Source: Phycisphaerales bacterium PN19_bin_20
Lineage (GTDB): Bacteria > Planctomycetota > Phycisphaerae > Phycisphaerales > UBA1924
Direction of reading: 5' to 3'
Assembly: GCA_021173225.1 (NCBI GenBank)
Contig: JAJOLK010000008.1
Location: 1-64,000 of the forward strand
Length of the DNA stretch: 64,000 bases
Of this stretch, positions 1 to 64,000 are shown piece by piece; within the stretch, counting starts at the first letter, position 1, and every line of letters begins with the position of its first letter. Under the pieces are notes generated by a model. The model worked only from the letters and a program-made list of their open reading frames with translations. It was not told the DNA's origin and made no database searches. A program made the position numbers and the translations under genes.

Positions 1-1299
1 GCCGGCACGCAACCTAAGCAGCCCGCCACCGCCACCATCCCCACCCCCACCCCCATCCCCACCCCCACCCCCACCCCCACCCCCAGTACCCCCGGCACCT
101 CAAGTAGTAACGGGCACCACGCGCCCGAGCCCTCGGCGGATGCCGGCACGGTCGTTGGTTCTGTCGGCGGCGCGCTGGCCGGGCTGGCGACCGATGGCAA
201 GGCGTTGGCAACCCCCGCCGTCCGCCGTCTGGCGCGCGACCTGGGGGTGGATATTGACGTGCTCGCGGGCACGGGCATCGGCGGGCGCGTGACCGAGAAG
301 GACATCCGCACAGCCGCCGGCGGCGCAACGCCGACGCAGTCGCCCGCGGCCCGCCCCGCGGCCACGGTGACCGCGCCAGTGAGCGCGCCAGTGGGCGCGC
401 CAGGCAGCGCGTCAATCAGCGCGCCAGTCGCTCGCGCGGCCGCGCCTAGCACCTACGCGCCGCCGCCCTCGCCAGCCCAGTCGCCAGCGCACTCGCCAGC
501 GCAGTCAGCATCCGATGCGCTCAAGCGCTCGGACGCCGAGATCATCGCTGCGGCGACGCGCGGCACCGGCTCAGCTTCCGCAAGCTCGGCCCCCACGGGC
601 GATACGCAGCGCATCCCCTTCCGCGGCGTGCGTCGCACGATCGCCAACCGCCTCAAAGAGTCCGTCACGCAGACCGTGCACTTTACCGTCATGGACGAGG
701 CGGACGTTTCGGCCCTCGATGTGCTGCGCAAGAAGCTGGCCTCCGCCAGCGGCGAGAAGGTCAGCTTCCTGCCGTTTGTGGCCGCCGCTGTGTGCCGTTG
801 CCTGGCCGGTGAGTTCAGCGGCTTCAACAGCACGACCGATGACGCCAAGGAAGAGATCATTCGGCACCGCGCGGTGCACCTTGGCATCGCCACCGATACC
901 GACAACGGGCTGATGGTCCCGGTCGTGCGCGACTGTGACAAGCTGGGTGTGCTGGAGATCGGCCGCGCGATCAGTCATGTGGCTCAGAGCGCCCGCAGCC
1001 GCACGGCGTCGCGCGATGTGCTGATGGGCAGCACGTTCACCATCAGCAACGTCGGCAGCCACGCCGGGCGGTTTGCCACGCCGATTATCAATTATCCCGA
1101 GGTCGGAATCCTTGCCGTGGGCCGCGCCCGAGACGGCGTGGTGGTCCGCGGCGGCGGCATCGCCGTCGGCAAACTACTGCCGCTGAGCCTGGCGTGCGAC
1201 CACCGTGTGGTTGACGGCGCGCAGGCGGCCCTGATGCTCGCACGACTCATCGAGCTGCTCTCTAAGCCTGAGGACCTACTGGGCCCGGCCCGCCCGTGA
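1..1299 (+). CDS. 2-oxoacid dehydrogenase E2 component (dihydrolipoamide acyltransferase), 5' end outside window
   Basis: The reading frame is open from the first base, so the N-terminal lipoyl domain lies upstream. What remains is a Pro/Thr-rich linker (about residues 8-30), a peripheral-subunit-binding domain (about 70-106, A-T-P-A-V-R-R-L-A...G-R-V-T-E-K-D-I), an Ala/Pro-rich linker with short repeats, and the catalytic acyltransferase domain ending in H-R-V-V-D-G, whose histidine (codon at 1201) is the family's catalytic base. E2 forms the core of pyruvate, 2-oxoglutarate or branched-chain dehydrogenases and transfers acyl groups from lipoyl to CoA; which substrate applies cannot be decided here because E1 and E3 are not in the window. 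The stop codon overlaps the next start (GTGA), so the glycosyltransferase is probably co-translated. Confidence 0.93.
   Translation, partial: AGTQPKQPATATIPTPTPIPTPTPTPTPSTPGTSSSNGHHAPEPSADAGTVVGSVGGALAGLATDGKALATPAVRRLARDLGVDIDVLAGTGIGGRVTEKDIRTAAGGATPTQSPAARPAATVTAPVSAPVGAPGSASISAPVARAAAPSTYAPPPSPAQSPAHSPAQSASDALKRSDAEIIAAATRGTGSASASSAPTGDTQRIPFRGVRRTIANRLKESVTQTVHFTVMDEADVSALDVLRKKLASASGEKVSFLPFVAAAVCRCLAGEFSGFNSTTDDAKEEIIRHRAVHLGIATDTDNGLMVPVVRDCDKLGVLEIGRAISHVAQSARSRTASRDVLMGSTFTISNVGSHAGRFATPIINYPEVGILAVGRARDGVVVRGGGIAVGKLLPLSLACDHRVVDGAQAALMLARLIELLSKPEDLLGPARP
37..85 (+). repeat. CCCCAC hexanucleotide microsatellite in the E2 linker
   Basis: About eight near-identical copies of a six-base CCCCAC/CCCCAT unit encode alternating Thr-Pro (one Ile-Pro) in the flexible linker of the E2 protein. 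The unit length is a multiple of three, so slippage would change linker length without breaking the frame. Confidence 0.85.
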
Positions 1300-2243
1300 C
1301 GCCGCGGGTCTTTGTGGTCATTCCGACGCACACGACCCGGCACCTGGCGTGCTGCCTGGCCTCGCTGGTGCACGCGGGGGGCGCGGGGGGCGCCGGGGGT
1401 CTGCTGCCGGCGGGCGTGGTGCTCTCGTGCGACGTTGACAAGCCAGAGATCGCGGCCTTGGTAGACCACCTCTGGCCGCGCGCGTGCGCCGCCGCGGGCG
1501 TGCGCATCGCGCTGTGGCACACATGCCGCCCGCATCAGGGCGTCGCGCAGCTCAACCAGGTTCGCAACAACGGGCTTCGGGCGCTGCTAGAGACCTGCGC
1601 ACCGCGGACTGAGGACGTAGTTGTAATGCTTGACGGCGACACCATGCTCGTGCCCGGTTGCCTGGACGTACACGCCCGGCTTGCCGCGCAGGGGGCTGAG
1701 ATGATCGTCCCGTACCGCGCTGAGCTGACCGAGGCGCAGACGCAGGCGTTTGTAGGGCCTGACGCCTGGCAGCGCGTTGCGCGCGAGCCGGCGACCATCA
1801 CGGCGCTGTTCGATGATGTGGCTGATGGCAAGCTCGCGGCACGCCAGAAGCGGTATGAGCGTCATCTGCTCTGGCGCGCGCTGGGCCTGCACACGCTCAC
1901 CGGCAAGCTGCACAAGCCCAAGATGCTCGGCGGGCACCACGCCGTGAGCTTCCGGGCTCTCAAAGCCGTCAACGGGTACGACGAGCTCTACCGCGGCTAC
2001 CGGTTTGATGATGATGACCTGTCACGCCGCCTGCTTTCGCTGCGCCCAAGGCTGAATGTCGCCATCGCGGTCAGCACCGCGCTGGCAGCGCACCTGTGGC
2101 ACCCGACGCGCGCGACCGAAGCCCCCGAGAAGAGCCCGGGGTTTGCGCGCTGGAGCATTCCGAACCTGCCGACGTTCTGCGAGTTTGGGATCGCCAGCCC
2201 GCAGCCGCAGCCGCTGCCGACGCTGCGGCAAGTGGGTGGGTAA
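1296..2243 (+). CDS. Glycosyltransferase family 2-like protein (GT-A fold)
   Basis: The 315-residue protein starts at a GTG that overlaps the E2 stop codon. It opens with a nucleotide-sugar-binding strand (V-F-V-V-I-P-T-H), carries an acidic D113-G-D115 motif typical of metal and nucleotide-sugar binding in GT-A enzymes, and has the G-G-H-H-A-V...G-Y-D-E-L-Y-R-G-Y-R-F-D-D-D-D-L segment of the galactosyltransferase-type C-terminal region of family 2 proteins. It has no membrane segment or signal peptide, so it is probably a cytosolic enzyme modifying a surface glycan. Substrate is unknown, and its pairing with a dehydrogenase subunit is likely positional rather than functional. Confidence 0.8.
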   Translation: MTPRVFVVIPTHTTRHLACCLASLVHAGGAGGAGGLLPAGVVLSCDVDKPEIAALVDHLWPRACAAAGVRIALWHTCRPHQGVAQLNQVRNNGLRALLETCAPRTEDVVVMLDGDTMLVPGCLDVHARLAAQGAEMIVPYRAELTEAQTQAFVGPDAWQRVAREPATITALFDDVADGKLAARQKRYERHLLWRALGLHTLTGKLHKPKMLGGHHAVSFRALKAVNGYDELYRGYRFDDDDLSRRLLSLRPRLNVAIAVSTALAAHLWHPTRATEAPEKSPGFARWSIPNLPTFCEFGIASPQPQPLPTLRQVGG

Positions 2244-2295
2244 GCCCTTTGCACGGCTCTGGGGCGTGAGGCCGGCGGGCCGCTAGACTTTCTGA

Positions 2296-4677
2296 ATGCT
2301 CACGCGAAACACGCTGTCTGGCCCCGCCGCAATTGCCGCGGTTCGCACGTCGGTCATGATCGCTTCGCTGACGCTGCTCGCGGGCGCAAGCGTCGCGCAG
2401 CCAGCGACTGCGCCAGCTGCTGAAGTGCCCGCGCCGCACACGGCCAACAACACAACTTCCCCCACACTCGCCCCCACGCTCGCCGAAATGCTGCAGGGCC
2501 TGAGCGCCGACGAGCAGGTCTTCCACCAGCACCTGGTCACGCTGACCAGCCCGTTCTTTGAGGGCCGCGGGCCCGGCACGCGCGGCAACGAGCTGACGGC
2601 CGAGTACCTTGAGTTCTTCTTCCGCGGCAGCGGGCTCAAGCCTGCGTTCCCAGACGCCGCGCAGCTCAAGGCCACCGAGCCCGAGGCGGGCCAGGCCGAA
2701 GCGCAGCCCGCGGCCGACAAGCCCGACGCGGCGGCGGCAGCGGCGGCGGCTTCCGCCAAGCGGCTTGCGGCGCCCAAGGTCGCCTTCCGCCAGGCCTTCC
2801 CGGCGGGTCGCAAGGTCAGGGTCAACGCGCAGGAGGTCAAGTTCAGCACCGCAGGTGGGGCGACCACCGGCCTTGAGCCCACCAAAGACTTCACCGTCCG
2901 CGGCAACTCTGGCAACGGCAAGATCGAGGCGCTGCCGGTGGTCTTTGTTGGCTACGCGATCCAGGACGGGCCCGATGGGTACAAGACCTTTGCTGAGGGC
3001 GATGACCTGACCGGCAAGGTCGCAGTCATGCTGCGGTTCGAGCCCTTGGACGGCAAGGGTGCCAGCCGCTGGACCAAGGACGACGGCGGCGGCTTCACGC
3101 AGCGCGCGGCGCTCAGCTCCAAGCTGCAGGCCGTGATCGAGCGCAAGCCCGCGGCCGTGGTGCTGGTGATGCCGCCGGGTGTTGATGACCCGCGCGCCGG
3201 CACGCTTGAGACGACCGCGGGCACGACCCGGCGCGAGCGCGTGCAGAGCGTGCCAGTGATCAACGCGAGCGTTGAGGCGGTCGATCGGCTCGCGCGTGCG
3301 GCGGGCACGACGCTGGCCGAGCTGCGGGCCGGGGCCGACACCGCCGGTGGCGTGCGCGAGCTTGCGGGCGTGACGGTGAGCATGGACGTAGGGGTCTTGC
3401 GTGAGGCGACGATGGTTGACAACGTCGGGGGCGTGATCCCCGGCGCCGGCGTGCTGGCCGAGCAGTACGTGGTCATCGGCGCGCACCTTGACCACCTTGG
3501 CTACGGCGACAGCGGCTCACGCGGGGGCCCAGCGGCCAACGGCAAGCTGCACCCGGGGGCAGATGACAACGCCTCGGGCACCGCCGGGCTTCTGCTCGCC
3601 GCCGAGATGCTCGCCCGTCAAGCCGCTAAGCAGGACCAGCAAAGCGGCAAAGACGGCACGCCTGCGCAGCGCCGCTCGATCATGCTGCTGGCCTTCAACG
3701 CCGAGGAGAGCGGGCTGATCGGCTCGCGGTTCTTCGTGGCCAACGCGCCGGTCTCGGCCGAGAAGGTTGACGCGATGCTCAACATGGACATGATCGGCCG
3801 CGTCCGCAACGACCGGCTTGAGGTCTCGGGCGTCGGCAGTGCAGAGGGCTTTGCCGACATGCTCAAGCCGCAGTGGGATTCCAGCGGGCTCTCGGTCAGG
3901 ACGCTTCCGGGCGGCAGCGGGCCCAGCGACCACGCGAGCTTCTATCGCGCGGGCATCCCCGTGCTGCACTTTTTCAGCGGGCTGCACCCTGAGTACCACA
4001 TGCCTTCTGACCTTTACCCGACGGTCAACACGCCCGGGGCGGTCAAGGTCGTGCGCACGGTGGTGAACGTCGCGGCCATGCTCGCCGCGCGACCCGAGGG
4101 GCTCAGATACACCAAGGCCACCGGCCCGAGCATCGACATGAACATGGACCGCGAAAACATACGGCCTGCGACGCCGCCGAGCGCCCCGACGCCAGCAGGT
4201 GAGCCCGCCACTGAGCCCGCCAATAAGCCCGCCCAGAACCCGCGATCTGCCGCGCCTGAGGCGGTCCCAACACCCACGCCCGCGACCACTCCCGTCAGCG
4301 TTACTCCGACGCCCGCCTCGCCCCACTCGGGCGATCAAACGGCGTCCACCGGCACAGGCGTGCCTGGTACTGGCGTGGCCGGCACTGGCATGGGCGGCTC
4401 GCGCGTCCGGTTTGGCATCGCCCCGGGTGACTACTCAGGCTCGGGCGGCGGGGTCGAGGTCGCAGAGGTCTTCCCCGGCACGCCCGCGGCCGTCGCGGGC
4501 CTCAAGCAGGGCGACCGCATCATCAAGTGGAACGACACAAAGATCACCGACGTTGAAGACTGGATGCCCCAACTGACCCGCGCGAACCCCGGCGACAAGG
4601 TCACCATCACGCTGCTGCGGGCGGGCGAGACGGTCGTTGTGGAGTGCGTGCTGCGGGCCCGTGGCGGGGCCGAGTGA
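2296..4677 (+). CDS. Exported M28-family zinc aminopeptidase with PA insert and C-terminal PDZ domain
   Basis: 793 residues. An N-terminal hydrophobic signal (about residues 18-35, ending near A-S-V-A-Q) suggests export. A protease-associated region (about 200-370) precedes the M28 catalytic domain, in which all expected zinc and catalytic residues are visible: H397 and D399 in G-A-H-L-D-H, D423 in G-A-D-D-N, E470/E471 in N-A-E-E-S-G, D498 in N-M-D-M-I-G and H568 in E-Y-H-M-P-S-D. A Pro/Thr/Ala-rich linker (about 620-695) leads to a PDZ domain (about 705-790; G-L-K-Q-G-D-R-I-I-K). The family cleaves N-terminal residues of peptides; the PDZ domain may bind partners or substrates. It stands alone between unrelated genes. 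Confidence 0.9.
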   Translation: MLTRNTLSGPAAIAAVRTSVMIASLTLLAGASVAQPATAPAAEVPAPHTANNTTSPTLAPTLAEMLQGLSADEQVFHQHLVTLTSPFFEGRGPGTRGNELTAEYLEFFFRGSGLKPAFPDAAQLKATEPEAGQAEAQPAADKPDAAAAAAAASAKRLAAPKVAFRQAFPAGRKVRVNAQEVKFSTAGGATTGLEPTKDFTVRGNSGNGKIEALPVVFVGYAIQDGPDGYKTFAEGDDLTGKVAVMLRFEPLDGKGASRWTKDDGGGFTQRAALSSKLQAVIERKPAAVVLVMPPGVDDPRAGTLETTAGTTRRERVQSVPVINASVEAVDRLARAAGTTLAELRAGADTAGGVRELAGVTVSMDVGVLREATMVDNVGGVIPGAGVLAEQYVVIGAHLDHLGYGDSGSRGGPAANGKLHPGADDNASGTAGLLLAAEMLARQAAKQDQQSGKDGTPAQRRSIMLLAFNAEESGLIGSRFFVANAPVSAEKVDAMLNMDMIGRVRNDRLEVSGVGSAEGFADMLKPQWDSSGLSVRTLPGGSGPSDHASFYRAGIPVLHFFSGLHPEYHMPSDLYPTVNTPGAVKVVRTVVNVAAMLAARPEGLRYTKATGPSIDMNMDRENIRPATPPSAPTPAGEPATEPANKPAQNPRSAAPEAVPTPTPATTPVSVTPTPASPHSGDQTASTGTGVPGTGVAGTGMGGSRVRFGIAPGDYSGSGGGVEVAEVFPGTPAAVAGLKQGDRIIKWNDTKITDVEDWMPQLTRANPGDKVTITLLRAGETVVVECVLRARGGAE

Positions 4678-4714
4678 GCCGCCCGCGGGCCGGATGCCCG
4701 CGGGGCAAGAGAAG

Positions 4715-4806
4715 CGGAGAGGGGGGGATTCGAACCCCCGATACGCAGTAATACCACGTATAACGGTTTAGCAAACCGCCGCCTTCAGCCGCTCGGCCAC
4801 CTCTCC
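4715..4806 (-). tRNA. tRNA-Ser (anticodon GCU)
   Basis: Reading the minus strand from 4806, the acceptor GGAGAGG pairs with CCTCTCC at 4716-4722, with discriminator G at 4715. The D arm (GCCGAGCGGC), an anticodon loop with GCT, a long class II variable arm and the T arm GGTTCGAATCC are all present. The long variable arm and the anticodon identify it as the tRNA for AGC/AGU serine codons. The CCA end is not encoded. Confidence 0.96.
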
Positions 4807-4967
4807 GGCGCAAACCCGTCGGCGGGCTCCGTCGGTCTGGACCCAATGGTCCAAGGGTCTATTGTCGGCACGCCGTGGGTTCGGGTCAACTTTCCACAGT
4901 CAGCAATCCGCGCCGCGAACCAGTTTTTCACGTCACGCTCAGACCTGTCCCTGCCCGAGCCGGCCCT

Positions 4968-5660
4968 ATGCCCGAGCCTGTCTGGACCACTCTGAGCGTC
5001 GCCGCGGCCAGTGAGGCCGAGACCGCGCGATTCGCCCAGGCGCTCGCGCCGGTGCTGGGCGTGGGCGATGTCCTGCTACTTGATGGCACACTCGGCGCGG
5101 GCAAGACGACCTTCGTGCGTTCGCTGGCTGAGGGCCTCGGCCACGACGCGCGGCTGGTCAGCAGCCCAACGTTCGTGCTGGTCAACCGCTACGCAACGCC
5201 AGGGCAGATCACGCTGCTGCACGCCGACGCCTACCGCCTCACCGACGGCGACGAGCTCGACACCCTCGGCCTGAGCGGGGCCTTGGCCGGGCACGATGAT
5301 GTGGTCCTGGCCGTCGAGTGGCCCGAGCGCCTTGGCGGTGGCCTTGCCCTCATTCCGCCCGCGCACCTGGCGCAGCTACGCCTCGAGCACACCGGGGTTG
5401 AGTCGCGCCAGCTGACGCTGGTAGTCCCAAGTGCGTGGGGCCGTCGGCCTGGGTTCGGCGCAATCGCGATGCTGGCGGGGAACGCCCAGCGACCGGCCAC
5501 GCGCTGCCCGGTGACGGGCGATGCGGTTGCGCCCGACAACCCATGGTGGCCGTTTGCAAGTGAACGGGCCCGGTTGGTTGACCTTGGCAAGTGGCTCAGC
5601 GGGTCGTACGTCATCAGCCGTGAGCTGACGCAGGACGACATGGATGAGGGGCCGGGTTGA
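4968..5660 (+). CDS. tsaE: TsaE (tRNA t6A biosynthesis ATPase) fused to a degenerate YacG-like C-terminal domain
   Basis: From the ATG at 4968 the protein has 230 residues; an in-frame ATG at 4875 would add 31 residues that do not look like TsaE. Residues 1-140 match TsaE: Walker A G-T-L-G-A-G-K46-[12 protein letters not shown] and H-A-D-A-Y-R-L. TsaE is the ATPase partner of TsaB/TsaD in making threonylcarbamoyladenosine at position 37 of ANN-decoding tRNAs. Residues about 180-222 resemble the DNA gyrase inhibitor YacG (C-P-V-T-G...[18 protein letters not shown]), but three of the four zinc cysteines are replaced (T183, A197, A201). The fusion seems real because the frame is continuous. The role of the tail is unknown. 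Confidence 0.88.
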
Positions 5661-5692
5661 ACTGCCGGGCTTGGGTTCCAAGCGCGGTCCCG

Positions 5693-7051
5693 CTAGCGCC
5701 GCGGCCTGAAGATCGCCGCCGCCCCGCCCGCGCTGGCCAGCGCCACCAGCCCGAGCATCGCCGGGTTGACCATTGACGCGCCGATGAGCCCAGCCGACGC
5801 AAGCCCCACGGCTCCGAGCCCGCACAACGGCCCGACGGTGTAGCCCGCGCCGATCAGCGCCTCGTGCTTGCCACCTTCATCAACTGAGGCCTGCCCGCCG
5901 CCGCCGACGTGCATTGCGTAGTAAAGAGCCGCGACGTAGATCAGCGCGAGGCCAGCACCAAAGCCAATCAGGCCCAGGCAGCCCACGATGATCCCGGCAA
6001 GCCCTGGACCAAGCAGCGTGGCCAGCACGCAGAGCGCAAACCCGCCATACACGCCAAGCGTGCCCCAGGTCGCGGTGAACTTGGTGCCAATCCAGCCGCG
6101 CCAGCGGTCCATGGTGTAGAAGGCGACCACGCGTGCCGCGAGCCAGAGGCTGGACATGATCTCGGCCCAGGCCCCGGTGACGCCGACCTTGTCGGTCATC
6201 ACGGGCAGAAACGGGCTCAGGGCGTACGAGACGGTGTATCCCAGCGGCATCAACCCGCGGTGCAGCCTCAGCAAGCGCGGGTAGCTTTCCGGGACGTGGT
6301 GCTCGCCGTGCGGGTGCTCGCCTGGGTTCTTGGCAAAGCCCGCCAGCAGCGGCGCAAGACTCAACAGGTGCAGCAGGGCCATTGCCCCCAGCGTGCAGAT
6401 CTTGAGGTCTTCAGGGCTCAGCGGCCCGACGGTGGGGAATTGCCCAAGCACCAGACCCAGGCCCTTGGGTACCAGCGCGACGGCGAACATCGAGAGCACC
6501 AGCGCGCTGGACCACAGCACGTTGAACCGCCCGACCACGCCCGAGAGGCTCTGGTGTGAGCGCCCGCCCGTGACATAGCTCTCAACAATCGGCCACAGCC
6601 CCCCGCACAAAAGCGAGTAGAGCCCGACAAAGACCCACAGCGGCCACTGCACCTGCGGGCGGTACTCGGGGCTGAGCATGAACCACGCCGTCACCGGCAG
6701 CGCGTTGAGCGCCGCCGCGATGACCATCATCGCCGCCAGCGTCGTGCGCGGCGTCCACCAGGTAATCGAGCGGGTCAGGGCCCGAAACAGCGGCCCGGTG
6801 CTCAGCGCGCCGGAGACGTACGTCACCCCCAGCAGCACGCCTAAGGCGCAGTTTTCGCCCAGGGTGTACCCGTAAACGTCACGGGTGATAAACGAGATCC
6901 CGTTGAAGGTCACGCCGGTGGCCAGCGAGTTGATGAACGTGAACAGCAGCGCCACGTTGACGGCGGTGTGCAGGTGCCGGGGGGGCAAGGGGGCAGATGT
7001 GGGGGCAGAAGCGGGGGCTGGCGTGGCCGGATCGGTCATGGAATGCTTCAT
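5693..7051 (-). CDS. Major facilitator superfamily transporter
   Basis: About 452 residues from the ATG at 7051 (an alternative ATG lies at 7039). After a Pro/Ala-rich cytosolic N-terminus there are about twelve hydrophobic segments, beginning with A-V-N-V-A-L-L-F-T-F-I-N-S-L-A-T-G, with a long central loop (about residues 210-235, K-N-P-G-E-H-P-H-G-E-H-H) between the two six-helix halves. This is the standard MFS layout for a secondary inner-membrane transporter. No substrate motif is recognisable. It converges on tsaE and is not in an operon; a second MFS gene lies at 13184. Confidence 0.85.
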   Translation of the reverse strand: MKHSMTDPATPAPASAPTSAPLPPRHLHTAVNVALLFTFINSLATGVTFNGISFITRDVYGYTLGENCALGVLLGVTYVSGALSTGPLFRALTRSITWWTPRTTLAAMMVIAAALNALPVTAWFMLSPEYRPQVQWPLWVFVGLYSLLCGGLWPIVESYVTGGRSHQSLSGVVGRFNVLWSSALVLSMFAVALVPKGLGLVLGQFPTVGPLSPEDLKICTLGAMALLHLLSLAPLLAGFAKNPGEHPHGEHHVPESYPRLLRLHRGLMPLGYTVSYALSPFLPVMTDKVGVTGAWAEIMSSLWLAARVVAFYTMDRWRGWIGTKFTATWGTLGVYGGFALCVLATLLGPGLAGIIVGCLGLIGFGAGLALIYVAALYYAMHVGGGGQASVDEGGKHEALIGAGYTVGPLCGLGAVGLASAGLIGASMVNPAMLGLVALASAGGAAAIFRPRR

Positions 7052-7158
7052 GCAGTCTTCGCGGGCGTTGCTTGGAACGAGCGGCGATGGTAGTATCGTG
7101 CCCTCCGCTGGCCGGGCCGCCCGGGCCAGCTTGAGCAACGGTCGGTGGTTTCTTTGCG

Positions 7159-7232
7159 GTCCTCGTAGCGCAATTGGATAGAGCGTCGCCCTCCGAAGGC
7201 GAAGGTTACTGGTTCGACTCCAGTCGAGGACA
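7159..7232 (+). tRNA. tRNA-Arg (anticodon CCG)
   Basis: The 74-nt cloverleaf has acceptor GTCCTCG (7159-7165) paired with CGAGGAC (7225-7231), discriminator A at 7232, D arm around GCGCAATTGGATAGAGC, anticodon stem TCGCC/GGCGA with loop CTCCGAA (anticodon CCG, reading CGG arginine codons) and T arm CTGGTTCGACTCCAG. CCA is not encoded. Confidence 0.96.
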
Positions 7233-7786
7233 CTTGGTTGAAGGTGCTTGGTGCTGGGTCGCCACACGATCGCGTGGGGCGAGGGTGGTGTCCGGCCGCT
7301 TTGTTTCCGGAGATTTAGCTTCCGAGCGGAACGCGCCCCCACCGGGGTCCAACGGCCCGACCCTCATCGCTGCTTCGCTCTTCGCTCTCCGCTTTCCTCC
7401 GCCCCTTCAGCCCCGTTCGCTACGCTCGCGCGGCACCTTGCCCTCGCCCTCAAAGCCGGGCCGGGAAAGTACGGCGACGCTCAATATCCTCCTCACCGAC
7501 GCACTCGGGGGGTGAGTTGGCGAGCGCGGCAAGACGGATGGAGAATTGGCCGGATGGAATCCTGCCTCACACGAAATAGAGAAGGCAGTTGACAGCCCGG
7601 CCCCCCGGCCCAGCCGCATGAGCCCACTTTGATTCCCCGGGCCAAGTCGGCTAAGTTCCTATCCGTCCCGCAGTTGCGGGCAGCTTGCGGCCCCGTTGGC
7701 ATGGAACCGCCGGGGGGCCCGGGTCGTAGCGAACTTGCCCTCCGCCGGGAAAGATCCTGGCGGGCCGAACTTGAAGGAGTCTGACT
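7233..7786. other. Intergenic region, no gene recognised
   Basis: About 550 bases between tRNA-Arg and the HEAT-repeat gene. Short open frames on both strands show no recognisable protein. The region contains a 17-base sequence (7552-7568) repeated in inverted orientation at 26849-26865, and GC-rich inverted segments near 7670-7765. A Shine-Dalgarno GAAGGAG at 7773-7779 belongs to the next gene. Confidence 0.6.
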
Positions 7787-9985
7787 GTGACGACCCGCTC
7801 CCGCGCCTTTGCCCTGATCGCCTGCCTGATGGCCGCTGGCACCACGCTGAGCGCCGCCAGCGCCACCGACCCCAAGGCGGCCAAGGAGGCGCAGGAGGCC
7901 GTCCGCGATTACGTCCACTACGTCCGCATCGCGCGGTACGACCTGGCCCAGACCTACGCCCAGTCGGTGCTCGACAAGATGGCCTTTCCCTTCGGCCTGG
8001 CCGAGGGTGATGCCGCGATCGACCCCGCAGAATTGGTCAAGCTGATCGAAGACTCTGGCGAGGGCGCGCGGTTTGACGACGCCGTCGCCCGCGGCGGGCG
8101 GATCGACAGCATCGAGAAGGTCAGCAGCGCCTTGGGCCGCGCCCATGAGCTGGGCAAGCGCAGCGTCGCGCGCAACACCACACAGATCGACGCGAACATC
8201 GCGCTGCTCACCGGCACCCAGCGCCAGCGGCTGCTCGGGCGTGAGCGTCTGGCCGCCGCCGGCGAGTACGCCATGCCGCAGCTCATTACCGCCTTGAGCG
8301 CCAAGACCGACAACCCCGGCCAGCGCGCCGAGGTTCGCTCACTGATGGTGGACATGGGCCGCATGGCCGCCCGCCCGCTCTCTGCGGCTCTCACCGGCCT
8401 TGACGCCTCGACCCAGGAGCTCGCCGCCAACGTGCTCGGCGACATCGGCGCCTCCAGCAGCGTCGCCTACCTCTATGAGCTGCACAACGCCAGCAGCGTT
8501 CCGAGCGTCAAGGCCGCGGCGGCCCGCGCGATCACCAAGATCACCGGCAACCAGCCCGACCCGAGCGCCGCGAACGTTGCCCGCTCGTTCCGCGTGCTGG
8601 CCGAGCAGTACCTCGCCGGCGCCGAGGCGCTGACGCCCTACGCCAAGGAGTCGGTCCAGCCCGCCTGGAGCTTTGACCCGGCTTCAGGCCTCAGCGGCCG
8701 CCCGATCAGCAGCAAGGTCTTCCATGAGACCATGGCCATGCAGGTCGCCGAGCACGCGCTGCGGGCCTCACCCAGCGACCGCGAGGCTCTCGCCACGTGG
8801 ATCACCGCCAACTTCAAGCGTGAGATCGAGACGCCCACTGGCTACAACAACCCGCTGTACGAGGGCCGCGCCGAGGCGATGTACTACGCCTCCGCCGCTG
8901 GCAGCAGCGTGCTGCAGTCGGTGCTTGCTCGGGCGCTTAGCGCCAAAGACCCGCAGCTGGCCCAGAAGGCCATCGCCGCCATCGCCCGCACCAACGGACC
9001 CGCGGCATTCGCCAAGCAGGGCGGCACCGGCCCGCTGACCGCCGCGCTGCGCTTCCCCAGCCGGCGCGTGCAGACCGACGCCGCACTCGCCCTGGCAGGT
9101 GGCGCACTTGGCCAGAGCTTTGACGGCTCTGAGCGCGTCGTGCCCGTGCTCGCCGCCGCGGTTGGTGAGGCCGGCGTGCGCAGCGCGCTGGTGATCGCCA
9201 GCGACGCCGACCGTGGCAGCGCCTTGGCCGGTCAGTTGCGCGATATGGGTTACGCCGTGCTCGCGCCCGCGACCGACGCGGCCTCGATTGAATCGAGCAT
9301 CGCCGGCGCTTCGAGCGTGGAGCTGGTGGCGGTCGCGCAGTCCAGCGGCAAGGCCGCCGAGACGCTGACGCTCGTTCGCTCGCACCCCAAGCTTGGCGCT
9401 TCGCCGGTAGTGGCCTTTGGCGATGCCGCGGGGCTTGCCGAGCTGGGCCGCACGTGGGAGCGTGATGAGATGGTCAGCCTGGTCCGCTCGGGTGTTGACG
9501 CCAAGAGCCTGCAGAACGCCGTCGAGCAAGTCAGCGTCGCCGCCCTCGGCGAGCCGCTGAGCGAGGCTGAGGCCAGCGAGTACAAGTCTCGCGCACTAGG
9601 CGCCCTGCGTGAGGTCGCGATGGCCGGCAGCGCCGGGATGAACATCACCGACGCCGCCGCTCCGCTGGTTACCGCCCTCGGGCCCGCGAAGGGGCCGGCC
9701 CGCGGTCAAATCGCCGGTGTGCTTGGGCAGATCAACGATCAGCGTGCCCAGCGTGCCCTGGTTGATACGGCCCTCAAGGCCGAGGGTGACGACATGACCG
9801 GCCTGCTCGCCGCCGCTACCGAGAGCGCCAAGCGTTTCGGCAACCTGCTTGACGACCGCCAAGTCAAGCAGCTCACGACCATCGCCGCCAAGCCGGGCAA
9901 CCCCGGGGCAACCAGCGTCAGCGTGCTACTGGGGGCGCTGAACGTCGCCAGCGAGCGCGTCGTGCCGCTGATCATCGGGAACTGA
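7787..9985 (+). CDS. Exported HEAT-repeat protein with a degenerate receiver-like domain
   Basis: 732 residues from a GTG seven bases after the strong Shine-Dalgarno GAAGGAG. Residues 1-27 are a Sec signal peptide (basic N-terminus, A-L-I-A-C-L-M-A-A-G, cleavage near S-A-A-S-A-T). Alpha-helical HEAT-like repeats occupy about residues 140-260 (for example A-A-R-P-L-S-A-A-L...L-A-A-N-V-L-G-D-I-G) and recur about 360-450 and 610-720. Residues about 465-580 (A-L-V-I-A-S-D-A-D-R...L-R-D-M-G-Y-A-V-L-A-P-A-T-D) read like a response-regulator receiver fold in which the phospho-acceptor aspartate is absent (L-V-A-V-A-Q-S-S). It is probably a periplasmic scaffold; no enzyme activity is suggested. It is monocistronic in this view. 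Confidence 0.7.
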   Translation: MTTRSRAFALIACLMAAGTTLSAASATDPKAAKEAQEAVRDYVHYVRIARYDLAQTYAQSVLDKMAFPFGLAEGDAAIDPAELVKLIEDSGEGARFDDAVARGGRIDSIEKVSSALGRAHELGKRSVARNTTQIDANIALLTGTQRQRLLGRERLAAAGEYAMPQLITALSAKTDNPGQRAEVRSLMVDMGRMAARPLSAALTGLDASTQELAANVLGDIGASSSVAYLYELHNASSVPSVKAAAARAITKITGNQPDPSAANVARSFRVLAEQYLAGAEALTPYAKESVQPAWSFDPASGLSGRPISSKVFHETMAMQVAEHALRASPSDREALATWITANFKREIETPTGYNNPLYEGRAEAMYYASAAGSSVLQSVLARALSAKDPQLAQKAIAAIARTNGPAAFAKQGGTGPLTAALRFPSRRVQTDAALALAGGALGQSFDGSERVVPVLAAAVGEAGVRSALVIASDADRGSALAGQLRDMGYAVLAPATDAASIESSIAGASSVELVAVAQSSGKAAETLTLVRSHPKLGASPVVAFGDAAGLAELGRTWERDEMVSLVRSGVDAKSLQNAVEQVSVAALGEPLSEAEASEYKSRALGALREVAMAGSAGMNITDAAAPLVTALGPAKGPARGQIAGVLGQINDQRAQRALVDTALKAEGDDMTGLLAAATESAKRFGNLLDDRQVKQLTTIAAKPGNPGATSVSVLLGALNVASERVVPLIIGN

Positions 9986-10145
9986 ACTACTCGCTTGACG
10001 TCCGGTCTGTGCGAGGCCCGGATGGCGAACCATGCCGATGGCGGAGGTCCAGTCTTGGACGGCGCACTGGCCGTTTGGGCAGGATGATTCCTTGCCCTCG
10101 CGATCATGCAGACAGGACAGTTAGACCCCACCGCAGAAGGCGAAA

Positions 10146-10165
10146 GGGCAGGTGCAATCCTGCCC
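10146..10165. terminator. Perfect hairpin between converging genes
   Basis: Seven-base arms GGGCAGG and CCTGCCC flank a six-base loop, 160 bases past the HEAT-repeat gene and just before the end of the small minus-strand gene. There is no T-tract on either strand, so a role in termination is only a guess. Confidence 0.3.
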
Positions 10166-10199
10166 ACCCGAAGGTCGCGGCACGCGGCTAAAGCTCAGC

Positions 10200-10370
10200 T
10201 CACTTGCGCTTCTTAAACCGGCTCGGCGCCTTGGGTGCCGTCCCGCTGACCGCGCCGGGCTCGGGCTGATCGACCTTGGCTCCCTTGACCCCCGGCCCCG
10301 TCAGGTGCCCGGCGGGCCCGGGCGCGTTGCCCTTGGGCACCGGGGCGAAGTTGTCTTTGCTCTTGTTCAT
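10200..10370 (-). CDS. Small basic hypothetical protein
   Basis: About 56 residues from the ATG at 10370 (M-N-K-S-K-D-N-F); an in-frame ATG at 10394 adds eight residues. The product is rich in Lys, Pro and Gly and ends P-S-R-F-K-K-R-K, with no membrane segment. Such small basic tails are seen in nucleic-acid-associated proteins, but no family is recognised. It is supported only by the open frame and composition. Confidence 0.4.
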   Translation of the reverse strand: MNKSKDNFAPVPKGNAPGPAGHLTGPGVKGAKVDQPEPGAVSGTAPKAPSRFKKRK

Positions 10371-11520
10371 GTTTGTGTTGACGACGCCGCCCATGGTGTG
10401 CTTGCCTTGTGCCTGAGTGTGCGCGGGCCAAGATCTGCCCACGCGCGAGAGCCCCGGTCCGAAGTAGTCACGGTAGGTTCGCGCAGCGCGCCTGACGCAC
10501 CAGAGCCGTCGATCCCAGCTCGCTTTGGCGCCACCAAGCACAGAACTCATCCAACCCGGCGCCGCGGCCCTCCCAGATCAGGCCGACGCCCGACGATGAC
10601 TCGTGTGGCCCGAAGGCCGTAGGGCCGGTAGGCCATGGGGCCAGTGCGGCCACAGAGCCCGTGGGGTAGAGCTGCGATTACCTCCGCCATCGCACTCGCC
10701 GTAAGAGCTGGACATGATCGCTCGCGTCAAAAACAGCCCAAGAAGTACCGCAACCGCACCGCCACGAACCCGCTTAGGTCGCCGATCACCTTACGCCGTA
10801 TACACCACCGCCCTTGCGGCTGTCGGCTTGGTTTGCGGTTGCGCCCTCCCCCAGCCGATCATGCTGCCGCCTGCGAGTCGCAACGGCTGGATGCGCCACC
10901 CCTGGATGCCAACACCTTCTTAACGACAGCCCCCTCGGCCCGCGCTAGCGCCCGCCAACCACCCCGGCACCGTCAGAAGCGGCAACTCGCCCGCAATCCC
11001 AGTCTTCGGCAGCTTCCCCGGCACCTAGAGCCCTTGAGCCTGCTTGATATTTCCGGCATCGTCTGCCAGTGAACGGAAGAGCGAAATTAGTTTCTTGGTG
11101 TTCCAGCGTCTGAGCGATCAAGCTCAAAAGTCTACCTTGATCAGCAGGCCATGCCCCCGGGGTGCACGGACGATCTACACCATACCGATCTCCCCGATTT
11201 CAGATGGTTCGTCGGGGTATCACATGCTTGGTATGACAAGCTTGGCTTCCGGTTTGCCGTAGCGATTCGCACGCCCCGTGCGGTTGCGATAGCGGTTCAC
11301 GCCGCGACCGTGCCGCTACAGCGCAGAAGAACATGGTGATGTTCAACAGAAAAAACGTCTGATCATTACGTGTTGTTGGCACATTCGGCAAGCTGTCAGC
11401 CACCCTCAGCCAGCCGTGCGACCCCCCGATGCTGCCGCTCTCAACAACGCGCCACGCGGCCTGAGCGGCCCTGCTCCGCGCCCTTGGCGTGCCGAGCCAT
11501 CGCCACACCCCACGCGCCCG
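10371..11520. other. 1.15-kb region with no convincing gene
   Basis: Base composition falls below that of neighbouring genes between about 11040 and 11400, and no open frame on either strand resembles a known protein. The only candidate is a small possible lipoprotein at 10714-10923, listed separately. No tRNA, CRISPR or insertion-sequence ends were seen. Confidence 0.5.
10714..10923 (+). CDS. Possible small lipoprotein
   Basis: A 69-residue frame with a basic start (R-V-K...R-T-R-L-G-R-R), a hydrophobic stretch T-A-L-A-A-V-G-L-V and C-G-C, which could be a lipobox cysteine, followed by a short Pro-rich mature part. No good ribosome-binding site precedes it and no family is recognised, so it may be spurious. 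Confidence 0.25.
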   Translation: MIARVKNSPRSTATAPPRTRLGRRSPYAVYTTALAAVGLVCGCALPQPIMLPPASRNGWMRHPWMPTPS

Positions 11521-12996
11521 TCACACCCGCCAGCGGTTCCCGTCCCGCGTCACGCGCCGGTACAGCGTGTCGCGCTCCACCGGCGTAAAGCCCGCCTCGC
11601 GGATCGCCCGGCGCAGCACCGGCACCGTCACCTCTTGGTGCGTCACCACCGCGTCGCCCGCCGCGCCCTGCCCCGCGCCGTGGTTCAGCTTGGTGATGTC
11701 GTACCACACGATTGTCCCGTCGATGTCGTCGGCCCCGGCCTGCAGCATGAGCTGCGCCATCGGTAGCGTCTGCATGATCCAGAACGCCTTGGCGTGCGGG
11801 AAGTTGTCCAGCATCAGCCGCGACACCGCCAGGGTCCGCAGGTTCTCAAGCCCACTGGGCCCCGGCAGCGCCTCAAGCTCACTGCCATCAGGAAAGAACG
11901 GCAGCGGGATGATCGTCTGGAAGTAGCCGCTTGTTAGGCCCGCAGGCGACTGCCGCACGCCGTTCACCTCTTCGCGCCGCTTGGCAACAAAGTCCAGCGG
12001 CTTGAGCACGCCGGGGCGCGTCAGCGTGATCACCGGCGCGTCTTCGCCCTCGCCGCCCGAGTAGCCCAGGTGGCCACCATCGCCGTACGCATCGTGCCGC
12101 AGGCTCTCGGCACTCGGCCCGCTGGCCTTGGCCCGCACGCCTTCATACCCCAGGCGCGCCAGCGCTACGTCCTGCGCACGCCGGAGCATGTCCATGTGCA
12201 CCAGCCGATCGCGGCGCTGCTCGATGTGCCCGTACAGGATTGTCGCGTTGGTGTTCAGCCCCAGCTCGTGCGCCACATAGTGCACATCCAGCCACACATC
12301 GCTGCGGATCTTGCCCTTGTACGCCTCGTCGTGCACGCGGTCGTCAAAGACCTCGGCCCCGCCACCGGGCAGGCTGCCGAGCCCCGCGCTCATGAGCTCA
12401 CTCAGCACCCAGCGGATGCCCGCGCGCCGATCACCAACGTCGTACTTCTTGGCGATCCTCGCCAGGTGCACGACCTCCACGGCCGTGAACGCCTTGACGT
12501 GCAGCTCACTGCCCAAGGCCCGCGCCTCATCGCGGATCGTGCTGACCAGCTCGGTGTAGTAGCTAAACGGCAGCTTGGGGTGCAGCCCGCCGACTGAGTG
12601 CATCTCCGTCGCGCCCGCCTCGACTGCCTGCCGCACCTGCTCGCGCACGTACGTCATGTCGCGTGTGTAGCTGCCATCTTGCCCGGGCTTGCGGTAGAAC
12701 TCGCAGAACTTGCACGAAAGCGCGCAGACGTTCGAGTAGTTCAGGTGCCGATTGATGTTGTAGTACGCCACGCCTGGGTGCAGCCGCGTCCGCACGGCGT
12801 GCGCCATCGCGATCACCCCGTGAATGTCGCGCGTCTCAAACAGCGTCTGGCCGTCGTCAAGGCTCAGCCGCTGGCCCGCCGCCAGCTTGGCCGCGATCGG
12901 CCCCAGCGCGCGGTCAGTCAGCGCGAGGTCAAAGCCCGAGCCGCCATCGCTTAGCAAGCCCGCCAGCGCGTCAACGTCATGGGCTGAAGTGACCAT
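11521..12996 (-). CDS. mqnE: Aminofutalosine synthase (radical SAM, menaquinone biosynthesis)
   Basis: About 491 residues from the ATG at 12996 (an upstream in-frame ATG at 13029 would add 11). The motif N-I-N-R-H-L-N-Y-S-N-V-C-A-L-S-C-K-F-C contains the C-X3-C-X2-C site for the [4Fe-4S] cluster of radical SAM enzymes and is characteristic of MqnE, which joins 3-[(1-carboxyvinyl)oxy]benzoate to SAM to form aminofutalosine in the futalosine route to menaquinone. The C-terminal half (G-Y-F-Q-T-I-I-P-L-P-F, D-D-I-D-G-T-I-V-W-Y-D-I) also fits. About 75 residues between the barrel and the G-Y-F-Q motif appear to be an insertion compared with the usual length near 370. No other mqn genes are adjacent. 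Confidence 0.92.
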   Translation of the reverse strand: MVTSAHDVDALAGLLSDGGSGFDLALTDRALGPIAAKLAAGQRLSLDDGQTLFETRDIHGVIAMAHAVRTRLHPGVAYYNINRHLNYSNVCALSCKFCEFYRKPGQDGSYTRDMTYVREQVRQAVEAGATEMHSVGGLHPKLPFSYYTELVSTIRDEARALGSELHVKAFTAVEVVHLARIAKKYDVGDRRAGIRWVLSELMSAGLGSLPGGGAEVFDDRVHDEAYKGKIRSDVWLDVHYVAHELGLNTNATILYGHIEQRRDRLVHMDMLRRAQDVALARLGYEGVRAKASGPSAESLRHDAYGDGGHLGYSGGEGEDAPVITLTRPGVLKPLDFVAKRREEVNGVRQSPAGLTSGYFQTIIPLPFFPDGSELEALPGPSGLENLRTLAVSRLMLDNFPHAKAFWIMQTLPMAQLMLQAGADDIDGTIVWYDITKLNHGAGQGAAGDAVVTHQEVTVPVLRRAIREAGFTPVERDTLYRRVTRDGNRWRV

Positions 12997-13183
12997 GGGC
13001 AACTGTAGCGGGCCGCCAGCGTGTTTCAATCTAGACTGAAATCTCGGAAACGCGGTTATTCAGGCCCAAAAAGTAGCGTTCATGACCGGTCTTGACCCCC
13101 ACCCGGCCCCGACTCTTGGTCCGCCCAGGCCCGCGCGCTATGCTCGGCCCGCGCGCCGTGCCCAAGGCCCGCAGACGCGCCAC

Positions 13184-14584
13184 ATGAATCCAACCCGCTC
13201 CACTCCCGCCCACACTCCCGACCCAAACCCTGCTTCCGAGCCCGCTTCTGGACCCGCTACTGGGCCCGCTTCCGAGCTTGCTTCAGTGCCTGCCGACGGC
13301 GGTGCCGCCGCGCCACGCCAGCCTTCGCTTCCGCCCAGCGGCCTCGGGTTCCTCGGCGGCGTCAGAGGTTGGGTCCCCATCGTCCACTTCGTCGCACTCG
13401 TGCTGGCCATCAGCACCAACTCGGCGATTGCCTTCCAGCTCCCGATCATCGCCCGCAAGGCCTTTGGGGCAGGCGACTGGGGCACGATGCTCATCACCGC
13501 CGCCCCTGCGGTCCTCCTGATCCTCTCGATCTTCTGGGGCGACCTGCTCAAGCGTGTCAGCATCCCGCGTTACCTGGCGTGCTATTGGGCCTGCGCGCTG
13601 CTGCCGCTGGGCGTCATCGCCCTCGCTCAAGACTTCTGGCTCTTCGCGCTGGCCTTTGTCATCGCCAGTTGCGGCGGTGCCGCCTGGCCCGCGGTCAACG
13701 GTGAGGTCCTCAAAGCGATCTACCCCGACCGCCTGCGCGGACGCCTTTACGGCGCGATCGTGACCTGCACCACGCTCGCCACCGCCTTGGGGTCATACGG
13801 CCTGGGCCACTGGCTGAGCCTCGACCCGCAGGCCTTCCGCTGGTTCATCCCGCTCGCCACCGCCTGCCAGGCGATGGGCCTTGGCCTCTTGACGCTGCTG
13901 CTGTGGCGCTCGGGCGTGCTCGGGCGGCGGACGCACGACTCGGTCCGCGATGCCCGCTCGATCGTCCAGCGCGTCGTTGAGCCGCTGACGCACACCGCCC
14001 AGGTCCTCAAGGGCGACCGCATCTTCGCCCGCTACGAGGCCGCGTTCATGACCTACGGCGCCGCGTGGATGATCTGCGAGGCGCTCAAGCCCAGCCTGCT
14101 GGTTGACAAGCTGAACCTGAGCTACAACCAGATCGGCTTCAGCGCGTTCATGACCTTCCAGCTCTGCGTTGCCGCCATGACCTTCCCCGCCGGCGCGCTG
14201 ATGGACCGCCTGGGCCCCGCGCGCCTGTGCACGCTGGCCTTCGGGCTCTACGCGCTCTACCCACTGGCGCTGATGCTCGCCGCCGACGAGCACGGCCTGA
14301 TGATCGCCAGCGCCATCTACGGCGCGTGCTCCGCGATGGTCAACGCGGGCTGGATGCTCGGGCCCGTCAGCCTCGCCCCCTCGCCAGAGAAGGTCCCGCA
14401 ATATGTCGCAATCCACGCGTCCATGGTCGGCCTGCGCGGGACCATCTTCCAGTTCTTGGGCGTGGCGCTCTACAAGCTCACCGGCTCGTTCCACGTCAGC
14501 TTCATCGTGGCGGCCGTCGCTTTCGCCTGGGGCAGCTACCAGATGTGGCGCCTTCACAAGATCATCAGCGCCGCCAGGCGATAG
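13184..14584 (+). CDS. Major facilitator superfamily transporter
   Basis: 466 residues from the ATG at 13184; an upstream ATG at 13082 would add 34 unlikely residues. A long low-complexity N-terminus (P-A-S-E-P-A-S-G-P-A-T) precedes about twelve hydrophobic segments starting with I-V-H-F-V-A-L-V-L-A-I-S. The loop after helix 4 contains E-V-L-K-A-I-Y-P-D-R-L-R-G-R-L-Y-G, close to the conserved D-R-x-G-R-R motif of MFS proteins. It is an inner-membrane secondary transporter of unknown substrate. The gene converges on yraN only 21 bases away. Confidence 0.87.
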   Translation: MNPTRSTPAHTPDPNPASEPASGPATGPASELASVPADGGAAAPRQPSLPPSGLGFLGGVRGWVPIVHFVALVLAISTNSAIAFQLPIIARKAFGAGDWGTMLITAAPAVLLILSIFWGDLLKRVSIPRYLACYWACALLPLGVIALAQDFWLFALAFVIASCGGAAWPAVNGEVLKAIYPDRLRGRLYGAIVTCTTLATALGSYGLGHWLSLDPQAFRWFIPLATACQAMGLGLLTLLLWRSGVLGRRTHDSVRDARSIVQRVVEPLTHTAQVLKGDRIFARYEAAFMTYGAAWMICEALKPSLLVDKLNLSYNQIGFSAFMTFQLCVAAMTFPAGALMDRLGPARLCTLAFGLYALYPLALMLAADEHGLMIASAIYGACSAMVNAGWMLGPVSLAPSPEKVPQYVAIHASMVGLRGTIFQFLGVALYKLTGSFHVSFIVAAVAFAWGSYQMWRLHKIISAARR

Positions 14585-14605
14585 CAGCGACGCTGAGCAA
14601 GCCGC

Positions 14606-15022
14606 TCACCGCGCCGCGTCAGGAAAGTGCCTGATCGTCGGCTCGCTGCCGGTCTTGGGCACGTCGATCGCCACCACGTCGATCCGCTTCTTGCGCTGCT
14701 GCCACCCGTTGGCCCGCGAGACGTGCCCCAGCAGCGCCTGCAGCTTCTTCTTTTTGGCCGGGCCAACCTGATCCTCGGGCTTGGGCGCAGGCTTCTTCGG
14801 GTCGGTGATCCGCGTCTTGACCTCCACCAGCACGATCGTTCCGCCGGGGGCCTCCGCGATGATGTCCGCCTCGCCCATCGGGGCCTTGACGTTGCGGTCC
14901 AGCACCTTGTACCCGCGCCGCGCCAGGAACAGGCACGCCATCTCCTCACCCTGCGCGCCGATGTCCACGCCGCGCTTCTTGGCGGCCCACAACTGCACCT
15001 TCTCGATCAGACGCTTAATCAT
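14606..15022 (-). CDS. yraN: YraN family protein (UPF0102, nuclease-like fold)
   Basis: 138 residues from the ATG at 15022. The sequence R-G-V-D-I-G-A-Q-G-E-E-M-A-C-L-F-L, R-R-G-Y-K-V-L-D-R-N and M-G-E-A-D-I-I-A...V-L-V-E-V-K-T-R gives the E...G-E-x-D-(L/I)-I...V-E-V-K core of the restriction-endonuclease-like fold, with the acidic and lysine residues of the metal site kept. UPF0102 members are small predicted nucleases of uncertain role. In many bacteria yraN sits near rplS/rnhB, but that context is absent here. Confidence 0.9.
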   Translation of the reverse strand: MIKRLIEKVQLWAAKKRGVDIGAQGEEMACLFLARRGYKVLDRNVKAPMGEADIIAEAPGGTIVLVEVKTRITDPKKPAPKPEDQVGPAKKKKLQALLGHVSRANGWQQRKKRIDVVAIDVPKTGSEPTIRHFPDAAR

Positions 15023-15136
15023 GTCTTTGGCCCAACCCCTTGACGGCCCGCGCGCACGCATCGGCGCAATGCACCGCCGCCCGCACGATACGCAGCCGAA
15101 TCGTCACGCCCCCACCACCAGACCTCCCCGCGCCGC

Positions 15137-16681
15137 TCAGGGCTGCTTGGGCGGCGCACCCATCCCCGCACCCGGGTCCGCCGGCATCGCCTCGCGGGCC
15201 CGCTCCTGTTCCGCGGGCGTAATCGCGGGGCCAAGGTCAACCCGTTGATGCCGCGCAATGGCGATATTGATCAGTTGCTGCACCATCGGCTCAATCGGCG
15301 TGTAGCTGCTAGTGCCCAACAGCGTCTGGGTAAACTCTGCCGTCTCGCGCCCCCGCCGCGCGTTGATCAGCGCCGCCACGATGTCAAGCTGCGCCTGATC
15401 GAAGCTGCGCTGCGCGGGTCGGTTGTCCGCCATCCGCCTCACCCACACCTTCCGTTGCCCGCCAAACTCCAGCGGCCCAACCGTGCTCCGCTCAGGCAAA
15501 GCCAGCGCTCGATCGTTGATGGCCTTCGACCCCAGCAGCTCTTGCTCGATCAACGGCTTGCTCAGCGGCAAACGCCGCTCGCCGCCCTTCTCGCGCAAGA
15601 AGCCGTTCGCGCTCGAGCTCGCCAGTTCAGTAAACGCCGCGTCGTCCTCCGCCGCCGCCGCCGCTTGGGTCAGCGCCGCCTCGTCGCTCGCGTCGATCAT
15701 CACCACGCGGAAGACCGCCTCGCCCGCGGGCTTGAACTGCGCGGGGTTGTCGCGGTAGTACCGCTCCACCGCCGTCCACGGCACGCGCACGTTCGGTTCA
15801 ACCGTCTCGTTGAACAGCCGCCTGATCAGAATTTGGTCGCGCTCGTCCGCCAAGATCCGGTCCAGGCTCTCTTCACCCGTGCGCGACTGCAGGTCTTCGC
15901 GCGCTTGCTCAAGGCTGCCACCGGCCTGCGCCTGAAAGAACGACTGCAACCGCCCCACCAGATTCAGCAGCCCCGCACGCTCCTCGGCAGACAGCCGGTT
16001 CCGCGCCTCGGCTACCACCAGCTCGTTGCGAACACGCTCGATCAGCGCGTTGCCGATCATCTCGCCGGCGCGGCGCGTCCAAAGTTGCGGGGTCTTGACT
16101 TCGCGAGTCAGCGCCGCCAGACGCCCGTCCAGCGGGTCCAGTAGCTCGCTGGCAAACACCGGCTTGCCGTTGATCTGCCCGACCATCGCGTCCGCCGAGA
16201 CCGCCGGCCCCAGCGCTGCCGGTGCCGTGGCACTCGCCGCCAATGCCGGCGCGCCCACAACCACGCGGACCGCCTCCAGCTCGTCGCCGCGCTCCACGGC
16301 GCTGGCTGAACGCATCGCCCGCACGCCGGGCGAACGCACCAACCCGACGGGGCTCAGCGCCGGAGACTCTGGTTCGCCGACTGACCCAGCAATCACCGGT
16401 GCCGCGCCGCCCGGCGTCACCGCCGCGCCAACCTCCGTCGGCCCGCTCAAAGTCTTCGTTCCTTGGGCGGTTTTGTTCCAGCCAGTCTTGAATTGCTCCG
16501 CGCGCACCGCCGTCGCCTTCGGCTCGGCCCGGTCGCTGCCGCCGCACGCCGCCAGCGAAACGCCCAGCCCCGCGACAAGCGCAAGCGCAGCACCTCGGGC
16601 GAGATCCTCGGTCCCGATGCCGCGGCGGGCGCAGGTGGTAGCGAGCGGGCGGGGCGCAACATGCTGAGCGTGTGTGTCCAT
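15137..16681 (-). CDS. SurA-like peptidyl-prolyl isomerase lipoprotein
   Basis: 514 residues from the ATG at 16681. The N-terminus has a hydrophobic segment ending L-A-A-C-G-G-S, a good lipobox, so the protein is probably anchored in an envelope membrane. A Pro/Ala/Val-rich linker leads to a SurA-type helical module (I-N-G-K-P-V-F-A-S-E-L-L-D-P-L) and a degenerate parvulin-like region (W-T-A-V-E-R-Y-Y-R-D-N-P-A-Q-F...V-F-R-V-V-M-I). It probably acts as a folding chaperone for exported proteins; isomerase activity is uncertain because the parvulin core is weak. It diverges from the DUF1844 gene across 57 bases. Confidence 0.7.
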   Translation of the reverse strand: MDTHAQHVAPRPLATTCARRGIGTEDLARGAALALVAGLGVSLAACGGSDRAEPKATAVRAEQFKTGWNKTAQGTKTLSGPTEVGAAVTPGGAAPVIAGSVGEPESPALSPVGLVRSPGVRAMRSASAVERGDELEAVRVVVGAPALAASATAPAALGPAVSADAMVGQINGKPVFASELLDPLDGRLAALTREVKTPQLWTRRAGEMIGNALIERVRNELVVAEARNRLSAEERAGLLNLVGRLQSFFQAQAGGSLEQAREDLQSRTGEESLDRILADERDQILIRRLFNETVEPNVRVPWTAVERYYRDNPAQFKPAGEAVFRVVMIDASDEAALTQAAAAAEDDAAFTELASSSANGFLREKGGERRLPLSKPLIEQELLGSKAINDRALALPERSTVGPLEFGGQRKVWVRRMADNRPAQRSFDQAQLDIVAALINARRGRETAEFTQTLLGTSSYTPIEPMVQQLINIAIARHQRVDLGPAITPAEQERAREAMPADPGAGMGAPPKQP

Positions 16682-16738
16682 CGGTCGCTCACAGCATATC
16701 GAGGGCGCGCTCCGCTCGCCCGGGCCTATCCTCAGTTC

Positions 16739-17332
16739 ATGAGCGACGACCACAAGCCCGACGCCCCCAAACTGATCATCGACTCAGACTGGAAGAACCA
16801 AGCCCAGGCCGAGAAGGACCGCCTCAACGCCAAAGCCGCCGCCAAGCCTGCGGCCCCGGCCAAAGGTGCAGGCCCCGCCACCAGCCCGCTCGGGATCGGC
16901 CCCGGTGTCGACGGGCCCGAGGGCGAAGAGCTCCCGCCCGCTGACTTCCAGGCCCTGCTGGGCACGATGGTCACCCAAGCCCTGATGTACATGGGCGCGT
17001 TCCCCGACCCCGAGACCGGCCGCGCCATGGTCAGCCCCGACCATGCCCGCCTGCACATTGATCTGCTGGCTGTGCTGCAAGACAAGACCAAGGGCAACCT
17101 CTCCGCCGAAGAGGGCGAGGCCCTGGCCCAGGTCATCGGCGAGCTGCGGATGCGGTTTGTCGAGCTCAACCAGGCCGTTGCCAAGATGATGGCCGAGCGT
17201 GCCGCGCGCGGCCCGGGCGCCGTCGGCATGAGCCCCGGCATGGGTCCTGGCGCGGGCCCCGGCATGGGTCCTGGAATGGGACTTGGTATGGGCCCCGGCA
17301 CCGGGCCAGCCGGACCGAAGCTGACTTTCTAG
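16739..17332 (+). CDS. DUF1844 family protein
   Basis: 197 residues from the ATG at 16739, which gives a clean M-S-D-D-H-K-P start. The central region (about residues 65-140: F-Q-A-L-L-G-T-M-V-T-Q-A-L-M-Y-M-G...H-A-R-L-H-I-D-L-L-A-V-L-Q-D-K-T-K-G-N-L) matches the DUF1844 pattern, a helical domain common in planctomycetes and acidobacteria with no known function. The C-terminus is a G-P-G-M-G-P repeat ending in K-L-T-F. It has no signal peptide and should be cytosolic. Confidence 0.82.
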   Translation: MSDDHKPDAPKLIIDSDWKNQAQAEKDRLNAKAAAKPAAPAKGAGPATSPLGIGPGVDGPEGEELPPADFQALLGTMVTQALMYMGAFPDPETGRAMVSPDHARLHIDLLAVLQDKTKGNLSAEEGEALAQVIGELRMRFVELNQAVAKMMAERAARGPGAVGMSPGMGPGAGPGMGPGMGLGMGPGTGPAGPKLTF

Positions 17333-17537
17333 TCGCGCCAACAGATCCGCACGAGCCTCTCTCTGGCCCCCGTTCGAACCCGCCCTCTTGCGAGCGCGCG
17401 GTACAACCGCCCCGCGTGGGACCAGAGCCCGGGGACGAAATATAAGTTCTAATATTCGGGCGTACTCTCGTCATTGCCGAGCGTTCACCCGCGCGCCGTC
17501 GTTCACCCGTGCCCAAACTGCCCGGGATTCGTAATAC

Positions 17538-18017
17538 TTACCAGCTTGCATCTTCGTCGCGACCGCCGCGCTTGCCGCCGCCGCCACCCCAGCTTCCGCC
17601 AGAGCGACCCCCGCCACCCCCGCCGCCATCTCGGCCGCCGCCGCCACCGGAGCGACCACCCTCGCCGCCGCCGAAGCCGCCGCCACTACCGCCACCGGAG
17701 CGACCACCACCGCCACCACCGAAGCCGCCGCCACCACCAAAGCCCCGGCCGCCGCCGCCAGCACCGCCGCCCTCAGTCTTGGGGCGCGCCTCGTTGACCG
17801 TCAACGGGCGGCCGCCAAGGTTCTTGCCGTTGACCCCGTCAATGGCCTTACGTGCCTCGTCATCGCTGGGCATCTCAACAAACGCAAACCCGCGCGAGCG
17901 CCCGGTGTCTCGGTCGATCATGATCTGCACGCGGGCGACCGCCCCAAACGCGCCAAATTCCTGTTGCAGCTCGGCCTCGGTGCACGACCACGGGAGGTTA
18001 CCAACGTAGATGTTCAC
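17538..18017 (-). CDS. Glycine-rich RRM RNA-binding protein
   Basis: 159 residues. Residues 1-80 form one RNA recognition motif with RNP2 (I-Y-V-G-N-L) and RNP1 (R-G-F-A-F-V-E-M), matching the single-RRM proteins of cyanobacteria and planctomycetes. Residues about 85-155 are a long Gly/Arg tail (F-G-G-G-G-G repeats with Arg-Asp), resembling eukaryotic glycine-rich RNA-binding proteins. It probably binds single-stranded RNA, perhaps in cold or stress adaptation as for family members elsewhere. The 300-base untranslated stretch upstream could hold regulatory structure; none was recognised. Confidence 0.92.
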   Translation of the reverse strand: MNIYVGNLPWSCTEAELQQEFGAFGAVARVQIMIDRDTGRSRGFAFVEMPSDDEARKAIDGVNGKNLGGRPLTVNEARPKTEGGGAGGGGRGFGGGGGFGGGGGGRSGGGSGGGFGGGEGGRSGGGGGRDGGGGGGGRSGGSWGGGGGKRGGRDEDASW

Positions 18018-18324
18018 TGTGCGAACCCTTCTTGCCCGGGCGAGACACTCGCGGAATCAGAATCCTGATCACCAACGCTTCGAAGAGATCCGAGAAACGA
18101 CGGCCCGAGCAAGCAGACGCATCGCAACGGACGAACCAGCAGGCCTTGCCGAACACCGACAAGCCAGCTCGTTCTGCACCCGGGCCAACAATCGGCCCGG
18201 CGCGCTGAGCCCATAGTACCACCCCTACTAGGCGGTGTGGATAAACACCAAGCTACCAGCGCTCTCATCCCAGCGAACAGCTTGGCAAAATCCCCCGATA
18301 AGCCGAACTGAGGCCGAGTTCAGC
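18018..18324. other. Long gap upstream of the RRM gene
   Basis: About 300 bases without a convincing gene. It must contain the promoter and leader of the minus-strand RRM gene (start at 18017) and the 3' end signals of the hypothetical gene ending at 18325. No clear hairpin with a T-tract and no strong promoter were found. Confidence 0.4.
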
Positions 18325-19308
18325 TTAGACCCGCCGCGGGGGCCCGCCCAGATTTGGCCCGCCCGGCTTTGGCGCATCGGGCTCATCCAAGCCCTCCTCC
18401 CCAAAGTCTTCAGGCTCATCAGGATCGTCAGGCAAAGCTGGCCCGCGCCGTGGCTGTTTCGCCGCCGCAGGATTCGTCAGCAGCAAATGAGCCGCCCGCT
18501 CGCACGCCTCGCGCAGCGCCTGGTGCAGCTTCTCATGGTCGCTGTGCGCCGCCAGACGCAGCGAAAGCTGCTCGACCCGCAGCAGCGGGTCCGTCGCCGT
18601 CACCTGCGCAATCGCCGCATCACCCAGCGCCTCGCCCGCGGCCAGCATCCACCCCAGGCTCGGCACCTGGAACGTCCCAAACGCGTTGACCACCGGCGCG
18701 CTCAAAACCATCACCGCCGAAGTCGCTAGGTCTGCACCTGACCCTTCGCTCACGCCGCCGTGCTTGGCCGCGCTAGCCGCCGCGCTTGCCGCCTTCTTGC
18801 GACCCTTGCCAGCGCCGTTGGTCGAGCTTGCCGCAGGCGGCAGTGGGGGTGGTGGTGGGGGCAGCGGCTCGCTAACCAGCGCCCGCACCGTCACCGGGCC
18901 CACCGAGACCACCGGGCAACGCCCGCCGCTGGTCATCGGCTCACGCGCCAGCGCGATCACCGGCACCTCAGCCAGGTCCGCCGCAGATCTGATCGACCGC
19001 GCCTCACTCCCAACCCGCGGCGGGACCAGCAGGTACACCCCTGCCTCGGGCTTGAAGTGCTCGCCCAGCGGCTCGCTGATAACCCGCACCATGCCACTGT
19101 CCCACGCCAGATCGCGCTTCTGCCGCCGCGCCTCTTGCAACGGGTTGACGATCCGCGCCGCCGCCGCGTAATCGCCCGCTGACACCGACTTCTCGAACGC
19201 CTCGACGCACAGCCGCTCGCACAGAAAGTACTGACGAGCCACCAGCGCAGCGCTGGCCTGCTCCATCAGCCGTCCGACGTGCTCGTGGCTGGCCTTCTTG
19301 AGCGTCAT
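18325..19308 (-). CDS. Hypothetical protein with helical N-terminal domain
   Basis: 327 residues from the ATG at 19308; an in-frame GTG at 19335 is the alternative start. The N-terminal 70 residues (H-V-G-R-L-M-E-Q-A-S-A-A-L-V-A-R-Q-Y-F-L-C-E-R-L-C) look like a TPR-type helical pair. The middle has a poly-proline stretch and an Ala/Lys-rich segment, followed by a second helical region (about 190-270) and an acidic, Pro/Gly-rich tail. No membrane segment. Function unknown; the next gene on the same strand, 110 bases downstream in the opposite map direction (19419-20078), is also uncharacterised. Confidence 0.65.
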   Translation of the reverse strand: MTLKKASHEHVGRLMEQASAALVARQYFLCERLCVEAFEKSVSAGDYAAAARIVNPLQEARRQKRDLAWDSGMVRVISEPLGEHFKPEAGVYLLVPPRVGSEARSIRSAADLAEVPVIALAREPMTSGGRCPVVSVGPVTVRALVSEPLPPPPPPLPPAASSTNGAGKGRKKAASAAASAAKHGGVSEGSGADLATSAVMVLSAPVVNAFGTFQVPSLGWMLAAGEALGDAAIAQVTATDPLLRVEQLSLRLAAHSDHEKLHQALREACERAAHLLLTNPAAAKQPRRGPALPDDPDEPEDFGEEGLDEPDAPKPGGPNLGGPPRRV

Positions 19309-19418
19309 CGAAGCTGCAACTCCCTCTTTGATCACACCAGCCCAGCCGCCACGACCCTGCCGTTTCCGACCGCCCGCATCGTACCGACATCACGCCCCGA
19401 CAACCTGCCGGGCTCCGA

Positions 19419-20078
19419 TCACGCCTTCAGCGCCGCCTGACCCATCTGCCGCAGCAGGCCGGTCCAGACCCGATTCTGCTCGTCCAGCTCCACCGCCAGC
19501 ACGTCCGCCAGGCTCGACCAATCCTGCGATTCTAATGATGTCTTGACCGACTGCAAAGACGCCGAAAGCTCGGCCGTCCTCGCCTGCACGTTCACGCCGC
19601 TCGGAACCAGCCCCTCCAGCGGCACGCCCAGCAGGTCCGGGCCTCGCTCCAGCACCGCCCGCACCGCCTCCCAGACGCCAATCACCTCGGTGATCAGCCC
19701 CAGCGCCGCGCCAACATCACCTGCCTGCAACGCCCCGCCCGCGTCGGTCTGCAGGTCCCGCGCCTCCTCCAGCGCGTCGGCCGCCTGCACAAAGCTCGTC
19801 GCCACCAGCTCACGCGGGTTGGCCGAGACAAACTGCAACCGCTCGCCACTCGGGCCCGCACCCGCCTCGACGGCCTCAAGCTCCGAATCGCTCAGCTGCC
19901 GCCCGTCGAGCTTGACCTCGATGATCACGCGCCCGCTCGCCTGCGCAAGCTCACGCGCCGCCGCGAGCGCACGGCCCACCACGCCCCCGAGCGCCGCCGC
20001 GTGCTCTTGCCCGGCGCCCCCCTGGCCTGCGTCCCTTTGGCTGGGGCCCAACTCGCGCTCGTCAAGAAATGCCTTCAT
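19419..20078 (-). CDS. Hypothetical helical protein
   Basis: 219 residues from the ATG at 20078 (M-K-A-F-L-D-E-R-E-L-G). The sequence is mostly Ala/Leu/Glu-rich helix with regular heptad-like stretches (T-A-E-L-S-A-S-L-Q-S-V-K-T-S-L-E) and no membrane segment or signal peptide. The region L-A-D-V-L-A-V-E-L-D-E-Q-N-R-V-W-T-G-L-L at the C-terminus is the best conserved-looking part. It precedes the hypothetical gene at 18325-19308 on the same strand and may be transcribed with it. No family recognised. Confidence 0.6.
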   Translation of the reverse strand: MKAFLDERELGPSQRDAGQGGAGQEHAAALGGVVGRALAAARELAQASGRVIIEVKLDGRQLSDSELEAVEAGAGPSGERLQFVSANPRELVATSFVQAADALEEARDLQTDAGGALQAGDVGAALGLITEVIGVWEAVRAVLERGPDLLGVPLEGLVPSGVNVQARTAELSASLQSVKTSLESQDWSSLADVLAVELDEQNRVWTGLLRQMGQAALKA

Positions 20079-20172
20079 GTCGGTTGATCGGACACACATC
20101 CAGCCCGCCGCCACAATCCGCCCCGGGCGTGCCGGACACGAGGCCCTGGCCAACGCTGCCCCACGCCCCGCC

Positions 20173-20670
20173 CTAGCGATCCCGCTGGCCCATCGCCCGG
20201 TCCGTCTCGCGCCGAGTCTCACGCTCCTTGATCGCGTCGCGCTTGTCGTGCGCCTTGCGCCCCGTGCCCAGACCGATCAGGCACTTGGCAAACCCGTTCT
20301 TAAAGTACACCTTCAGCGGCACCAAACTGGCGCCCTTCACCTCTACCGCCTTGGCCAGCCGCGCAATCTCTTTCTTGTGCGCAAGCAGCTTGCGCACCCG
20401 CATGGATGGCGGTTGGTTCGCCGCCGCCGGCCCGTAGTGCCCGATGTTCACGTTCTGCAGATACAGCCCCGGACCCCCGGGCCCCCCCGCGCTCTCCGCA
20501 CGCACCCAGCCCTCGCTGATAGAGATCTTGCCCTCGCGGACGGCCTTGACCTCCGAGCCCGCCAGCATGATCCCGCACTCGAGCGTCTCGCTGATCTCGT
20601 AGCTAAACCGCGCTTTACGATTCTCAATCGTCGGCTCATCCGTCCGCTGCTTGTGCTTCCCGCTGGCCAT
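20173..20670 (-). CDS. smpB: SsrA-binding protein SmpB
   Basis: 165 residues from the ATG at 20670. The family signature is clear: N-R-K-A-R-F-S-Y-E-I-S-E-T-L-E-C-G-I-M-L-A-G-S-E-V-K-A-V-R (broken here for reading) followed by L-Y-L-Q-N-V-N-I and L-V-P-L-K-V-Y-F-K-N-G-F-A-K, and a basic tail K-R-D-A-I-K-E-R-E-T. SmpB binds tmRNA and brings it to stalled ribosomes for trans-translation. A Gly/Pro insertion (A-G-G-P-G-G-P-G) interrupts the barrel loop. The ssrA gene itself was not found in this window. Confidence 0.95.
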   Translation of the reverse strand: MASGKHKQRTDEPTIENRKARFSYEISETLECGIMLAGSEVKAVREGKISISEGWVRAESAGGPGGPGLYLQNVNIGHYGPAAANQPPSMRVRKLLAHKKEIARLAKAVEVKGASLVPLKVYFKNGFAKCLIGLGTGRKAHDKRDAIKERETRRETDRAMGQRDR

Positions 20671-20758
20671 ACAAGAGCAGTCTACGGGGCCAACCCGCCC
20701 CAACGCGCCGCTACCAGCCACGCGCCCGACGAGGGCCCAGCTGCGGCTTGCGCCACGC

Positions 20759-22168
20759 TCAGGTTGCCACCAACACCACGTTCACCAGCACGCTGATGAT
20801 CAGCAGCACGCACATCGCGATGAACAGCCGCATGTCGACCACGGGCGCATTCGACCGCTCAACCACCACCGGCGCGCTTGACGCCGCTTGCTCGGCTTTC
20901 GCCAGAGCCGCCAGGTCCGCCCCAACTACGTCTTTGTGCGCAATCGGCGGCTGCTTGCCGTCACGCACCGCACGCAGGTCCAGCAGCACGTCACGGCACG
21001 TCTGGTACCGCCTCCGCGCGTCCTTGGCCATCATCATCTCGATGACCTCAGAGATACCCGCCGACAGCTTCGGATTCACTTGGTCCGGATGACGCAGCTC
21101 GCTCTTGAGGTGCTGGTGCATCACGTCCGCCGGGTCCTTCCCGTCGAAGGGCACCTGCCCCGTCACCATGTGATACAGCGTCGCGCCGAGCGAATAAATG
21201 TCCGCCGGCGGGCCGATCTTCACCTCGCCGCGAATTTGCTCGGGGCTGATGTAATACGGCGTGCCGAAGGCCTTACCCTTCTCCTCATTGGCCGCCTCAA
21301 CATCGCTCACCGCCCGTGCCAGACCTAGGTCTGCCAGCTTGACCGCCCCGGTCTTGGTCAGCATCACGTTCTTGGGCTTCACGTCACGGTGGATCAGCCC
21401 CTTCTCGTGCGCGTGCATCAGCGCCTCGGCAACTTGGATCGAGATCTCTACCGCGTCGCGCTCGGGCACCTTCTTAAGCTTGATTATGTCGTCGTAGACC
21501 GTCCGCCCGTCGACAAACTCCATCACAAAGTAGTGGTAGTTACCCGCCTGGCCGACGTCGTACGCCTGAACGACGTTCGGGTGGTTCAGCTGCGCCGCCG
21601 CTCGCCCCTCGGCGTAGAACCGCTCAATAAACTGGGTGCTCTCGCTGAACTTCCGCGGCAAAATCTTGATCGCCACCAGCCGATCTAGGCTGAGCTGACG
21701 CGCCCTGTACACCGTTGCCATCGCGCCTGCGCCAAGCTTGTCAAGCAGCTTGTACCCGGGGATCTGCTGCCCGGACCGGATCTCCTCGGCCTGACGCCGG
21801 AGCCGCTCAAGCTGCCGACGCGTGATGTACGAGTTCTCAACCAGCAGCTCGGCGACCGAACGCTGGTTCGCCTCTTCTGCCGTCAGCCGCGCCATCTCCA
21901 GGCAGTGCTGCACCTCTTCAGAAGTCGCAAAGCTCTGGTCCACAACCATCTTGGCGATGAAGGTGTCCAAGTTGCCCGAACGCGTCTTGTCTTTAGGATC
22001 AATCTCGCCCGCCCGCGCGGCTCCTCGCGCCCCGGCACTGCCGCCAGAGCCGCCCTTCGTTCCTTCATTGTGCACAAGCCCGCCCGCGGGCGTCTGCTCC
22101 GCCACCGGGGTCCCGGGCTCCACTCGTGAGGTTTCGGTCAAGTCAGGCTTGGAGGGTTTCGAGGTCAT
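20759..22168 (-). CDS. Membrane-anchored serine/threonine protein kinase
   Basis: 469 residues. The N-terminal 55 residues are disordered; residues about 60-125 form a helical domain resembling the N-terminus of GspE-type proteins (F-I-A-K-M-V-V...L-L-V-E-N-S-Y-I-T-R-R-Q-L). The Hanks-type kinase domain (about 135-400) has the glycine loop L-G-A-G-A-M-A-T-V, lysine in V-A-I-K-I-L, H-R-D-V-K-P-K-N, D-L-G-L-A-R and S-L-G-A-T-L-Y-H-M, so it should be active. A single C-terminal membrane helix (about 447-468) anchors it with the kinase in the cytosol and almost no outer domain. Its start overlaps the stop of a small upstream gene (ATGA). Confidence 0.93.
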   Translation of the reverse strand: MTSKPSKPDLTETSRVEPGTPVAEQTPAGGLVHNEGTKGGSGGSAGARGAARAGEIDPKDKTRSGNLDTFIAKMVVDQSFATSEEVQHCLEMARLTAEEANQRSVAELLVENSYITRRQLERLRRQAEEIRSGQQIPGYKLLDKLGAGAMATVYRARQLSLDRLVAIKILPRKFSESTQFIERFYAEGRAAAQLNHPNVVQAYDVGQAGNYHYFVMEFVDGRTVYDDIIKLKKVPERDAVEISIQVAEALMHAHEKGLIHRDVKPKNVMLTKTGAVKLADLGLARAVSDVEAANEEKGKAFGTPYYISPEQIRGEVKIGPPADIYSLGATLYHMVTGQVPFDGKDPADVMHQHLKSELRHPDQVNPKLSAGISEVIEMMMAKDARRRYQTCRDVLLDLRAVRDGKQPPIAHKDVVGADLAALAKAEQAASSAPVVVERSNAPVVDMRLFIAMCVLLIISVLVNVVLVAT

Positions 22169-22443
22169 CCTTTGTGCTTGCTCACAGAATCAAAAGTCTG
22201 ATCAGCGCCCATGCCCATAATCATCGGGCGCACCCCCAAAGAGGGATCCAATCGAGCGCGCCCCGCAGGGGCACCATCGACAGACCCACCGGCGCGGTAC
22301 TCTACCTCGTATACGATAGGATTGCCCGATTCAGTTCCGGCCGCACGGGCCTTGTCAGGGTTATCGACCCATCTTTGCACATTCCAATGCCATTCTAGGC
22401 ATTCGTTCCGCTTTGTGAGTAAAATCCCTAAGGAATGGACCAT
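22165..22443 (-). CDS. Small hypothetical protein overlapping the kinase start
   Basis: About 92 residues if begun at the ATG at 22443; other starts are possible. The frame ends in a TGA that overlaps the kinase ATG by four bases (ATGA), the usual arrangement for translational coupling. It contains N-P-I-V-Y-E-V-E-Y-R-A-G-G-S-V and ends D-S-V-S-K-H-K-G, with no membrane segment. No family is recognised. The overlap is the main support for it being a real gene. Confidence 0.4.
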   Translation of the reverse strand: MVHSLGILLTKRNECLEWHWNVQRWVDNPDKARAAGTESGNPIVYEVEYRAGGSVDGAPAGRARLDPSLGVRPMIMGMGADQTFDSVSKHKG

Positions 22444-22529
22444 TCGGTCCGTGAGGCAATTGAGTGCTCTCTGCACTCGATCTACGGGGGCGGGCCTTGG
22501 TTTCGCGGGCATCTGCCAGGAGCTTTGAC

Positions 22530-23561
22530 ATGCTCGATAGGACTTGCGTGGGCCTTGAAGTTCCCGCCAACTTCGGCTCTCGCCGCGCTCGCGGGTTTAC
22601 GCTTATTGAGCTGCTGGTGGTCATCGCGATCATCGCGGTGCTGGTCTCGATCTTGGTGCCGGCGCTCGGTGCCGCGCGGCGTCAGGCCCGCGCTACCGCC
22701 AGCTACGTGAACGTGCGCAACCTGATGCTCGGGCTGATCGGTTACTCCTCCGACTTCAAGGAGCAGTACATGAACCCCTTCCAGGTTCGTCGCCCGCTCC
22801 CGCCCAACGTCTTCCAGTACACGCAGTTCACGATCCCGCGCACCGTCGCGCAGCTCCCGTTTAACTTCAACGACGGCGGCTTCCAGACCGAGATGTTCGC
22901 GGCCCACTGGGCCAGCGTCGCCATGTCGTGGATGGATGAAAAGTCAAACCTCCAAAGCCCCGTGCAGTTTTCACCCGGTGACGACGTCGTCCGCGCACGC
23001 TTTGACCGCTACCGCGGCGTTGGCAACCTCGAAACCTTCATCTGGGACGGGTCGTACTTTTATTCACCCACGTGCTGGTTCAAGGCCGAGCGATACGGCG
23101 GCACGGGCAACGCGCTGCCGCCACCGGTCGATCCGCTGGCCAACGCTGGCAGCCCCAACACGCTGCGCTACAACCGCACCAGCGACGTGCTGAACCCCAC
23201 GCTCAAGGCCATTTTGTGGGAGCGATTTGACTTCAAGCGCAATCACCGCCAAGCCCCCAACGTCCGCGCGCGCCTGGCGCCGCAGTGGAACAATCCTGAC
23301 GCCGAGCCCGGCGTTGGCTTTGCTGACGGGTCGGTCCGCGAGGTCCGAATCCGTGACCTTGATGCTGCCCGGCTCGACCCCAACCCGGAAATGGCGCAGT
23401 CCATTACGCCGGTGGGCTTGTGGGCGCCGCCCGCCTCGGTGCTGGCCCGCTACGACATGCACCGTGACAACCTCGAGAACGGCACCAACAACACCGGCGT
23501 CTGGCCCGCGTACTTCTGGGCGACGCGCAACGGGATCCGCGGACGCGACGTGATCCGCTGA
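22530..23561 (+). CDS. Prepilin-like protein with N-terminal cleavage/methylation motif
   Basis: 343 residues from the ATG at 22530, preceded by CAGGAG. After a short basic leader (S-R-R-A-R) comes [17 protein letters not shown], the type IV prepilin signal cleaved after Gly and followed by the membrane/packing helix. The rest is an exported globular domain ending near V-G-F-A-D-G-S-V-R, the DG motif common in planctomycete members. These large, scattered pseudopilin-like proteins are plentiful in planctomycetes; none of the type II secretion or pilus assembly genes is nearby. Confidence 0.88.
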   Translation: MLDRTCVGLEVPANFGSRRARGFTLIELLVVIAIIAVLVSILVPALGAARRQARATASYVNVRNLMLGLIGYSSDFKEQYMNPFQVRRPLPPNVFQYTQFTIPRTVAQLPFNFNDGGFQTEMFAAHWASVAMSWMDEKSNLQSPVQFSPGDDVVRARFDRYRGVGNLETFIWDGSYFYSPTCWFKAERYGGTGNALPPPVDPLANAGSPNTLRYNRTSDVLNPTLKAILWERFDFKRNHRQAPNVRARLAPQWNNPDAEPGVGFADGSVREVRIRDLDAARLDPNPEMAQSITPVGLWAPPASVLARYDMHRDNLENGTNNTGVWPAYFWATRNGIRGRDVIR

Positions 23562-23613
23562 GGGCGGTACCATCGGGCCCGCCGGTGCAAAGCTCGGCGA
23601 CAAGGAGCTTGCC

Positions 23614-23994
23614 ATGGCCTCTCCCGCTGACTGCCTGTACTCTGAGTCTCACGAGTGGCACCGCCTGACAGGCGACACGCTGACGCTGGGCATCACGCGC
23701 TACGCCGTGGACGCTCTAACGGACGTGACCTACGCGAGCATGAAGCCCGCGGGCACCAAGGTCGCGGCGGGCGGGACCGTCGGCGAGGTCGAGAGTGTCA
23801 AGACCACCAGCGACATCTACAGCGCCGCCGGCGGCGAGATCAGCGAGGTCAACAAGGCCGTCGCTGACAACCCGGCGCTGCTCAACACCGACCCGTACGC
23901 GAACTGGCTGGTCAAGCTGAAGGTGAGCGACCCCTCGGGCCTCGGCAAGCTGATGAAGGCGGACGCCTACGACAAGGCTCACCCGGCGCACTAA
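23614..23994 (+). CDS. gcvH: Glycine cleavage system H protein
   Basis: 126 residues, starting at the ATG at 23614 with AAGGAG nearby. It shows Y-S-E-S-H-E-W-H-R at the N-terminus, L-G-I-T-R-Y-A-V-D-A-L and the lipoyl attachment site G-E-V-E-S-V-K-T-T-S-D, where the lysine carries lipoamide. GcvH shuttles the aminomethyl group between P, T and L proteins of glycine decarboxylation. No gcvT or gcvP is adjacent, and no glycine riboswitch was seen in the 52 bases upstream. Confidence 0.96.
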   Translation: MASPADCLYSESHEWHRLTGDTLTLGITRYAVDALTDVTYASMKPAGTKVAAGGTVGEVESVKTTSDIYSAAGGEISEVNKAVADNPALLNTDPYANWLVKLKVSDPSGLGKLMKADAYDKAHPAH

Positions 23995-24072
23995 CCCTTG
24001 GCCCACGAAGGCCCTGGCCCCAAGGCAACCGGCGGGTGTTTATGCATCCGAGCGAGCCTCCTTCGCGTAGAC

Positions 24073-24092
24073 ATGTTGGTACGCACCAACAT
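24073..24092. promoter_or_regulatory. Perfect palindrome, possible operator
   Basis: Eight-base arms ATGTTGGT and ACCAACAT surround the four-base centre ACGC, 70 bases before the glycine-zipper lipoprotein gene and 80 after gcvH. There is no T-tract, so it looks more like a protein-binding site than a terminator, but nothing identifies the binding factor. Confidence 0.4.
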
Positions 24093-24162
24093 CGCGCGGC
24101 GGGCGTAGAACCTCCTTGCACTGCCTGCATCGCGCCCCAATTCACTCGCAGTGGAAACTCAC

Positions 24163-24492
24163 ATGAGCACGCTCAACACACCTCGGCTCGTCAGCAAGCA
24201 TCCCACCCGCCTTCGCACCGCGATGCTCTCGACGCTGGCCGCCGGCGCGCTGGCTCTTGGCGGGTGCAGCAACGGGCTTGAGGGTGGGCTTTCGGGTGCT
24301 GCGCTCGGTGCCTTGGGTGGGCTGGCCATTGGCAGCATCTCGGGCGATATGGGCAAGGGGGCCGCGATTGGTGCGGTCGTCGGCGGCCTCGGCGGCGCGG
24401 TCTTGGGTGACCAGAACGAGCGGCGCGACCGCCGATATGACCCGCCCAGCGACCGACGCTACAACGAGTCTGGCGACGGCCGGCGCTGGTAG
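24163..24492 (+). CDS. Glycine-zipper lipoprotein
   Basis: 109 residues from the ATG at 24163 (an upstream in-frame ATG at 24151 adds four). A signal peptide ends in A-L-A-L-G-G-C, a lipobox. The mature part is a glycine zipper (G-A-A-L-G-A-L-G-G-L-A-I-G-S-I-S-G-D...G-A-A-I-G-A-V-V-G-G-L-G-G-A) like that of YMGG/SlyB-type outer-membrane lipoproteins, followed by an Arg/Tyr/Asp-rich tail (D-R-R-Y-D-P-P-S-D-R-R-Y). It probably sits in an envelope membrane and may oligomerise through the zipper. Confidence 0.8.
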   Translation: MSTLNTPRLVSKHPTRLRTAMLSTLAAGALALGGCSNGLEGGLSGAALGALGGLAIGSISGDMGKGAAIGAVVGGLGGAVLGDQNERRDRRYDPPSDRRYNESGDGRRW

Positions 24493-24569
24493 TCTGTGCT
24501 TCAAAGCGCGTCGAGTCTCACGCTCGCACCACAATCGGCATCGCTTTGGAGGTGGTGCGGAACGTCACG

Positions 24570-25325
24570 ATGACCTGCGTGAGCAGCGGTGATGACGCCG
24601 AAGCCTGCCCGCCCCGCAGGCGCGGGGACGACACGACTGCGCTGCTGCTGCGGTCGTACGCAGAGGGCGCGTTCCCGATGGCGACCTCGCGCAGGGGCCG
24701 CGTGAGCTTCTACAAGGCCGACCCGCGGTCGTTGCTGCCGCTGGATGATGGGGCGCTCACAGTCCCGCGCTCGCTGCGCGCGGCACTGCGCCGGACCACG
24801 CTCAGCTTTACCAGCGACCGGGCCTTCGAGCAGGTCTTGCGGCTGTGCGCCGACGTGCCCCGGCCCGACGGCGGCACATGGATCAACGACTGGATCATCA
24901 AGCACTACACGCGTTTGCACCAGCGCGGGCACGCGCACTCGATAGAGGCGTGGCTGACGCCCGGGCCCAACCCGCTAGGCACCGCGATCAAGCCCAGCGC
25001 AGAGCCCTTCGCCGCGCCCGTGCTCGTCGGCGGCCTTTACGGCGTGCACCTTGGCGGCGCGTTCTTTGGTGAGTCGATGTTCTCGCGACCGGATCTGGGC
25101 GGGACCGACGCGAGCAAGATGTGCCTGGTGCACCTTTGGCACCACCTCCGCCGTCAGCGTTTTGCGCTGCTCGACACGCAGATTGCCAACGACCACATGC
25201 GGCAGTTCGGGATCGTTGAGATCGCTGCTGCGGACTTCAGCACCGTGCTCGCCGCTGCGATCGCCACGCACGCAGATTGGGGCACTTTCGAGCCGGCGGT
25301 CACGCTCGCTGGCCTGAGGATCTGA
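24570..25325 (+). CDS. aat: Leucyl/phenylalanyl-tRNA-protein transferase
   Basis: 251 residues from the ATG at 24570; a TTG at 24546 preceded by nothing better is possible. The family pattern is evident: Y-A-E-G-A-F-P-M, the tryptophan/acidic region here reading V-S-F-Y-K-A-D-P-R-S-L-L-P-L, G-T-W-I-N-D-W-I-I, G-G-L-Y-G-V-H-L-G-G-A-F-F-G-E-S-M-F-S and L-L-D-T-Q-I-A-N-D-H-M. Aat adds Leu or Phe to proteins beginning with Lys or Arg, marking them for ClpS/ClpAP in the N-end rule. Its stop lies 17 bases before the next open frame's likely start. Confidence 0.93.
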   Translation: MTCVSSGDDAEACPPRRRGDDTTALLLRSYAEGAFPMATSRRGRVSFYKADPRSLLPLDDGALTVPRSLRAALRRTTLSFTSDRAFEQVLRLCADVPRPDGGTWINDWIIKHYTRLHQRGHAHSIEAWLTPGPNPLGTAIKPSAEPFAAPVLVGGLYGVHLGGAFFGESMFSRPDLGGTDASKMCLVHLWHHLRRQRFALLDTQIANDHMRQFGIVEIAAADFSTVLAAAIATHADWGTFEPAVTLAGLRI

Positions 25326-25366
25326 CGCTACCGTCGGTGCCGATGTACCACGCGGTCAACAGAGCG

Positions 25367-26050
25367 ATGAGCACACCCGAGCGGCAGGCCGTCACAGCGC
25401 TGCTGGGGCGGGCGCGTCGCCAGGGCTCGGCGTGGCACTTTGCGTCTCGCCCGCTGCTGATTGGCGCGGCGATGCTGGTGCTGGGCCTCACGGGCTTGCT
25501 GGTCCTGAGCATGAACGCGCAGCTCAGCGGCGCGGCGCGCGGGCCGGTGCTTGCGCAGGTCGGCGTGCTGGTGGCCGCGGCGCTCGCGCTGGCGGGCCTG
25601 CTCACGGCGGGCTATGGGATGGCCCGGCTCATGCTCGGACTTTTGATGGCGGGCCGAACCCGTGACAATGCCGATCAAACCATTCAGCTCTTGCAGCTTG
25701 AACTGCAAGGGGGCCAGGTTGAGCAGATCGAGCTGACCCTTTCCGGCGCCTCGCGGTTGCGCGGGACGCCTGCGCACGCCGCCTGGATCGCCCGCGCCGG
25801 CGAGCACCTGCTGGCGATTGACGGTGCCGACTTGCCCGCAGTCAGCGGTCGACCAGCGTCGGTGCTGCTGCGCTCGCTGCGGCTTGTGGTGCTGCCGACG
25901 AGCCGGCGGGTGCTCACCGCGCAGCACGAGGGCCTGCCGCTGCCCGAGGGGCGATCAATCGATGCCGAGGCGGTGCCTGACTTTGCCCGCGGGTACCGTC
26001 CGCTGCGGGCCGATCACTTTCCTGAGCCCGCGCGGGGCGACCTGCCCTGA
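25367..26050 (+). CDS. Hypothetical membrane protein with two transmembrane helices
   Basis: 227 residues from the ATG at 25367 (ATG at 25343 is an alternative). Two strong hydrophobic segments are present (L-L-I-G-A-A-M-L-V-L-G-L-T-G-L-L-V-L and V-G-V-L-V-A-A-A-L-A-L-A-G-L-L), followed by a soluble domain of about 140 residues with regular strands (V-E-Q-I-E-L-T-L-S-G-A, S-L-R-L-V-V-L-P-T). Two helices and a cytosolic C-terminal domain are likely. No family recognised. It lies between aat and an ABC-type ATPase, all co-directional. Confidence 0.6.
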   Translation: MSTPERQAVTALLGRARRQGSAWHFASRPLLIGAAMLVLGLTGLLVLSMNAQLSGAARGPVLAQVGVLVAAALALAGLLTAGYGMARLMLGLLMAGRTRDNADQTIQLLQLELQGGQVEQIELTLSGASRLRGTPAHAAWIARAGEHLLAIDGADLPAVSGRPASVLLRSLRLVVLPTSRRVLTAQHEGLPLPEGRSIDAEAVPDFARGYRPLRADHFPEPARGDLP

Positions 26051-26092
26051 CCGCGCGGCAAGCGCCCACGATAATCGCACGCGAGAACACCC

Positions 26093-26821
26093 ATGCCCAC
26101 CGTTGAGAGTGCCAGCAGTCAGAGCCAACCCGGAGCCGGTAGCGCCGGCGCAGCGCCGCCTGCGCTCAGCGTCCGCGACTTGAGCTTTACCTACCGCTCT
26201 GCCGACGGGACCTTCACGCTCAAGCTGCCGCGACTTGAGCTGGCACGCGGGCAGCAGGTGCTGCTGACGGGCCCATCAGGCTCGGGCAAGAGCACGCTGC
26301 TTGCGCTGGTCGCGGGTTTGCTCGAGAGTGCCGCCGGGTCGGTGGCGATCAACGGCACTAGCATTCAGGCCCTTCGCGGGCCGGCGCGCGACGCCTTCCG
26401 CGGGCGTCACATCGGGATGATTTTCCAGACCTTTAATTTGCTGGGCGGGATGTCAGCGATTGAGAACGTCGAGCTAGCGCTGATGTTCAGCGACCTTCCG
26501 CCGCCCGAGCATCGCCAGCGCGCGCAGACGCTGCTTGGGGCTTTGGGCATCGCGCACCCGAGCCGCGCGGTGGAGCGGCTGAGCGTCGGCCAGCAGCAGC
26601 GCGTGGCAATCGCGCGGGCTGTGGCGTGCAAGCCGGTGCTGGTGCTGGCGGATGAGCCGACGGCGAGCCTTGACCCCGCGAACGCGCAGGCGGCGATGGA
26701 CCTGATCCAATCGACGTGCCGCCAGAACCACGCGGCGCTTCTGTGCGTGAGCCACGACCCGGCGATGACCGCCCGATTTGAACACATTGAGGCACTGCCC
26801 GGCTTGATCGCGGCGGGCTGA
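26093..26821 (+). CDS. ABC transporter ATP-binding protein (LolD/MacB type)
   Basis: 242 residues. The nucleotide-binding domain is complete: Walker A G-P-S-G-S-G-K-S-T, Q-loop F-Q-T-F-N-L-L, signature L-S-V-G-Q-Q-Q-R-V-A-I-A-R-A, Walker B V-L-V-L-A-D-E-P-T and the following S-L-D, with the switch histidine in S-H-D-P. The pattern fits LolD/MacB/FtsE-type ATPases that drive lipoprotein release or peptide export with a separate FtsX-like permease. No permease gene is adjacent, so its partner must be elsewhere. Confidence 0.9.
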   Translation: MPTVESASSQSQPGAGSAGAAPPALSVRDLSFTYRSADGTFTLKLPRLELARGQQVLLTGPSGSGKSTLLALVAGLLESAAGSVAINGTSIQALRGPARDAFRGRHIGMIFQTFNLLGGMSAIENVELALMFSDLPPPEHRQRAQTLLGALGIAHPSRAVERLSVGQQQRVAIARAVACKPVLVLADEPTASLDPANAQAAMDLIQSTCRQNHAALLCVSHDPAMTARFEHIEALPGLIAAG

Positions 26822-27350
26822 GTTACTGGTGTGCCGAGCGGCTCGCGGGAGGCAGGATTCCATCCTTCCGAAATGTCTTTCTGGGGGCGGGTTGGCCAAC
26901 CTACTTCTCTATTGCGCACCCAACACCTCCGGGCCGGGCTTGTTGCCACTTCTCCCGCGCCCGCAGCGTACTTCAACCCGACGCTGAACGACGCTCGGTC
27001 AAGCCCGCGTGAATGTCAGCAAAGATTCGCCCGCGTGCTGAACTGGCTGAACCCGCACGTGCGTTTCGCCGGTATCAGTCGGGCGACGGCCAAATTGGCC
27101 GCTCTGACGTCTAAGTGCTTAGTTGGCAAGGGTTTGGGATTGACAAACCGTCCAGCTTCGGGCATAGTCTCGGGGTCGAGGCGGCCAGAACTGTTCGATG
27201 GTGATCTGATCGCGCGACGATCCTTGTGCGGGCCGTTCGGCCCCAGTCGGCTGGTGGAGATCTTGATGGTTTGGCCCGTCTCGCACGCCGCGCGGGATGG
27301 GTGGTCATGGCTGGATGCCGCCGACGCGCGGCTGCGCTGGAGCTCTGTCC
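26822..27350. other. Intergenic region upstream of the HU gene
   Basis: About 530 bases. Short open frames lack recognisable products. It carries the inverted copy (26849-26865) of the 17-base repeat found at 7552-7568 and a likely sigma-70 promoter (27140-27168), giving the HU transcript a leader of about 175 bases. Confidence 0.6.
27140..27168 (+). promoter_or_regulatory. Likely sigma-70 promoter for the HU gene
   Basis: A perfect TTGACA (27140-27145) lies 17 bases before CATAGT (27163-27168; four of six matches to TATAAT), directed toward the HU gene. The same N17 spacing and a similar downstream CTCGG occur at the promoter at 51064-51092. Confidence 0.65.
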
Positions 27351-27830
27351 ATGGACTCGCTGACCAAGAAGGACCTGATCGACGCCGTCGCCGCCGAGCT
27401 GAAGCTCGACCGTGACCTCGTCCGACCGGTGCTGCAAGAGTTTCTCCAGCAACTTACTGAGCGGCTGGGCGAGGGGCGGCGCGTGGAGTTCCGAGACTTC
27501 GGCGTCTTTGAGGTCCGCCAGCGGGCCGCTCGCAGCGCACAGAACCCGCGGACGCTGCAACGCGTCGCGGTGCCGGCCCGGCGGACGGTAAAGTTCAAGC
27601 CCGGGCGGCTGATGAAGCTACAACTCGAAGGGCTTGGACCACAAACGGGGCCAGAAACAGGACCACAAACAGGACCAGAAAAAGTGAAGAGAATCGGGCC
27701 TGGCACCGGGCCCGGCACCGGGCCGGTCACTGGGTCAAGTCAGGGAACGGGGCCCACCAGCAACGGCCCGCAGAACGGCCCGTCCCGCGCCCCGCCGCCG
27801 CCTCCAGACCAGCACCGCAAGAGCGCGTGA
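27351..27830 (+). CDS. HU/IHF-family DNA-binding protein with long Gly/Pro/Thr tail
   Basis: 159 residues from the ATG at 27351, which gives the typical M-D-S-L-T-K-K-D-L-I-D-A-V-A start. Residues 1-95 are an HU fold (L-V-R-P-V-L-Q-E-F-L...V-E-F-R-D-F-G-V-F-E-V-R-Q-R and a C-terminal V-K-F-K-P-G-R). HU proteins bend and compact DNA. Residues about 98-159 add an uncharged tail of G-P-x-T-G-P repeats and a poly-proline run; such tails are unusual for HU. The tail ends at a stop that is duplicated by an 11-base tandem repeat. A likely promoter lies about 180 bases upstream. Confidence 0.9.
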   Translation: MDSLTKKDLIDAVAAELKLDRDLVRPVLQEFLQQLTERLGEGRRVEFRDFGVFEVRQRAARSAQNPRTLQRVAVPARRTVKFKPGRLMKLQLEGLGPQTGPETGPQTGPEKVKRIGPGTGPGTGPVTGSSQGTGPTSNGPQNGPSRAPPPPPDQHRKSA

Positions 27831-27844
27831 GAAGCGCGTGAGAA
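27823..27844. repeat. 11-base tandem duplication across the HU stop codon
   Basis: Two exact copies of GCGCGTGAGAA lie head to tail; the first contains the TGA stop of the HU gene (27828-27830). A similar duplication of the stop region occurs at the second HU-like gene (37021-37076). Confidence 0.8.
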
Positions 27845-27903
27845 GCTTTAAGGGCAGTGGGGGGGGCGACGGCGCTGGGGACAAGCGGAGCTAGCCGCGC
27901 CAC

Positions 27904-28641
27904 TCAGTTCCAGTGCACGCCCTTGGCGGCCTTGTCGAGCGCGTTGGCCGCGAGGCTCTGGGCGGCCTGGCGCTGCGCGCTCTGCACCAGGCGGCTGAGC
28001 TTGCCGAGCTCAAACTTGATGATGTCAGCCCGCTGCAGCGCGTCGGCCTCGGCCAGCAGCTTGTAGCGCAGCTCAGGGTCTGGCAGCAGGCGGTACGTGA
28101 CCAGCTCAAGGATCGCGGTGGTCGGCACGCCGCGGTCTTCGATGTGCTTGACGATCGCGGCCGCGTCTTTGAGCTCAGCGAGCGTTGAGCCACGGAGCAT
28201 GTGCCCCAGCTCATCGCGTCGCGTGGCCATCCGCGCGTCCTCGTCATCGTCCACACCTACGGGCCTGAGCATCGCGGTGCGGTACGGCAGGTTCGTCTCC
28301 AGTGCCGAAAGCTCTTGCACGATCGTCGCCCGGCAGACGCCCTGGACCAGCACGTTGTACCGCCCGTCGTCGAGCTTGTGATGCTGCACGATCTGCCCGA
28401 CACAGACCGCCGGCCGCAGCGGAGGGCGGCCCTCGTAGTCATCCTTCCAGCCCTCGCCGGCGAAGACGGCCATCGCGACCTGCCCGTAGCTGTCAAGCGC
28501 GTCGCCGATCATCGCGCGGTAACGCTCCTCAAAGATGTGCAGCGGCATGACCGCGTGCGGCATCAGCGTGACGGCCTGAAGCGGGAACAGCGCTATAGGC
28601 CGCGTGAAGTTGAGCTGGATGGGCATGGGCTCGTCGGACAT
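27904..28641 (-). CDS. Lon N-terminal (substrate-binding) domain protein
   Basis: 245 residues. The start P-I-A-L-F-P-L-Q-A-V-T-L-M-P-H-A-V-M-P-L-H-I-F-E-E-R-Y (broken by residues here for reading) and the later C-V-G-Q-I-V-Q-H and Y-N-V-L-V-Q-G-V-C-R-A match the Lon N-terminal LON domain without the AAA or protease parts. The helical C-terminal half (L-L-A-E-A-D-A-L-Q-R-A-D-I-I) resembles Lon's helical region. Family members such as YcfF-like proteins bind substrates or partners. It is cytosolic and next to the oppF-like gene, 26 bases downstream on the same strand. Confidence 0.9.
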   Translation of the reverse strand: MSDEPMPIQLNFTRPIALFPLQAVTLMPHAVMPLHIFEERYRAMIGDALDSYGQVAMAVFAGEGWKDDYEGRPPLRPAVCVGQIVQHHKLDDGRYNVLVQGVCRATIVQELSALETNLPYRTAMLRPVGVDDDEDARMATRRDELGHMLRGSTLAELKDAAAIVKHIEDRGVPTTAILELVTYRLLPDPELRYKLLAEADALQRADIIKFELGKLSRLVQSAQRQAAQSLAANALDKAAKGVHWN

Positions 28642-28667
28642 GCGTACGGCTCCCCTCTGAGCGATCG

Positions 28668-29546
28668 CTAGCTGGCCATCTCTTGAAACACCACGCGCGT
28701 GCGTTTGCGACGCGGGTCGGGCTCGGGCACCGCGCTCAACAGCGCCTGGGTGTACGGGTGCTTGGGGCGGTTGATGACCTCGTCACGCACGCCGGCCTCG
28801 ACGATCTTGCCCTTGAACATCACCGCGATCCGCTGGCACATCTGGTTGATCACCGCCATGTCGTGACTGATGAACAGGTAGCTCAGGCCAAGCTCCTTCT
28901 GCAGGTCGCCCAGCAGGTTCAAGATCTGTGCCTGGATGCTCACGTCCAGCGCGCTGGTCGGCTCATCGCACACGATAAACCGCGGTCGCAGGCTCAGGGC
29001 CCGCGCGATCCCGATCCGCTGCTTCTGCCCGCCGGAGAACTCGTGCGGGTAGCGATCAGCCGCGGCCTTGGGCATGCCGCACTTGACCAGCATCGCCTCA
29101 ACCTCGGCCCGCAGATGGTCTTTGTCCTTGACGATCCCATGCACCATCAATGGCTCGCCGATGATCCCAGCAATCCGCATGCGCGGGTTCAGGCTCCCGC
29201 CGGGGTCCTGAAAGACGATCTGCATCTGGCGGCGCAGCTCGCGCAGCGTCACGCCCGAGGCACCAAAGACCTCGGTGCCGTCAAAGTTGACCGTGCCGCC
29301 GGTGGCGGGAATGAGGCGCAAAAGCGTGCGCCCGACGGTGGTCTTGCCACAGCCTGACTCACCCACAAGCCCGAGCGTCTCGCCCGGCAGCACGTCGAAG
29401 CTCACGTCGTCCACGGCCTTGACGTACCCGACCGTCCGCTGCAGCACGCCCCTGCGCACTGGGAAGTGGCACTTGAGATTGCGGACGCGCAGGATCGGCT
29501 TTGGGCCGGTGTCGGAGGGGTCAAATACGGCGGATCCGATAGACAT
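28668..29546 (-). CDS. Oligopeptide/dipeptide ABC transporter ATP-binding protein (OppF/DppF type)
   Basis: 292 residues from the ATG at 29546. It has Walker A G-E-S-G-C-G-K-T-T, Q-loop F-Q-D-P, signature F-S-G-G-Q-K-Q-R-I-G-I-A-R-A-L, Walker B F-I-V-C-D-E-P-T-S-A-L-D and the OppF-family C-terminus N-R-P-K-H-P-Y-T-Q-A-L-L-S-A-V-P. The family powers import of peptides (or nickel) in five-gene operons. Here no binding protein, permease or OppD partner is adjacent, so it is an orphan, perhaps relocated. A stop-start gap of 26 bases separates it from the Lon-N gene. Confidence 0.92.
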   Translation of the reverse strand: MSIGSAVFDPSDTGPKPILRVRNLKCHFPVRRGVLQRTVGYVKAVDDVSFDVLPGETLGLVGESGCGKTTVGRTLLRLIPATGGTVNFDGTEVFGASGVTLRELRRQMQIVFQDPGGSLNPRMRIAGIIGEPLMVHGIVKDKDHLRAEVEAMLVKCGMPKAAADRYPHEFSGGQKQRIGIARALSLRPRFIVCDEPTSALDVSIQAQILNLLGDLQKELGLSYLFISHDMAVINQMCQRIAVMFKGKIVEAGVRDEVINRPKHPYTQALLSAVPEPDPRRKRTRVVFQEMAS

Positions 29547-29656
29547 GCCCACAACCTTAGCGCACGCCCCGGCGTGCCGGAAGGCCATCAGCCCGACCCG
29601 CGTGATTCAATATCTCCCGCGTGTTGGCTCGATATCATCGCGGCCAAGGAAGCTCT

Positions 29657-30478
29657 ATGCCCAACCACGCCCCCCGCCTGACTCCCACCAACACCCCCGC
29701 GTACGCCCTGGTTGCACCGCGTGCGACCCGCCGGATTTTCCGCCCGCTGGCCCGCGCCGCCGGCGCGATGCTGGCGGTCGCCACACTGCTGGCCGTGCCG
29801 ATGGTCGGATGCTCGGGCCCGAACGCCGCGGGCTTTCGTGCCTACGGCGACTCTGCGTTCAACGCCACGCAGTGGGCCAGGGCCGCAGAGCAGTACGAGC
29901 AGTTTCTTGAGCTGCGCCCCGGCGACCACGCGATCCGCACCAACCTGGGCATCGCGTATATGAATCTGGGTGAGTACATCAAGGCCGCCCACAACCTGCG
30001 CCTGGTGTATACCGCCAAGCCCAGCGAAGACAAGGTCGTGAATCTGTTGGCTGAGTCGTTGGCGCGGGGCGAGAAGTTTGATGAGCTGTACCGCCTGCTG
30101 CGGTCAGAGGCCGTTGACAGCCAGGACACGGCCGACTGGATGCGACTGGGCCGGTACGCGATGCGCCTGGGTGACAAGGACATCGCGCAGACCGCCTACC
30201 TCTCGGCGGCCAAGATTGATGCGGGCCAGAACGCCGAGCCGCACTTGGCACTGTTTGACTACTACCGCGCGATGGGCAACCGCCAAGAGGCGATCCTCCG
30301 ACTGCGCTACGCGGCGTACATCGAGCCCAACACCAGCGAGCTGACCAAGCGCTTCAACATGGTCTCTTCGGGTTCCGACCGCGCGATTATGGGCCCGACC
30401 TTCCCGCTTCGTCCGCCCGAGGCCGGGCCGGCCCCGATCCCCACGCCGCAAGGTCTCGTGCCCTCCGAGGGCCTCTGA
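29657..30478 (+). CDS. TPR-repeat lipoprotein
   Basis: 273 residues from the ATG at 29657 (AAGGAAG nearby upstream). The N-terminus is basic with a hydrophobic segment ending V-P-M-V-G-C-S-G, a lipobox. Residues about 60-230 hold several TPRs (A-R-A-A-E-Q-Y-E-Q-F-L-E-L-R-P-G-D-H, N-L-G-I-A-Y-M-N-L-G-E-Y-I-K-A). The tail is Pro-rich. It is probably an envelope protein that serves as a scaffold, in the way of PilW/NlpI-type lipoproteins. It is divergent from the oppF-like gene. Confidence 0.85.
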   Translation: MPNHAPRLTPTNTPAYALVAPRATRRIFRPLARAAGAMLAVATLLAVPMVGCSGPNAAGFRAYGDSAFNATQWARAAEQYEQFLELRPGDHAIRTNLGIAYMNLGEYIKAAHNLRLVYTAKPSEDKVVNLLAESLARGEKFDELYRLLRSEAVDSQDTADWMRLGRYAMRLGDKDIAQTAYLSAAKIDAGQNAEPHLALFDYYRAMGNRQEAILRLRYAAYIEPNTSELTKRFNMVSSGSDRAIMGPTFPLRPPEAGPAPIPTPQGLVPSEGL

Positions 30479-30541
30479 TTCCCAGCGGGCGAAGGTCCGA
30501 GAGCGCGGCAAACCTGATGTGACGGCTTAAGAGAGGCAGTC

Positions 30542-30590
30542 TTGACTCGCCCGGAGTGGTCGCTACCATTCATCCGGCTAAACGGATGAA
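30542..30590 (+). promoter_or_regulatory. Candidate promoter and overlapping palindromic operator
   Basis: TTGACT (30542-30547) is followed after 16 bases by TACCAT (30564-30569). A perfect palindrome with arms TTCATCCG (30569-30576) and CGGATGAA (30583-30590) and loop GCTAAA begins at the -10 end and covers the ATG of the ArsR-methyltransferase gene. A factor bound there would block transcription start and translation; self-regulation by the ArsR domain is the simplest reading, by analogy with SahR regulators. Confidence 0.55.
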
Positions 30591-31590
30591 CAAGAGCGCT
30601 CGCGACAGCTTGATCTTCGATCGCCTGGCGGCCTTGGCTGAGCCGGTGCGTCCGCGGCTAATGCGCGTGCTCGAGCGTGCGGAGCTTTCGGTCGGTGAGC
30701 TGGCCAAGGTGATGCAACTCCCGCAGTCGACTATCAGCCGCCATCTCAAGACCCTGAGCGAGGCGGGCTGGCTCAGCTCGCGGTCTGAGGGGACCAGCTC
30801 TATGCACCGCCTGGTGCTTGATGATGTCGACGCGCCTGGACGCGCGTTGTGGACGACAGTGCGCGAGCAGCTTGGCGCGAGCGCCGAGCTGGCCGACGAC
30901 CTGAACCGCCTGCAAGCGGTGCTGGCGGAGCGTCGCAACGACACGCAGACGTTCTTTGGGCGTGTGGCTGGCGAGTGGGACAAGGTCCGCGATGAGCTGT
31001 TTGGTGACCGGGCGACGCTGCTGGCTCTGCTGCCGCTGATCCCGCACGAGTGGACGGTGGTGGACCTTGGCTGCGGTACGGGTAACGCGGCGGAGGTGCT
31101 TGCGCCGTGCGTGAGCCGTGTGATCGCGGTAGATCAGAGCGAGGCAATGCTCTCTGCGGCGCGCAAGCGGCTGGCGGGCTCGACGAACGTGGAGTTTGTC
31201 GTGGGTGACCTTGAGCGGCTGCCGCTGGCGGACGCGAGCGTTGATGCGGCGGTCTGCGTGCTGGTGCTGCATCACATCCCGCACCCCGAGGCGGCGGTGA
31301 TCGAGATGGCCCGCGTGCTGCGCCCCGGTGGCGTGGTGCTGATTGTCGATATGGTCGAGCACGACCGCCAGATGTACAAGCAGCAGATGGGCCACCGCTG
31401 GATGGGCTTTGGGGTCCCGCAGATCATCCGGATGCTGACCGATGCCGGGCTCAGCAGCCCGCGGATCAACCTTCTGCCCGCGACGGCTGACGCGAAGGGG
31501 CCAGGGCTGCTGGCGTGCACGGCTCGCAAGGCCCGCCCCGGGGTCATCGGTGCAGAGATCCCTGGGCCCGGGGGCCTGCCAAGCCGATAG
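30586..31590 (+). CDS. ArsR-family regulator fused to SAM methyltransferase (SahR-like)
   Basis: 334 residues from the ATG at 30586. Residues 1-85 are an ArsR winged helix (A-L-A-E-P-V-R-P-R-L-M-R-V-L...Q-S-T-I-S-R-H-L-K-T-L-S-E-A-G-W-L), residues 130-290 a class I methyltransferase (V-V-D-L-G-C-G-T-G-N-A-A-E-V-L binding SAM; D-A-A-V-C-V-L-V-L-H-H-I-P). This fusion next to ahcY matches SahR, which represses SAM-cycle genes and senses S-adenosylhomocysteine through the methyltransferase fold. It overlaps a candidate operator at its start and is followed by ahcY 99 bases later. Whether the domain binds SAH or is catalytic is inference. Confidence 0.88.
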   Translation: MNKSARDSLIFDRLAALAEPVRPRLMRVLERAELSVGELAKVMQLPQSTISRHLKTLSEAGWLSSRSEGTSSMHRLVLDDVDAPGRALWTTVREQLGASAELADDLNRLQAVLAERRNDTQTFFGRVAGEWDKVRDELFGDRATLLALLPLIPHEWTVVDLGCGTGNAAEVLAPCVSRVIAVDQSEAMLSAARKRLAGSTNVEFVVGDLERLPLADASVDAAVCVLVLHHIPHPEAAVIEMARVLRPGGVVLIVDMVEHDRQMYKQQMGHRWMGFGVPQIIRMLTDAGLSSPRINLLPATADAKGPGLLACTARKARPGVIGAEIPGPGGLPSR

Positions 31591-31689
31591 AGCCAGTCCA
31601 AAGAGAAGAGCCGATAGAGCGCCGCCGAACCATCGTTTAAGACCACCCGCACGACCATCAAGAGTTCTGAACCAACAGGAGAAGTTTCT

Positions 31690-33252
31690 ATGACGACCGC
31701 ACCGGCCCGAATGACAAAGACCAAGACCCCGAACAAGCCCGCCCAGCCAGTGGCCGACCGGGCCAACGGGATCGACTTCAAGGTGGCGAACCTTGAGCTG
31801 GCCGAGATGGGCCGCAAGGAGCTGCGTCTGGCCGAGCACGAGATGCCCGGGCTGATGGCGCTGCGCGAGCGTTTCGCTGGCAAGAAGCCCCTCAAGGGCG
31901 CGCGGATCGCCGGCAGCCTGCACATGACCGTGCAGACGGCCGTGCTGATCGAGACGCTCGTTGAGCTCGGCGCCGAGGTGCGCTGGGCGAGCTGCAACAT
32001 CTTTAGCACGCAGGACGCCGCGGCGTCTGCGGTCGTGGTGGGGCCCAAGGGCACCATCGACGATCCCAAGGGCTCGCCGTGCTTCGCGTGGAAGGGCGAG
32101 ACCCTGCAGGAGTATTGGTGGTGCACCGAACAGATCTTCAAGTTCACCGACGCCAAGGGCAACGTCGTCGGCCCGAACATGATCCTTGACGACGGCGGCG
32201 ACGCGACGATGCTGGTCCACAAGGGCTACGAGTGCGAGCGGGCCGGGAAGGTCCCCTCGACTAAGGGCACTGACAGCGAGGAGCACGCGGTGGTGCTCGA
32301 CGTCCTGCGCGCAAGCCTCAAGCGCAGCCCCAGCTACTTCACGGGCCTGATCAAGGGCATCCGCGGCGTGAGCGAAGAGACGACCACCGGCGTGCATCGC
32401 CTGTACGACATGCAGCGCAAGGGTGAGCTGATGTTCCCGGCGATCAACGTCAACGACAGCGCCACCAAGAGCAAGTTCGACAACCTCTACGGCTGCCGGC
32501 ACTCGCTGGTTGACGGCCTCAACCGCGCCACCGACGTGATGCTGGGCGGCAAGGTCGCGGTCGTGCTGGGCTTTGGCGACGTGGGCAAGGGCTCGGCCCA
32601 GAGCCTGCGTGGGCAGGGCTGCCGCGTGATTGTGACCGAGATCGACCCGATCAACGCGTTGCAGGCGTCGATGGAGGGCTACGAGGTCAACACGCTCGAG
32701 GCCGTGCTCGAGAGCGCGGACATCTTCATCACGGCGACGGGCAACAAGAACGTCATCACTGTGAAGCACATGCAGCGGATGAAGGACAAGGCGATCGTGG
32801 CGAACATCGGGCACTTCGACAACGAGATCGACATGGCAGCGGTCTACAAGGGCGTCGAGTCCGGCCAGATCAAGCGTCTGAACATCAAGGCGCAGTACGA
32901 CGAGTTCCTCTTCCCCAAGACCGGGCGCAGTGTGCTGGTCCTGGCCGAGGGGCGCCTGATGAACCTGGGCTGCGCCACGGGGCACCCCAGCTTCGTGATG
33001 AGCACCAGCTTCACCAACCAGACCATCGCGCAGCTTGACCTGTGGCTGAGCAGCAACAACAAGCCCACGCTCTCGGGCGTCAAGTACGAGACGGGCAAGG
33101 TCTACACCCTGCCCAAGAAGCTCGACGAGGAGGTCGCCCGTCTGCACCTCGACAAGCTCGGCGTCAAGCTCACGCGCTTGACCGACGAGCAGGCCGAGTA
33201 CCTCGGCATGGACGCCGACGGACCGTACAAGCCCGACCACTACCGCTATTGA
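31690..33252 (+). CDS. ahcY: Adenosylhomocysteinase
   Basis: 520 residues, ATG at 31690 preceded by AACAGGAGAAG. The sequence is highly conserved with the family: [11 protein letters not shown], the NAD-binding [18 protein letters not shown], and the C-terminal L-D-K-L-G-V-K-L-T...P-D-H-Y-R-Y. AhcY splits S-adenosylhomocysteine into homocysteine and adenosine with NAD as cofactor, closing the SAM cycle. A Rho-independent terminator follows at 33303-33337. Co-transcription with the upstream regulator is likely. Confidence 0.97.
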
Positions 33253-33302
33253 TCGGCGGACGCTGGTCTGCCAGCGATTGCCGTCTTCCACATGACGACA
33301 CC

Positions 33303-33337
33303 AGCCCCCGCGCCGAAGGCGGGGGCTGTTTGTTTTT
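33303..33337 (+). terminator. Rho-independent terminator after ahcY
   Basis: Nine-base stem AGCCCCCGC/GCGGGGGCT with a seven-base loop, followed by TGTTTGTTTTT. This is a textbook intrinsic terminator for the ahcY transcript. Confidence 0.9.
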
Positions 33338-33664
33338 AGAGGTCTCGAATTCCTCCCCTTTCGCGCAGCTGGCGGGAGAGGTGGCGAGCGTCGGGCTTCG
33401 GGCCCGATGGCCAATTGGTTACCGTCTCATCTGAGGACTTCAAGGCCCTCGTTAGAGCAGACTTGTGCCTTGTCGTCTATAAACATGGCGGCTTAACCGC
33501 TTCCTCTGTTACGCTAGGGCGGAGGTCCGCTGCCCACGTTTTCGATGTAGCGGTCGTGCCATTATTACAGGCATCAATGCCCGGTGACTCCTCTTGCCAC
33601 CCAGCCAGTCTGAATTGGCCGCGCGGTTCATGAAGCAGTTGAAGGGCCGAACTGTGAAGGCAGA
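33338..33664. other. Gene-poor patch after ahcY
   Basis: About 330 bases, less GC-rich than the surroundings, with no recognisable gene, RNA or repeat. It may be remnant sequence around a possibly acquired methyltransferase gene (33665-34258). Confidence 0.5.
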
Positions 33665-34258
33665 TCAAGGCGAGATGGGAACCATGCGAGAGAGTAGATA
33701 CTCCTCGCGTGCGTCGTCACTGGCCTGGATAGTCCAGCCTTCCTCTTTGAACCAAGATAACCAAGTATCGATGGGTTGGATAGTTAGGTGAAGGGTCGTG
33801 CCGGCGATCCACTTCCAGAGCCGGTCGCGGTCCTTTCGGGGATTGACCTTGACGGCGATGCCCATTTGTGCGACGCGGCACATTTCACGGACGGCGAGCC
33901 GTGCGTCGGTGGCGTTGAGATGCTCCAGGCAGTCAGTGGAGATCACGACCTGGAAGCTCGCATCTGGAAATGGCAGGGCGGTAGCGCAAGCCTGTCGAGC
34001 ATCACGTCCCAGCGCACGAGCCTTGGCGACGGCGATCTCGGAGATATCAATACCTGTAGCCTTTGCACCGTGCTGGGCGAAGTATCCCAGCACCCAGCCG
34101 TGTGAGCAGCCGACGTCGAGCACGGATGTTGGGCTCCACTGCAAAAGAGCACGCTGAGCGAGGACTTTGGCATGGCTCTTCTCTGTGTTACGGTGATACC
34201 CAAGCCAGTACAATCTGTCATAAATACGACGATATTTATCGGGGCCAGCTTTGGCCAT
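33665..34258 (-). CDS. SAM-dependent methyltransferase (class I)
   Basis: 197 residues from the ATG at 34258; the frame continues upstream to 34333. The SAM site V-L-D-V-G-C-S-H-G-W-V-L-G-Y-F, the acidic loop I-D-I-S-E-I and the motif S-F-Q-V-V-I-S-T-D-C-L-E-H-L place it in the Methyltransf_11 group, often acting on lipids, sugars or small metabolites. Base composition is visibly less GC-rich than flanking genes, and flanking intergenic DNA is similar, suggesting acquisition. Substrate unknown. Confidence 0.8.
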   Translation of the reverse strand: MAKAGPDKYRRIYDRLYWLGYHRNTEKSHAKVLAQRALLQWSPTSVLDVGCSHGWVLGYFAQHGAKATGIDISEIAVAKARALGRDARQACATALPFPDASFQVVISTDCLEHLNATDARLAVREMCRVAQMGIAVKVNPRKDRDRLWKWIAGTTLHLTIQPIDTWLSWFKEEGWTIQASDDAREEYLLSRMVPISP

Positions 34259-34528
34259 TGGAAAGACTCCTTGCCGTTGAACTGAAAGACAGCCCGGGCC
34301 GGTAGTCCCGGCGAGGCGCAGACTGCTTGGCATACCTGATGTCGGACTTCATTAATTTACGATTGCGAGATGGGATTCAGACGACTTTAAGATCGCTTGT
34401 TTGCGGACTGAAACGCTGGTGTTAAGTTTGGCTCTATTGGGGCAAGACGAACCCTGGTATTATCAACTCAGCTTGTGGGGCACGAATAGCTCTGGAGGGG
34501 TCTCGGGCAAGGACCATGCCGCCGACCT

Positions 34529-35653
34529 TCACTCGTCCTTGAGGGCCTTGAGTTTGTCGCGCAGGATCGCCGCCAGCTCGTAGTTCTCTTTGCCCAGCGC
34601 CTCGGTCAGGCGCTTCTTCAGCTCGCCGCGGGCGCTGAGCGGCTGGCGCGGCAGCAGGGTGTCGCGCATCTGCCTGAGCATCTGCGCCTCCTGGCTGCTC
34701 TCAAAGGCCCCGTCGGGCCCGTCCGCGAAGTGCTTTCGCAGCGCCTCGAGCCCGTCGTCCACCGCCAGCAGCGCCGCTTTCGGCTCGTTCTCGCGCATCG
34801 CCTGGCTCGCCAGCGCCCGGGCCCGCGTCATCAGGATGAACGGGCGGAACTGCTCCAGCGCGTTGCGGTCATCGCTCTCGTCGGCGCGGTTGCGCGTCAG
34901 GTCCAGCACGCGCAGGTTGCGCGATGTGTCACGCACCACCCCGTCAAAGTCCTCCATCACCAGCAGCCCGGTGTACCGCTGGTAGTACTGCACGGCCTCT
35001 TCGCGCAACTCGCGGCAGTCGTCGGGCGATAACGCAAAGCCCTCGTCGCTCCCTTGGTGCTCAGCATGATGCTCATCCAGCCGCGTCTCGTGAAACTCAA
35101 GCAAGCTCTCGAACCCGCGCGGGCGCTGGCCGTCGGGCCGGCCCTCAAGGTGCATCTGCAGCACGCCAAGGTCCATGCGGATCTGCAGGCGGGGCTCGCC
35201 GTCCTCGCCCATGATGAGCCTGGCAGAGAGCTTCCCGGGCTCATAAGGCCAGGCCTGGAGGATGTCGGAGAGGTCGTTGCTGCGGGCCGCGGCCCTGGGC
35301 TCCGGCTCGTCATCGGTGCCATCGGAACCCAACGGGATGCTGCCGGGCGTCTTGCCGACGGCGTCGGGACTCGTTGGTCCGGTGTTCTCAGAATCATTAC
35401 GGGGCTTTGGACGTCCGCCAGAACCGCCGCCAGCGCTCCCGCCGGCGCCGGCCCCGGAGCTTTGTCCCGGGCGCTCTTCAGGGTTGGAGCTTTCACCTGG
35501 CCTGTCGCTGTCACTGTCACTGGGCACGCTGGGCTCCGATGGTGTTCCGCGCAGGGTTCTGGCGACGTCCGCGGCACTATATCGCGTGCGGGTGCGCTGA
35601 GTGCCTGGGGAGGCGGCGTTGCGCGCGTCAAACGCGAGGCGGGTTTGGTCCAA
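34529..35653 (-). CDS. UVR-motif protein of unknown function
   Basis: 374 residues. The N-terminal 125 residues are low-complexity (Ser/Asp/Pro/Gly). Residues about 125-330 form a helical and beta region beginning L-S-D-I-L-Q-A-W-P-Y-E-P-G-K-L-S-A-R-L-I, and the C-terminal 30 residues (L-K-K-R-L-T-E-A-L-G-K-E-N-Y-E-L-A-A-I-L-R-D) are a UVR motif, the helical hairpin that in UvrB and UvrC mediates their interaction and also occurs in ClpC-type proteins. No nuclease or helicase parts are present. The same architecture occurs in other planctomycetes; function is unknown. Its start is uncertain. Confidence 0.7.
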   Translation of the reverse strand: MDQTRLAFDARNAASPGTQRTRTRYSAADVARTLRGTPSEPSVPSDSDSDRPGESSNPEERPGQSSGAGAGGSAGGGSGGRPKPRNDSENTGPTSPDAVGKTPGSIPLGSDGTDDEPEPRAAARSNDLSDILQAWPYEPGKLSARLIMGEDGEPRLQIRMDLGVLQMHLEGRPDGQRPRGFESLLEFHETRLDEHHAEHQGSDEGFALSPDDCRELREEAVQYYQRYTGLLVMEDFDGVVRDTSRNLRVLDLTRNRADESDDRNALEQFRPFILMTRARALASQAMRENEPKAALLAVDDGLEALRKHFADGPDGAFESSQEAQMLRQMRDTLLPRQPLSARGELKKRLTEALGKENYELAAILRDKLKALKDE

Positions 35654-35933
35654 ATAACCTGCCTGAACTGAGTGAGTGTGGCTGCGGGTGAATGGCGGCG
35701 GACGAGGGGTGCGAGAAGGTGGGGGAAGAGTGAGGGGTTTGCGAGCTTCGTGAGTCGGCGAGGCGGCAACGGGGTTAAGGTGTGCGGTGCGCCGGTCGAT
35801 GTGCTGACAGTTAGGCAGCGGCCGAGAGTGCGCACCGAGTGTGCATCCGAGTTGAGGAATTCTTCGTATGGCAGAGTGCCGATCGATTCTGAACGGCGCT
35901 CGCGGGCGCTCTGCCTGCGGAAGGGGTGAGTAG

Positions 35934-36860
35934 TTGCCTGTAGCACGTACGCATCGACCGGCGGCGTCGGCCGAGCTTCAGAGCTCGCTGCAGCTGTACC
36001 TCCGGCAGATCAACGAGATCCCGCTGCTGAACGGCGACGACGAGAAGCGTCTGGGCTGGGCGATCATCAACGAGAACTGCCCGCACGCGCGTGAGCGGAT
36101 GATCAGGGCCAACCTTCGCTTGGTCGTCTCGATCGCCAAGAACTACATCAACCGCGGGCTCAGCCTGCAGGACCTGATAGAAGAGGGCAACGTCGGGCTG
36201 GTCCGCGCCGTCGAGGGCTTCGATCCTGCGCAGGGCGCGCGGTTCAGCACCTACGCAAGCTGGTGGATCAAGCAGGCCATCAAGCGGGCGCTGATCAACG
36301 CGGTCCAGCCGATCCACGTCCCGGCCTACATGGTCGAGCTGGTCGCCAAGTGGAAGCAGTCGAGCCGGCGGCTTGAAGGGCAGCTCGGGCGTCAGCCCAG
36401 CCTGCAGGAGCTGGCCGACGAGATGCAGCTCCCGCTCAAGAAGCTTCGGATTATCAAGCGGGCGATCCGTGCCGTGCGTGCGCCGCAGCAGGCGCCGACG
36501 GACGAGAGCGGCGAGCAGATGACGATGAGCGAGATGATCGCCGACCCGCGCACGGCTCCGCCCGAGGGCGGGATGGTGCGCGATGACGAGCTGGCGACGA
36601 TCCGCCGTCTGCTGGACGCCATCGACGAGCGCGAGGCGCGGATCCTGAGGATGCGTTTTGGCTTCGATGGGCACGAGCCTTTGACGCTTAAAGAGATCGC
36701 GGCAGAGATCGGCATCAGCCGCGAGCGCGTCCGCCAGATCGCCGACGAAGCGCTGCGCAAGCTCAACGGCCAGCTCACGGAGGAGCGTCCGAGCAAGTTT
36801 TTCCGCCGTGCTGTCGGGGCTACCTCTGGCAGTTCCGAGAGCGACTTTGGTGACGAGTAG
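35934..36860 (+). CDS. RpoD/SigA-family sigma-70 factor
   Basis: 308 residues from a TTG at 35934 placed eight bases after GGAAGGGG; no ATG fits the conserved start. Region 1.2 ([15 protein letters not shown]), regions 2.1-2.4 ([36 protein letters not shown]), region 3 and region 4 (I-L-R-M-R-F-G...[18 protein letters not shown]) are all present. There is no long region 1.1 and only a short acidic linker, so it may be the group 2 type or a compact primary factor. It is alone, followed by a minus-strand HU-like gene. Confidence 0.93.
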
Positions 36861-36947
36861 TCGGGCCACCGGCGGCCGACGCAGCTTTGAAGCAGACAAA
36901 TCGCGATGCCCGCTGCGAGCCTTGGATCTTGAGTAACTCTCTGCGCG

Positions 36948-36983
36948 AAAAAAGCCACAGGCCCGGGGGTGAACCCGGGCCTG
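36948..36983 (-). terminator. Rho-independent terminator for the HU-like gene
   Basis: On the minus strand, after the HU-like stop, the ten-base stem CAGGCCCGGG/CCCGGGCCTG with loop of six is followed by TGGCTTTTTT. It lies 80 bases past the stop and faces the sigma gene's end. Confidence 0.85.
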
Positions 36984-37020
36984 CACGATGAACAGTCACA
37001 CTTCAAGCAGTCGTCGTAGG

Positions 37021-37076
37021 CCGCGCCCCAACGGTCGTCTTAGACCGCGCCCCAACGGTCGTCTTAGACCGCGCCC
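37021..37076. repeat. 24-base tandem duplication containing the HU-like stop codon
   Basis: Two exact 24-base units (37021-37044, 37045-37068) plus eight bases of a third. The unit holds the TAA stop (minus strand, 37064-37066) and preceding codons, so the duplicated copy lies just past the stop. A weaker third copy precedes 37021. Confidence 0.85.
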
Positions 37077-37426
37077 TTGAGGGCCTTGAGCGCACGGATC
37101 TTCAGCACGGTCTTGGCGGGCTTGGCCTTGACCTCCATCATCTCGCCCGGCTTGAAGGGGTTGGCCTTGGTGGTGGCCTTGCTCGCGGGCTTGAACATCG
37201 CCGTCAGCTTCATCATGCCTGGCACGACGAAGATGCGGGGGCTGTCAGCCTTGGGCTTGGCCAGGTCGGTGGCCATGACCTTGCCGAGCGTCTCGAACAC
37301 CGCCGCGACCTGCTTGCGGGTCAGCTGGGTGTGGTCGCCGAGCAAGCTGAACAGCTCGCCCTTCTTGCGCGGCTTGGCGGAGGCGACGAGCTTGGGGGTC
37401 TTGGGAGCAGCGGTCTTAGCGGCCAT
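37064..37426 (-). CDS. HU-family DNA-binding protein
   Basis: 120 residues from the ATG at 37426. A basic Lys/Pro/Ala N-terminal extension (about 20 residues) precedes an HU fold (L-T-R-K-Q-V-A-A-V-F-E-T-L-G-K-V-M...F-V-V-P-G-M-M-K-L, N-P-F-K-P-G-E-M-M-E-V-K-A-K-P-A-K-T-V-L-K-I-R-A-L-K-A-L-K). The pattern N-P-F-K-P-G is the DNA-intercalating arm region of HU/IHF proteins. It is a nucleoid protein like the one at 27351 but with basic rather than neutral extension. Terminated at 36948-36983. Confidence 0.9.
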   Translation of the reverse strand: MAAKTAAPKTPKLVASAKPRKKGELFSLLGDHTQLTRKQVAAVFETLGKVMATDLAKPKADSPRIFVVPGMMKLTAMFKPASKATTKANPFKPGEMMEVKAKPAKTVLKIRALKALKGAV

Positions 37427-37637
37427 GCGAAATCTCCATAAAAAGAGCCTGTCCGAGAGTCCTCCTCGAACGTGATGATTATGGATATCGCGTTTCGCCA
37501 GAGGATTCAAGCAGTTTTTCCGCTTTGGCCAAGTTTTCCACCCAAAATATCGTCCGGCGGCCCCGATGACCCCGATTCTGCCCCGTCCGCAGGGGGTGGC
37601 TGGCACGCGAAGTGGCCCCGGGCCGATAGGATCGCTC

Positions 37638-38258
37638 ATGCACATCGCCCCGCGCAGCCGCATTATCCCAGCCGCAGGCCCCCGCCTGAGCCCTGCAAAG
37701 CGGGCCCAAGTTGGCCTCTTGACGACCCTTGGCGCGCTGCTGCTCAGCGTCGCTACATTCGGCGGCTGCCAATCTGCCCCGGTGGTAGCCGAGGGTCTCT
37801 CGCCAGAACAAGAGGCACGCCAGCGGGCCGGGCAGGCCGAGATGACGCTGCTGGGCGAGCGCGACCGACTCTTGATGGAGCCTCAGCGCCGCGACCAGCG
37901 GATCACCGGCAGAAAGCTCTCACGGCTAAGCAATCTGCGACTGGCCCTCTCATTGGCGAACGTCTCGATGGCGGCGGTGCCTGATCAGCTCCAGAAGCCC
38001 GAGCACCGGCGCGTGGCCTTTGCCGTGCTTAGTGAGGTCTATGCGACCATTAGTTGGAACGCGCCGCTCTCGACTAGTACCACCTCAGACGACGGCCTGC
38101 GGACCATGCCCGGGCTATTTGTACCGGGCGTTGGACTGGCCTTCGGCTCGATCCGCGGGGGTGCTGATGTGGGCACTCAGGCCGGCGGATCGTGGACGGG
38201 CGTTGAGCCGCTCGGGCCCGGTGCCGCGCCGACAACACCCCCGGGGTTTGTCCGATGA
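37638..38258 (+). CDS. Hypothetical lipoprotein
   Basis: 206 residues from the ATG at 37638; an upstream in-frame ATG at 37566 adds 24. A signal peptide with L-G-A-L-L-L-S-V-A-T-F-G-G-C gives a lipobox cysteine. The mature part is charged (L-S-P-E-Q-E-A-R-Q-R-A-G-Q-A-E-M-T-L-L) then hydrophobic beta-like segments. No family recognised. Its TGA overlaps the next ATG (ATGA), so it is probably co-translated with the GNAT gene. Confidence 0.7.
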   Translation: MHIAPRSRIIPAAGPRLSPAKRAQVGLLTTLGALLLSVATFGGCQSAPVVAEGLSPEQEARQRAGQAEMTLLGERDRLLMEPQRRDQRITGRKLSRLSNLRLALSLANVSMAAVPDQLQKPEHRRVAFAVLSEVYATISWNAPLSTSTTSDDGLRTMPGLFVPGVGLAFGSIRGGADVGTQAGGSWTGVEPLGPGAAPTTPPGFVR

Positions 38259-38956
38259 CCGGGCCGCCCTTAGAGCTTGGTGTCGCGCCAGACGCAGCGA
38301 TGGCCGCGCCAGACGTAGTGATGGCCGCGCCGGCCGCGCCGCGTGACGCGTCCGCGAAGCAGCGCTGGGCAAGTGCGCCGACCGAGCTTGTGGGCCATGG
38401 CGTGCTGCTCAGACCGCTTCAAGCCGCTGACTTGCCCGTGCTCGTGGCCCTCACGCGCCTCGAGGACTTCGCGCACTATCTAACCTGGCCGAAGGCCTGG
38501 ACGCCCGAGGGCTTTGGTGCGTGGATCCTGCCGGCGCTCGGGCGTAATTGGCCGTTGGCGGTCATCGACGCCGTCACGAGCGAGCTGGTCGGCTGCAGCT
38601 CATTGATGGACATAGACCCTGCGCACCGCTCGCTAGAGATCGGCCGTACGTGGTACCGCTCTGCGGCCCGTGGCACGCGTGTCAACCCCGGGTGCAAGCT
38701 GCTGCTGCTGGACCACGCGTTTGAAGCGCTGGGCGCTCAGCGCGTCACGCTCAAGTGCGACGCGCGAAACGCCCATAGCACCAGGGCCATCGAGAAGCTC
38801 GGGGCCAGGCCCGAGGGCGTGCTGCGGCGCAACCGTGTGCGCCAGGACGGCTACTTCCGTGACACGGCCATGTTCAGCATCACACGGGCCGACTGGCCGG
38901 GCGTGCGCGATGGGCTGTTGCGAAGACTCGGCGAAGCGGGCCCGGACCCAGGTTGA
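38255..38956 (+). CDS. GNAT N-acetyltransferase (RimJ/RimL type)
   Basis: 233 residues, overlapping the preceding lipoprotein gene by four bases. After an Ala/Pro N-terminus with near-repeat A-P-D segments, the GNAT fold appears: V-L-L-R-P-L-Q-A-A-D-L-P-V-L, the acetyl-CoA loop region R-G-T-R-V-N-P-G-C-K-L-L-L-L, and A-Q-R-V-T-L-K-C-D-A-R-N-A-H-S-T-R-A-I-E-K-L-G-A typical of RimJ/RimL-like enzymes that acetylate N-termini or small amines. Substrate unknown. Confidence 0.85.
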   Translation: MTGPPLELGVAPDAAMAAPDVVMAAPAAPRDASAKQRWASAPTELVGHGVLLRPLQAADLPVLVALTRLEDFAHYLTWPKAWTPEGFGAWILPALGRNWPLAVIDAVTSELVGCSSLMDIDPAHRSLEIGRTWYRSAARGTRVNPGCKLLLLDHAFEALGAQRVTLKCDARNAHSTRAIEKLGARPEGVLRRNRVRQDGYFRDTAMFSITRADWPGVRDGLLRRLGEAGPDPG

Positions 38957-39044
38957 ATCGCTGGCCTCCGATCGCACACGCGTCTACCCTCGGCCTCGAC
39001 GGCGTCCGACCGTCTCGGTGGCTCTCCGGAGGTTGCTCTTGAAC

Positions 39045-40073
39045 ATGCGATCTGGCGGCTGTGCCGCGGTCCTGGCGGTTGTGTGCTCGGCGGCTGTGTG
39101 CTCGGCGGCGGGGCAGGCGGGCTCTTTGGCTTCTGAGGCGGCGCCCAAAGAGGCCAAGGCCGTCAGCTCATCGGCAGAGATGGCGCTCTCGGCCATCGAG
39201 CGGATCACCACGCCGATCACCAAGGTCGTCAGCGGCGCGACAGGGTGGGAGGCCGTGACAATCTCGCCGCTGGTGGGGTTTGTCGCCAAGGTGGTGCTGG
39301 CGCTGCTGCTGCTGAGTTTGGCGTGGCTGGTGGCGAACTGGGCCAAGCGGGTGTCGCAGCGCGTCTTCACCCGCACCAAGCTTGATAAGACGCTCGAGCG
39401 GTTCTTCGCCAACGCGATCCGCTGGGTCGTGCTGGTTGTCGGAGTCATCATCTGCCTGGAGACCTTCGGCGTCTCGGCGACGAGCCTGGTGGCGGTGCTC
39501 GGCACTATCGGCTTGGCCATCGGCCTGGCGCTGCAGGGCTCGCTCTCGCACTTTGCCAGCGGCGTGATGCTGCTGATCTTCCGCCCCTTCAAGGTTGATG
39601 ACATCGTGGTGGTTGCGGGCAAGGAGGGCAAGGTTGACACCATTGACCTGTTTACCACGACCATCGACACGCCCGACAACCGCCGCATCATCATCCCCAA
39701 CGGGCAGGTTTTCGGCAGCGTGATCGAGAACCACACGCACCACCAGCGCCGGCTGGTGTCGGTCCGCCAGAGCTTCAACGCCGGGCTGAGCGTGGAGGTG
39801 GTCCGGCGCGACATGCTTGAGGCGGCGCGGGCCGCGCTCGCCGCGACAGCGGGGGCGGTTAGCGAGCCTGGCCCGGGCTGCGCACTGGTGGAGTATGGCG
39901 CGGCACAGGTTTGGTCAGTGAGCGCGTGGGCAGAGCCCCGCGCCGCTGACGCGCTGCGCGAGGCGCTGCTGCTGGCGCTGAAGACCGTGGCCGAGCGTGA
40001 CAGCTTGGGTGTGCCCGCGCCCGGTGACGCTGGTCAAGATCGTGGGCTCATGGCACGCGCGGCGAGCGGCTGA
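39045..40073 (+). CDS. mscS: Small-conductance mechanosensitive channel MscS
   Basis: 342 residues from the ATG at 39045, which follows CCGGAGG; a TTG at 39039 is nearer and also possible. A probable signal peptide (A-V-L-A-V-V-C-S-A-A-V-C-S-A-A) precedes three membrane helices. The pore helix G-T-I-G-L-A-I-G-L-A-L-Q-G-S-L-S-H-F-A-S-G and F-R-P-F-K-V-D-D-I-V are the MscS hallmarks, as is the R-R-I-I-I-P-N-G segment. MscS opens under membrane tension on osmotic downshift. It lies downstream of the GNAT gene and may be separate. Confidence 0.93.
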   Translation: MRSGGCAAVLAVVCSAAVCSAAGQAGSLASEAAPKEAKAVSSSAEMALSAIERITTPITKVVSGATGWEAVTISPLVGFVAKVVLALLLLSLAWLVANWAKRVSQRVFTRTKLDKTLERFFANAIRWVVLVVGVIICLETFGVSATSLVAVLGTIGLAIGLALQGSLSHFASGVMLLIFRPFKVDDIVVVAGKEGKVDTIDLFTTTIDTPDNRRIIIPNGQVFGSVIENHTHHQRRLVSVRQSFNAGLSVEVVRRDMLEAARAALAATAGAVSEPGPGCALVEYGAAQVWSVSAWAEPRAADALREALLLALKTVAERDSLGVPAPGDAGQDRGLMARAASG

Positions 40074-40113
40074 TAGCGCGGTGCGTGCGAGGGCGATGCG
40101 TGAGCGCGGCGCG

Positions 40114-41406
40114 TTAGCGCGGGGGCGGCAGGCCGTCGCCCCCATCGGGCTCGCCCGGAACAGGAACCGGACCAGGAACGGGAGCCGGGCCCGGACCAGG
40201 GCTTGGAACAGACGGGCGACGACCCTCGGGCGGTCCTTGCCTCGGCCCACGCTGCCCGGGTCGATCTGGCCCGCCCTCACGATCACCTTCACGACCTGCC
40301 TCGCGACCTGCCTCTCGGGGGCCACCCTCGCGAGGACCACCCTCGCGCGGGCTCAGGCCACGCTCCATCGCTCGCAGCATCTCAGCCACGCGCTGGTCGA
40401 TCAGCTCATCACGCCTCCGGTTCATCGTGTCCAAATCGCCCTGCCAGCGATCCAAACGTTCCCGCAGGCGCGTGAGTGTGCGTGTTGCAAGGGTCTTTCG
40501 CAGGTCAAACTGCGCGCCCATGCTCGTCCGCAGGGCCGCCTTGGCCTGGGTGATGTCCGACTCGGGGGCCTTGTTCTTGGTCAGCTCAACGGTCGTGCGC
40601 GCGGCCCGCATCAACTCGAGCACCCCGGTCAGTTCATCAACGCGCAGCTTGAACTCTTCGGGGTCGCGCTCGCGCAGCGGCATCAGCGCCCGGGCCCGGT
40701 TGCCCAGCCCATCAATCAGCCGGTCTGCGGCATCGGGCCTTGCGCGGGCCAGCTCCTCGATTTTCGCCAGCGCCTCGGGCATGTAGTCACGCAGAAAATC
40801 GCGGACGCGCTGACGCTCTTCAGGGCTCAGGCGTGGGCCACCTACCAGCGACGGCACGCTGAACTCCACCGGGCTCCGCTCGCCCATGCTCCCGCCCTGT
40901 CCATCCCGAGCTGGGCCATCCCGAGCTGGGCCGTCGCGAGCTGGGCCGTCTCGACCTGGGCCGTCACGTCCTGCACCACCACCGCCCTGTCCTCCAGGCC
41001 CGCCCCCGCGGCCAAGCTCTTCAAGCCCTTCGCGGAGCATCTCTTCACGCACCTCCAGCGGGTCTTCGCCGCGGGCCAACGCCTCGCCCGCACGCTGCAG
41101 ACGCGCCTTGCGGCGTTCGAGCTGCTCAATCTGCCGCTCTACGAAGGCCTTCATCAGGGCTGGGTCAGTAGGCGGCGCTTCACGAAGTACCATCCGCCCT
41201 TCTCGTCCCTCGCGCCGTCCATCGCGCTGCTCAGCGGGAGGCTGCCGACTGGGTGGCGGTTCAGACGCCCACGCGGGCGCGGCGGCGCTAATCAAGGTCA
41301 GCGCGCCAATCCCGCACACCAAGCCCGCGAAGGTCTTAAGTAGCGAAGCTGGCGAGTGCGGCCGGCGCGAGCTGTCGGAGTCCATCATGGCTTGATCCTT
41401 GACCAT
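40114..41406 (-). CDS. Exported helical protein encoded with an ECF sigma factor
   Basis: 430 residues (in-frame ATG at 41388 is an alternative). A hydrophobic segment (L-L-K-T-F-A-G-L-V-C-G-I-G-A-L-T-L-I-S-A-A) with A-W-A-S at the end suggests a signal peptide. The mature protein has charged coiled-coil-like stretches (V-E-R-Q-I-E-Q-L-E-R-R-K-A-R-L-Q-R, L-S-P-E-E-R-Q-R-V-R-D-F-L), then an R-D-G-P-A repeat and a Gly/Pro/Arg tail. The helical part recalls periplasmic CpxP/Spy-like or CnrX-like sensors of ECF systems, but this is inference. It is 91 bases downstream of the membrane gene at 41497 on the same strand. Confidence 0.65.
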   Translation of the reverse strand: MVKDQAMMDSDSSRRPHSPASLLKTFAGLVCGIGALTLISAAAPAWASEPPPSRQPPAEQRDGRREGREGRMVLREAPPTDPALMKAFVERQIEQLERRKARLQRAGEALARGEDPLEVREEMLREGLEELGRGGGPGGQGGGGAGRDGPGRDGPARDGPARDGPARDGQGGSMGERSPVEFSVPSLVGGPRLSPEERQRVRDFLRDYMPEALAKIEELARARPDAADRLIDGLGNRARALMPLRERDPEEFKLRVDELTGVLELMRAARTTVELTKNKAPESDITQAKAALRTSMGAQFDLRKTLATRTLTRLRERLDRWQGDLDTMNRRRDELIDQRVAEMLRAMERGLSPREGGPREGGPREAGREAGREGDREGGPDRPGQRGPRQGPPEGRRPSVPSPGPGPAPVPGPVPVPGEPDGGDGLPPPR

Positions 41407-41496
41407 CGATCCTGCAATCTGAAGCGGTTGGGCTTACGCGGCACGGGCCGGTTTCATGCGGACCCTGACGCCGCCACGCGCTACCCAACGTGAGGT

Positions 41497-42048
41497 CTAA
41501 AGGTTGTCGGGGTCCAGCTCGTCGATCAGTGATGCGCCGCGCAGGGTACTCTCGAAGGTGTCGGCGTCCTGCAGCAGGGCCGCGCCGACGCCCTCGCCAT
41601 TGCCGGCGTCAAGGGCCGTGAGGGCCGCGAGCATGGTGTCGACGTCCACCTCGACCATCGCGGCAACCTGCCCGCCGCCAGTGCCAGTCCCGAACGCGCC
41701 GGTTCCGGTCCGCAGGCCCATCAAGATCGCGCCAGCGCAAAGCGCAACGCTCGCGGCTGCCGCCAGCACGCCACGCAGCCGCCAGCGGCCAAGTCCAGTT
41801 CCAAATCTTGCTTCATGTGAGGCGCCCTCAATGCGTGCGAGCACGTCTGGCGCGCCGGTTGTGTCGCGTGTACCGTGCCCATCAAAGGCCGTCATCGCGC
41901 GGGCCGTTAGGCGATCTTCAAGGCCAGGGGTCGCCGCCGCGGCGTCGGCCTTGGCCACTGCACCCAGCGCCGCATCAAGGCCCACAAGGTCCTGCGGAAC
42001 CAAATCTTCGCTGGCCCGCGTGCTGAAATCTGAAAGCTTGCTGTTCAT
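41497..42048 (-). CDS. Single-pass membrane protein, likely anti-sigma factor
   Basis: 183 residues. One membrane helix (about residues 93-112, V-L-A-A-A-A-S-V-A-L-C-A-G-A-I-L-M-G-L) separates a helical cytosolic part from a short outer part ending D-E-L-D-P-D-N-L. Its ATG overlaps the stop of the ECF sigma gene by four bases (ATGA), the usual position of an anti-sigma factor. There is no zinc-finger H-X3-C-X2-C motif, so it is not a classical ZAS anti-sigma. Function inferred only from position and topology. Confidence 0.7.
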   Translation of the reverse strand: MNSKLSDFSTRASEDLVPQDLVGLDAALGAVAKADAAAATPGLEDRLTARAMTAFDGHGTRDTTGAPDVLARIEGASHEARFGTGLGRWRLRGVLAAAASVALCAGAILMGLRTGTGAFGTGTGGGQVAAMVEVDVDTMLAALTALDAGNGEGVGAALLQDADTFESTLRGASLIDELDPDNL

Positions 42049-42788
42049 CGCTTATCTCCATCTCGGTGCTGCGGGCTTTGCCGCGTTGCGCCCTCTGGCC
42101 CCATGCCCATGCCTGACAGTTGATCCTTGAGTTTGCGCAAGGCCCGGTGGTGCCGCGCCAGCAGTGTGCCCAGCGGCTCGCCGACCAGCTCGCTAATAGT
42201 CGCAAACGAGAGCCCGGCCTGATGCCGCAGCTCGATGATCTCGCGGTCGGCCTCGCCAAGCTGTGCGACCGCGGTGCGGAGCAGGCCAAGGTCTTGCCCG
42301 CTGGCGTGGACGGCGGCCGAACCGGTGCCCGTCCAGGCCCGCTGGTCGATCAGTTCAGGGTCGGCGGTGCTGGGCCGGTTGCTGAGCTTGCGAACCTCAT
42401 CGCGCACACGGTTCATCACGATGCGGAAGAGCCAGGCCTCAAACCGCCCCCGCTCGGCGTACGACCCATCTCGCAGCTTGGCCGCGACGGTCATGAATAC
42501 GGATTGGGTAATGTCCTCGGCCATCTCGTCGTTCCGCAGTCGGCTTCGGGCCAGCGCAAAGACCCGCCGCCCGTACAAACCCGCCAACTCGCGCCAGGCG
42601 TCCTGATCGCCTCGGCTGGCCCCTTCCAATATTTGCGCCAGCCGCTCGTCACTCGCGCCCTTCGCTTCAAGTGCGCCGTTCGACCCCGGCTCAGCATCAC
42701 CGGGCGCGCCGATCTGTAACGCGGCAGGGGGCGCGGTCTCTCGCGAGGTAGGGGGCCTGTCGATGTGTTCGTGGGCCGACTCAGGCAT
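42045..42788 (-). CDS. ECF-type RNA polymerase sigma factor
   Basis: 247 residues with a disordered N-terminus (about 60). Region 2 (A-W-R-E-L-A-G-L-Y-G-R-R-V-F-A-L-A-R...A-E-D-I-T-Q-S-V-F-M-T-V-A) and region 4 (L-G-E-A-D-R-E-I-I-E-L-R-H-Q-A-G-L-S-F-A-T-I-S-E-L-V-G-E-P-L-G-T-L-L-A-R) mark an ECF (group 4) sigma. It is the first gene of a three-gene minus-strand unit: sigma, overlapping membrane protein, exported helical protein. It is divergent from the DUF4286 gene. Confidence 0.93.
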   Translation of the reverse strand: MPESAHEHIDRPPTSRETAPPAALQIGAPGDAEPGSNGALEAKGASDERLAQILEGASRGDQDAWRELAGLYGRRVFALARSRLRNDEMAEDITQSVFMTVAAKLRDGSYAERGRFEAWLFRIVMNRVRDEVRKLSNRPSTADPELIDQRAWTGTGSAAVHASGQDLGLLRTAVAQLGEADREIIELRHQAGLSFATISELVGEPLGTLLARHHRALRKLKDQLSGMGMGPEGATRQSPQHRDGDKR

Positions 42789-42998
42789 ACTCCAGACTCA
42801 CCAATACTTCGGATGGCAGAACGCACATCGGGGGCCAATATTGCACGGGCTGCGTCGAATCCGCACCGGCGGAGACCCCAAGCAATCCTCGAACGCCTAC
42901 CAGCATCTCAACGGTACACTCCCGCGCCCCGAGACGTGCATGAGGGGTCCGAGAACCCCGCCGCTGCTTTGCAACCTCATTCCCGGACCCCACCCCGC

Positions 42999-43382
42999 AT
43001 GCCCTACCAGACTCAGAGCGCCGACACCCCCGTCAGCTACGTCGTCCGCGCGTCCTGCGGCAGCGCCTCGCTGCGAACCAGCTACGTTCAGTGGCTTGTC
43101 GGCTCCGCACAGCAGTTCGGGCACATGGCCGAGGTGCTCGGCGCGGGGGCGCTGACCGCCGAGGTCGTCACTCTTGACCGCCCGGAGGGTGCACAGGTGG
43201 ATGAAACCTGGATTGCCGAGGCTCGGTACACCTTCCGCAACCGGGCGGCTTTGGAGAGTTATTTGGCAGAACACGCCCCGAGACTGCGCGTGGACGGCTT
43301 GGCCAAGTTTGGGCCGCAGGGCTCGGTCGGAAGCGTGCTGTTTGCGCGTTTCACTGGCGAACTCGTGCGAGCCCTCCCCTGA
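42999..43382 (+). CDS. DUF4286 family protein
   Basis: 127 residues from the ATG at 42999. The central part W-I-A-E-A-R-Y-T-F-R-N-R-A-A-L-E-S-Y-L-A-E-H-A-P-R-L-R matches DUF4286, a small ferredoxin-like alpha/beta domain of unknown function. No signal peptide. It lies between divergent sigma genes but shares no overlap with them. Confidence 0.75.
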   Translation: MPYQTQSADTPVSYVVRASCGSASLRTSYVQWLVGSAQQFGHMAEVLGAGALTAEVVTLDRPEGAQVDETWIAEARYTFRNRAALESYLAEHAPRLRVDGLAKFGPQGSVGSVLFARFTGELVRALP

Positions 43383-43516
43383 TCGAACTCCAACAGTTTG
43401 ATCAGCAGCGAACCGACCGCGCCAACCCGATAGACTTGGCGCTCTCGTGGCGGACGGGGCCAGCCGCCCGCTTGGTCGGATTGAACAAGTCCCCAGATTG
43501 ACATGCAGGCACCCAA

Positions 43517-44164
43517 TTGGATGGCCCGAAGTTGGATCAACGCACCGACGAACAACTACTGGACGCGTACCGGCGCGGGGAGAGCCCCGTGCTGGAGGTC
43601 TTGGTGCGCCGCCACCACGACGACCTGCTGCGGTTCCTTTATCGCCTGACGGGTTCCCGGACGACCGCTGAGGACGTCTTTCAAGAGGCGTTCTTGCAGG
43701 TCCACCTGTCAGCTGGGACCTTCGATGCTTCTCGGCGGTTCAAACCGTGGCTTTTTACGATCGCAGCGAACAAAGCTCGCGACTTCCTGCGTAAGAATGC
43801 GCGCCGGCGCACGCTCGATCTTGACGCCCCCGTTGGCCGTGGTCGTTCAGGTGGTGACGGCGGTGAGGCCACGTTCGTGGACCTCATGGCCCTTGACGGG
43901 CTGACTCCTCCCGAGGTCTTTGACGAAACACAGCGCGATGCGAAGGTTCAACAGGCGATTTCTTCCATGCCCTTGCTGATGCGCGAGATCCTGCTGTTGG
44001 CCTACTTCCAGCGCATGAGCTACAGCCAGATTGCCGACGCGCTCAACATCCCGCTGGGCACGGTCAAGAGCCGTCTGCATTCGGCCGTCGCGGCCTTCGC
44101 CAAGGCCTGGAACCAGGTCAACCCGCCCGAGGCTACCTCGACCAACGGCTCCGCAGAACCCTGA
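43517..44164 (+). CDS. ECF-type RNA polymerase sigma factor
   Basis: 215 residues if begun at the TTG at 43517; TTG at 43532 is an alternative, since no ATG fits. Region 2 (L-R-F-L-Y-R-L-T-G-S-R-T-T-A-E-D-V-F-Q-E-A-F-L-Q-V-H...F-K-P-W-L-F-T-I-A-A-N-K-A-R-D) and region 4 (L-L-M-R-E-I-L-L-L-A-Y-F-Q-R-M-S-Y-S-Q-I-A-D-A-L-N-I-P-L-G-T-V-K-S-R) are clear. It precedes a membrane protein with a pseudopilin-like outer domain by 78 bases, which probably controls it. Confidence 0.93.
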   Translation: MDGPKLDQRTDEQLLDAYRRGESPVLEVLVRRHHDDLLRFLYRLTGSRTTAEDVFQEAFLQVHLSAGTFDASRRFKPWLFTIAANKARDFLRKNARRRTLDLDAPVGRGRSGGDGGEATFVDLMALDGLTPPEVFDETQRDAKVQQAISSMPLLMREILLLAYFQRMSYSQIADALNIPLGTVKSRLHSAVAAFAKAWNQVNPPEATSTNGSAEP

Positions 44165-44242
44165 TCCCAGCTGCTCACGCTTCACGACTCACCAGCCCCA
44201 AGCCGCATCTCTCGCGACCGAAGTCTGAAACCGAACCGCATT

Positions 44243-45835
44243 ATGAATCTCAGGCCCACGCAACCAGTCCCCTCCGACACCATGCCGCGCCAACGCGCGG
44301 AGCACGCGTCGGGTATCGAGCCAGCGACGCTCTGCCCGGCTAGCGCCGCGGCGGTGGACGGGCTGATGGAAAATGGGCTCAGCGCGGAAGCACTTGGCGG
44401 TGCTCTTGCCGGGGGCACCAGCGCTGAGGGGTCTTCTGGCCGCACGACGCCTGCACCAAGTGAGGTTGAGGCAGGGGCACAGGGGTTGGCGGAAGGTGGG
44501 GCTCAGGGCGCACATACGCTCGTTGCCGCCAAGCTGCTGCGCTCGCTTGCGTGTCCGAAGGTCTGGTGCTGCCGCGAGCAGATGACGGCGCGAACGTTGG
44601 CGCTGGTCGGCAACGCGCGGGCCGTCCAAGAGACGCACGCCCAGCGCCTTCACGAGGTTGCCAACAAAAGCTTGGTCGGAACCCTCCGCACGCCCGGCGA
44701 ACCCTGGACCGAAGATGGCCCTTGGCACGCCGCCGGCGTGATCGATCTGTGTGATGACGACGCCGACGCGCTCGAGTCGCTCGTGCAGTGTGGGTGGGAC
44801 TCGCAGCGTGTGCCCTCGGGCGTTCGCGTCCGTGCGGCTCGCATAGCCACGCTTCTGGGCGGGCTTGATGCGCACAGGTCGGCCGCCGCGCAGCAGAGCG
44901 ATACGTCTGATGCGCTCGACGGGCGCGACGCGCTGGACTTCACGCGTCACGCGGCGCTGGCGAACCAGCAGGCCGTGATGATCAGCGCGACGCTGGCGCG
45001 GGTTCGTGCCGCGGGCCCGATACCAGAGAGCGCCGGGCCTCGGGTTCATGAGCGCACGGGGGATCGTTCGGTCGAGCGTCTCGGTCGGCTTCCGCGCGGG
45101 CTGCGCGTTGCTGACCTTGCCGCCGTTGCCGCGCTGCTGGTGGTTGGCGTGGCTGTGCTGTGGCCAACAGTCTCAGCGGGTCGCCAACGTTCGATGCAGG
45201 TAGCTGGTGCGGGCCGTTTCTCGGGCCTTGGCCAGGCCATCGACCAGTACGCCGGTGACTTCCGTGGCAGCCTGCCGGTCGCGACCGCCTCGCTTGCGGG
45301 CACGCAGTGGTGGAATGTCGGGACGCCTGCGCAGTCCAACTCGGCCAATCTTTTCACGCTTCGTCGGACTGGTTATTCGACGCTCGAGCAGCTCAGCAGC
45401 CCGGGCAACGCACTGGCGCGGGGCATGCAGATAGCGGCAGATGCCTGGGACTGGCCGAGCTTTGAGGCCGTCAGCTACTCGTATCAGAACCAGTTTGCGG
45501 CCGAGCGTGCGTGCATGAATACGCGTTCGGCGCGGTTTGTGGTGCTGGCTGATCGCTCGCCGGTGGTGGCCCGGGCCCTACGCGGCGAGCGAGTGGTCTA
45601 CTTCAACGAAAACTCGCAGAACTTCGCCGGTCGCGGGCAGAACATGCTTCGATCTGACGCGAGCGTTCAGTGGATGACCACCCCGTTTACCGAGACCGGT
45701 GACAACATCTGGCTGCCGCGCAAGGTCGAGGCACTGCTCCACTGTGCTGAGCGGCTGGCGCGGGGTGAGCGGCATTGCGAGCCGCTGCGCGGGGTTGAGT
45801 CTCCGGACAAGAACGACGCGTTCCTTTGCCCGTGA
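44243..45835 (+). CDS. Single-pass membrane protein with pseudopilin-like outer domain, probable regulator of the ECF sigma factor
   Basis: 530 residues. About 285 N-terminal residues are cytosolic and lack a recognised domain. One membrane helix (about 290-312, V-A-D-L-A-A-V-A-A-L-L-V-V-G-V-A-V-L-W) is followed by G-R-Q-R-S-M-Q...F-S-G-L-G-Q-A-I-D-Q-Y-A-G-D-F-R-G-S-L, matching the region after the packing helix of planctomycete prepilin-like proteins (N-N-L-R-Q-L-G...Y-A-N-D-x-x-G), and by G-R-G-Q-N-M-L-R-S-D-A-S-V-Q-W-M, matching their C-terminal D-G motif. The G-F-T-L-I-E-L signal is absent. Position after an ECF sigma and topology suggest an anti-sigma or sensor. Confidence 0.65.
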   Translation: MNLRPTQPVPSDTMPRQRAEHASGIEPATLCPASAAAVDGLMENGLSAEALGGALAGGTSAEGSSGRTTPAPSEVEAGAQGLAEGGAQGAHTLVAAKLLRSLACPKVWCCREQMTARTLALVGNARAVQETHAQRLHEVANKSLVGTLRTPGEPWTEDGPWHAAGVIDLCDDDADALESLVQCGWDSQRVPSGVRVRAARIATLLGGLDAHRSAAAQQSDTSDALDGRDALDFTRHAALANQQAVMISATLARVRAAGPIPESAGPRVHERTGDRSVERLGRLPRGLRVADLAAVAALLVVGVAVLWPTVSAGRQRSMQVAGAGRFSGLGQAIDQYAGDFRGSLPVATASLAGTQWWNVGTPAQSNSANLFTLRRTGYSTLEQLSSPGNALARGMQIAADAWDWPSFEAVSYSYQNQFAAERACMNTRSARFVVLADRSPVVARALRGERVVYFNENSQNFAGRGQNMLRSDASVQWMTTPFTETGDNIWLPRKVEALLHCAERLARGERHCEPLRGVESPDKNDAFLCP

Positions 45836-45964
45836 GTGCCCGACGCGGGCCAGCGGTTGGACTCGCAGCAGTTTGAGGCCTACCATCTCGACCCGTCGCG
45901 GCGAGCGATTCTTTAGCCCATTGGGCGTAAAGGTCGGCCCGGCGACAGGTCACGGAGTTTCTCG

Positions 45965-46273
45965 ATGCAGCGCAAGAACAAGCCGCACAAGGGACTGCTG
46001 AAGCGCGTGCGGATAACCAAGACGGGCTTGGTCCGTCACAAGAGCGCCAACAGCAAGCACTTGAAGAGCGGCAAGAGCCCCGGCCGCCTGCGCAAGCTGC
46101 GCAAGGACCGTCTGGTCAGCAACGCCGTAGCCAAGGCCCTCGAACGTCAGCTGCACCGTCGCCTTCGCGGGCGTGACCAGAGCCGCGCGACGACGCGCAA
46201 GAGCCCGAACCCCGCCGAGCGCAAGGCGACTCAGGCCGCCAAGCTCGCGCTTCGTGGCGGCGGCATCAAGTAA
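45965..46273 (+). CDS. rpmI: 50S ribosomal protein bL35
   Basis: 102 residues from ATG at 45965. It has K-P-H-K-G-L-L-K-R-V-R-I-T-K-T-G-L-V-R and the later basic block (K-S-P-G-R-L-R-K-L-R-K-D-R-L-V-S) of bL35. The usual protein is about 65 residues; here a basic C-terminal extension (R-Q-L-H-R-R-L-R-G-R-D...) adds roughly 35. It is followed by rplT, as in other bacteria; infC, normally upstream, is not present here. Confidence 0.9.
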   Translation: MQRKNKPHKGLLKRVRITKTGLVRHKSANSKHLKSGKSPGRLRKLRKDRLVSNAVAKALERQLHRRLRGRDQSRATTRKSPNPAERKATQAAKLALRGGGIK

Positions 46274-46283
46274 ATTTGTCTCA

Positions 46284-46322
46284 CAGGGTTTGCTCGCAGG
46301 GTTTGCTCGCAGGGTTTGCTCG
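46284..46322. repeat. Three exact 13-base repeats in the rpmI-rplT spacer
   Basis: CAGGGTTTGCTCG occurs three times in succession (46284-46296, 46297-46309, 46310-46322), just after the rpmI stop. Total length 39 bases. Confidence 0.92.
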
Positions 46323-46465
46323 TTTGAACCATCCCGGCCCGAGGCGGACATCGCCCCGGACCGGCTTCGCCCCCGGCCCCGGCCGCTGGGGCTGTTCGCA
46401 CCGCCCGTCGGGCCCCGCAAGCAGTGCCGCCGGCACTCCCCGCACGGACCGTCAAGGAGAGGCCT

Positions 46466-47311
46466 ATGCCTCGCGTTCGCAAGGGTGCAGCTCGCACCCA
46501 GGCTCGTAAGCGTCTGCTCCGTCTGGCCCGTGGCTTCTACGGCGCCCGCAGCAAGCACAAGTGGAAGGCCAAAGTCACGCTGGTCAAGGCTGGCGTGTAC
46601 AAGTACCGCCATCGCCGCCTGATCAAGCGTGACATGCGCGGGTTGTGGATCACCCGCCTGACCGCCGCGTGCAAGATGCGCGGCACGCGCTACAGCCTGT
46701 TCATCAACGGGCTGCGGCTGGCTGGCATCATCATGAACCGCAAGATGCTCAGTGAGCTGGCGATCCATGACCCCAAGGCCTTTGACGTAGTGCTCGACAT
46801 CGCGATGAAGGCCGGCAAGGCCCACGCCAAAAGCGGCGGCACCAACGTCATCAAGACCGGCATCATCTTCGGCGGGCAGACCATCAACAGCGGTTCGTCT
46901 GACAACATCATCGACATTGAGGGCATCGGCCCGGCCTTCGCCAAGAAGCTCGCCGCCGCGGGCGTCCGCTCGATCGGTCAACTCCGTGAGGCCGGCAAGA
47001 CCGGTGCGGGGCGCGAGCAGCTCGCGACCAAGAGCGGCCTGAAGGCCGAGAGCGTTACCAAGTGGGCCTTTGCGTCCGACTTCTTCCGCCTCACGGGCAT
47101 GGATGGGAACCAGGCCGAGCTGCTGGTCGCCAACGGGATCAAGACCGTCGGCACCCTGGCCAAGCAGGAGGCCGCGTCGCTCTCGAAGAAGCTCATCGCT
47201 GGCAACAAGGACGCCGTCGGCAAGCTGATCGCGGCGCGCACGCCCAGCGGCATCGAGCTGGGCCAGTGGATCAATCAGGCCAAGGGCCTGCCGGCCGTCG
47301 TCGCCGAGTGA
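46466..47311 (+). CDS. rplT: 50S ribosomal protein bL20 fused to a DUF4332-like helix-hairpin-helix domain
   Basis: 281 residues from the ATG at 46466, preceded by AAGGAG. Residues 1 to about 118 are bL20 (M-P-R-V-R-K-G-A-A-R-T-Q-A-R-K-R-L, R-H-R-R-L-I-K-R-D-M-R-G-L-W-I-T-R, N-R-K-M-L-S-E-L-A). Linker about 119-150. Residues 151-281 resemble DUF4332: I-E-G-I-G-P-A-F-A-K-K-L, then K-W-A-F-A-S-D-F-F-R-L-T-G-M-D and V-G-T-L-A-K-Q-E-A. DUF4332 has two helix-hairpin-helix units, usually nucleic-acid-binding. bL20 binds 23S rRNA early in assembly and represses its own operon. The frame is continuous. Confidence 0.92.
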   Translation: MPRVRKGAARTQARKRLLRLARGFYGARSKHKWKAKVTLVKAGVYKYRHRRLIKRDMRGLWITRLTAACKMRGTRYSLFINGLRLAGIIMNRKMLSELAIHDPKAFDVVLDIAMKAGKAHAKSGGTNVIKTGIIFGGQTINSGSSDNIIDIEGIGPAFAKKLAAAGVRSIGQLREAGKTGAGREQLATKSGLKAESVTKWAFASDFFRLTGMDGNQAELLVANGIKTVGTLAKQEAASLSKKLIAGNKDAVGKLIAARTPSGIELGQWINQAKGLPAVVAE

Positions 47312-47337
47312 TCGCTGAGATTCCGAATTGAAGCTTC

Positions 47338-47368
47338 AAGGGGCGGGCCAAAGGGCTCGCCCCTTTTT
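47338..47368 (+). terminator. Rho-independent terminator after rplT
   Basis: A GGGGCGGGCC/GGGCTCGCCCC hairpin closed by AAAG and followed by TTTTT, 27 bases past the rplT stop. It ends the rpmI-rplT transcript. The rest of the 316-base gap to dapF shows nothing recognisable. Confidence 0.88.
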
Positions 47369-47628
47369 CATTGTGTCCCGCGATTTATCCTGTTCAAACG
47401 CACTCTCGCTGGATGTCATGGTTCTGGGTACCGGCGTGCTCCGCGTGAGTCTTGGCAATCTCGCCCCGCAATCGCTTCGCGTCTGCAAGTTTGTGCGAAA
47501 GTTGGCATCACGCCCCTTCACCTTTTTTGCAGACATGGGCACGATCAACGTGCGTCCCACGCTCGCGGCGAGCCGCCACCTGCACGCGGTCGTCACCGGC
47601 TCCCGGCCAATCCCGCTACGCTCGGCTC

Positions 47629-48714
47629 GTGCTTCCCTTCTTCAAGCTCCAAGGCCTGGGCAACGACTACGTCTACCTCGACGCCGTCACGCGCCCTGCG
47701 ATCGAGCACAGCTTTGATTTGCCAACACTCTCGCGCGTCCTCAGTGACCGGCACCGCGGCATCGGAAGCGACGGGCTGATCGTCGTCGCGCATCCGACCG
47801 CCGAGGGCAAGGCCGCGAACGCGCACGCACGCATGCGGATCTTCAACGCCGACGGCAGCGAGGCTCAGATGTGCGGCAACGGCGTCCGCTGCGTCGCCAA
47901 GCTCCTGCACGACCATCTCAAGCTCACCGCCAACCCATTGCGTGTCCAGACCGGTGCGGGCGTACTCACGATTGACTACCGCGTCAGCGCCGGCGTGCTG
48001 ATCGAGGCGACCGTTGACATGGGCCCGCCCACGCTTGAGATGCCGCGGATACCAGTTTCAAGCTCAGGGCTCTCGTTTACAGACCACCCGCACGAGAGCC
48101 ACCTGCACCTGCCCGGCGCGATCGTGACAGCGACGTTTGTCAGCATGGGCAACCCGCACGCGGTGATCTTCATGAGCGCCGCCGACCGAGAGACCCCCAC
48201 GCACCGTCGTGCCGGCATCCGCGACGGCGCGCAGCAGCCTCTCTCGCCCGAGCTGGCCAGTGCCGCGATGCACAAGCTTGGTCCGCAGATCGAGCGTCAC
48301 CCGGCGTTTCCGCAGCGCACCAACGCCCACTTTGTTGTGATCGATGCGCCCAACCACGCCACCATGTTTACCTGGGAGCGCGGCAGCGGTGCCACGCGCG
48401 CGTGCGGCACCGGCGCGTGCGCCGTCCTGGTCGCGGGCGTGCTCACCGGCCGCCTCGCACGCACCGCCAGGCTCACACTGCCCGGCGGCGAGCTGAAGAT
48501 CCGCTGGCCCACCCGCACCGGACGCGTGCTTATGACCGGCCCGGCAGAGCTGAGCTTCGTCGGCACACTTGATGACGCCGTGCTCGCGACTTCCCGGGTC
48601 GTGCCTGTGCGCGTCATGCCTGCGAGTGCCCAGCCGCTGCGGCCAGCCGCGCCGCGCACTACAAAGACCAAGCGCACGCCTCGATCCGCCAAGCCGACAC
48701 GGAGCCGCGCATGA
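47629..48714 (+). CDS. dapF: Diaminopimelate epimerase
   Basis: 361 residues from the GTG at 47629, the first codon that gives the family's start (V-L-P-F-F-K-L-Q-G-L-G-N-D-Y). The two catalytic cysteines appear in M-C-G-N-G-V-R-C and A-C-G-T-G-A-C-A. DapF converts LL- to meso-diaminopimelate for lysine and peptidoglycan. The C-terminus extends with a basic tail (T-K-T-K-R-T-P-R-S-A-K-P-T-R-S-R-A) not needed for catalysis. The ATG of the GNAT gene overlaps its TGA, and an M20 peptidase follows; they form a probable operon. Confidence 0.96.
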   Translation: MLPFFKLQGLGNDYVYLDAVTRPAIEHSFDLPTLSRVLSDRHRGIGSDGLIVVAHPTAEGKAANAHARMRIFNADGSEAQMCGNGVRCVAKLLHDHLKLTANPLRVQTGAGVLTIDYRVSAGVLIEATVDMGPPTLEMPRIPVSSSGLSFTDHPHESHLHLPGAIVTATFVSMGNPHAVIFMSAADRETPTHRRAGIRDGAQQPLSPELASAAMHKLGPQIERHPAFPQRTNAHFVVIDAPNHATMFTWERGSGATRACGTGACAVLVAGVLTGRLARTARLTLPGGELKIRWPTRTGRVLMTGPAELSFVGTLDDAVLATSRVVPVRVMPASAQPLRPAAPRTTKTKRTPRSAKPTRSRA

Positions 48715-49337
48715 GCACAGCCGCCAGCAGTGGGGGGCCCAGCTACAACTCCGCGCCCGCCGCCGCGCTCGCGCTCAACACGCCGCGCCTGCTGCTGCGG
48801 GCGTTTGAGACAAGCGACGCACACGCCGTGGCGCAGCTCTGCAACGACAAGCTCATCTACGAGACGACGCTGGCAATCCCCTTCCCGTACGCGCAGGCTG
48901 ACGCGATTGGCTGGATTTCGACGCACGCGTCGACGGCCGCGCAGGGCGCGGGTTTTAGTTGGGCCATCACGTTGGCCAAGACCGGCGAACTTCTCGGCGC
49001 CATCGGCCTGCACATAAGCCGCCTGCGCCAGACCGCCGAGCTTGGTTACTGGCTGGGCGTTCCGCACTGGGGCCAAGGCTTCACCACCGAGGCTGCGCGT
49101 GCGGTGATTGCTCACGCCCTCACGCCGCGCCCCGATGGGGTGGGCCTCGTGCGCGTGCACGCCGATCATCTGGTTATCAACCCCGCCAGCGGACGCGTGC
49201 TTGAGAAAGTCGGCATGACGTTCATCGGCGAGACGCCCAGCGCCGCCGTCAAGCACGGCCAGCCGGTCGACACCCGCCTCTACGCCGTCACCGGTGACCA
49301 GTGGCTCAAACAGCAGGCGGCCCGCCAAACTACTTGA
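48711..49337 (+). CDS. GNAT N-acetyltransferase (RimJ/RimL type)
   Basis: 208 residues, overlapping dapF (ATGA). L-L-L-R-A-F-E-T-S-D-A-H-A-V-A-Q-L and the later W-G-Q-G-F-T-T-E-A-A-R-A-V-I and N-P-A-S-G-R-V-L-E-K-V-G-M-T are GNAT features of the family that acetylates amino termini or small amines. The second GNAT gene at 38255 is a relative of similar length. Substrate unknown; location suggests a role near peptidoglycan or amino-acid metabolism, but not proven. Confidence 0.88.
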   Translation: MSTAASSGGPSYNSAPAAALALNTPRLLLRAFETSDAHAVAQLCNDKLIYETTLAIPFPYAQADAIGWISTHASTAAQGAGFSWAITLAKTGELLGAIGLHISRLRQTAELGYWLGVPHWGQGFTTEAARAVIAHALTPRPDGVGLVRVHADHLVINPASGRVLEKVGMTFIGETPSAAVKHGQPVDTRLYAVTGDQWLKQQAARQTT

Positions 49338-49379
49338 GCTCCTCTGGCGATCGCCACCCGCCGGTTCTATCCTGCATTC

Positions 49380-50693
49380 ATGGCCTTGACCGCGCTCGAA
49401 CAGCGTCTGTGCAATTGGGTCGCCGCTCAGCGTGAGCCTCTGCTGGCGGACCTTCGCCTACATGTGGGCCTGCCCACGGGGCTCAATCACACCGCCGGGC
49501 TTGATGAAACGCGCGAGCGCCTCACCGCGCGCTGCAAGGCCCTGGGCGCAAGCGTCGAGCTCATCCCGGGCGACGCGCGGCCTTGGTGGATCGGCGGCCC
49601 CAGCGCCATGCGAAGCCACTTGGCACGCCAGCTCGGCCGCACAGGAGACGTCGCGCCGCCTGACGCGCCCGTCCCGCCCACCGCGATCTGCCGCCGCTTG
49701 GACGCTTCCAACCAATCGCCCGCGGCGGTGCTCATCGCCGGGCACCTTGACACGGTGCATGATCCGCGCGGGGCGTTCCGTGAGCTCTCAATCGGCCCAG
49801 GCGGCGCGACCGCCACCGGCCCTGGATGTGTTGACATGAAAGGCGGGCTGGTCATCGCTATCGCCGCCCTCGAAGCTCTTGAAGCCTGCGGCGTGCGGGT
49901 CCCATTCACCTTCGTGCTCAACAGCGACGAAGAGACGGGCAGCTTTCACTCTGACGGGGCCCTCCGGGCTGAGGCCGCCAGCGGGCGTTACCTCGCCGGG
50001 CTCGCCCTCGAACCTGCCATGGCCAAAGGTGAGCTTGCGATCTCTCGCGGCGGTTCGGGCCAGTTCATGATCGAGACGCGCGGCAAGGCCGCCCACGTCG
50101 GGCGTGACTTCGCCTCGGGCGTCAGCGCCACCAGCGCACTGGCGAGCGCGCTGCTCGGCGCGCACGCGCTCAACGACGCCAAGGCCGGCCAGTGCGTCAA
50201 CGTCTCGCCGCTGTGGTGCGATCAGCCCACCAACCAAGTTGCCGATCATGCGGCGTGCTGGGGCAACGTTCGCTACCCCGACGCCTTCGGCGGCGAGCGC
50301 CTCGAGCGCGGGCTCGCAGCGCTCGCGCAGGGTGGTCCGCGGGAGCTCGCGAGTGTCGAGGTTCAAAGCAGCTTCACCCGCCCGGCCAAGCCGATGACCC
50401 TCGAGGTTGAGCGTCTCGCCCTCGCGGCCCGCGGAGTCGCTGAGGCTCTCGGGCAGACCCTGCCCTTCGCCACTACCGCCGGCGTTTGCGACGGCAACAA
50501 CCTTCAGGCCGCCGGACTGGCCACGATTGATACCTTAGGGGTTCGCGGCGGCGGTCTGCACACGCCGCAAGAGTGGATCGAGCTACCCAGCCTTGTCGAA
50601 CGCTGCCAAATGCTGGCGATCTTGATGCTCCGGCTCACCGGCGGAGGCGTGCAGGTCGCCCTTGGAGGCAGTGCTCAAGAGCAAAGTGCCTGA
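49380..50693 (+). CDS. M20-family metallopeptidase (CPG2/ArgE/DapE type)
   Basis: 437 residues, starting at the ATG at 49380, 42 bases after the GNAT stop. Metal and catalytic residues are in place: H122 and D124 in G-H-L-D-T-V, G-C-V-D-M-K-G-G, and N-S-D-E-E-T-G-S. It resembles glutamate carboxypeptidase and DapE/ArgE deacylases. In the dapF unit it might deacylate a diaminopimelate-pathway intermediate, but the glutamate carboxypeptidase group is equally possible. Cytosolic, no signal peptide. Confidence 0.9.
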   Translation: MALTALEQRLCNWVAAQREPLLADLRLHVGLPTGLNHTAGLDETRERLTARCKALGASVELIPGDARPWWIGGPSAMRSHLARQLGRTGDVAPPDAPVPPTAICRRLDASNQSPAAVLIAGHLDTVHDPRGAFRELSIGPGGATATGPGCVDMKGGLVIAIAALEALEACGVRVPFTFVLNSDEETGSFHSDGALRAEAASGRYLAGLALEPAMAKGELAISRGGSGQFMIETRGKAAHVGRDFASGVSATSALASALLGAHALNDAKAGQCVNVSPLWCDQPTNQVADHAACWGNVRYPDAFGGERLERGLAALAQGGPRELASVEVQSSFTRPAKPMTLEVERLALAARGVAEALGQTLPFATTAGVCDGNNLQAAGLATIDTLGVRGGGLHTPQEWIELPSLVERCQMLAILMLRLTGGGVQVALGGSAQEQSA

Positions 50694-50752
50694 TTGGGTG
50701 TCAAAGGGTTTGGCGAACAGAACAAAAATAGTCGGACGTTCAAGGAACAGCC

Positions 50753-50781
50753 TTGCACCTGCCGAGGTATAGAGGTATACT
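50753..50781 (+). promoter_or_regulatory. Candidate sigma-70 promoter with a strong -10 box
   Basis: TTGCAC (50753-50758; three of six matches) is followed after 17 bases by TATACT (50776-50781; five of six). It directs transcription into the 50.8-51.2 kb gap, which has no large gene. Confidence 0.5.
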
Positions 50782-51254
50782 CCGTAGCCCCGTTCTGGGG
50801 TCGCCGCGAGTTCTTCGCGACGGGAGCTGGGGAAAGGCTTCTTTTCCCGCGCTTTTCGAGCTCGATCCATCTCTGCCATCTGGTCTGATGATCTTCATTT
50901 CTTTTTGATGGGTGGAAGAGATCTGTGCAGTGGGCTTCTAGTCGGCTTAACGGCTCTTCAAGTTTGGCACCCGCGGGTTCATTTGGTGGCTTGAAGTGCA
51001 GGGGTGCCACGAGGGTCTCGCGGACAGCGTTCTGGCCAGATTGATTCAGAAAGATTCGCGGGCTTGGCAAACCCTTCGCACTTCGGTAGACTCTCGGTGC
51101 CGGTGGACCAGTCGGATCAGGACCTTGGGATAGATGTGCGGCGTGTTGGCCGCCGGTCTCAAGGTAACGGTTTCTCAGCGGCTGCTCAGCGCGATTTCGG
51201 CCCCGATTCGGGGAACCGCGCAGAGCAGCGAGCGAAAGGTTCGAGACATCGGCA
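50782..51254 (+). other. Possible structured leader or small RNA region
   Basis: About 470 bases, lower GC, no protein-like frame. Downstream of the candidate promoter lie short hairpins (CCCC-GTTCT-GGGG and CGCGA-GTTCT-TCGCG, both with a GTTCT loop), and a longer CTTCAAG...CTTGAAG pairing near 50955-50998. No known RNA family was recognised. Transcript may continue into the small gene at 51255 or end earlier. Confidence 0.35.
51064..51092 (+). promoter_or_regulatory. Likely sigma-70 promoter for the small membrane protein and prepilin genes
   Basis: TTGGCA (51064-51069; five of six) with 17-base spacer and TAGACT (51087-51092; four of six). The spacer sequence and the CTCGG that follows resemble the HU promoter at 27140. 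Confidence 0.55.
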
Positions 51255-51545
51255 GTGGAGCGTGGCTTGAGCACTCTTTTGGACGGCATCAAAAGTTCGG
51301 GCGGGTCCTACCGCAGTGGCGCAAATGACGGCGATAAGCGCCGCAAGCTTCTACTGATGGGCGTGGCGGGCCTGTGTCTCGTGGCTGCGCTCGCCATGCT
51401 GTACGTGAACGTCTTTGCGGCCAAGAGGCCGGGCGACGCGGTTGAATCGGCGGTTCAGGTCAAGCCGGCCGAGCGCACTGTTAACTCGCCCCCGTCTTTG
51501 ACCTCTCCGGGTGCCCTTGGCGGCACGATTGGCGGCCCGAAGTGA
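51255..51545 (+). CDS. Small single-pass membrane protein
   Basis: 96 residues from a GTG at 51255, or 92 from a TTG at 51267. The cytosolic N-terminal part ends in K-R-R-K, followed by one membrane helix (L-L-L-M-G-V-A-G-L-C-L-V-A-A-L-A-M-L-Y) and an outer segment rich in Pro/Ser/Gly. No family recognised. It precedes a prepilin-like gene by 118 bases in the same direction, so association with it is possible. Confidence 0.6.
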   Translation: MERGLSTLLDGIKSSGGSYRSGANDGDKRRKLLLMGVAGLCLVAALAMLYVNVFAAKRPGDAVESAVQVKPAERTVNSPPSLTSPGALGGTIGGPK

Positions 51546-51663
51546 CGGCGTGTGGTCTGGTCAGTTGGTCTGGTCGTTTGGTCTGCTAGGTCGGTCTATT
51601 TGGTTTCCCTAGTGTTTCCTGCTGAAACGTCATCAGCGAGGCACAGAGGCAAGGAGTTGACGA

Positions 51664-52590
51664 ATGTCTAAGCGCGGCTTTACCTTGATTGAGCTTCTCG
51701 TGGTCATCGCCATCATCGCCCTCCTCGTGGGCATCCTGCTGCCGGCGCTGCAAAAGGCCCGTCAGGCCGCGCGACAGGCCGTTCACCTGGTCAACTTGCA
51801 GCAGCAGGCGCTGGGCATGGCAACTTATCGCAATGATTTCAGGGACAGCGTGCCTGAGGCGTACCGGGCGAGCCCGACCGTGCTGGCCATCGCTCCCAAC
51901 CTCATCGGCGGCAAGTTCAACGCTGCTGACTCGACCTATACCGTGGGCAGCGGTGGTGCGTATGACTTCTGGCCGATCGAGCGGCAGCTCAACAGCTACC
52001 TCTACCCCTCAGTGATCTTTGAGGCCAAGACGACGGGCATTCCGCCAACCCCCGCCCAGCGGGCCAGCCTTGAATTGCCCATCTGGCGGTCACCCGGCGA
52101 CGTCTTCACGATCTACACCGGCCCCTTCCAGGGCGTCGCCCAGCGTCGCATCAACCCGACCCGCTCGACCTACGACGATATCGGCACGTCGTACATGTAC
52201 AACACCATTTGGTTCATCGCCAAGCTTCAGCTCTCACCCGCGGCGTCAGAGACGACCGTGCAGCGGTGGCGTCGGCTCCAGCGTCAAGGCATGCAGCAGA
52301 TGACGCTGGCGACCGTCAACCCCAGCAAGTTCGTGACCTTCACCGACAAGACCATGATCCGCGTTATCAACTCCCAAGCTGACAACGCCGGCGCGCTGAT
52401 CGACTTCGAAGGTGAGTTCGGCGGGCGCAACAACTGCGGCATGGCCTTCCTTGATGGTGCCGCTCGTATGGTCCAGGCCGAGCGTCGCACCGTCGTGTCC
52501 GGCGGGCACCCTTGGACACCGGACGGCGTCGGCAACACGATCTCCAACAACAACATCAAGCCCTTCGCCTACTCGCTCATTCTGCCCTGA
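51664..52590 (+). CDS. Prepilin-like protein with N-terminal cleavage/methylation motif
   Basis: 308 residues, ATG at 51664 after AAGGAG. Leader M-S-K-R-G, then [24 protein letters not shown], the prepilin motif and packing helix. The mature domain ends with [12 protein letters not shown], the DG motif of planctomycete members. Secretion or pilus genes are absent nearby. A terminator follows at 52635-52659. Confidence 0.9.
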
Positions 52591-52634
52591 TTGACTCCTG
52601 GCTCTTGGCCTTTCACGATCTGTGACTTTCCCAC

Positions 52635-52659
52635 AACGGCCCCAAGTAGGGGCCGTTTT
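52635..52659 (+). terminator. Rho-independent terminator after the prepilin-like gene
   Basis: Stem ACGGCCCC/GGGGCCGT with loop AAGTA and a TTTT tail. Confidence 0.85.
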
Positions 52660-52680
52660 CCATCTGTGCGCGAGCTTACT

Positions 52681-52725
52681 CGGCCACCTCGGCCACCTCG
52701 GCCACCTCGGGCACCTCGGCCACTG
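52681..52725. repeat. Five tandem 9-base repeats
   Basis: Three exact CGGCCACCT units followed by CGGGCACCT and CGGCCACTG, in the intergenic region between the prepilin-like gene and fusA. Spacers are absent, so it is a simple tandem repeat. Confidence 0.9.
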
Positions 52726-52877
52726 CGGCACTGCGATGCCGAGGTGTTGGTGAAGGCTTCCGGCAGAGTGCACCAACAAGCCGGCCCCGGGTGACGGTGC
52801 ATCCGGGGCCGTGCTTAAGTGTCTACCTGCCGGGCCCGTTGGCCGCTTTGTCCCTCAGTCCCTTGATCGCCCTGGCC

Positions 52878-54995
52878 TCAGGACTTGCTGGCCTTGATGA
52901 CCTCGTCCTGCAGCGTCCGCGGCATCGCGCGATACTCCAGGAACTCCATCGTGTTGCTGCCACGGCCCTGCGTCAGCGACCGCAGCTGCGTGGTGTAGCC
53001 GAACATCTCGCTCAGCGGCACCTCGCACGAAACGATCTTGGCGTTCGCGCGGTCTTCCTGCTCAACGATCATCCCGCGCCGGCTAGAGATGTCACCGGTC
53101 ACCGCGCCGAAGTACTCCTCGGGCACCGTGACGACGACCTTCATGATCGGCTCGAGCAACACCGGCGTGGCCTTGACCACCGCCTCCTGCAACGCGATGC
53201 GCCCGGCCTGCTCGAAGGCGATCTGCGACGAGTCAACGTCGTGGTACTTGCCGTCGGTCAGCGTCACCTTGATGTTGATGAGCTGGAAGCCCGCGAGCAC
53301 GCCGCTCTTGGCCGTCTCACGCACGCCGTACTCGACGCTGGGGATGAACTCCTTGGGGATCGACCCGCCGACGACGCCGTTCTCGAACGCGACGCTGCCG
53401 GTGAAGTCGAGATCCTCCTCCTCTGCCTGCGCGGCGGTGAAGGGTTCGAGGGTGATGGTGCAGTCGCCGAACTGGCCGCGCCCGCCGGTCTGCTTCTTGA
53501 ACAGCCCGCGGACGTCCTCGGCCTTGCGGCTGATGGTCTCGCGGTAGCTGACCTGCGGCTTGCCGACCTCGACGTTCACCTTCATGTCACGGATCAGCTT
53601 GTTCTTGATGATCTCAAGGTGCAGCTCGCCCATCCCGCTGATGATCGTCTGGCCCGTCTCTTCGTTGAAGTTCGAGCGGAAGCTGGGGTCCTCACGGCGG
53701 ATCACGCCCAGGGCGTCGGCCAGCTTGCGCCGGTCGTCCTGGCTCTTGGGCTCGATACTCATGCTGATGACCGGCTCGGGGAAGGTCATGCGCTCGAGCA
53801 CGATGGGTTTGTCCGGGTCGCACAGCGTGTCGCCGGTGTAGCTGTCCTTGATGCCCACGACCGCCACGATGTTGCCGGCGAGGGCGGCCTCGAGGGGGAT
53901 GCGGTCCTGCGCGTGCATCTCGAAGATGCGGCTGGCCAGCTCCTTCTTGCCGTTGCCGGGGTTGATCACGCGCTGGCCCTTTTCGAGCTTGCCCGAGTAG
54001 ACGCGCATGTACGTCAGGTCGCCGTGGATGTCAGAGACGACCTTGAAAACCAGCGCGCTGAACGGGGCGTTCTCGTCGTGCGCCCGCGTCAACACGACGG
54101 TCTTGTCGCGCGGGTCCGTCCCCTGCACCTCAGACTTCTCGTGCGGGGCGGGCAGGTAGTCGATGACCGCGTCGAGCACCTTCTGCACGCCCACGTTCTT
54201 CAACGCCGCGCCGGCCAGCACCGGGTAGATCTTCTTTTGCACCACGCCCTTGCGCAGCGCGGCCTTCAGCTCGGGCACGCTTGGCTCGATGCCCTGGAGG
54301 TACTTGTCCATCAGGGCGTCGTCGACCTCGCTGATCTTCTCGACCATCTCGGCGCGCCACTTCTTGGCGATTTCCAGCCAGTCCGCCGGGATCGGACGCT
54401 CTTCGATCTTCGCGCCCTTGTCCTCTGGCACGTAGTAGTGCGCGACCATGTTCATCAGGTCGATGATGCCCTCAAGCTCGTGCCCACGCCCGATGGGGTA
54501 CTGAATCGGCACCCCGTTGGCGCCCAGGCGGTCGCGGATGGTCTTGACGCAGAAGTCAAAGTCCGCGCCGATCTTGTCCATCTTGTTGATCAGGCACATG
54601 CGCGGGACGCCGTAGCGGTCGGCCTGACGCCAGACCGTCTCGCTCTGGGCCTCGACGCCTTCCTTGCCGTCGAAGACCGCCACCGCGCCGTCGAGCACGC
54701 GCAGCGATCGTTCAACCTCGATGGTGAAGTCGACGTGCCCGGGGGTGTCGATCAGGTTGATCTTGTACTCGTTGCCGTCCTTGATCCAGGGGCAGGTCGT
54801 GGCGGCTGACTGGATCGTGATGCCACGCTCCTGCTCTTCCTGCAGGAAGTCCATCGTCGCGGTGCCCTCGTGGACCTCGCCGATCTTGTAGGTCTTGCCG
54901 GTGTAGTACAGGATCCGCTCGCTGACGGTGGTCTTGCCCGCGTCGATGTGGGCGCAGATGCCGATGTTGCGGATGTGGTTGAAATTCTGAGCCAT
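52878..54995 (-). CDS. fusA: Elongation factor G
   Basis: 705 residues from the ATG at 54995 ([13 protein letters not shown]); an upstream ATG at 55067 would add 24 residues not typical of the family. G1 [10 protein letters not shown]3 D-T-P-G-H-V-D-F, G4 N-K-M-D-K and domain [10 protein letters not shown] are present. EF-G drives ribosome translocation and recycling. A Shine-Dalgarno AAGGAAG precedes the start. It is not next to rpsL, rpsG or tuf, so this could be a single or second copy. Confidence 0.97.
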
Positions 54996-55767
54996 GTTCG
55001 TGCTTCCTTGAATGCTGGGGTCGTCGCCCGTGACGCCCCGGGCGAGCCAGTTAGTGCCGAGTGCCAATCGCCCGACGAAGGCCGCCGGGCATTGGGCCGG
55101 TGGTGGTCATGCCAGAGGCGTGACGTAAAAGGTGAGAGTTGAAACCTCGTTCGCGTGGGCCGGGCCTTTACTCCCGCCACCCATCGACCGTCTGAACTTT
55201 GCCGAACTCATGCCGTGCCGAGCAGTCGCCCAGCCGCACACTCGCCGCGAGCAGCCCGGGCATCATCCCGGGCCGGTCCGCCCCGCCGGTCGGGGCCGGG
55301 TTGGGGTGAGGGCCATCCCGCCGGTGGGGGCCGGTTTGGGGTGAGGGCTGATTAAGCTCAGCCCCGCGCGTCGTGATCCTCGTCGTCGTCATCGTCCATA
55401 GGGCCCCCAAACTTGCCGCCGAGGCAAGGGCCCGCCTGGGCCGTTTGAGAGAGCCAAGTTTAGGCCCGCTTCACTCGGGCGGACAGCCCATAACACTCGG
55501 ACCCCGCAAGAATGTGGCCCATTTTGAGCCACGAGGTTCCACGTGTCCTCACGTACCCTCACGTCCCCCAACGTGCCCCCACGCGGCAACGCCCCCGGCT
55601 CGCCAAGCCGCGATCTGATGCGCCTCCTTCAACAAGCACGGCCCCGGGGGTCTCCCCAGAGCCGCGCCGCGGGGTCGCGCGATGAACTTCTTCTATCTCA
55701 ACCCGATGTGTGCTCGCGGCGGGAACCCTCCCGTGCTCAGCAACCGATCGGCTCAGCCAGTGCCCGC
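54996..55767. other. Gene-free region with imperfect repeats
   Basis: About 770 bases between fusA and the dockerin-type protein. At 55283-55348 two near-identical 31-base units lie in tandem, rich in GGGGCCGG and GGGGTGAGGGC. Near 55545-55585 short C-A-C-G-T motifs recur. No protein, RNA or terminator was recognised. Confidence 0.5.
55283..55348. repeat. Imperfect 31-base tandem repeat
   Basis: Units at 55283-55313 and 55317-55348 share GCCGGT, GGGGCCGG and TTGGGGTGAGGGC with few differences. Confidence 0.8.
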
Positions 55768-57036
55768 TCAGCAACCGTTCGTGAACCGGCTGATGAACAG
55801 GATCACGTCGTCGGCGGTGAACTCGCCGTCGGCGCCCGCCGTCGGGCCAGGGGACGCGATGTCGGCCTGCGTGTTGCCGCTGGTGAACCAGCTGATGAAC
55901 AAGATGATGTCGTCGGCCGTCAGCTCGCCGTCGGGTCCCACGCTGGGGCCCGGGCCAGCGATGTCTGACGCGCACGCGGGCGTCAGCACCCACATGTAGT
56001 TGCAGGCGTTGAAGTTGCCTTGGTTGACCAGGAACAGGCGGCCCGTGATCGGGTCCGCCGCCAGGCTCTCAAGGTGCAGCCGCAGCGAGCAGCCAATCAT
56101 GTCCAGGCGGAAGGGCGGCTGGGGCGTGCCGGTGGTGGTCAGGATCTCGGTAGCGATCAAATTCCCGTCGATATCAAACGCCTGCAGTGCGGGGAAGCCG
56201 CGATCAAACGAGACCAGCAGCACGCCCTCGGGGCGGCGGATCTGGGCCGGCAGCTTGGGCGAATCCGGCATGTACGTGATGCCCTTGGACACACCACCGG
56301 CCAGCGCCGGGAAGACCGTCCCGCCGACCGGGAACGAGCCCAGCAGCGCCCCGTTGGTCCCGCGGCGCTCAACGCCGGTGATGTCCAGCCCGCCAAGGTC
56401 TTGATTGATCGTCATCAGCTGCGCCGGGCGGTTTCCAATTGCTGGCACAAACGTGATGTCCTCAAGGTTGAAGTTTGTGCCCGTGATGTTCACCAGGCAA
56501 CCGCCGCTCTGCACCGGGCAGAGCTGGTTGGTGTTGGTCTGCAGCAGTGAGCCGGAGTTGGTGCCGTTGAGTGCAAAGGCCGAAAGGAACCCGTCGTTGC
56601 CGCCGACAACGAGGTTCCCGTTCGCGCCCAGGCCGGTGGGCGAGTTGTTGACGGTGATGCCGCCCGGGTTCAAGTCGAAGTCGGCGACGGTGACCAGACG
56701 CCGCGAGGGGGTCAGGCTGACCACCCCACCCGGGCCGGTGACAACGTTGATCTCGACGATCCAGTTATCCGGCTCGCCGATAAACAGGTCGGTCATGTCG
56801 TCGGCGCTCATCAGCAGCTTGTCGTTGCCCAGCCAGTGCGCGCCCTCAACCTCGAAGAGCTTGACCGTGTCACTGGGGAAGGTGACCCCCGGGAAGCCGA
56901 CCTGCTGGCTGTAGTCCAGCCGCTGCACCCGGTACGTCTGACCGAACAGCGTGATGGCGTCCTGGGCCATCGCACAGCTACCGGCGGCGGCGACGAGCGT
57001 GACGGCAAGGATCCTGACAAGCATGGCGTTCTTCAT
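55768..57036 (-). CDS. Secreted protein with two C-terminal GC-type dockerin-like repeats
   Basis: 422 residues from the ATG at 57036. Signal peptide A-V-T-L-V-A-A-A-G-S-C-A-M-A-Q. The main domain has motifs shared with the protein at 58412 (S-K-G-I-T-Y-M-P, E-S-L-A-A-D-P-I-T-G-R-L-F-L-V), suggesting a beta-propeller related to SdiA-regulated or phytase-like proteins. The C-terminus carries two D-I-A-x-P-G-P...A-D-D-I-I-L-F-I-S-W-F-T repeats with Ca-binding-like acidic residues, ending N-G-C: the dockerin-like anchor seen in Phycisphaerae. It probably attaches to the cell surface; binding partner unknown. Confidence 0.85.
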   Translation of the reverse strand: MKNAMLVRILAVTLVAAAGSCAMAQDAITLFGQTYRVQRLDYSQQVGFPGVTFPSDTVKLFEVEGAHWLGNDKLLMSADDMTDLFIGEPDNWIVEINVVTGPGGVVSLTPSRRLVTVADFDLNPGGITVNNSPTGLGANGNLVVGGNDGFLSAFALNGTNSGSLLQTNTNQLCPVQSGGCLVNITGTNFNLEDITFVPAIGNRPAQLMTINQDLGGLDITGVERRGTNGALLGSFPVGGTVFPALAGGVSKGITYMPDSPKLPAQIRRPEGVLLVSFDRGFPALQAFDIDGNLIATEILTTTGTPQPPFRLDMIGCSLRLHLESLAADPITGRLFLVNQGNFNACNYMWVLTPACASDIAGPGPSVGPDGELTADDIILFISWFTSGNTQADIASPGPTAGADGEFTADDVILFISRFTNGC

Positions 57037-57130
57037 TGATCTTCTCCTCTAAGAGCTTTTAGCCGTGGGGACTAAAAGCAGTGGCGGGGCCAGAGCTGTG
57101 GGGGCTAAAGGCGATAGGGGGCCAGAGCGG

Positions 57131-58153
57131 CTACCAGTTCAGGCCGCTGTAAGTCAGCCAGCCGCCGTAGACCGTGCCCTCGATGTCGTCATAAACGCGG
57201 ATGACCCAGCCGTTGCGGGTGCCGACGGTTGAGTCAAAGATCCCGTCGCGCTTCCCGTCGTCCTTGGCGCTGTTGACCGAGCCGTCGGCAAACACAAAGT
57301 TGCCCAGGGTTTTGTTGTGCCTGATCTGCCCGACGGCGATCGTCGGCCCGCGACCGTGCGCCACGCCAAAGTCGGTATAAACCTGCCGCCCGCTGACGTT
57401 TTGGCCCTGCGGGTTGCGGGCGGCTGTCGGCCCGTCGCTACTGGTCTTGGCACCCACCACCTCAGGCTCGCCGATGTTCAACACCAGCCCGTTGTTGGTG
57501 TCCAAAAGCTCGGCCTTCGGGTCTGCAAACAGCGGCACCTTTGAGGTCGGGGCGATCCCCAGCGCCGAGGTCTTCAGCGGGCCCTTGCTGTTGGCGATGT
57601 CCTTAGGGTTGATCAGCGTGTTGACATTCTTCGGGTCTGTATACCCCATGTACCAAGACTGGGTGTAGTTGGTGTTGTATCCCGCGCGGATCAGCGCCTG
57701 CTGCTCCACGAGCGTGATTGCCAAATGCGCGTCTGCGCCGCGCACCTTGGTGTCGTTCCAAGACTCGCTGCCCAGCGCGGGCGACGTCGGGCACAAAATC
57801 TGCCCGGGGTTCGCGTATTCACCGACCCGGAAGTCCGCCACCCAGCCGGCCTTGGTCATCGGGCCCCATGACCGCGGCCTGCGGTTGTCCCACACGCCGC
57901 TGCTGAGGTACCCCTTCGCGTCGTTGGCGTACGTCATCGACGCGAGGCCAAGCTGCCGAAGATTGCTGGCGCACTTGGTGGTTTGGGCCGTGTCACGCGC
58001 CGAGGCCAACGCCGGCAGCAGAATCGAGACCAGCAGCGCAATGATCGCGATCACCACCAGCAGCTCTATGAGCGTGAAGCCGGGAGTCCGCCTCCCGAGC
58101 CTGGGATCGGTGCAACAACGAGGCGCCGTCAAGTTCCCTAAGGGGCTTTGCAT
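57131..58153 (-). CDS. Prepilin-like protein with N-terminal cleavage/methylation motif
   Basis: 340 residues from the ATG at 58153. After a 24-residue basic leader with [25 protein letters not shown] marks the prepilin motif. Downstream [21 protein letters not shown] is the region shared with planctomycete pseudopilins, and [10 protein letters not shown] is the C-terminal DG motif. It sits between two paralogous secreted proteins. Confidence 0.9.
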
Positions 58154-58384
58154 TGGGCATCATCATCGCACTAGTTTGGGTCAGATTCGATGGGCTCTCT
58201 GTGAAGACTATGTAAATTTTTCAGCCGTCCGCCACGCTAGCTTTATCCGTCAGTTTTAATAAGTTCGTGCAAATACGACATCCTAAGGCCAGGAATGGTC
58301 GTTTCCGCATAGAAGCTAGCCATACTCTGTCCACTCACCCCTAACGGGGCGAGCGGGCCCGTGTGTGTGGCCCGAACAACATCA

Positions 58385-58405
58385 AGGCCGAAAGGCCTGG
58401 AGGAG
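58385..58405 (+). promoter_or_regulatory. GAAA-tetraloop hairpin directly before the Shine-Dalgarno
   Basis: AGGCC (58385-58389), loop GAAA, GGCCT (58394-58398), immediately followed by GGAGGAG (58399-58405) six bases before the ATG at 58412. The stem could affect ribosome access or stabilise the mRNA end. Confidence 0.5.
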
Positions 58406-58411
58406 TACGAG

Positions 58412-59434
58412 ATGAAGTCGATCGCTCTGCTGTATGCCGTTGCTGGTCTTTCTTCCGTGGCCAACGCCGGGACGCTGAACAACGCCGTCTTCACGCCGAT
58501 GTTCGGGCAGAGCCGCCCGGTCAGCATCTTTCGCGTGGCCTCAGATATTGCCGGCCCTGACGCCGTCCGCCTTGAGCCCGAGGGCATGACCTGGTTCAAC
58601 GGCGACCTCTATGCCTCCGGCGACGCCGGCGCTGCCAGTCCCATCGCCGAGGCCAACGGGTTCATCGCCCGTTACGTCGGCGGTAACCTCGCCTCGGCCC
58701 CCTTGCGGATGGGCCAGTTCAACGTCCTCGCTAGCGTCGCCGGCAACCTCCCCGTCGGCCCCGAGGGCATCACGGTCAACACCCGAGGCATCGGCTACGG
58801 CTCGTTCTCTGGCAGCAATCTCAGCATCGTTGCCGTTGACGGCTTCTCCTCCCCCACCGGACGCATCTTGACGACCCTGAACACCACCACCAACACCACC
58901 TCGGGCACCGTTGGCAGCTACCCCATCAACTCTGATGACATCGCCTTCGTCCCCGGCATCCCCAGCGACGGCTCGCAGGACCGCTTCGCCGTGATCGACG
59001 GCAGCAACGGGAACAACCAGATGCGCTTCGTCTCCGCCGCCGACGGCAGGACCGCTCTCTCGTTCTTCAGCCTCCCCAACCAGAGCAAGGGCCTGGTCTA
59101 CCTGCCCGCCTCCGAGGCCGCGTGGTTCGGCTTCGCTCAGGACGCCTTCCTGGTCGCTATCACCCCTGACTTCGCCGGCGACACCAACAAGCTCAACCTC
59201 TACTCGATCACGGGCGTCTTGCTGGCCAGCGAGGTTCTGCCCACCGGCAACGCCGCCTCGGGCCTCTTCCATGCCACCGAGAGCCTCGCGTGGAACCCCG
59301 CCACGCAGCAGCTGTTCATCGGTGACGAGAACGGCATGTCCAGCCAGATCGCTGTCGTGACCGTCCCGGCCCCGGGCGTTGCGGCCCTCTTGGGTCTGGG
59401 CGCGCTGGCTGCTGGCCGTCGCCGCCGTAACTAA
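58412..59434 (+). CDS. Secreted PEP-CTERM-type protein, paralogue of the dockerin protein
   Basis: 340 residues from the ATG at 58412. Signal peptide M-K-S-I-A-L-L-Y-A-V-A-G-L-S-S-V-A-N-A. Main domain shares motifs with the 55768 protein (S-K-G-L-V-Y-L-P, E-S-L-A-W-N-P-A-T-Q-Q-L-F-I). The C-terminus V-P-A-P-G-V-A-A-L-L-G-L-G-A-L-A-A-G-R-R-R-R-N is a PEP-CTERM-like sorting tail: V-P-A-P, hydrophobic helix, Arg cluster. Such tails are removed by exosortase; none is in the window. Function of the main domain is unknown; fold likely a beta-propeller. Confidence 0.85.
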   Translation: MKSIALLYAVAGLSSVANAGTLNNAVFTPMFGQSRPVSIFRVASDIAGPDAVRLEPEGMTWFNGDLYASGDAGAASPIAEANGFIARYVGGNLASAPLRMGQFNVLASVAGNLPVGPEGITVNTRGIGYGSFSGSNLSIVAVDGFSSPTGRILTTLNTTTNTTSGTVGSYPINSDDIAFVPGIPSDGSQDRFAVIDGSNGNNQMRFVSAADGRTALSFFSLPNQSKGLVYLPASEAAWFGFAQDAFLVAITPDFAGDTNKLNLYSITGVLLASEVLPTGNAASGLFHATESLAWNPATQQLFIGDENGMSSQIAVVTVPAPGVAALLGLGALAAGRRRRN

Positions 59435-59459
59435 GTCTTTCGACGCCTGTTTTTTCTTG

Positions 59460-59494
59460 AGGGCCTCTGGGCGATGTGCCCGGGGGCCTTGTCA
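59460..59494 (+). terminator. Hairpin after the PEP-CTERM gene
   Basis: 11-base stem (two G-U pairs) with arms at 59462-59472 and 59478-59488, loop GATGT, then a weak T-rich tail TTGTCATTT. An imperfect intrinsic terminator. Confidence 0.55.
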
Positions 59495-59559
59495 TTTCCT
59501 GCGCGCCCGCGCGACGCCTCAACACCCCGAGCGCTTGCCCGCCGCGCGTACCCTCGGGC

Positions 59560-60429
59560 GTGAGCACCCCAGCAACCAGCACCCACGCCCATGCCGATCG
59601 CCCCAAGCCCGACGCGCCGTTGACTATCGCCGGACGCAGCTTCAACAGTCGCCTTGTCACCGGCACGGGCAAGTACGCAAGCTTCCCGCTCATGCAGGCC
59701 GCGCTCGACGCCTCGGGCTGTGAGGTCGTCACAGTCGCCGTTCGGCGTGAGCGGCTGTACAACGACAAGGGCCAGAGCCTGCTCGACGCGCTCGACCTGT
59801 CGCGATATATCGTGCTGCCCAACACCGCAGGTTGCTTTACTGCTGACGACGCCGTGCGCGTCGCGCTGCTCGGGCGCGAGCTGCTGGACCAGCTCGAAAA
59901 TGCCGGCGCGGGGTGGGTCAAGCTCGAAGTGTTGGGCGATAAGAAGACGCTGCTGCCCGACCCGGTCGGGACCATCGAGGCGACCCGCCGCCTGGTCAAA
60001 GAGGGCCTGCAGGTGCTGGCCTATTGCAGTGACGACCCGATCACGGCCCTGCGCGTGAAAGAGGCCGGCGCGACCAGCGTCATGCCCGCCGGGAGCCCCA
60101 TCGGCAGCGGGCAGGGCGTGCTCAACCGCGCCAACATCGTGCTCTGCCTGGAGCTGCTCAAGGGCGGCGACGCGAGCTATCCCGTTATCGTTGACGCCGG
60201 CGTTGGCAGCGCCAGTGACGTCGCCATCGCCATGGAGCTCGGCGCCGACGGCGTGCTGCTCAACACCGCCATCGCGCACGCCAAAGACCCTGTGCTGATG
60301 GCCCGCGCGATGAACTTCGCCTGCCGTGCAGGACGCGATAGTTACCTTGCTGGCCGCATCCCGCGCCGGCTTTACGCCAGCGCCAGCAGCCCGTGGGAAG
60401 GAACCATCGGCTACATCCCGGGCGAGTAG
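59560..60429 (+). CDS. thiG: Thiazole synthase ThiG
   Basis: 289 residues from the GTG at 59560. Family motifs include [36 protein letters not shown] with the Schiff-base lysine, and [23 protein letters not shown]. ThiG makes the thiazole phosphate of thiamine from deoxyxylulose phosphate, dehydroglycine and ThiS thiocarboxylate. No thiS, thiF or thiH is adjacent, and no TPP riboswitch was seen in the short upstream region. Confidence 0.96.
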
Positions 60430-60789
60430 CGGCGGGGGGGCGGCAGGGGCTCGGACGTTCGCGACGGATGTAATGAAACTTACATTTCCGTAAGGGCTCA
60501 AGGGGAGCGACTGCTACCGCCCGGGTGCGCAAGCGGTGCTGCTTGCGCTCACTACAGCCCAGTTGCTAGTAGACCTGGGGCCGCCGAGTGCACGGCCGTC
60601 AGCATCGCGTCCGCCTCACGCCGCTCGCCTGCGGAGCGTGCCCCCAATGACGCTCCGTGCTCAAGGCCATGGCCTAAAAGCTCCGCGCAAGAGCGGAGAG
60701 TTGCCGCTTATGCCCAGGGGTAAGTGGTGGGCCAGCGGGAGGCCAGTGGTTCGCGATCGGCAAGTCGATGTCGCAACTAGGATCCGCCG
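60430..60789. other. Gap between thiG and the ECF pseudogene
   Basis: 360 bases without a gene. Near 60470-60495 a short imperfect inverted sequence around TGTAATGAAACTTACA occurs. Nothing else is recognised. Confidence 0.4.
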
Positions 60790-61455
60790 ATGTGTCCATC
60801 GAAGGACACGACATTGGAGCCTTGGCCGCAAGAAGGCGGACCGCTGGACGAAGCAGCGCGCTCGCGGTGGCTCGCGGCGCTCTACGCGCAGCTTCGTGCG
60901 CGCGCTCAAGCCGAGCTGGTTGGCGAGCGGGCTGGACACACGCTGAGTGCGAAAGCGCTTGTCAATGAGGTGTACATCAAGCTCTCGGGGCAGAGGGACC
61001 TTGGGCGAAAGGCCGACTCACCTCAAGCATCTCCGCTGGACCGCGGGGTCTTCTTCGGACTCGCGGCGCAGTCCATGCGGCGGATCCTTGTCGATCACGC
61101 TCGAACGCACGGCCGGACCAAGCGTGGCGGCGGCGCGAAGAGAGAAGGCGGCGATGCGCTACAAGGGTTGGCAGGTGCATACCCGTCGAGCCCTCTTAGC
61201 TCGAACGTGAATGCCGCGCTTGACCCGATTGACCTTGACGCGGCCCTGACGAAGCTGTCAATCGAGCACGAGCAGGCCGCGCTGTGTGACCGAGGAACAG
61301 TTGTGGAGGGCAGTGGGCTCGTAGATAGCTGCTTGTCCAGTAAGGCCATCACTGAGGAGAGCCGCGCCGGGTGTTCACGGTGGACCACCTGCGCAGATTG
61401 CCAGCTATGTGCGGGCGGCCGCACGAAGGCCGAGCCAAGAGGTTTCGACGAATGA
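60790..61455 (+). pseudogene. ECF sigma factor (TIGR02999 type) with broken C-terminal region
   Basis: The first 160 residues match the family: L-Y-A-Q-L-R-A-R-A-Q...G-H-T-L-S-A-K-A-L-V-N-E-V-Y-I-K-L, F-F-G-L-A-A-Q-S-M-R-R-I-L-V-D-H-A-R and L-D-A-A-L-T-K-L. Then the expected V-E-L-R-F-F-G-G-L...V-S-x-x-T-V-K-R-D-W region 4 is absent; instead the frame runs on into unrelated residues. A shifted frame shows V-T-E-E-Q-L-W-R-A-V-G-S, the remains of region 4, consistent with a deletion and frameshift near 61280. Such a protein would lack -35 recognition and is probably inactive. Confidence 0.7.
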
Positions 61456-62267
61456 TCGCAACTATGGACGAGTGAAGAATGATCAGCAGGGCAGAATGGC
61501 GGCGGTATAGGTACGGCTCGCACATCGCTGTAATAGGTTTTCCGTGCATAATAGTACCTGCGATTCTAGTCCGACAGGTGCGGTATGTGGCACCGCGTGG
61601 TTCTTCAGATGAGGCGTCAGCACACGATCGCGCGACAGGGGTGTGGCGGATCTCGTGGGTGCGGGTGAGCCCGCCGCAGCAGCCGGGAAACCGCACCAAC
61701 TGCCACCGCAGGAGTCCGGGGCTACTCATGGCATCATCTGCTTGAAGCGACTTGCGCCGGCGCGCCGAGTCCATTGGGCCGCTCTCGATGGGGCCCCTCC
61801 TGAGTACAAAAAGCGCTTCAATCACGGCTCATATCTATGACCTAACCTCCATCGGTGATCGCGAACCACCTCCCATTCAGCGAAGAACATAGCGCGTATT
61901 TCTCCCTGTTGTGCCCGACATGGTCGTAACCACGACCACCCCGGTGTTTGCGTGGGTGTAGGCTCTTTCCTCATCCGGTCTCCCTCGCGGGTAGCTCAGA
62001 AGTATTTCGACGCGACCCTGAATCTCTCTAGAAGTCGGATCCGTCTCATGAGGGAAGAAACGCCAATCAAACAGGCTGGTCGCCTCGGCTTCGCTCGTCG
62101 TTTGCGACGCCGCTCGGCTCGCTCCCTAGCGGTTTGCTGGTGCCTAGGTGGTCTTGCGATCAGCAAAGGAGCGGAGGTGGGGCCTAGGCGCATTGTGAGG
62201 GTTCGAGCGGTCCGCGCCTCCGCCGCGGTTCGGACGGCTGAAGCTGCGGGAGCTTGGAGGGCGGCCG
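61456..62267. other. Degenerate region before the AI-2E transporter
   Basis: About 810 bases with no convincing gene on either strand; possible decayed remains linked to the ECF pseudogene, for example a partner kinase or regulator. Shine-Dalgarno-like GGAGGG near 62256 serves the transporter. Confidence 0.5.
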
Positions 62268-64000
62268 ATGGCCACTGACAGTTCAAAGGCTTCTGATGGT
62301 GCCAGCGGACCGCGAGCAGACGTCCGTCAGGTACCCGCGCCCACCCGCCGAGCGTCGGACGGCCTGTCGCGTGCGTTCACCGTGATGAGCGTGGTTGCGA
62401 TTGTCGCGGTGCTGTACTTTGCACAGGCGGTGCTGATCCCGATTACGTTGGCCGCTCTGTTGAGTTTCGTACTCGCTCCGCTGGTGCTGCGGTTGGTCAG
62501 ACTCGGTCTTGGGCGGACGCTTTCGGTGCTGTCTGTGTCGACATTTGCGCTTCTGTTCGTGGCCGCGCTGGGCTGGATGATGGCCAGTCAGACTCTGGAA
62601 CTGGCGGAGAAGCTTCCGCAGTACCGCGACAATATCCGCCAAAAGCTCAATTCCGCCAAGTCACAGATGAACAGCACGCTTGGACGAGCAAGCGATTCGA
62701 TTGAGCAGATTGGTGCAGAGATGGCCAAGCCGGACAGCCGACCGGCGCCTGCGCCCGATGAGATGGGACCACCGCTCAGTCAAAGCGCGACGACGGCGGC
62801 TTTGATCGAGCAAGCAGCCAAGCCGGTGCCCGTGGAGGTCGTCGAGAAGCCGGGCAAGGTCGTCGAGACGCTTCTCGGTTCGTTCACCCCGCTGCTGGGC
62901 CCGCTGGCCACGGCAGGTATCGTGATCGTGTTTGTGTTTCTAATTCTCCTGAACCGCGAGGACCTGCGGGATCGCGTGATCTTTCTGATCGGTACAGGTC
63001 AGCTGACCACGACCACGCAGGCGATGGACGAAGGCGCCTCGCGCGTGAGCCGCTACCTGGCCATGCTCTTGATTGTCAACAGCAGCTACGGCCTGAGTGT
63101 GGGGATCGGCCTGTGGATCATCGGGGTGCCCAACGCCGTTCTCTTCGGTGTGCTGGCGGGGTTAGTGCGATTTGTGCCCTACGTTGGGCCCTTATTCGGC
63201 GCGGCCCTGCCGATTGCGATGTCGCTTGCGGTATTTGACTCTTGGGACAGGACGCTGATCACCATCGGACTCTTCGTGATTCTGGAAGTGGTGAGCAATA
63301 ATATTATCGAGCCCTGCCTCTACGGCTCGCGCACGGGCATCTCGGCAGTGGCGGTGCTGGTGGCGGCGGTGTTCTGGGGGTGGCTGTGGGGGCCGGTCGG
63401 CCTTATCATGGCGACACCGCTGACTGTGTGCCTCGTGGTCATGGGCCGTTACGTACCACGATTGGAGTTTCTAAACGTGCTGCTGGGCGACGGTCCGGGC
63501 TTGCCGCCGGAGGCCAAGGTCTATCAGCGCCTCTTGGCGGCGGAGTACGACGATGTGTTCCATTGCACGCAAGAGTATCTCAAAGATAAGGCGTTGATTG
63601 ATCTGTACCAAGATGTCCTCATACCCGCTCTGGCGATGGCGGAGCACGACCGTCAAGCCGGGCGCCTGGAGGACGGGCAGGACCGGTTCATTTATCGAAG
63701 CCTGCGTGATTTGATCGAGGAATTGGGCGATCTGCAACGGTCGGCAGCGAAAGCCCACGCCGCCGAACCGCTGGGCGGCGATGTAAGTTCTGCGGGGGAG
63801 GAGTCATTCAATACTCCGGTTGATGATCTGGGCAGTTGTGGTGCGCCGGGCCGAGGCCTTGATGGCGGCCGAGGCAACGCGGCAAAGGTAGTAACTGCGC
63901 CGGCGCTGACAGCTGCGGCTGGGCTGATCGCTGTAGGTCAGCCCGCCGCGGCAGAGAAGCCGATCCTGTGCATCGCGGCGCGCGATGAGGCGGACGAGAT
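62268..64000 (+). CDS. AI-2E family (PerM-like) transporter, 3' end outside window
   Basis: 577 residues so far from the ATG at 62268, open to the window's end. A short N-terminal region precedes membrane segments (V-V-A-I-V-A-V-L-Y-F-A-Q-A-V-L-I-P-I-T-L-A), a large loop with coiled-coil character (about 110-205), further helices, the family region L-V-R-F-V-P-Y-V-G-P-L-F-G-A-A-L-P and S-N-N-I-I-E-P-C-L-Y-G-S-R-T-G-I-S-A-V-A-V. A cytosolic C-terminal domain follows, including P-I-L-C-I-A-A-R-D-E-A-D. The family exports small molecules or sodium; some are named after AI-2 but activity is unclear. Confidence 0.9.
   Translation, partial: MATDSSKASDGASGPRADVRQVPAPTRRASDGLSRAFTVMSVVAIVAVLYFAQAVLIPITLAALLSFVLAPLVLRLVRLGLGRTLSVLSVSTFALLFVAALGWMMASQTLELAEKLPQYRDNIRQKLNSAKSQMNSTLGRASDSIEQIGAEMAKPDSRPAPAPDEMGPPLSQSATTAALIEQAAKPVPVEVVEKPGKVVETLLGSFTPLLGPLATAGIVIVFVFLILLNREDLRDRVIFLIGTGQLTTTTQAMDEGASRVSRYLAMLLIVNSSYGLSVGIGLWIIGVPNAVLFGVLAGLVRFVPYVGPLFGAALPIAMSLAVFDSWDRTLITIGLFVILEVVSNNIIEPCLYGSRTGISAVAVLVAAVFWGWLWGPVGLIMATPLTVCLVVMGRYVPRLEFLNVLLGDGPGLPPEAKVYQRLLAAEYDDVFHCTQEYLKDKALIDLYQDVLIPALAMAEHDRQAGRLEDGQDRFIYRSLRDLIEELGDLQRSAAKAHAAEPLGGDVSSAGEESFNTPVDDLGSCGAPGRGLDGGRGNAAKVVTAPALTAAAGLIAVGQPAAAEKPILCIAARDEADE

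Follow-up and report, generated by a model that had tools for sequence, protein, structure and literature searches.

A TsaE ATPase fused to a YacG domain that has lost most of its zinc ligands in a clade of Phycisphaerales

The fusion of TsaE, the ATPase of t6A synthesis, to a C-terminal YacG domain lacking three of its four zinc ligands occurs lineage-wide in one clade of Phycisphaerales; sister lineages have fusions with intact cysteines as well as unfused tsaE-yacG neighbors. With moderate confidence we favor a bifunctional protein that unites the t6A ATPase with a zinc-independent YacG, most likely still binding GyrB.

The window is the whole stretch of DNA that was analyzed, 64,000 nucleotides long. 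In it a single open frame of 230 aa spans positions 4968-5660, with the stop codon at 5658-5660; an alternative in-frame start is possible at a GTG at 4875. The gene and its parts are as follows.

4968..5660, plus strand: TsaE-YacG fusion gene, 230 aa (ATG at 4968; start inferred from the start of the TsaE domain and from relatives)
5007..5408, plus strand: TsaE ATPase domain, aa 14-147 (PF02367, E 1.2e-32; Foldseek matches to TsaBDE, 6s84/6n9a; invariant columns)
5409..5501, plus strand: linker, aa 148-178 (P154, W157 and R160 kept in alignment columns)
5502..5645, plus strand: zinc-less YacG domain, aa 179-226 (PF03884, E 1.6e-9; same place by genome search; fold match to 4TMA)
5505..5507, plus strand: C180, sole remaining zinc ligand (58/58 zinc-less relatives)
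5514..5516, plus strand: T183, at the place of ligand 2 (ligand table)
5556..5558, plus strand: A197, at the place of ligand 3, A/F/I/H in others (ligand table)
5568..5570, plus strand: A201, at the place of ligand 4, Ala in 95% (ligand table)
5592..5594, plus strand: W209, equivalent to the E. coli YacG position 40 inserted into GyrB (alignment to 4TMA chain I; 58/58; PMC10886550, PMC5507300)
5616..5657, plus strand: acidic C-terminal tail, aa 217-230 (from the share of acidic residues beyond the Trp)

That TsaE is fused to YacG, as a sequence-only reading had claimed, was borne out by the match of both Pfam profiles in one open frame. A stop at the junction was absent from the same fusion in dozens of independent assemblies, and this recurrence rules out a frameshift or assembly artifact. 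The TsaE half scored 113 bits against PF02367 (cutoff 26.6) and passed the NCBIfam model TIGR00150 (90.9 bits, cutoff 60.1). Its Walker A motif reads GTLGAGKT and is accompanied by the conserved H85-x-D87 and E117-W118; across 38 sequences G43, G45, K46, T47, H85, D87, E117 and W118 are invariant. In the window genome TsaD scores above its profile cutoff, and a candidate TsaB falls slightly short of its own. The N-terminal half would serve TsaD-TsaB as the ATPase of t6A synthesis.

Upstream, thiL (thiamine-phosphate kinase) precedes tsaE in 61 of 89 tsaE loci, identified by TIGR01379 in L024:539-1483 and by motif in the others. The window has no thiL before tsaE, and a tRNA-Ser (4714-4806, minus strand) stands in that place. 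The protein encoded at positions 2296-4677 of the window, 793 aa long, weakly resembles aminopeptidases and carries at its C-terminus a PDZ domain similar to that of HtrA/DegS.

The YacG-like character of the tail was confirmed by profile: PF03884 matched aa 179-226 with 37.7 bits, above its curated cutoff of 25.5, and the tail on its own reached E 8.1e-11. The YacG equivalog models NF002362 and NF001638 matched below their cutoffs (43.7 bits for a cutoff of 79, and 23 bits for one of 83). When the zinc-less set was compared with four-cysteine (C4) YacGs by hhalign, a probability of 99.4% and E 3e-21 were obtained. A match by chance is ruled out by Pfam, hhalign and Foldseek. As to a separate yacG, the genome search (3.1 Mb, 91% complete) found no second YacG above cutoff, and the weaker matches scored 11-14 bits.

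The fusion was modeled with AlphaFold2 without templates from 38 sequences, giving a pLDDT of 91.4 overall and mostly 80-94 in the YacG part; helices are predicted in the linker at 155-159 and 163-169. The pTM of 0.75 means that the relative orientation of TsaE and YacG is not fixed. With the whole model as query Foldseek returned TsaE matches only. With a model of the tail only (pLDDT >90 in the domain core) the first three hits were chains of gyrase-bound YacG (4TMA) and the fourth was 1LV3, at E-values that are weak (0.013), the domain being small. Chain I of 4TMA superposed on the tail model with a TM-score of 0.81 by target at 2.1 Å, and VIA-align of the tail model and 4TMA gave Z 5.5 at 1.7 Å over 45 residues, compared with Z 2.3 for unrelated chains. 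The predicted structure is thus compatible with a YacG fold, a compatibility and not a proof, since AlphaFold may recall the YacG fold.

In the window protein the four ligand places are occupied by C180, T183, A197 and A201, so that the four-cysteine pattern is gone and the proposed loss of most zinc ligands holds for three of the four. Among 73 fused loci, 58 are zinc-less (about 52 distinct after subtraction of genomes seen twice; G069 was found later and is additional) and 15 have four cysteines. Four cysteines were also found in 12 separate YacGs of Phycisphaerales and in 37 other loci, and among the loci compared no unfused YacG had lost its zinc ligands; the zinc-less state occurs only in fused proteins. 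In the zinc-less set ligand 2 is Thr or Ser (two rows scored P and F by the script read T in the printed sequence), ligand 3 is Ala, Phe, Ile, His and others, and ligand 4 is Ala in 95%. The clade has conserved residues of its own: ligand 3 is followed by D/S, Ala stands at ligand 4, and H/Y replaces the G of DLG. This DLG, near the contact helix, has become DL[HYN] in most zinc-less copies; the window copy retains it. Cys180, the lone former ligand, is kept in 58/58 zinc-less domains though its partner ligands are gone.

A shorter spacing had been counted as part of the degenerate pattern. The distance from the first to the third ligand is indeed short in comparison with E. coli (17 in the window protein), but 17 is typical of Phycisphaerales in both zinc states, most C4 YacGs of the order included, and distances outside the order are mostly 20-24. 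The short loop is therefore older than the zinc loss, and as a component of that loss it is ruled out.

When the fusion was sought in other Phycisphaerae, as had been suggested, it was present in nearly all relatives: among 40, the fusion protein was matched in all genomes but one, mostly over both domains, and in several the tsaE and yacG halves are adjoining genes. All 73 fused loci belong to Phycisphaerales or close relatives. YacG itself was found in 106/150 genomes in a class survey and in 101/148 in a phylum survey; outside the order of the window the YacG loci read were small, stand-alone and of the four-cysteine type, and no TsaE was found near YacG in the flanking sequence fetched (roughly 0.3-1.5 kb). 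When named genomes were scanned for the zinc-less motif, 39 loci came up, all fused and zinc-less and all recorded as Planctomycetota, nearly all of them Phycisphaerales and one recorded as Isosphaera sp. It follows from the loci surveyed that, among the genomes examined, the tsaE-yacG neighborhood and the fusion are confined to Phycisphaerales, and the zinc-less form to part of the order. No fusion of YacG to another partner was seen in the phylum; the candidate frames, 190-1500 aa long, proved to be stand-alone YacG inside GC-rich open frames. Four genomes within the order encode a TsaE without the YacG domain (G125, locus L198; G034, L040; G038, L042; G011, L224), and the domain is thus dispensable.

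Outside the order, stand-alone yacG often directly adjoins an FmdB-like zinc-ribbon gene, recognized by motif only (MPTYEYxC..C...FKGSGFYxTDYR; loci L049, L052, L083, L084, L087, L091, L096, L202-L205, L208, L212, L218 and L221), which is a different conserved neighbor of YacG in the phylum.

The order of events was read from a GyrB species marker tree (55 GyrB rows plus E. coli), as a TsaE-only tree was poorly resolved, with 8 changes for each state. On the GyrB tree the family of the window forms two clades, each with a support of 100. The first, of 8 genomes, has six separate C4 YacGs, one fused C4 YacG and one genome without YacG; the second, of 24 genomes including the window, is fused and zinc-less wherever the state is known, except for G146. 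The outer families f2-f5 have fused C4 domains, and in f6 the genes are mostly separate. At minimum the zinc state changes 2 times and the fusion state 4 times, by fusion or by fission. From the contrast of fused zinc-less and separate C4 clades, the loss of zinc took place about once, in proteins already fused; with essentially a single event, loss only after fusion is one case and not a statistical law. The exception, G146 (locus L082), sits within a clade that is zinc-less elsewhere, yet its fused YacG has four cysteines and a loop of different length, possibly through horizontal replacement or misplacement on the tree. G031 carries a second, very divergent GyrB (L167), which groups beside E. 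coli in this tree and is possibly assembly contamination.

Read as a history, yacG would have come to stand after tsaE in this Planctomycetota order and the genes would then have fused; later, in one clade, three zinc ligands would have been replaced, mainly by Ala or Thr. Such an operon pair could also have been joined passively by loss of a stop codon and kept for co-expression, both halves working uncoupled. The separate tsaE-yacG neighbors agree with this, among them G014, where one in-frame stop separates the two genes, as do the at least 4 changes between fused and separate states on the GyrB tree. Nothing speaks directly against such an origin, which equals the favored bifunctional protein minus any coupling; as a full account we nevertheless hold it to be quite unlikely.

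Selection on the zinc-less domain was assessed from 14 pairs of related zinc-less genes. The pN/pS of the YacG part was 0.09-0.46, and in 12/14 pairs it was lower than that of the attached TsaE (simple Nei-Gojobori counts, the pairs not all being independent). The window copy compared with G002 gave 0.46, well below 1. The zinc-less YacG domain is thus under purifying selection and not decaying, and the zinc-less fusion persists in some 20 genomes sampled from the clade, which mostly represent different genera. These values, together with this retention and the specific pattern of replacements at the ligands, refute, for the clade in general, the notion of a non-functional YacG remnant decaying after an accidental fusion. 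The lost metal ligands and the few relatives without the domain would suit such a remnant, which we consider highly improbable.

Both the Trp by which YacG contacts gyrase and its acidic tail are retained. According to a review, the YacG tryptophan inserts into GyrB and the C-terminal region spans GyrB and GyrA (PMC10886550); YacG position 40 (printed F40) and GyrB F513 have been named (PMC5507300). The alignment to 4TMA puts position 40 at the Trp of DLGEW, which corresponds to W209 in the window protein. Its equivalent is present in 58/58 zinc-less domains, PF, D and W being 100% conserved and SR and the acidic tail nearly invariant; the acid fraction after the Trp is 0.25 in zinc-less domains vs 0.28-0.31 in the C4 sets. 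The purifying selection, the retained contact Trp and a predicted fold like that of YacG together favor a retained function over a remnant. GyrB F513, the pocket residue, occurs in every relative as well as in the window genome; since the three genomes without YacG conserve it just as well, it was dropped as an indicator of retained binding. The gyrB of the window genome (L097) encodes a very long GyrB with an Ala/Pro/Thr-rich low-complexity stretch in a C-terminal insert. In the open-access literature searched, gyrase binding by any Planctomycetota YacG was not described.

The retained function could also be a different one. After zinc loss the tail may no longer bind gyrase and instead serve TsaE, either in docking to TsaD-TsaB or tRNA or by stabilizing TsaE. 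In favor of such repurposing, the zinc-less state is seen in fused proteins only, P154, W157 and R160 of the linker are conserved, and the zinc-less clade has conserved residues of its own. However, the invariant residues are those of YacG, including the contact Trp, the predicted fold is that seen in the gyrase complex, and the model does not fix the orientation of the tail to TsaE. We give this alternative an appreciable probability, though short of an even one. In the favored bifunctional protein, packing and tethering would hold the fold in place of the metal in a putatively zinc-free domain, Trp209 would dock in the TOPRIM pocket of GyrB, and the acidic tail would block DNA entry to gyrase. 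The altered DLG of most zinc-less copies and the relatives that lack the domain count against this reading.

TsaE joins TsaDB with ATP and departs after hydrolysis (PMC9654439), and the TsaE cycle on TsaDB might therefore expose or mask the YacG tail. That a tethered, zinc-independent YacG binds gyrase while the ATP cycle of TsaE or its binding to TsaDB, and thereby t6A status or ATP level, directly sets the degree of inhibition seems to us rather unlikely. Mutual regulation of TsaE state and gyrase activity, beyond the two being made in equal amounts, is speculative.

Descriptions of YacG mostly concern a stand-alone zinc protein found in proteobacteria (PMC10886550), and a search of open-access papers yielded no description of a TsaE-YacG fusion. 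YacG is common across Planctomycetota, and in one order it is joined to the t6A ATPase, where zinc ligands have been lost without loss of constraint. Since sister lineages show all stages (separate C4, fused C4 and fused zinc-less), the roles of zinc and of fusion in gyrase binding are testable on natural proteins. Should the domain still bind gyrase, a gyrase regulator would be part of a translation-fidelity protein; if the coupling is true, tRNA modification and DNA supercoiling would be physically linked.

Compared with TsaE/YjeE/YdiB (PF02367, TIGR00150; 6S84, 6N9A, 5NP9), the window protein shares the Walker A, HxD and EW motifs and the fold, and its genome has TsaD and a TsaB candidate, but it adds a C-terminal extension of about 80 aa with YacG. 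With E. coli YacG (PF03884; 4TMA/1LV3) the domain shares the profile, the predicted fold, the PF..R...DL..W core, Trp 40 and the acidic tail. It differs in that three of four ligands are replaced, the loop is two residues shorter and the domain sits on the C-terminus of TsaE; moreover, E. coli YacG is a gyrase inhibitor, whereas the window domain is a putative GyrB binder. Small zinc-ribbon proteins that lack the cysteines and keep fold and job are familiar from the zinc-lacking (C-) forms of the ribosomal proteins L31, L33, L36 and S14. Those forms exist as stand-alone paralogues and are linked to zinc limitation, whereas here the zinc-less domain is the only copy, and it is fused.

Follow-up and report, generated by a model that had tools for sequence, protein, structure and literature searches.

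The rpmI-rplT region of the window (the whole 64,000-nt stretch of DNA analysed, from Phycisphaerales bacterium PN19_bin_20) carries a gene for ribosomal protein bL20 that continues in frame into a DUF4332 domain. Its features are as follows.

45965-46273, plus strand: rpmI, encoding a bL35 of 102 aa with a C-terminal extension (PF01632, 48.9 bits)
46454-46459, plus strand: Shine-Dalgarno-like AAGGAG of the fused gene, 6 nt upstream of the ATG (read from the sequence)
46466-46819, plus strand: bL20 part, residues 1-118 (PF00453, TIGR01032 and bL20 chains of the PDB)
46820-46915, plus strand: linker, residues 119-150 (pLDDT, dN/dS and the length difference between two fused proteins)
46919-47287, plus strand: DUF4332 (PF14229), two helix-hairpin-helix-like units, residues 152-274 (88 bits; pLDDT 95.3)
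47338-47365, plus strand: terminator-like hairpin of 12 pairs with a T-rich tail, 3' of the fused gene (terminator scan)

The fused rplT, which rpmI adjoins, is one uninterrupted, stop-terminated plus-strand frame of 281 codons (46466-47311) whose translation has no internal stop. Residues 3-107 match Ribosomal_L20 (PF00453) with 116.8 bits, the TIGR01032 model is matched with 125 bits, above its cut-off and over the full length of L20, and residues 152-274 match DUF4332 over profile positions 1-121 of 122, at 88 bits, where the cut-off is 23.2. The reading of the frame as bL20 joined to DUF4332, made earlier from the letters alone, is thus borne out, both domains of the single 281-residue product lying above their Pfam cut-offs. 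The added domain is also of the helix-hairpin-helix (HHH) type, as had been proposed, with a Pfam HHH_5 match at residues 148-201, and no obvious internal start signal separates the two parts, the nearest in-frame starts before DUF4332 showing, as read by eye, no obvious Shine-Dalgarno sequence. In its position and stem, the hairpin at 47338-47365 looks like the expected transcript end; the terminator scan gave 3 sites versus 1.7 in shuffled sequences, a count that is not significant alone.

In the 91%-complete source genome, a fragmented draft of 3.1 Mb from an uncultured planctomycete, the fused gene is the sole bL20 gene, no second, plain copy having been found, and the fused frame is also the sole DUF4332 match above cut-off. 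An extended L21 was likewise looked for and rejected, the L21 of this genome being plain (108 aa).

The earlier note had further described both proteins of the operon as enlarged. The bL35 extension is real, but the paired enlargement did not hold up: the same basic extension (RRLRGRDQ...SPSPAERKA) is present in many members of the family that have a plain bL20, with bL35 proteins of 94-123 aa, so that it is not part of the fusion event and a coupled enlargement of bL35 and bL20 can be set aside. In E. coli and B. subtilis, bL20 is known to act as an autorepressor (PMC10931766, PMC6097659). Such autorepression cannot be assumed here, because infC sits on a different contig of the source genome (G000:C40:95886-96143) and not beside rpmI-rplT, and because no Rfam match to a known L20 leader RNA was obtained in 43000-48000 of the window, in a search that covers known families and that lineage-specific leaders could escape. 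The rpmI-rplT spacer, which is poorly conserved within the genus, contains at 46275-46322 a 13-bp tandem repeat, TTTGCTCGCAGGG, in 3.6 copies; the aligned spacers of three other species of the genus show no such repeat.

The same fusion is found in a second, independently assembled species of the genus, Phycisphaerales bacterium Prado162, as a protein of 292 aa that is about 75% identical to the first and that matches L20 with 118.8 bits and DUF4332 with 107.3 bits (Pfam). The linkers of the two proteins differ in length and sequence. A search of Phycisphaerae for the fusion returned these two species among about 500 genomes, the whole-fusion match being confined to them in 200 relatives and in 397 genomes of the class (overlapping sets). 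Prado162 was also the only further fusion found by a short-peptide-pattern search of 84,980 species genomes, which detects close relatives only and in which part of the matched tails was read. The fusion is therefore rare in the Phycisphaerae genomes searched. DUF4332 itself is above cut-off in 16 of 121 genomes, fused in 2 and as a standalone protein of 135-136 aa in the other 14; across 392 genomes of the phylum, the strong matches that were read out are standalone and several weak ones lie within longer frames. A brief look at the ORFs neighbouring standalone DUF4332 genes revealed no clear conserved gene context.

Most other relatives checked have a plain bL20 of about 124 aa, and this is also true of one species of the same genus, G003 (124 aa). 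Another species of the genus, referred to here as G002, has an intermediate form: its bL20 of 156 aa (L034:652-1119) is 80% identical, begins its linker with a homologous stretch (GKSGIKTGIEF) and ends in a lysine/alanine/proline tail, and no DUF4332 match was found in its genome. In a tree of L20 and L35, the two fused species and G002 group together with their branching order unresolved, and the G002 tail may accordingly represent either loss of the domain or a state preceding the fusion. No rpoB was found in the Prado162 genome, which is 55% complete.

Selection on the three parts of the protein was estimated from the two fused sequences only, by pairwise Nei-Gojobori dN/dS with bootstrapping over codons; with dS near 0.6 in GC-rich DNA, these estimates are rough. 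Between the 281-aa and 292-aa proteins, dN/dS is 0.21 (0.11-0.37) for the bL20 part, 0.94 (0.44-2.45) for the linker and 0.45 (CI 0.28-0.73) for DUF4332. As judged from this comparison, the DUF4332 domain is under purifying selection and the linker is without detectable constraint. The value well under 1 for the domain makes it look maintained for a function at the protein level.

The fused domain has nonetheless diverged from its standalone relatives, which match the domain in full length and are about 30-44% identical to it. Eleven positions that are at least 80% conserved in standalone DUF4332 are changed identically in both fused proteins, E160K, L174R, G213D, E221V and D226K among them; because the two proteins have a common ancestor, these shared changes count only once. 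E160K, L174R and D226K add positive charge, and in the two species the fused domain carries a net charge of +5 and 0, for a standalone mean of -2.5 (range -7 to +6). Most of the standalone proteins compared here have two HHH units with both GxG hairpins intact. In the fused domains, hairpin 1 (EGIGP) keeps the canonical GIG in both species, whereas hairpin 2 reads GMD in place of the standalone G-V/I-G, a change that affects half of the canonical nucleic-acid motif. The stretch DFFRL(T/S)GMDGNQAELLVANG is nearly identical between the two species, and hairpin 2, a stretch picked post hoc, is the best conserved of the domain, with a dN/dS of 0.20 (CI 0.07-0.51). This pattern suggests that the second interface of the fused DUF4332 has been remodelled.

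Structure prediction gives a bL20 part, a disordered linker and a confidently folded DUF4332 domain. The AlphaFold model of the DUF4332 domain, built with 31 aligned sequences, has a mean pLDDT of 95.3; that of the full-length fusion, for which few sequences cover the C-terminal half, has a mean pLDDT of 79 and a pTM of 0.39, so that it gives no confident arrangement of bL20 relative to DUF4332. Residues 127-144 of the linker are predicted to be disordered (pLDDT <50). With Foldseek, the full-length model retrieves bL20 chains of many ribosomes from the PDB, and the DUF4332 model has weak matches, none with E <0.001, mostly to HHH-containing proteins (among them Pol theta helicase, NusA, RadA and Pol iota). 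A PDB profile search with the domain also gave weak matches, to HHH motifs of Pol IV, archaeal eL32, NusA and Pol beta, and the second half of the domain weakly matches TIGR01954, the NusA C-terminal repeats.

The fusion is tentatively interpreted as a genuine two-domain ribosomal protein, in which an auxiliary HHH domain tethered to the 50S subunit provides an accessory nucleic-acid contact. This reading falls somewhat short of being probable in itself, and it is favoured over docking of a protein, over a passenger domain and over cleavage of the chain. Its origin would lie in the joining of a standalone DUF4332 gene of 135 aa to the 3' end of rplT via a flexible linker, in an ancestor shared by a few species within one genus; the standalone DUF4332 proteins of the family and phylum support such a source. 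As the fused gene is the only one for bL20, an early-assembly protein of the 50S subunit (PMC10931766), the single product would enter every 50S through its bL20 part. The linker would then display DUF4332 on or near the solvent face. In 50S structures, the C-terminal domain of bL20 faces the solvent side near bL21, and a flexible tail could hence present DUF4332 outside the subunit. There, the domain would most likely serve as an accessory, non-enzymatic contact point for nucleic acid, either rRNA of the subunit or its precursor, or nearby mRNA or DNA. The weak sequence and fold matches to HHH domains of Pol IV, Pol beta, RadA, NusA and archaeal eL32, together with the shared gains of positive charge, speak for nucleic-acid binding, and the modest net charges and weak Foldseek matches speak against it; with a near-neutral domain and a second hairpin that has no GxG, such binding is only plausible. 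It also counts against the preferred explanation that G002, in the same genus, lives without DUF4332.

A less likely reading, though the closest competitor, is that the tethered domain binds no nucleic acid and is a protein-docking module that recruits a factor to the 50S, for instance in transcription-translation coupling or assembly. The likeness of its second half to the NusA C-terminal repeats, weak in sequence and also seen in the fold, would fit this, as would a second hairpin that has lost GxG and is yet the best-conserved (post hoc) stretch; but the NusA matches are weak, the domain has no known partner, and the first hairpin has stayed canonical in both proteins. It appears improbable that DUF4332 is instead a tolerated passenger of a chance fusion, with no ribosomal role and heading for loss. 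Its restriction to two species would fit this, and the homologous linker without a domain in G002 is compatible with easy loss (or with a pre-fusion state), whereas a dN/dS well below 1 and a frame kept over about 25% protein divergence argue for its maintenance. Still harder to credit is post-translational cutting within the linker, yielding a normal bL20 and a free DUF4332 whose expression the fusion would merely couple: although the linker is predicted to be disordered and evolves without detectable constraint, and the source genome has no standalone DUF4332 above cut-off, no conserved cleavage motif was seen and the two linkers differ in both length and sequence. Finally, an assembly, frameshift or sequencing artefact, of which the earlier note had named a frameshift or sequencing error at the junction as a possible undoing of the fusion, has a negligible chance of being the explanation and was rejected, for although both fused genomes are fragmented drafts, that of Prado162 being a metagenome assembly, the frame is open in two independently assembled species at about 75% identity, with a signature of selection, and a terminator-like hairpin directly follows the gene.

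Beyond the accessory contact favoured here, a bolder version can be formulated, which is rather unlikely at this stage. The sole bL20 would be two-headed, and the remodelled and conserved hairpin 2 of DUF4332 would be a new interface through which each large subunit is tied to a specific factor or to a specific nucleic acid, making it an undescribed recruitment platform borne by the ribosome.

HHH and other extra domains on ribosomal proteins are a known theme, and L20 joined to DUF4332 matches none of the catalogued NCBIfam models named below as a whole. Residues 1-118 are an ordinary bL20 (rplT, PF00453/TIGR01032), above both curated cut-offs, but the protein continues for another 163 residues, and none of the bL20 chains in the PDB listing exceeds 170 aa. 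Relative to standalone planctomycete DUF4332 proteins (PF14229), the fused domain differs by its attachment to bL20, its 11 shared substitutions and its altered hairpin 2. Two NCBIfam models, PRK14537 (L20/unknown domain fusion) and NF051450 (L20, sunset domain variant), also describe a bL20 with a C-terminal domain; the fused protein scores far below their cut-offs, at 84.2 of 187 bits and 80.2 of 375 bits, respectively, and in both cases through its L20 part only. Closer in kind are L21 (PRK12278), S2 (PRK12311) and archaeal eL32 (PRK12766), ribosomal proteins with an HHH-like domain, whose added domains are weakly matched here and, for L21 and S2, are presumably HHH domains. The fusion shares with this class an unbroken frame, conserved between two species, but in those cases another ribosomal protein carries the HHH domain. 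In the literature searched, no link between DUF4332 and L20 was found, DUF4332 being met in a gene map only.

The coexistence of fused, linker-only and plain forms means that a ribosomal-protein domain has been caught in the course of being gained (or lost) within one genus. With the free form of the domain known from relatives, this variation makes the role of an HHH domain on the ribosome approachable, a question shared with the L21, S2 and eL32 fusions. C-terminal growth of bL20 is not confined to the fused genus, since in another member of the family bL20 has a low-complexity tail and is 159 aa long (L016:1411-1890, minus strand).
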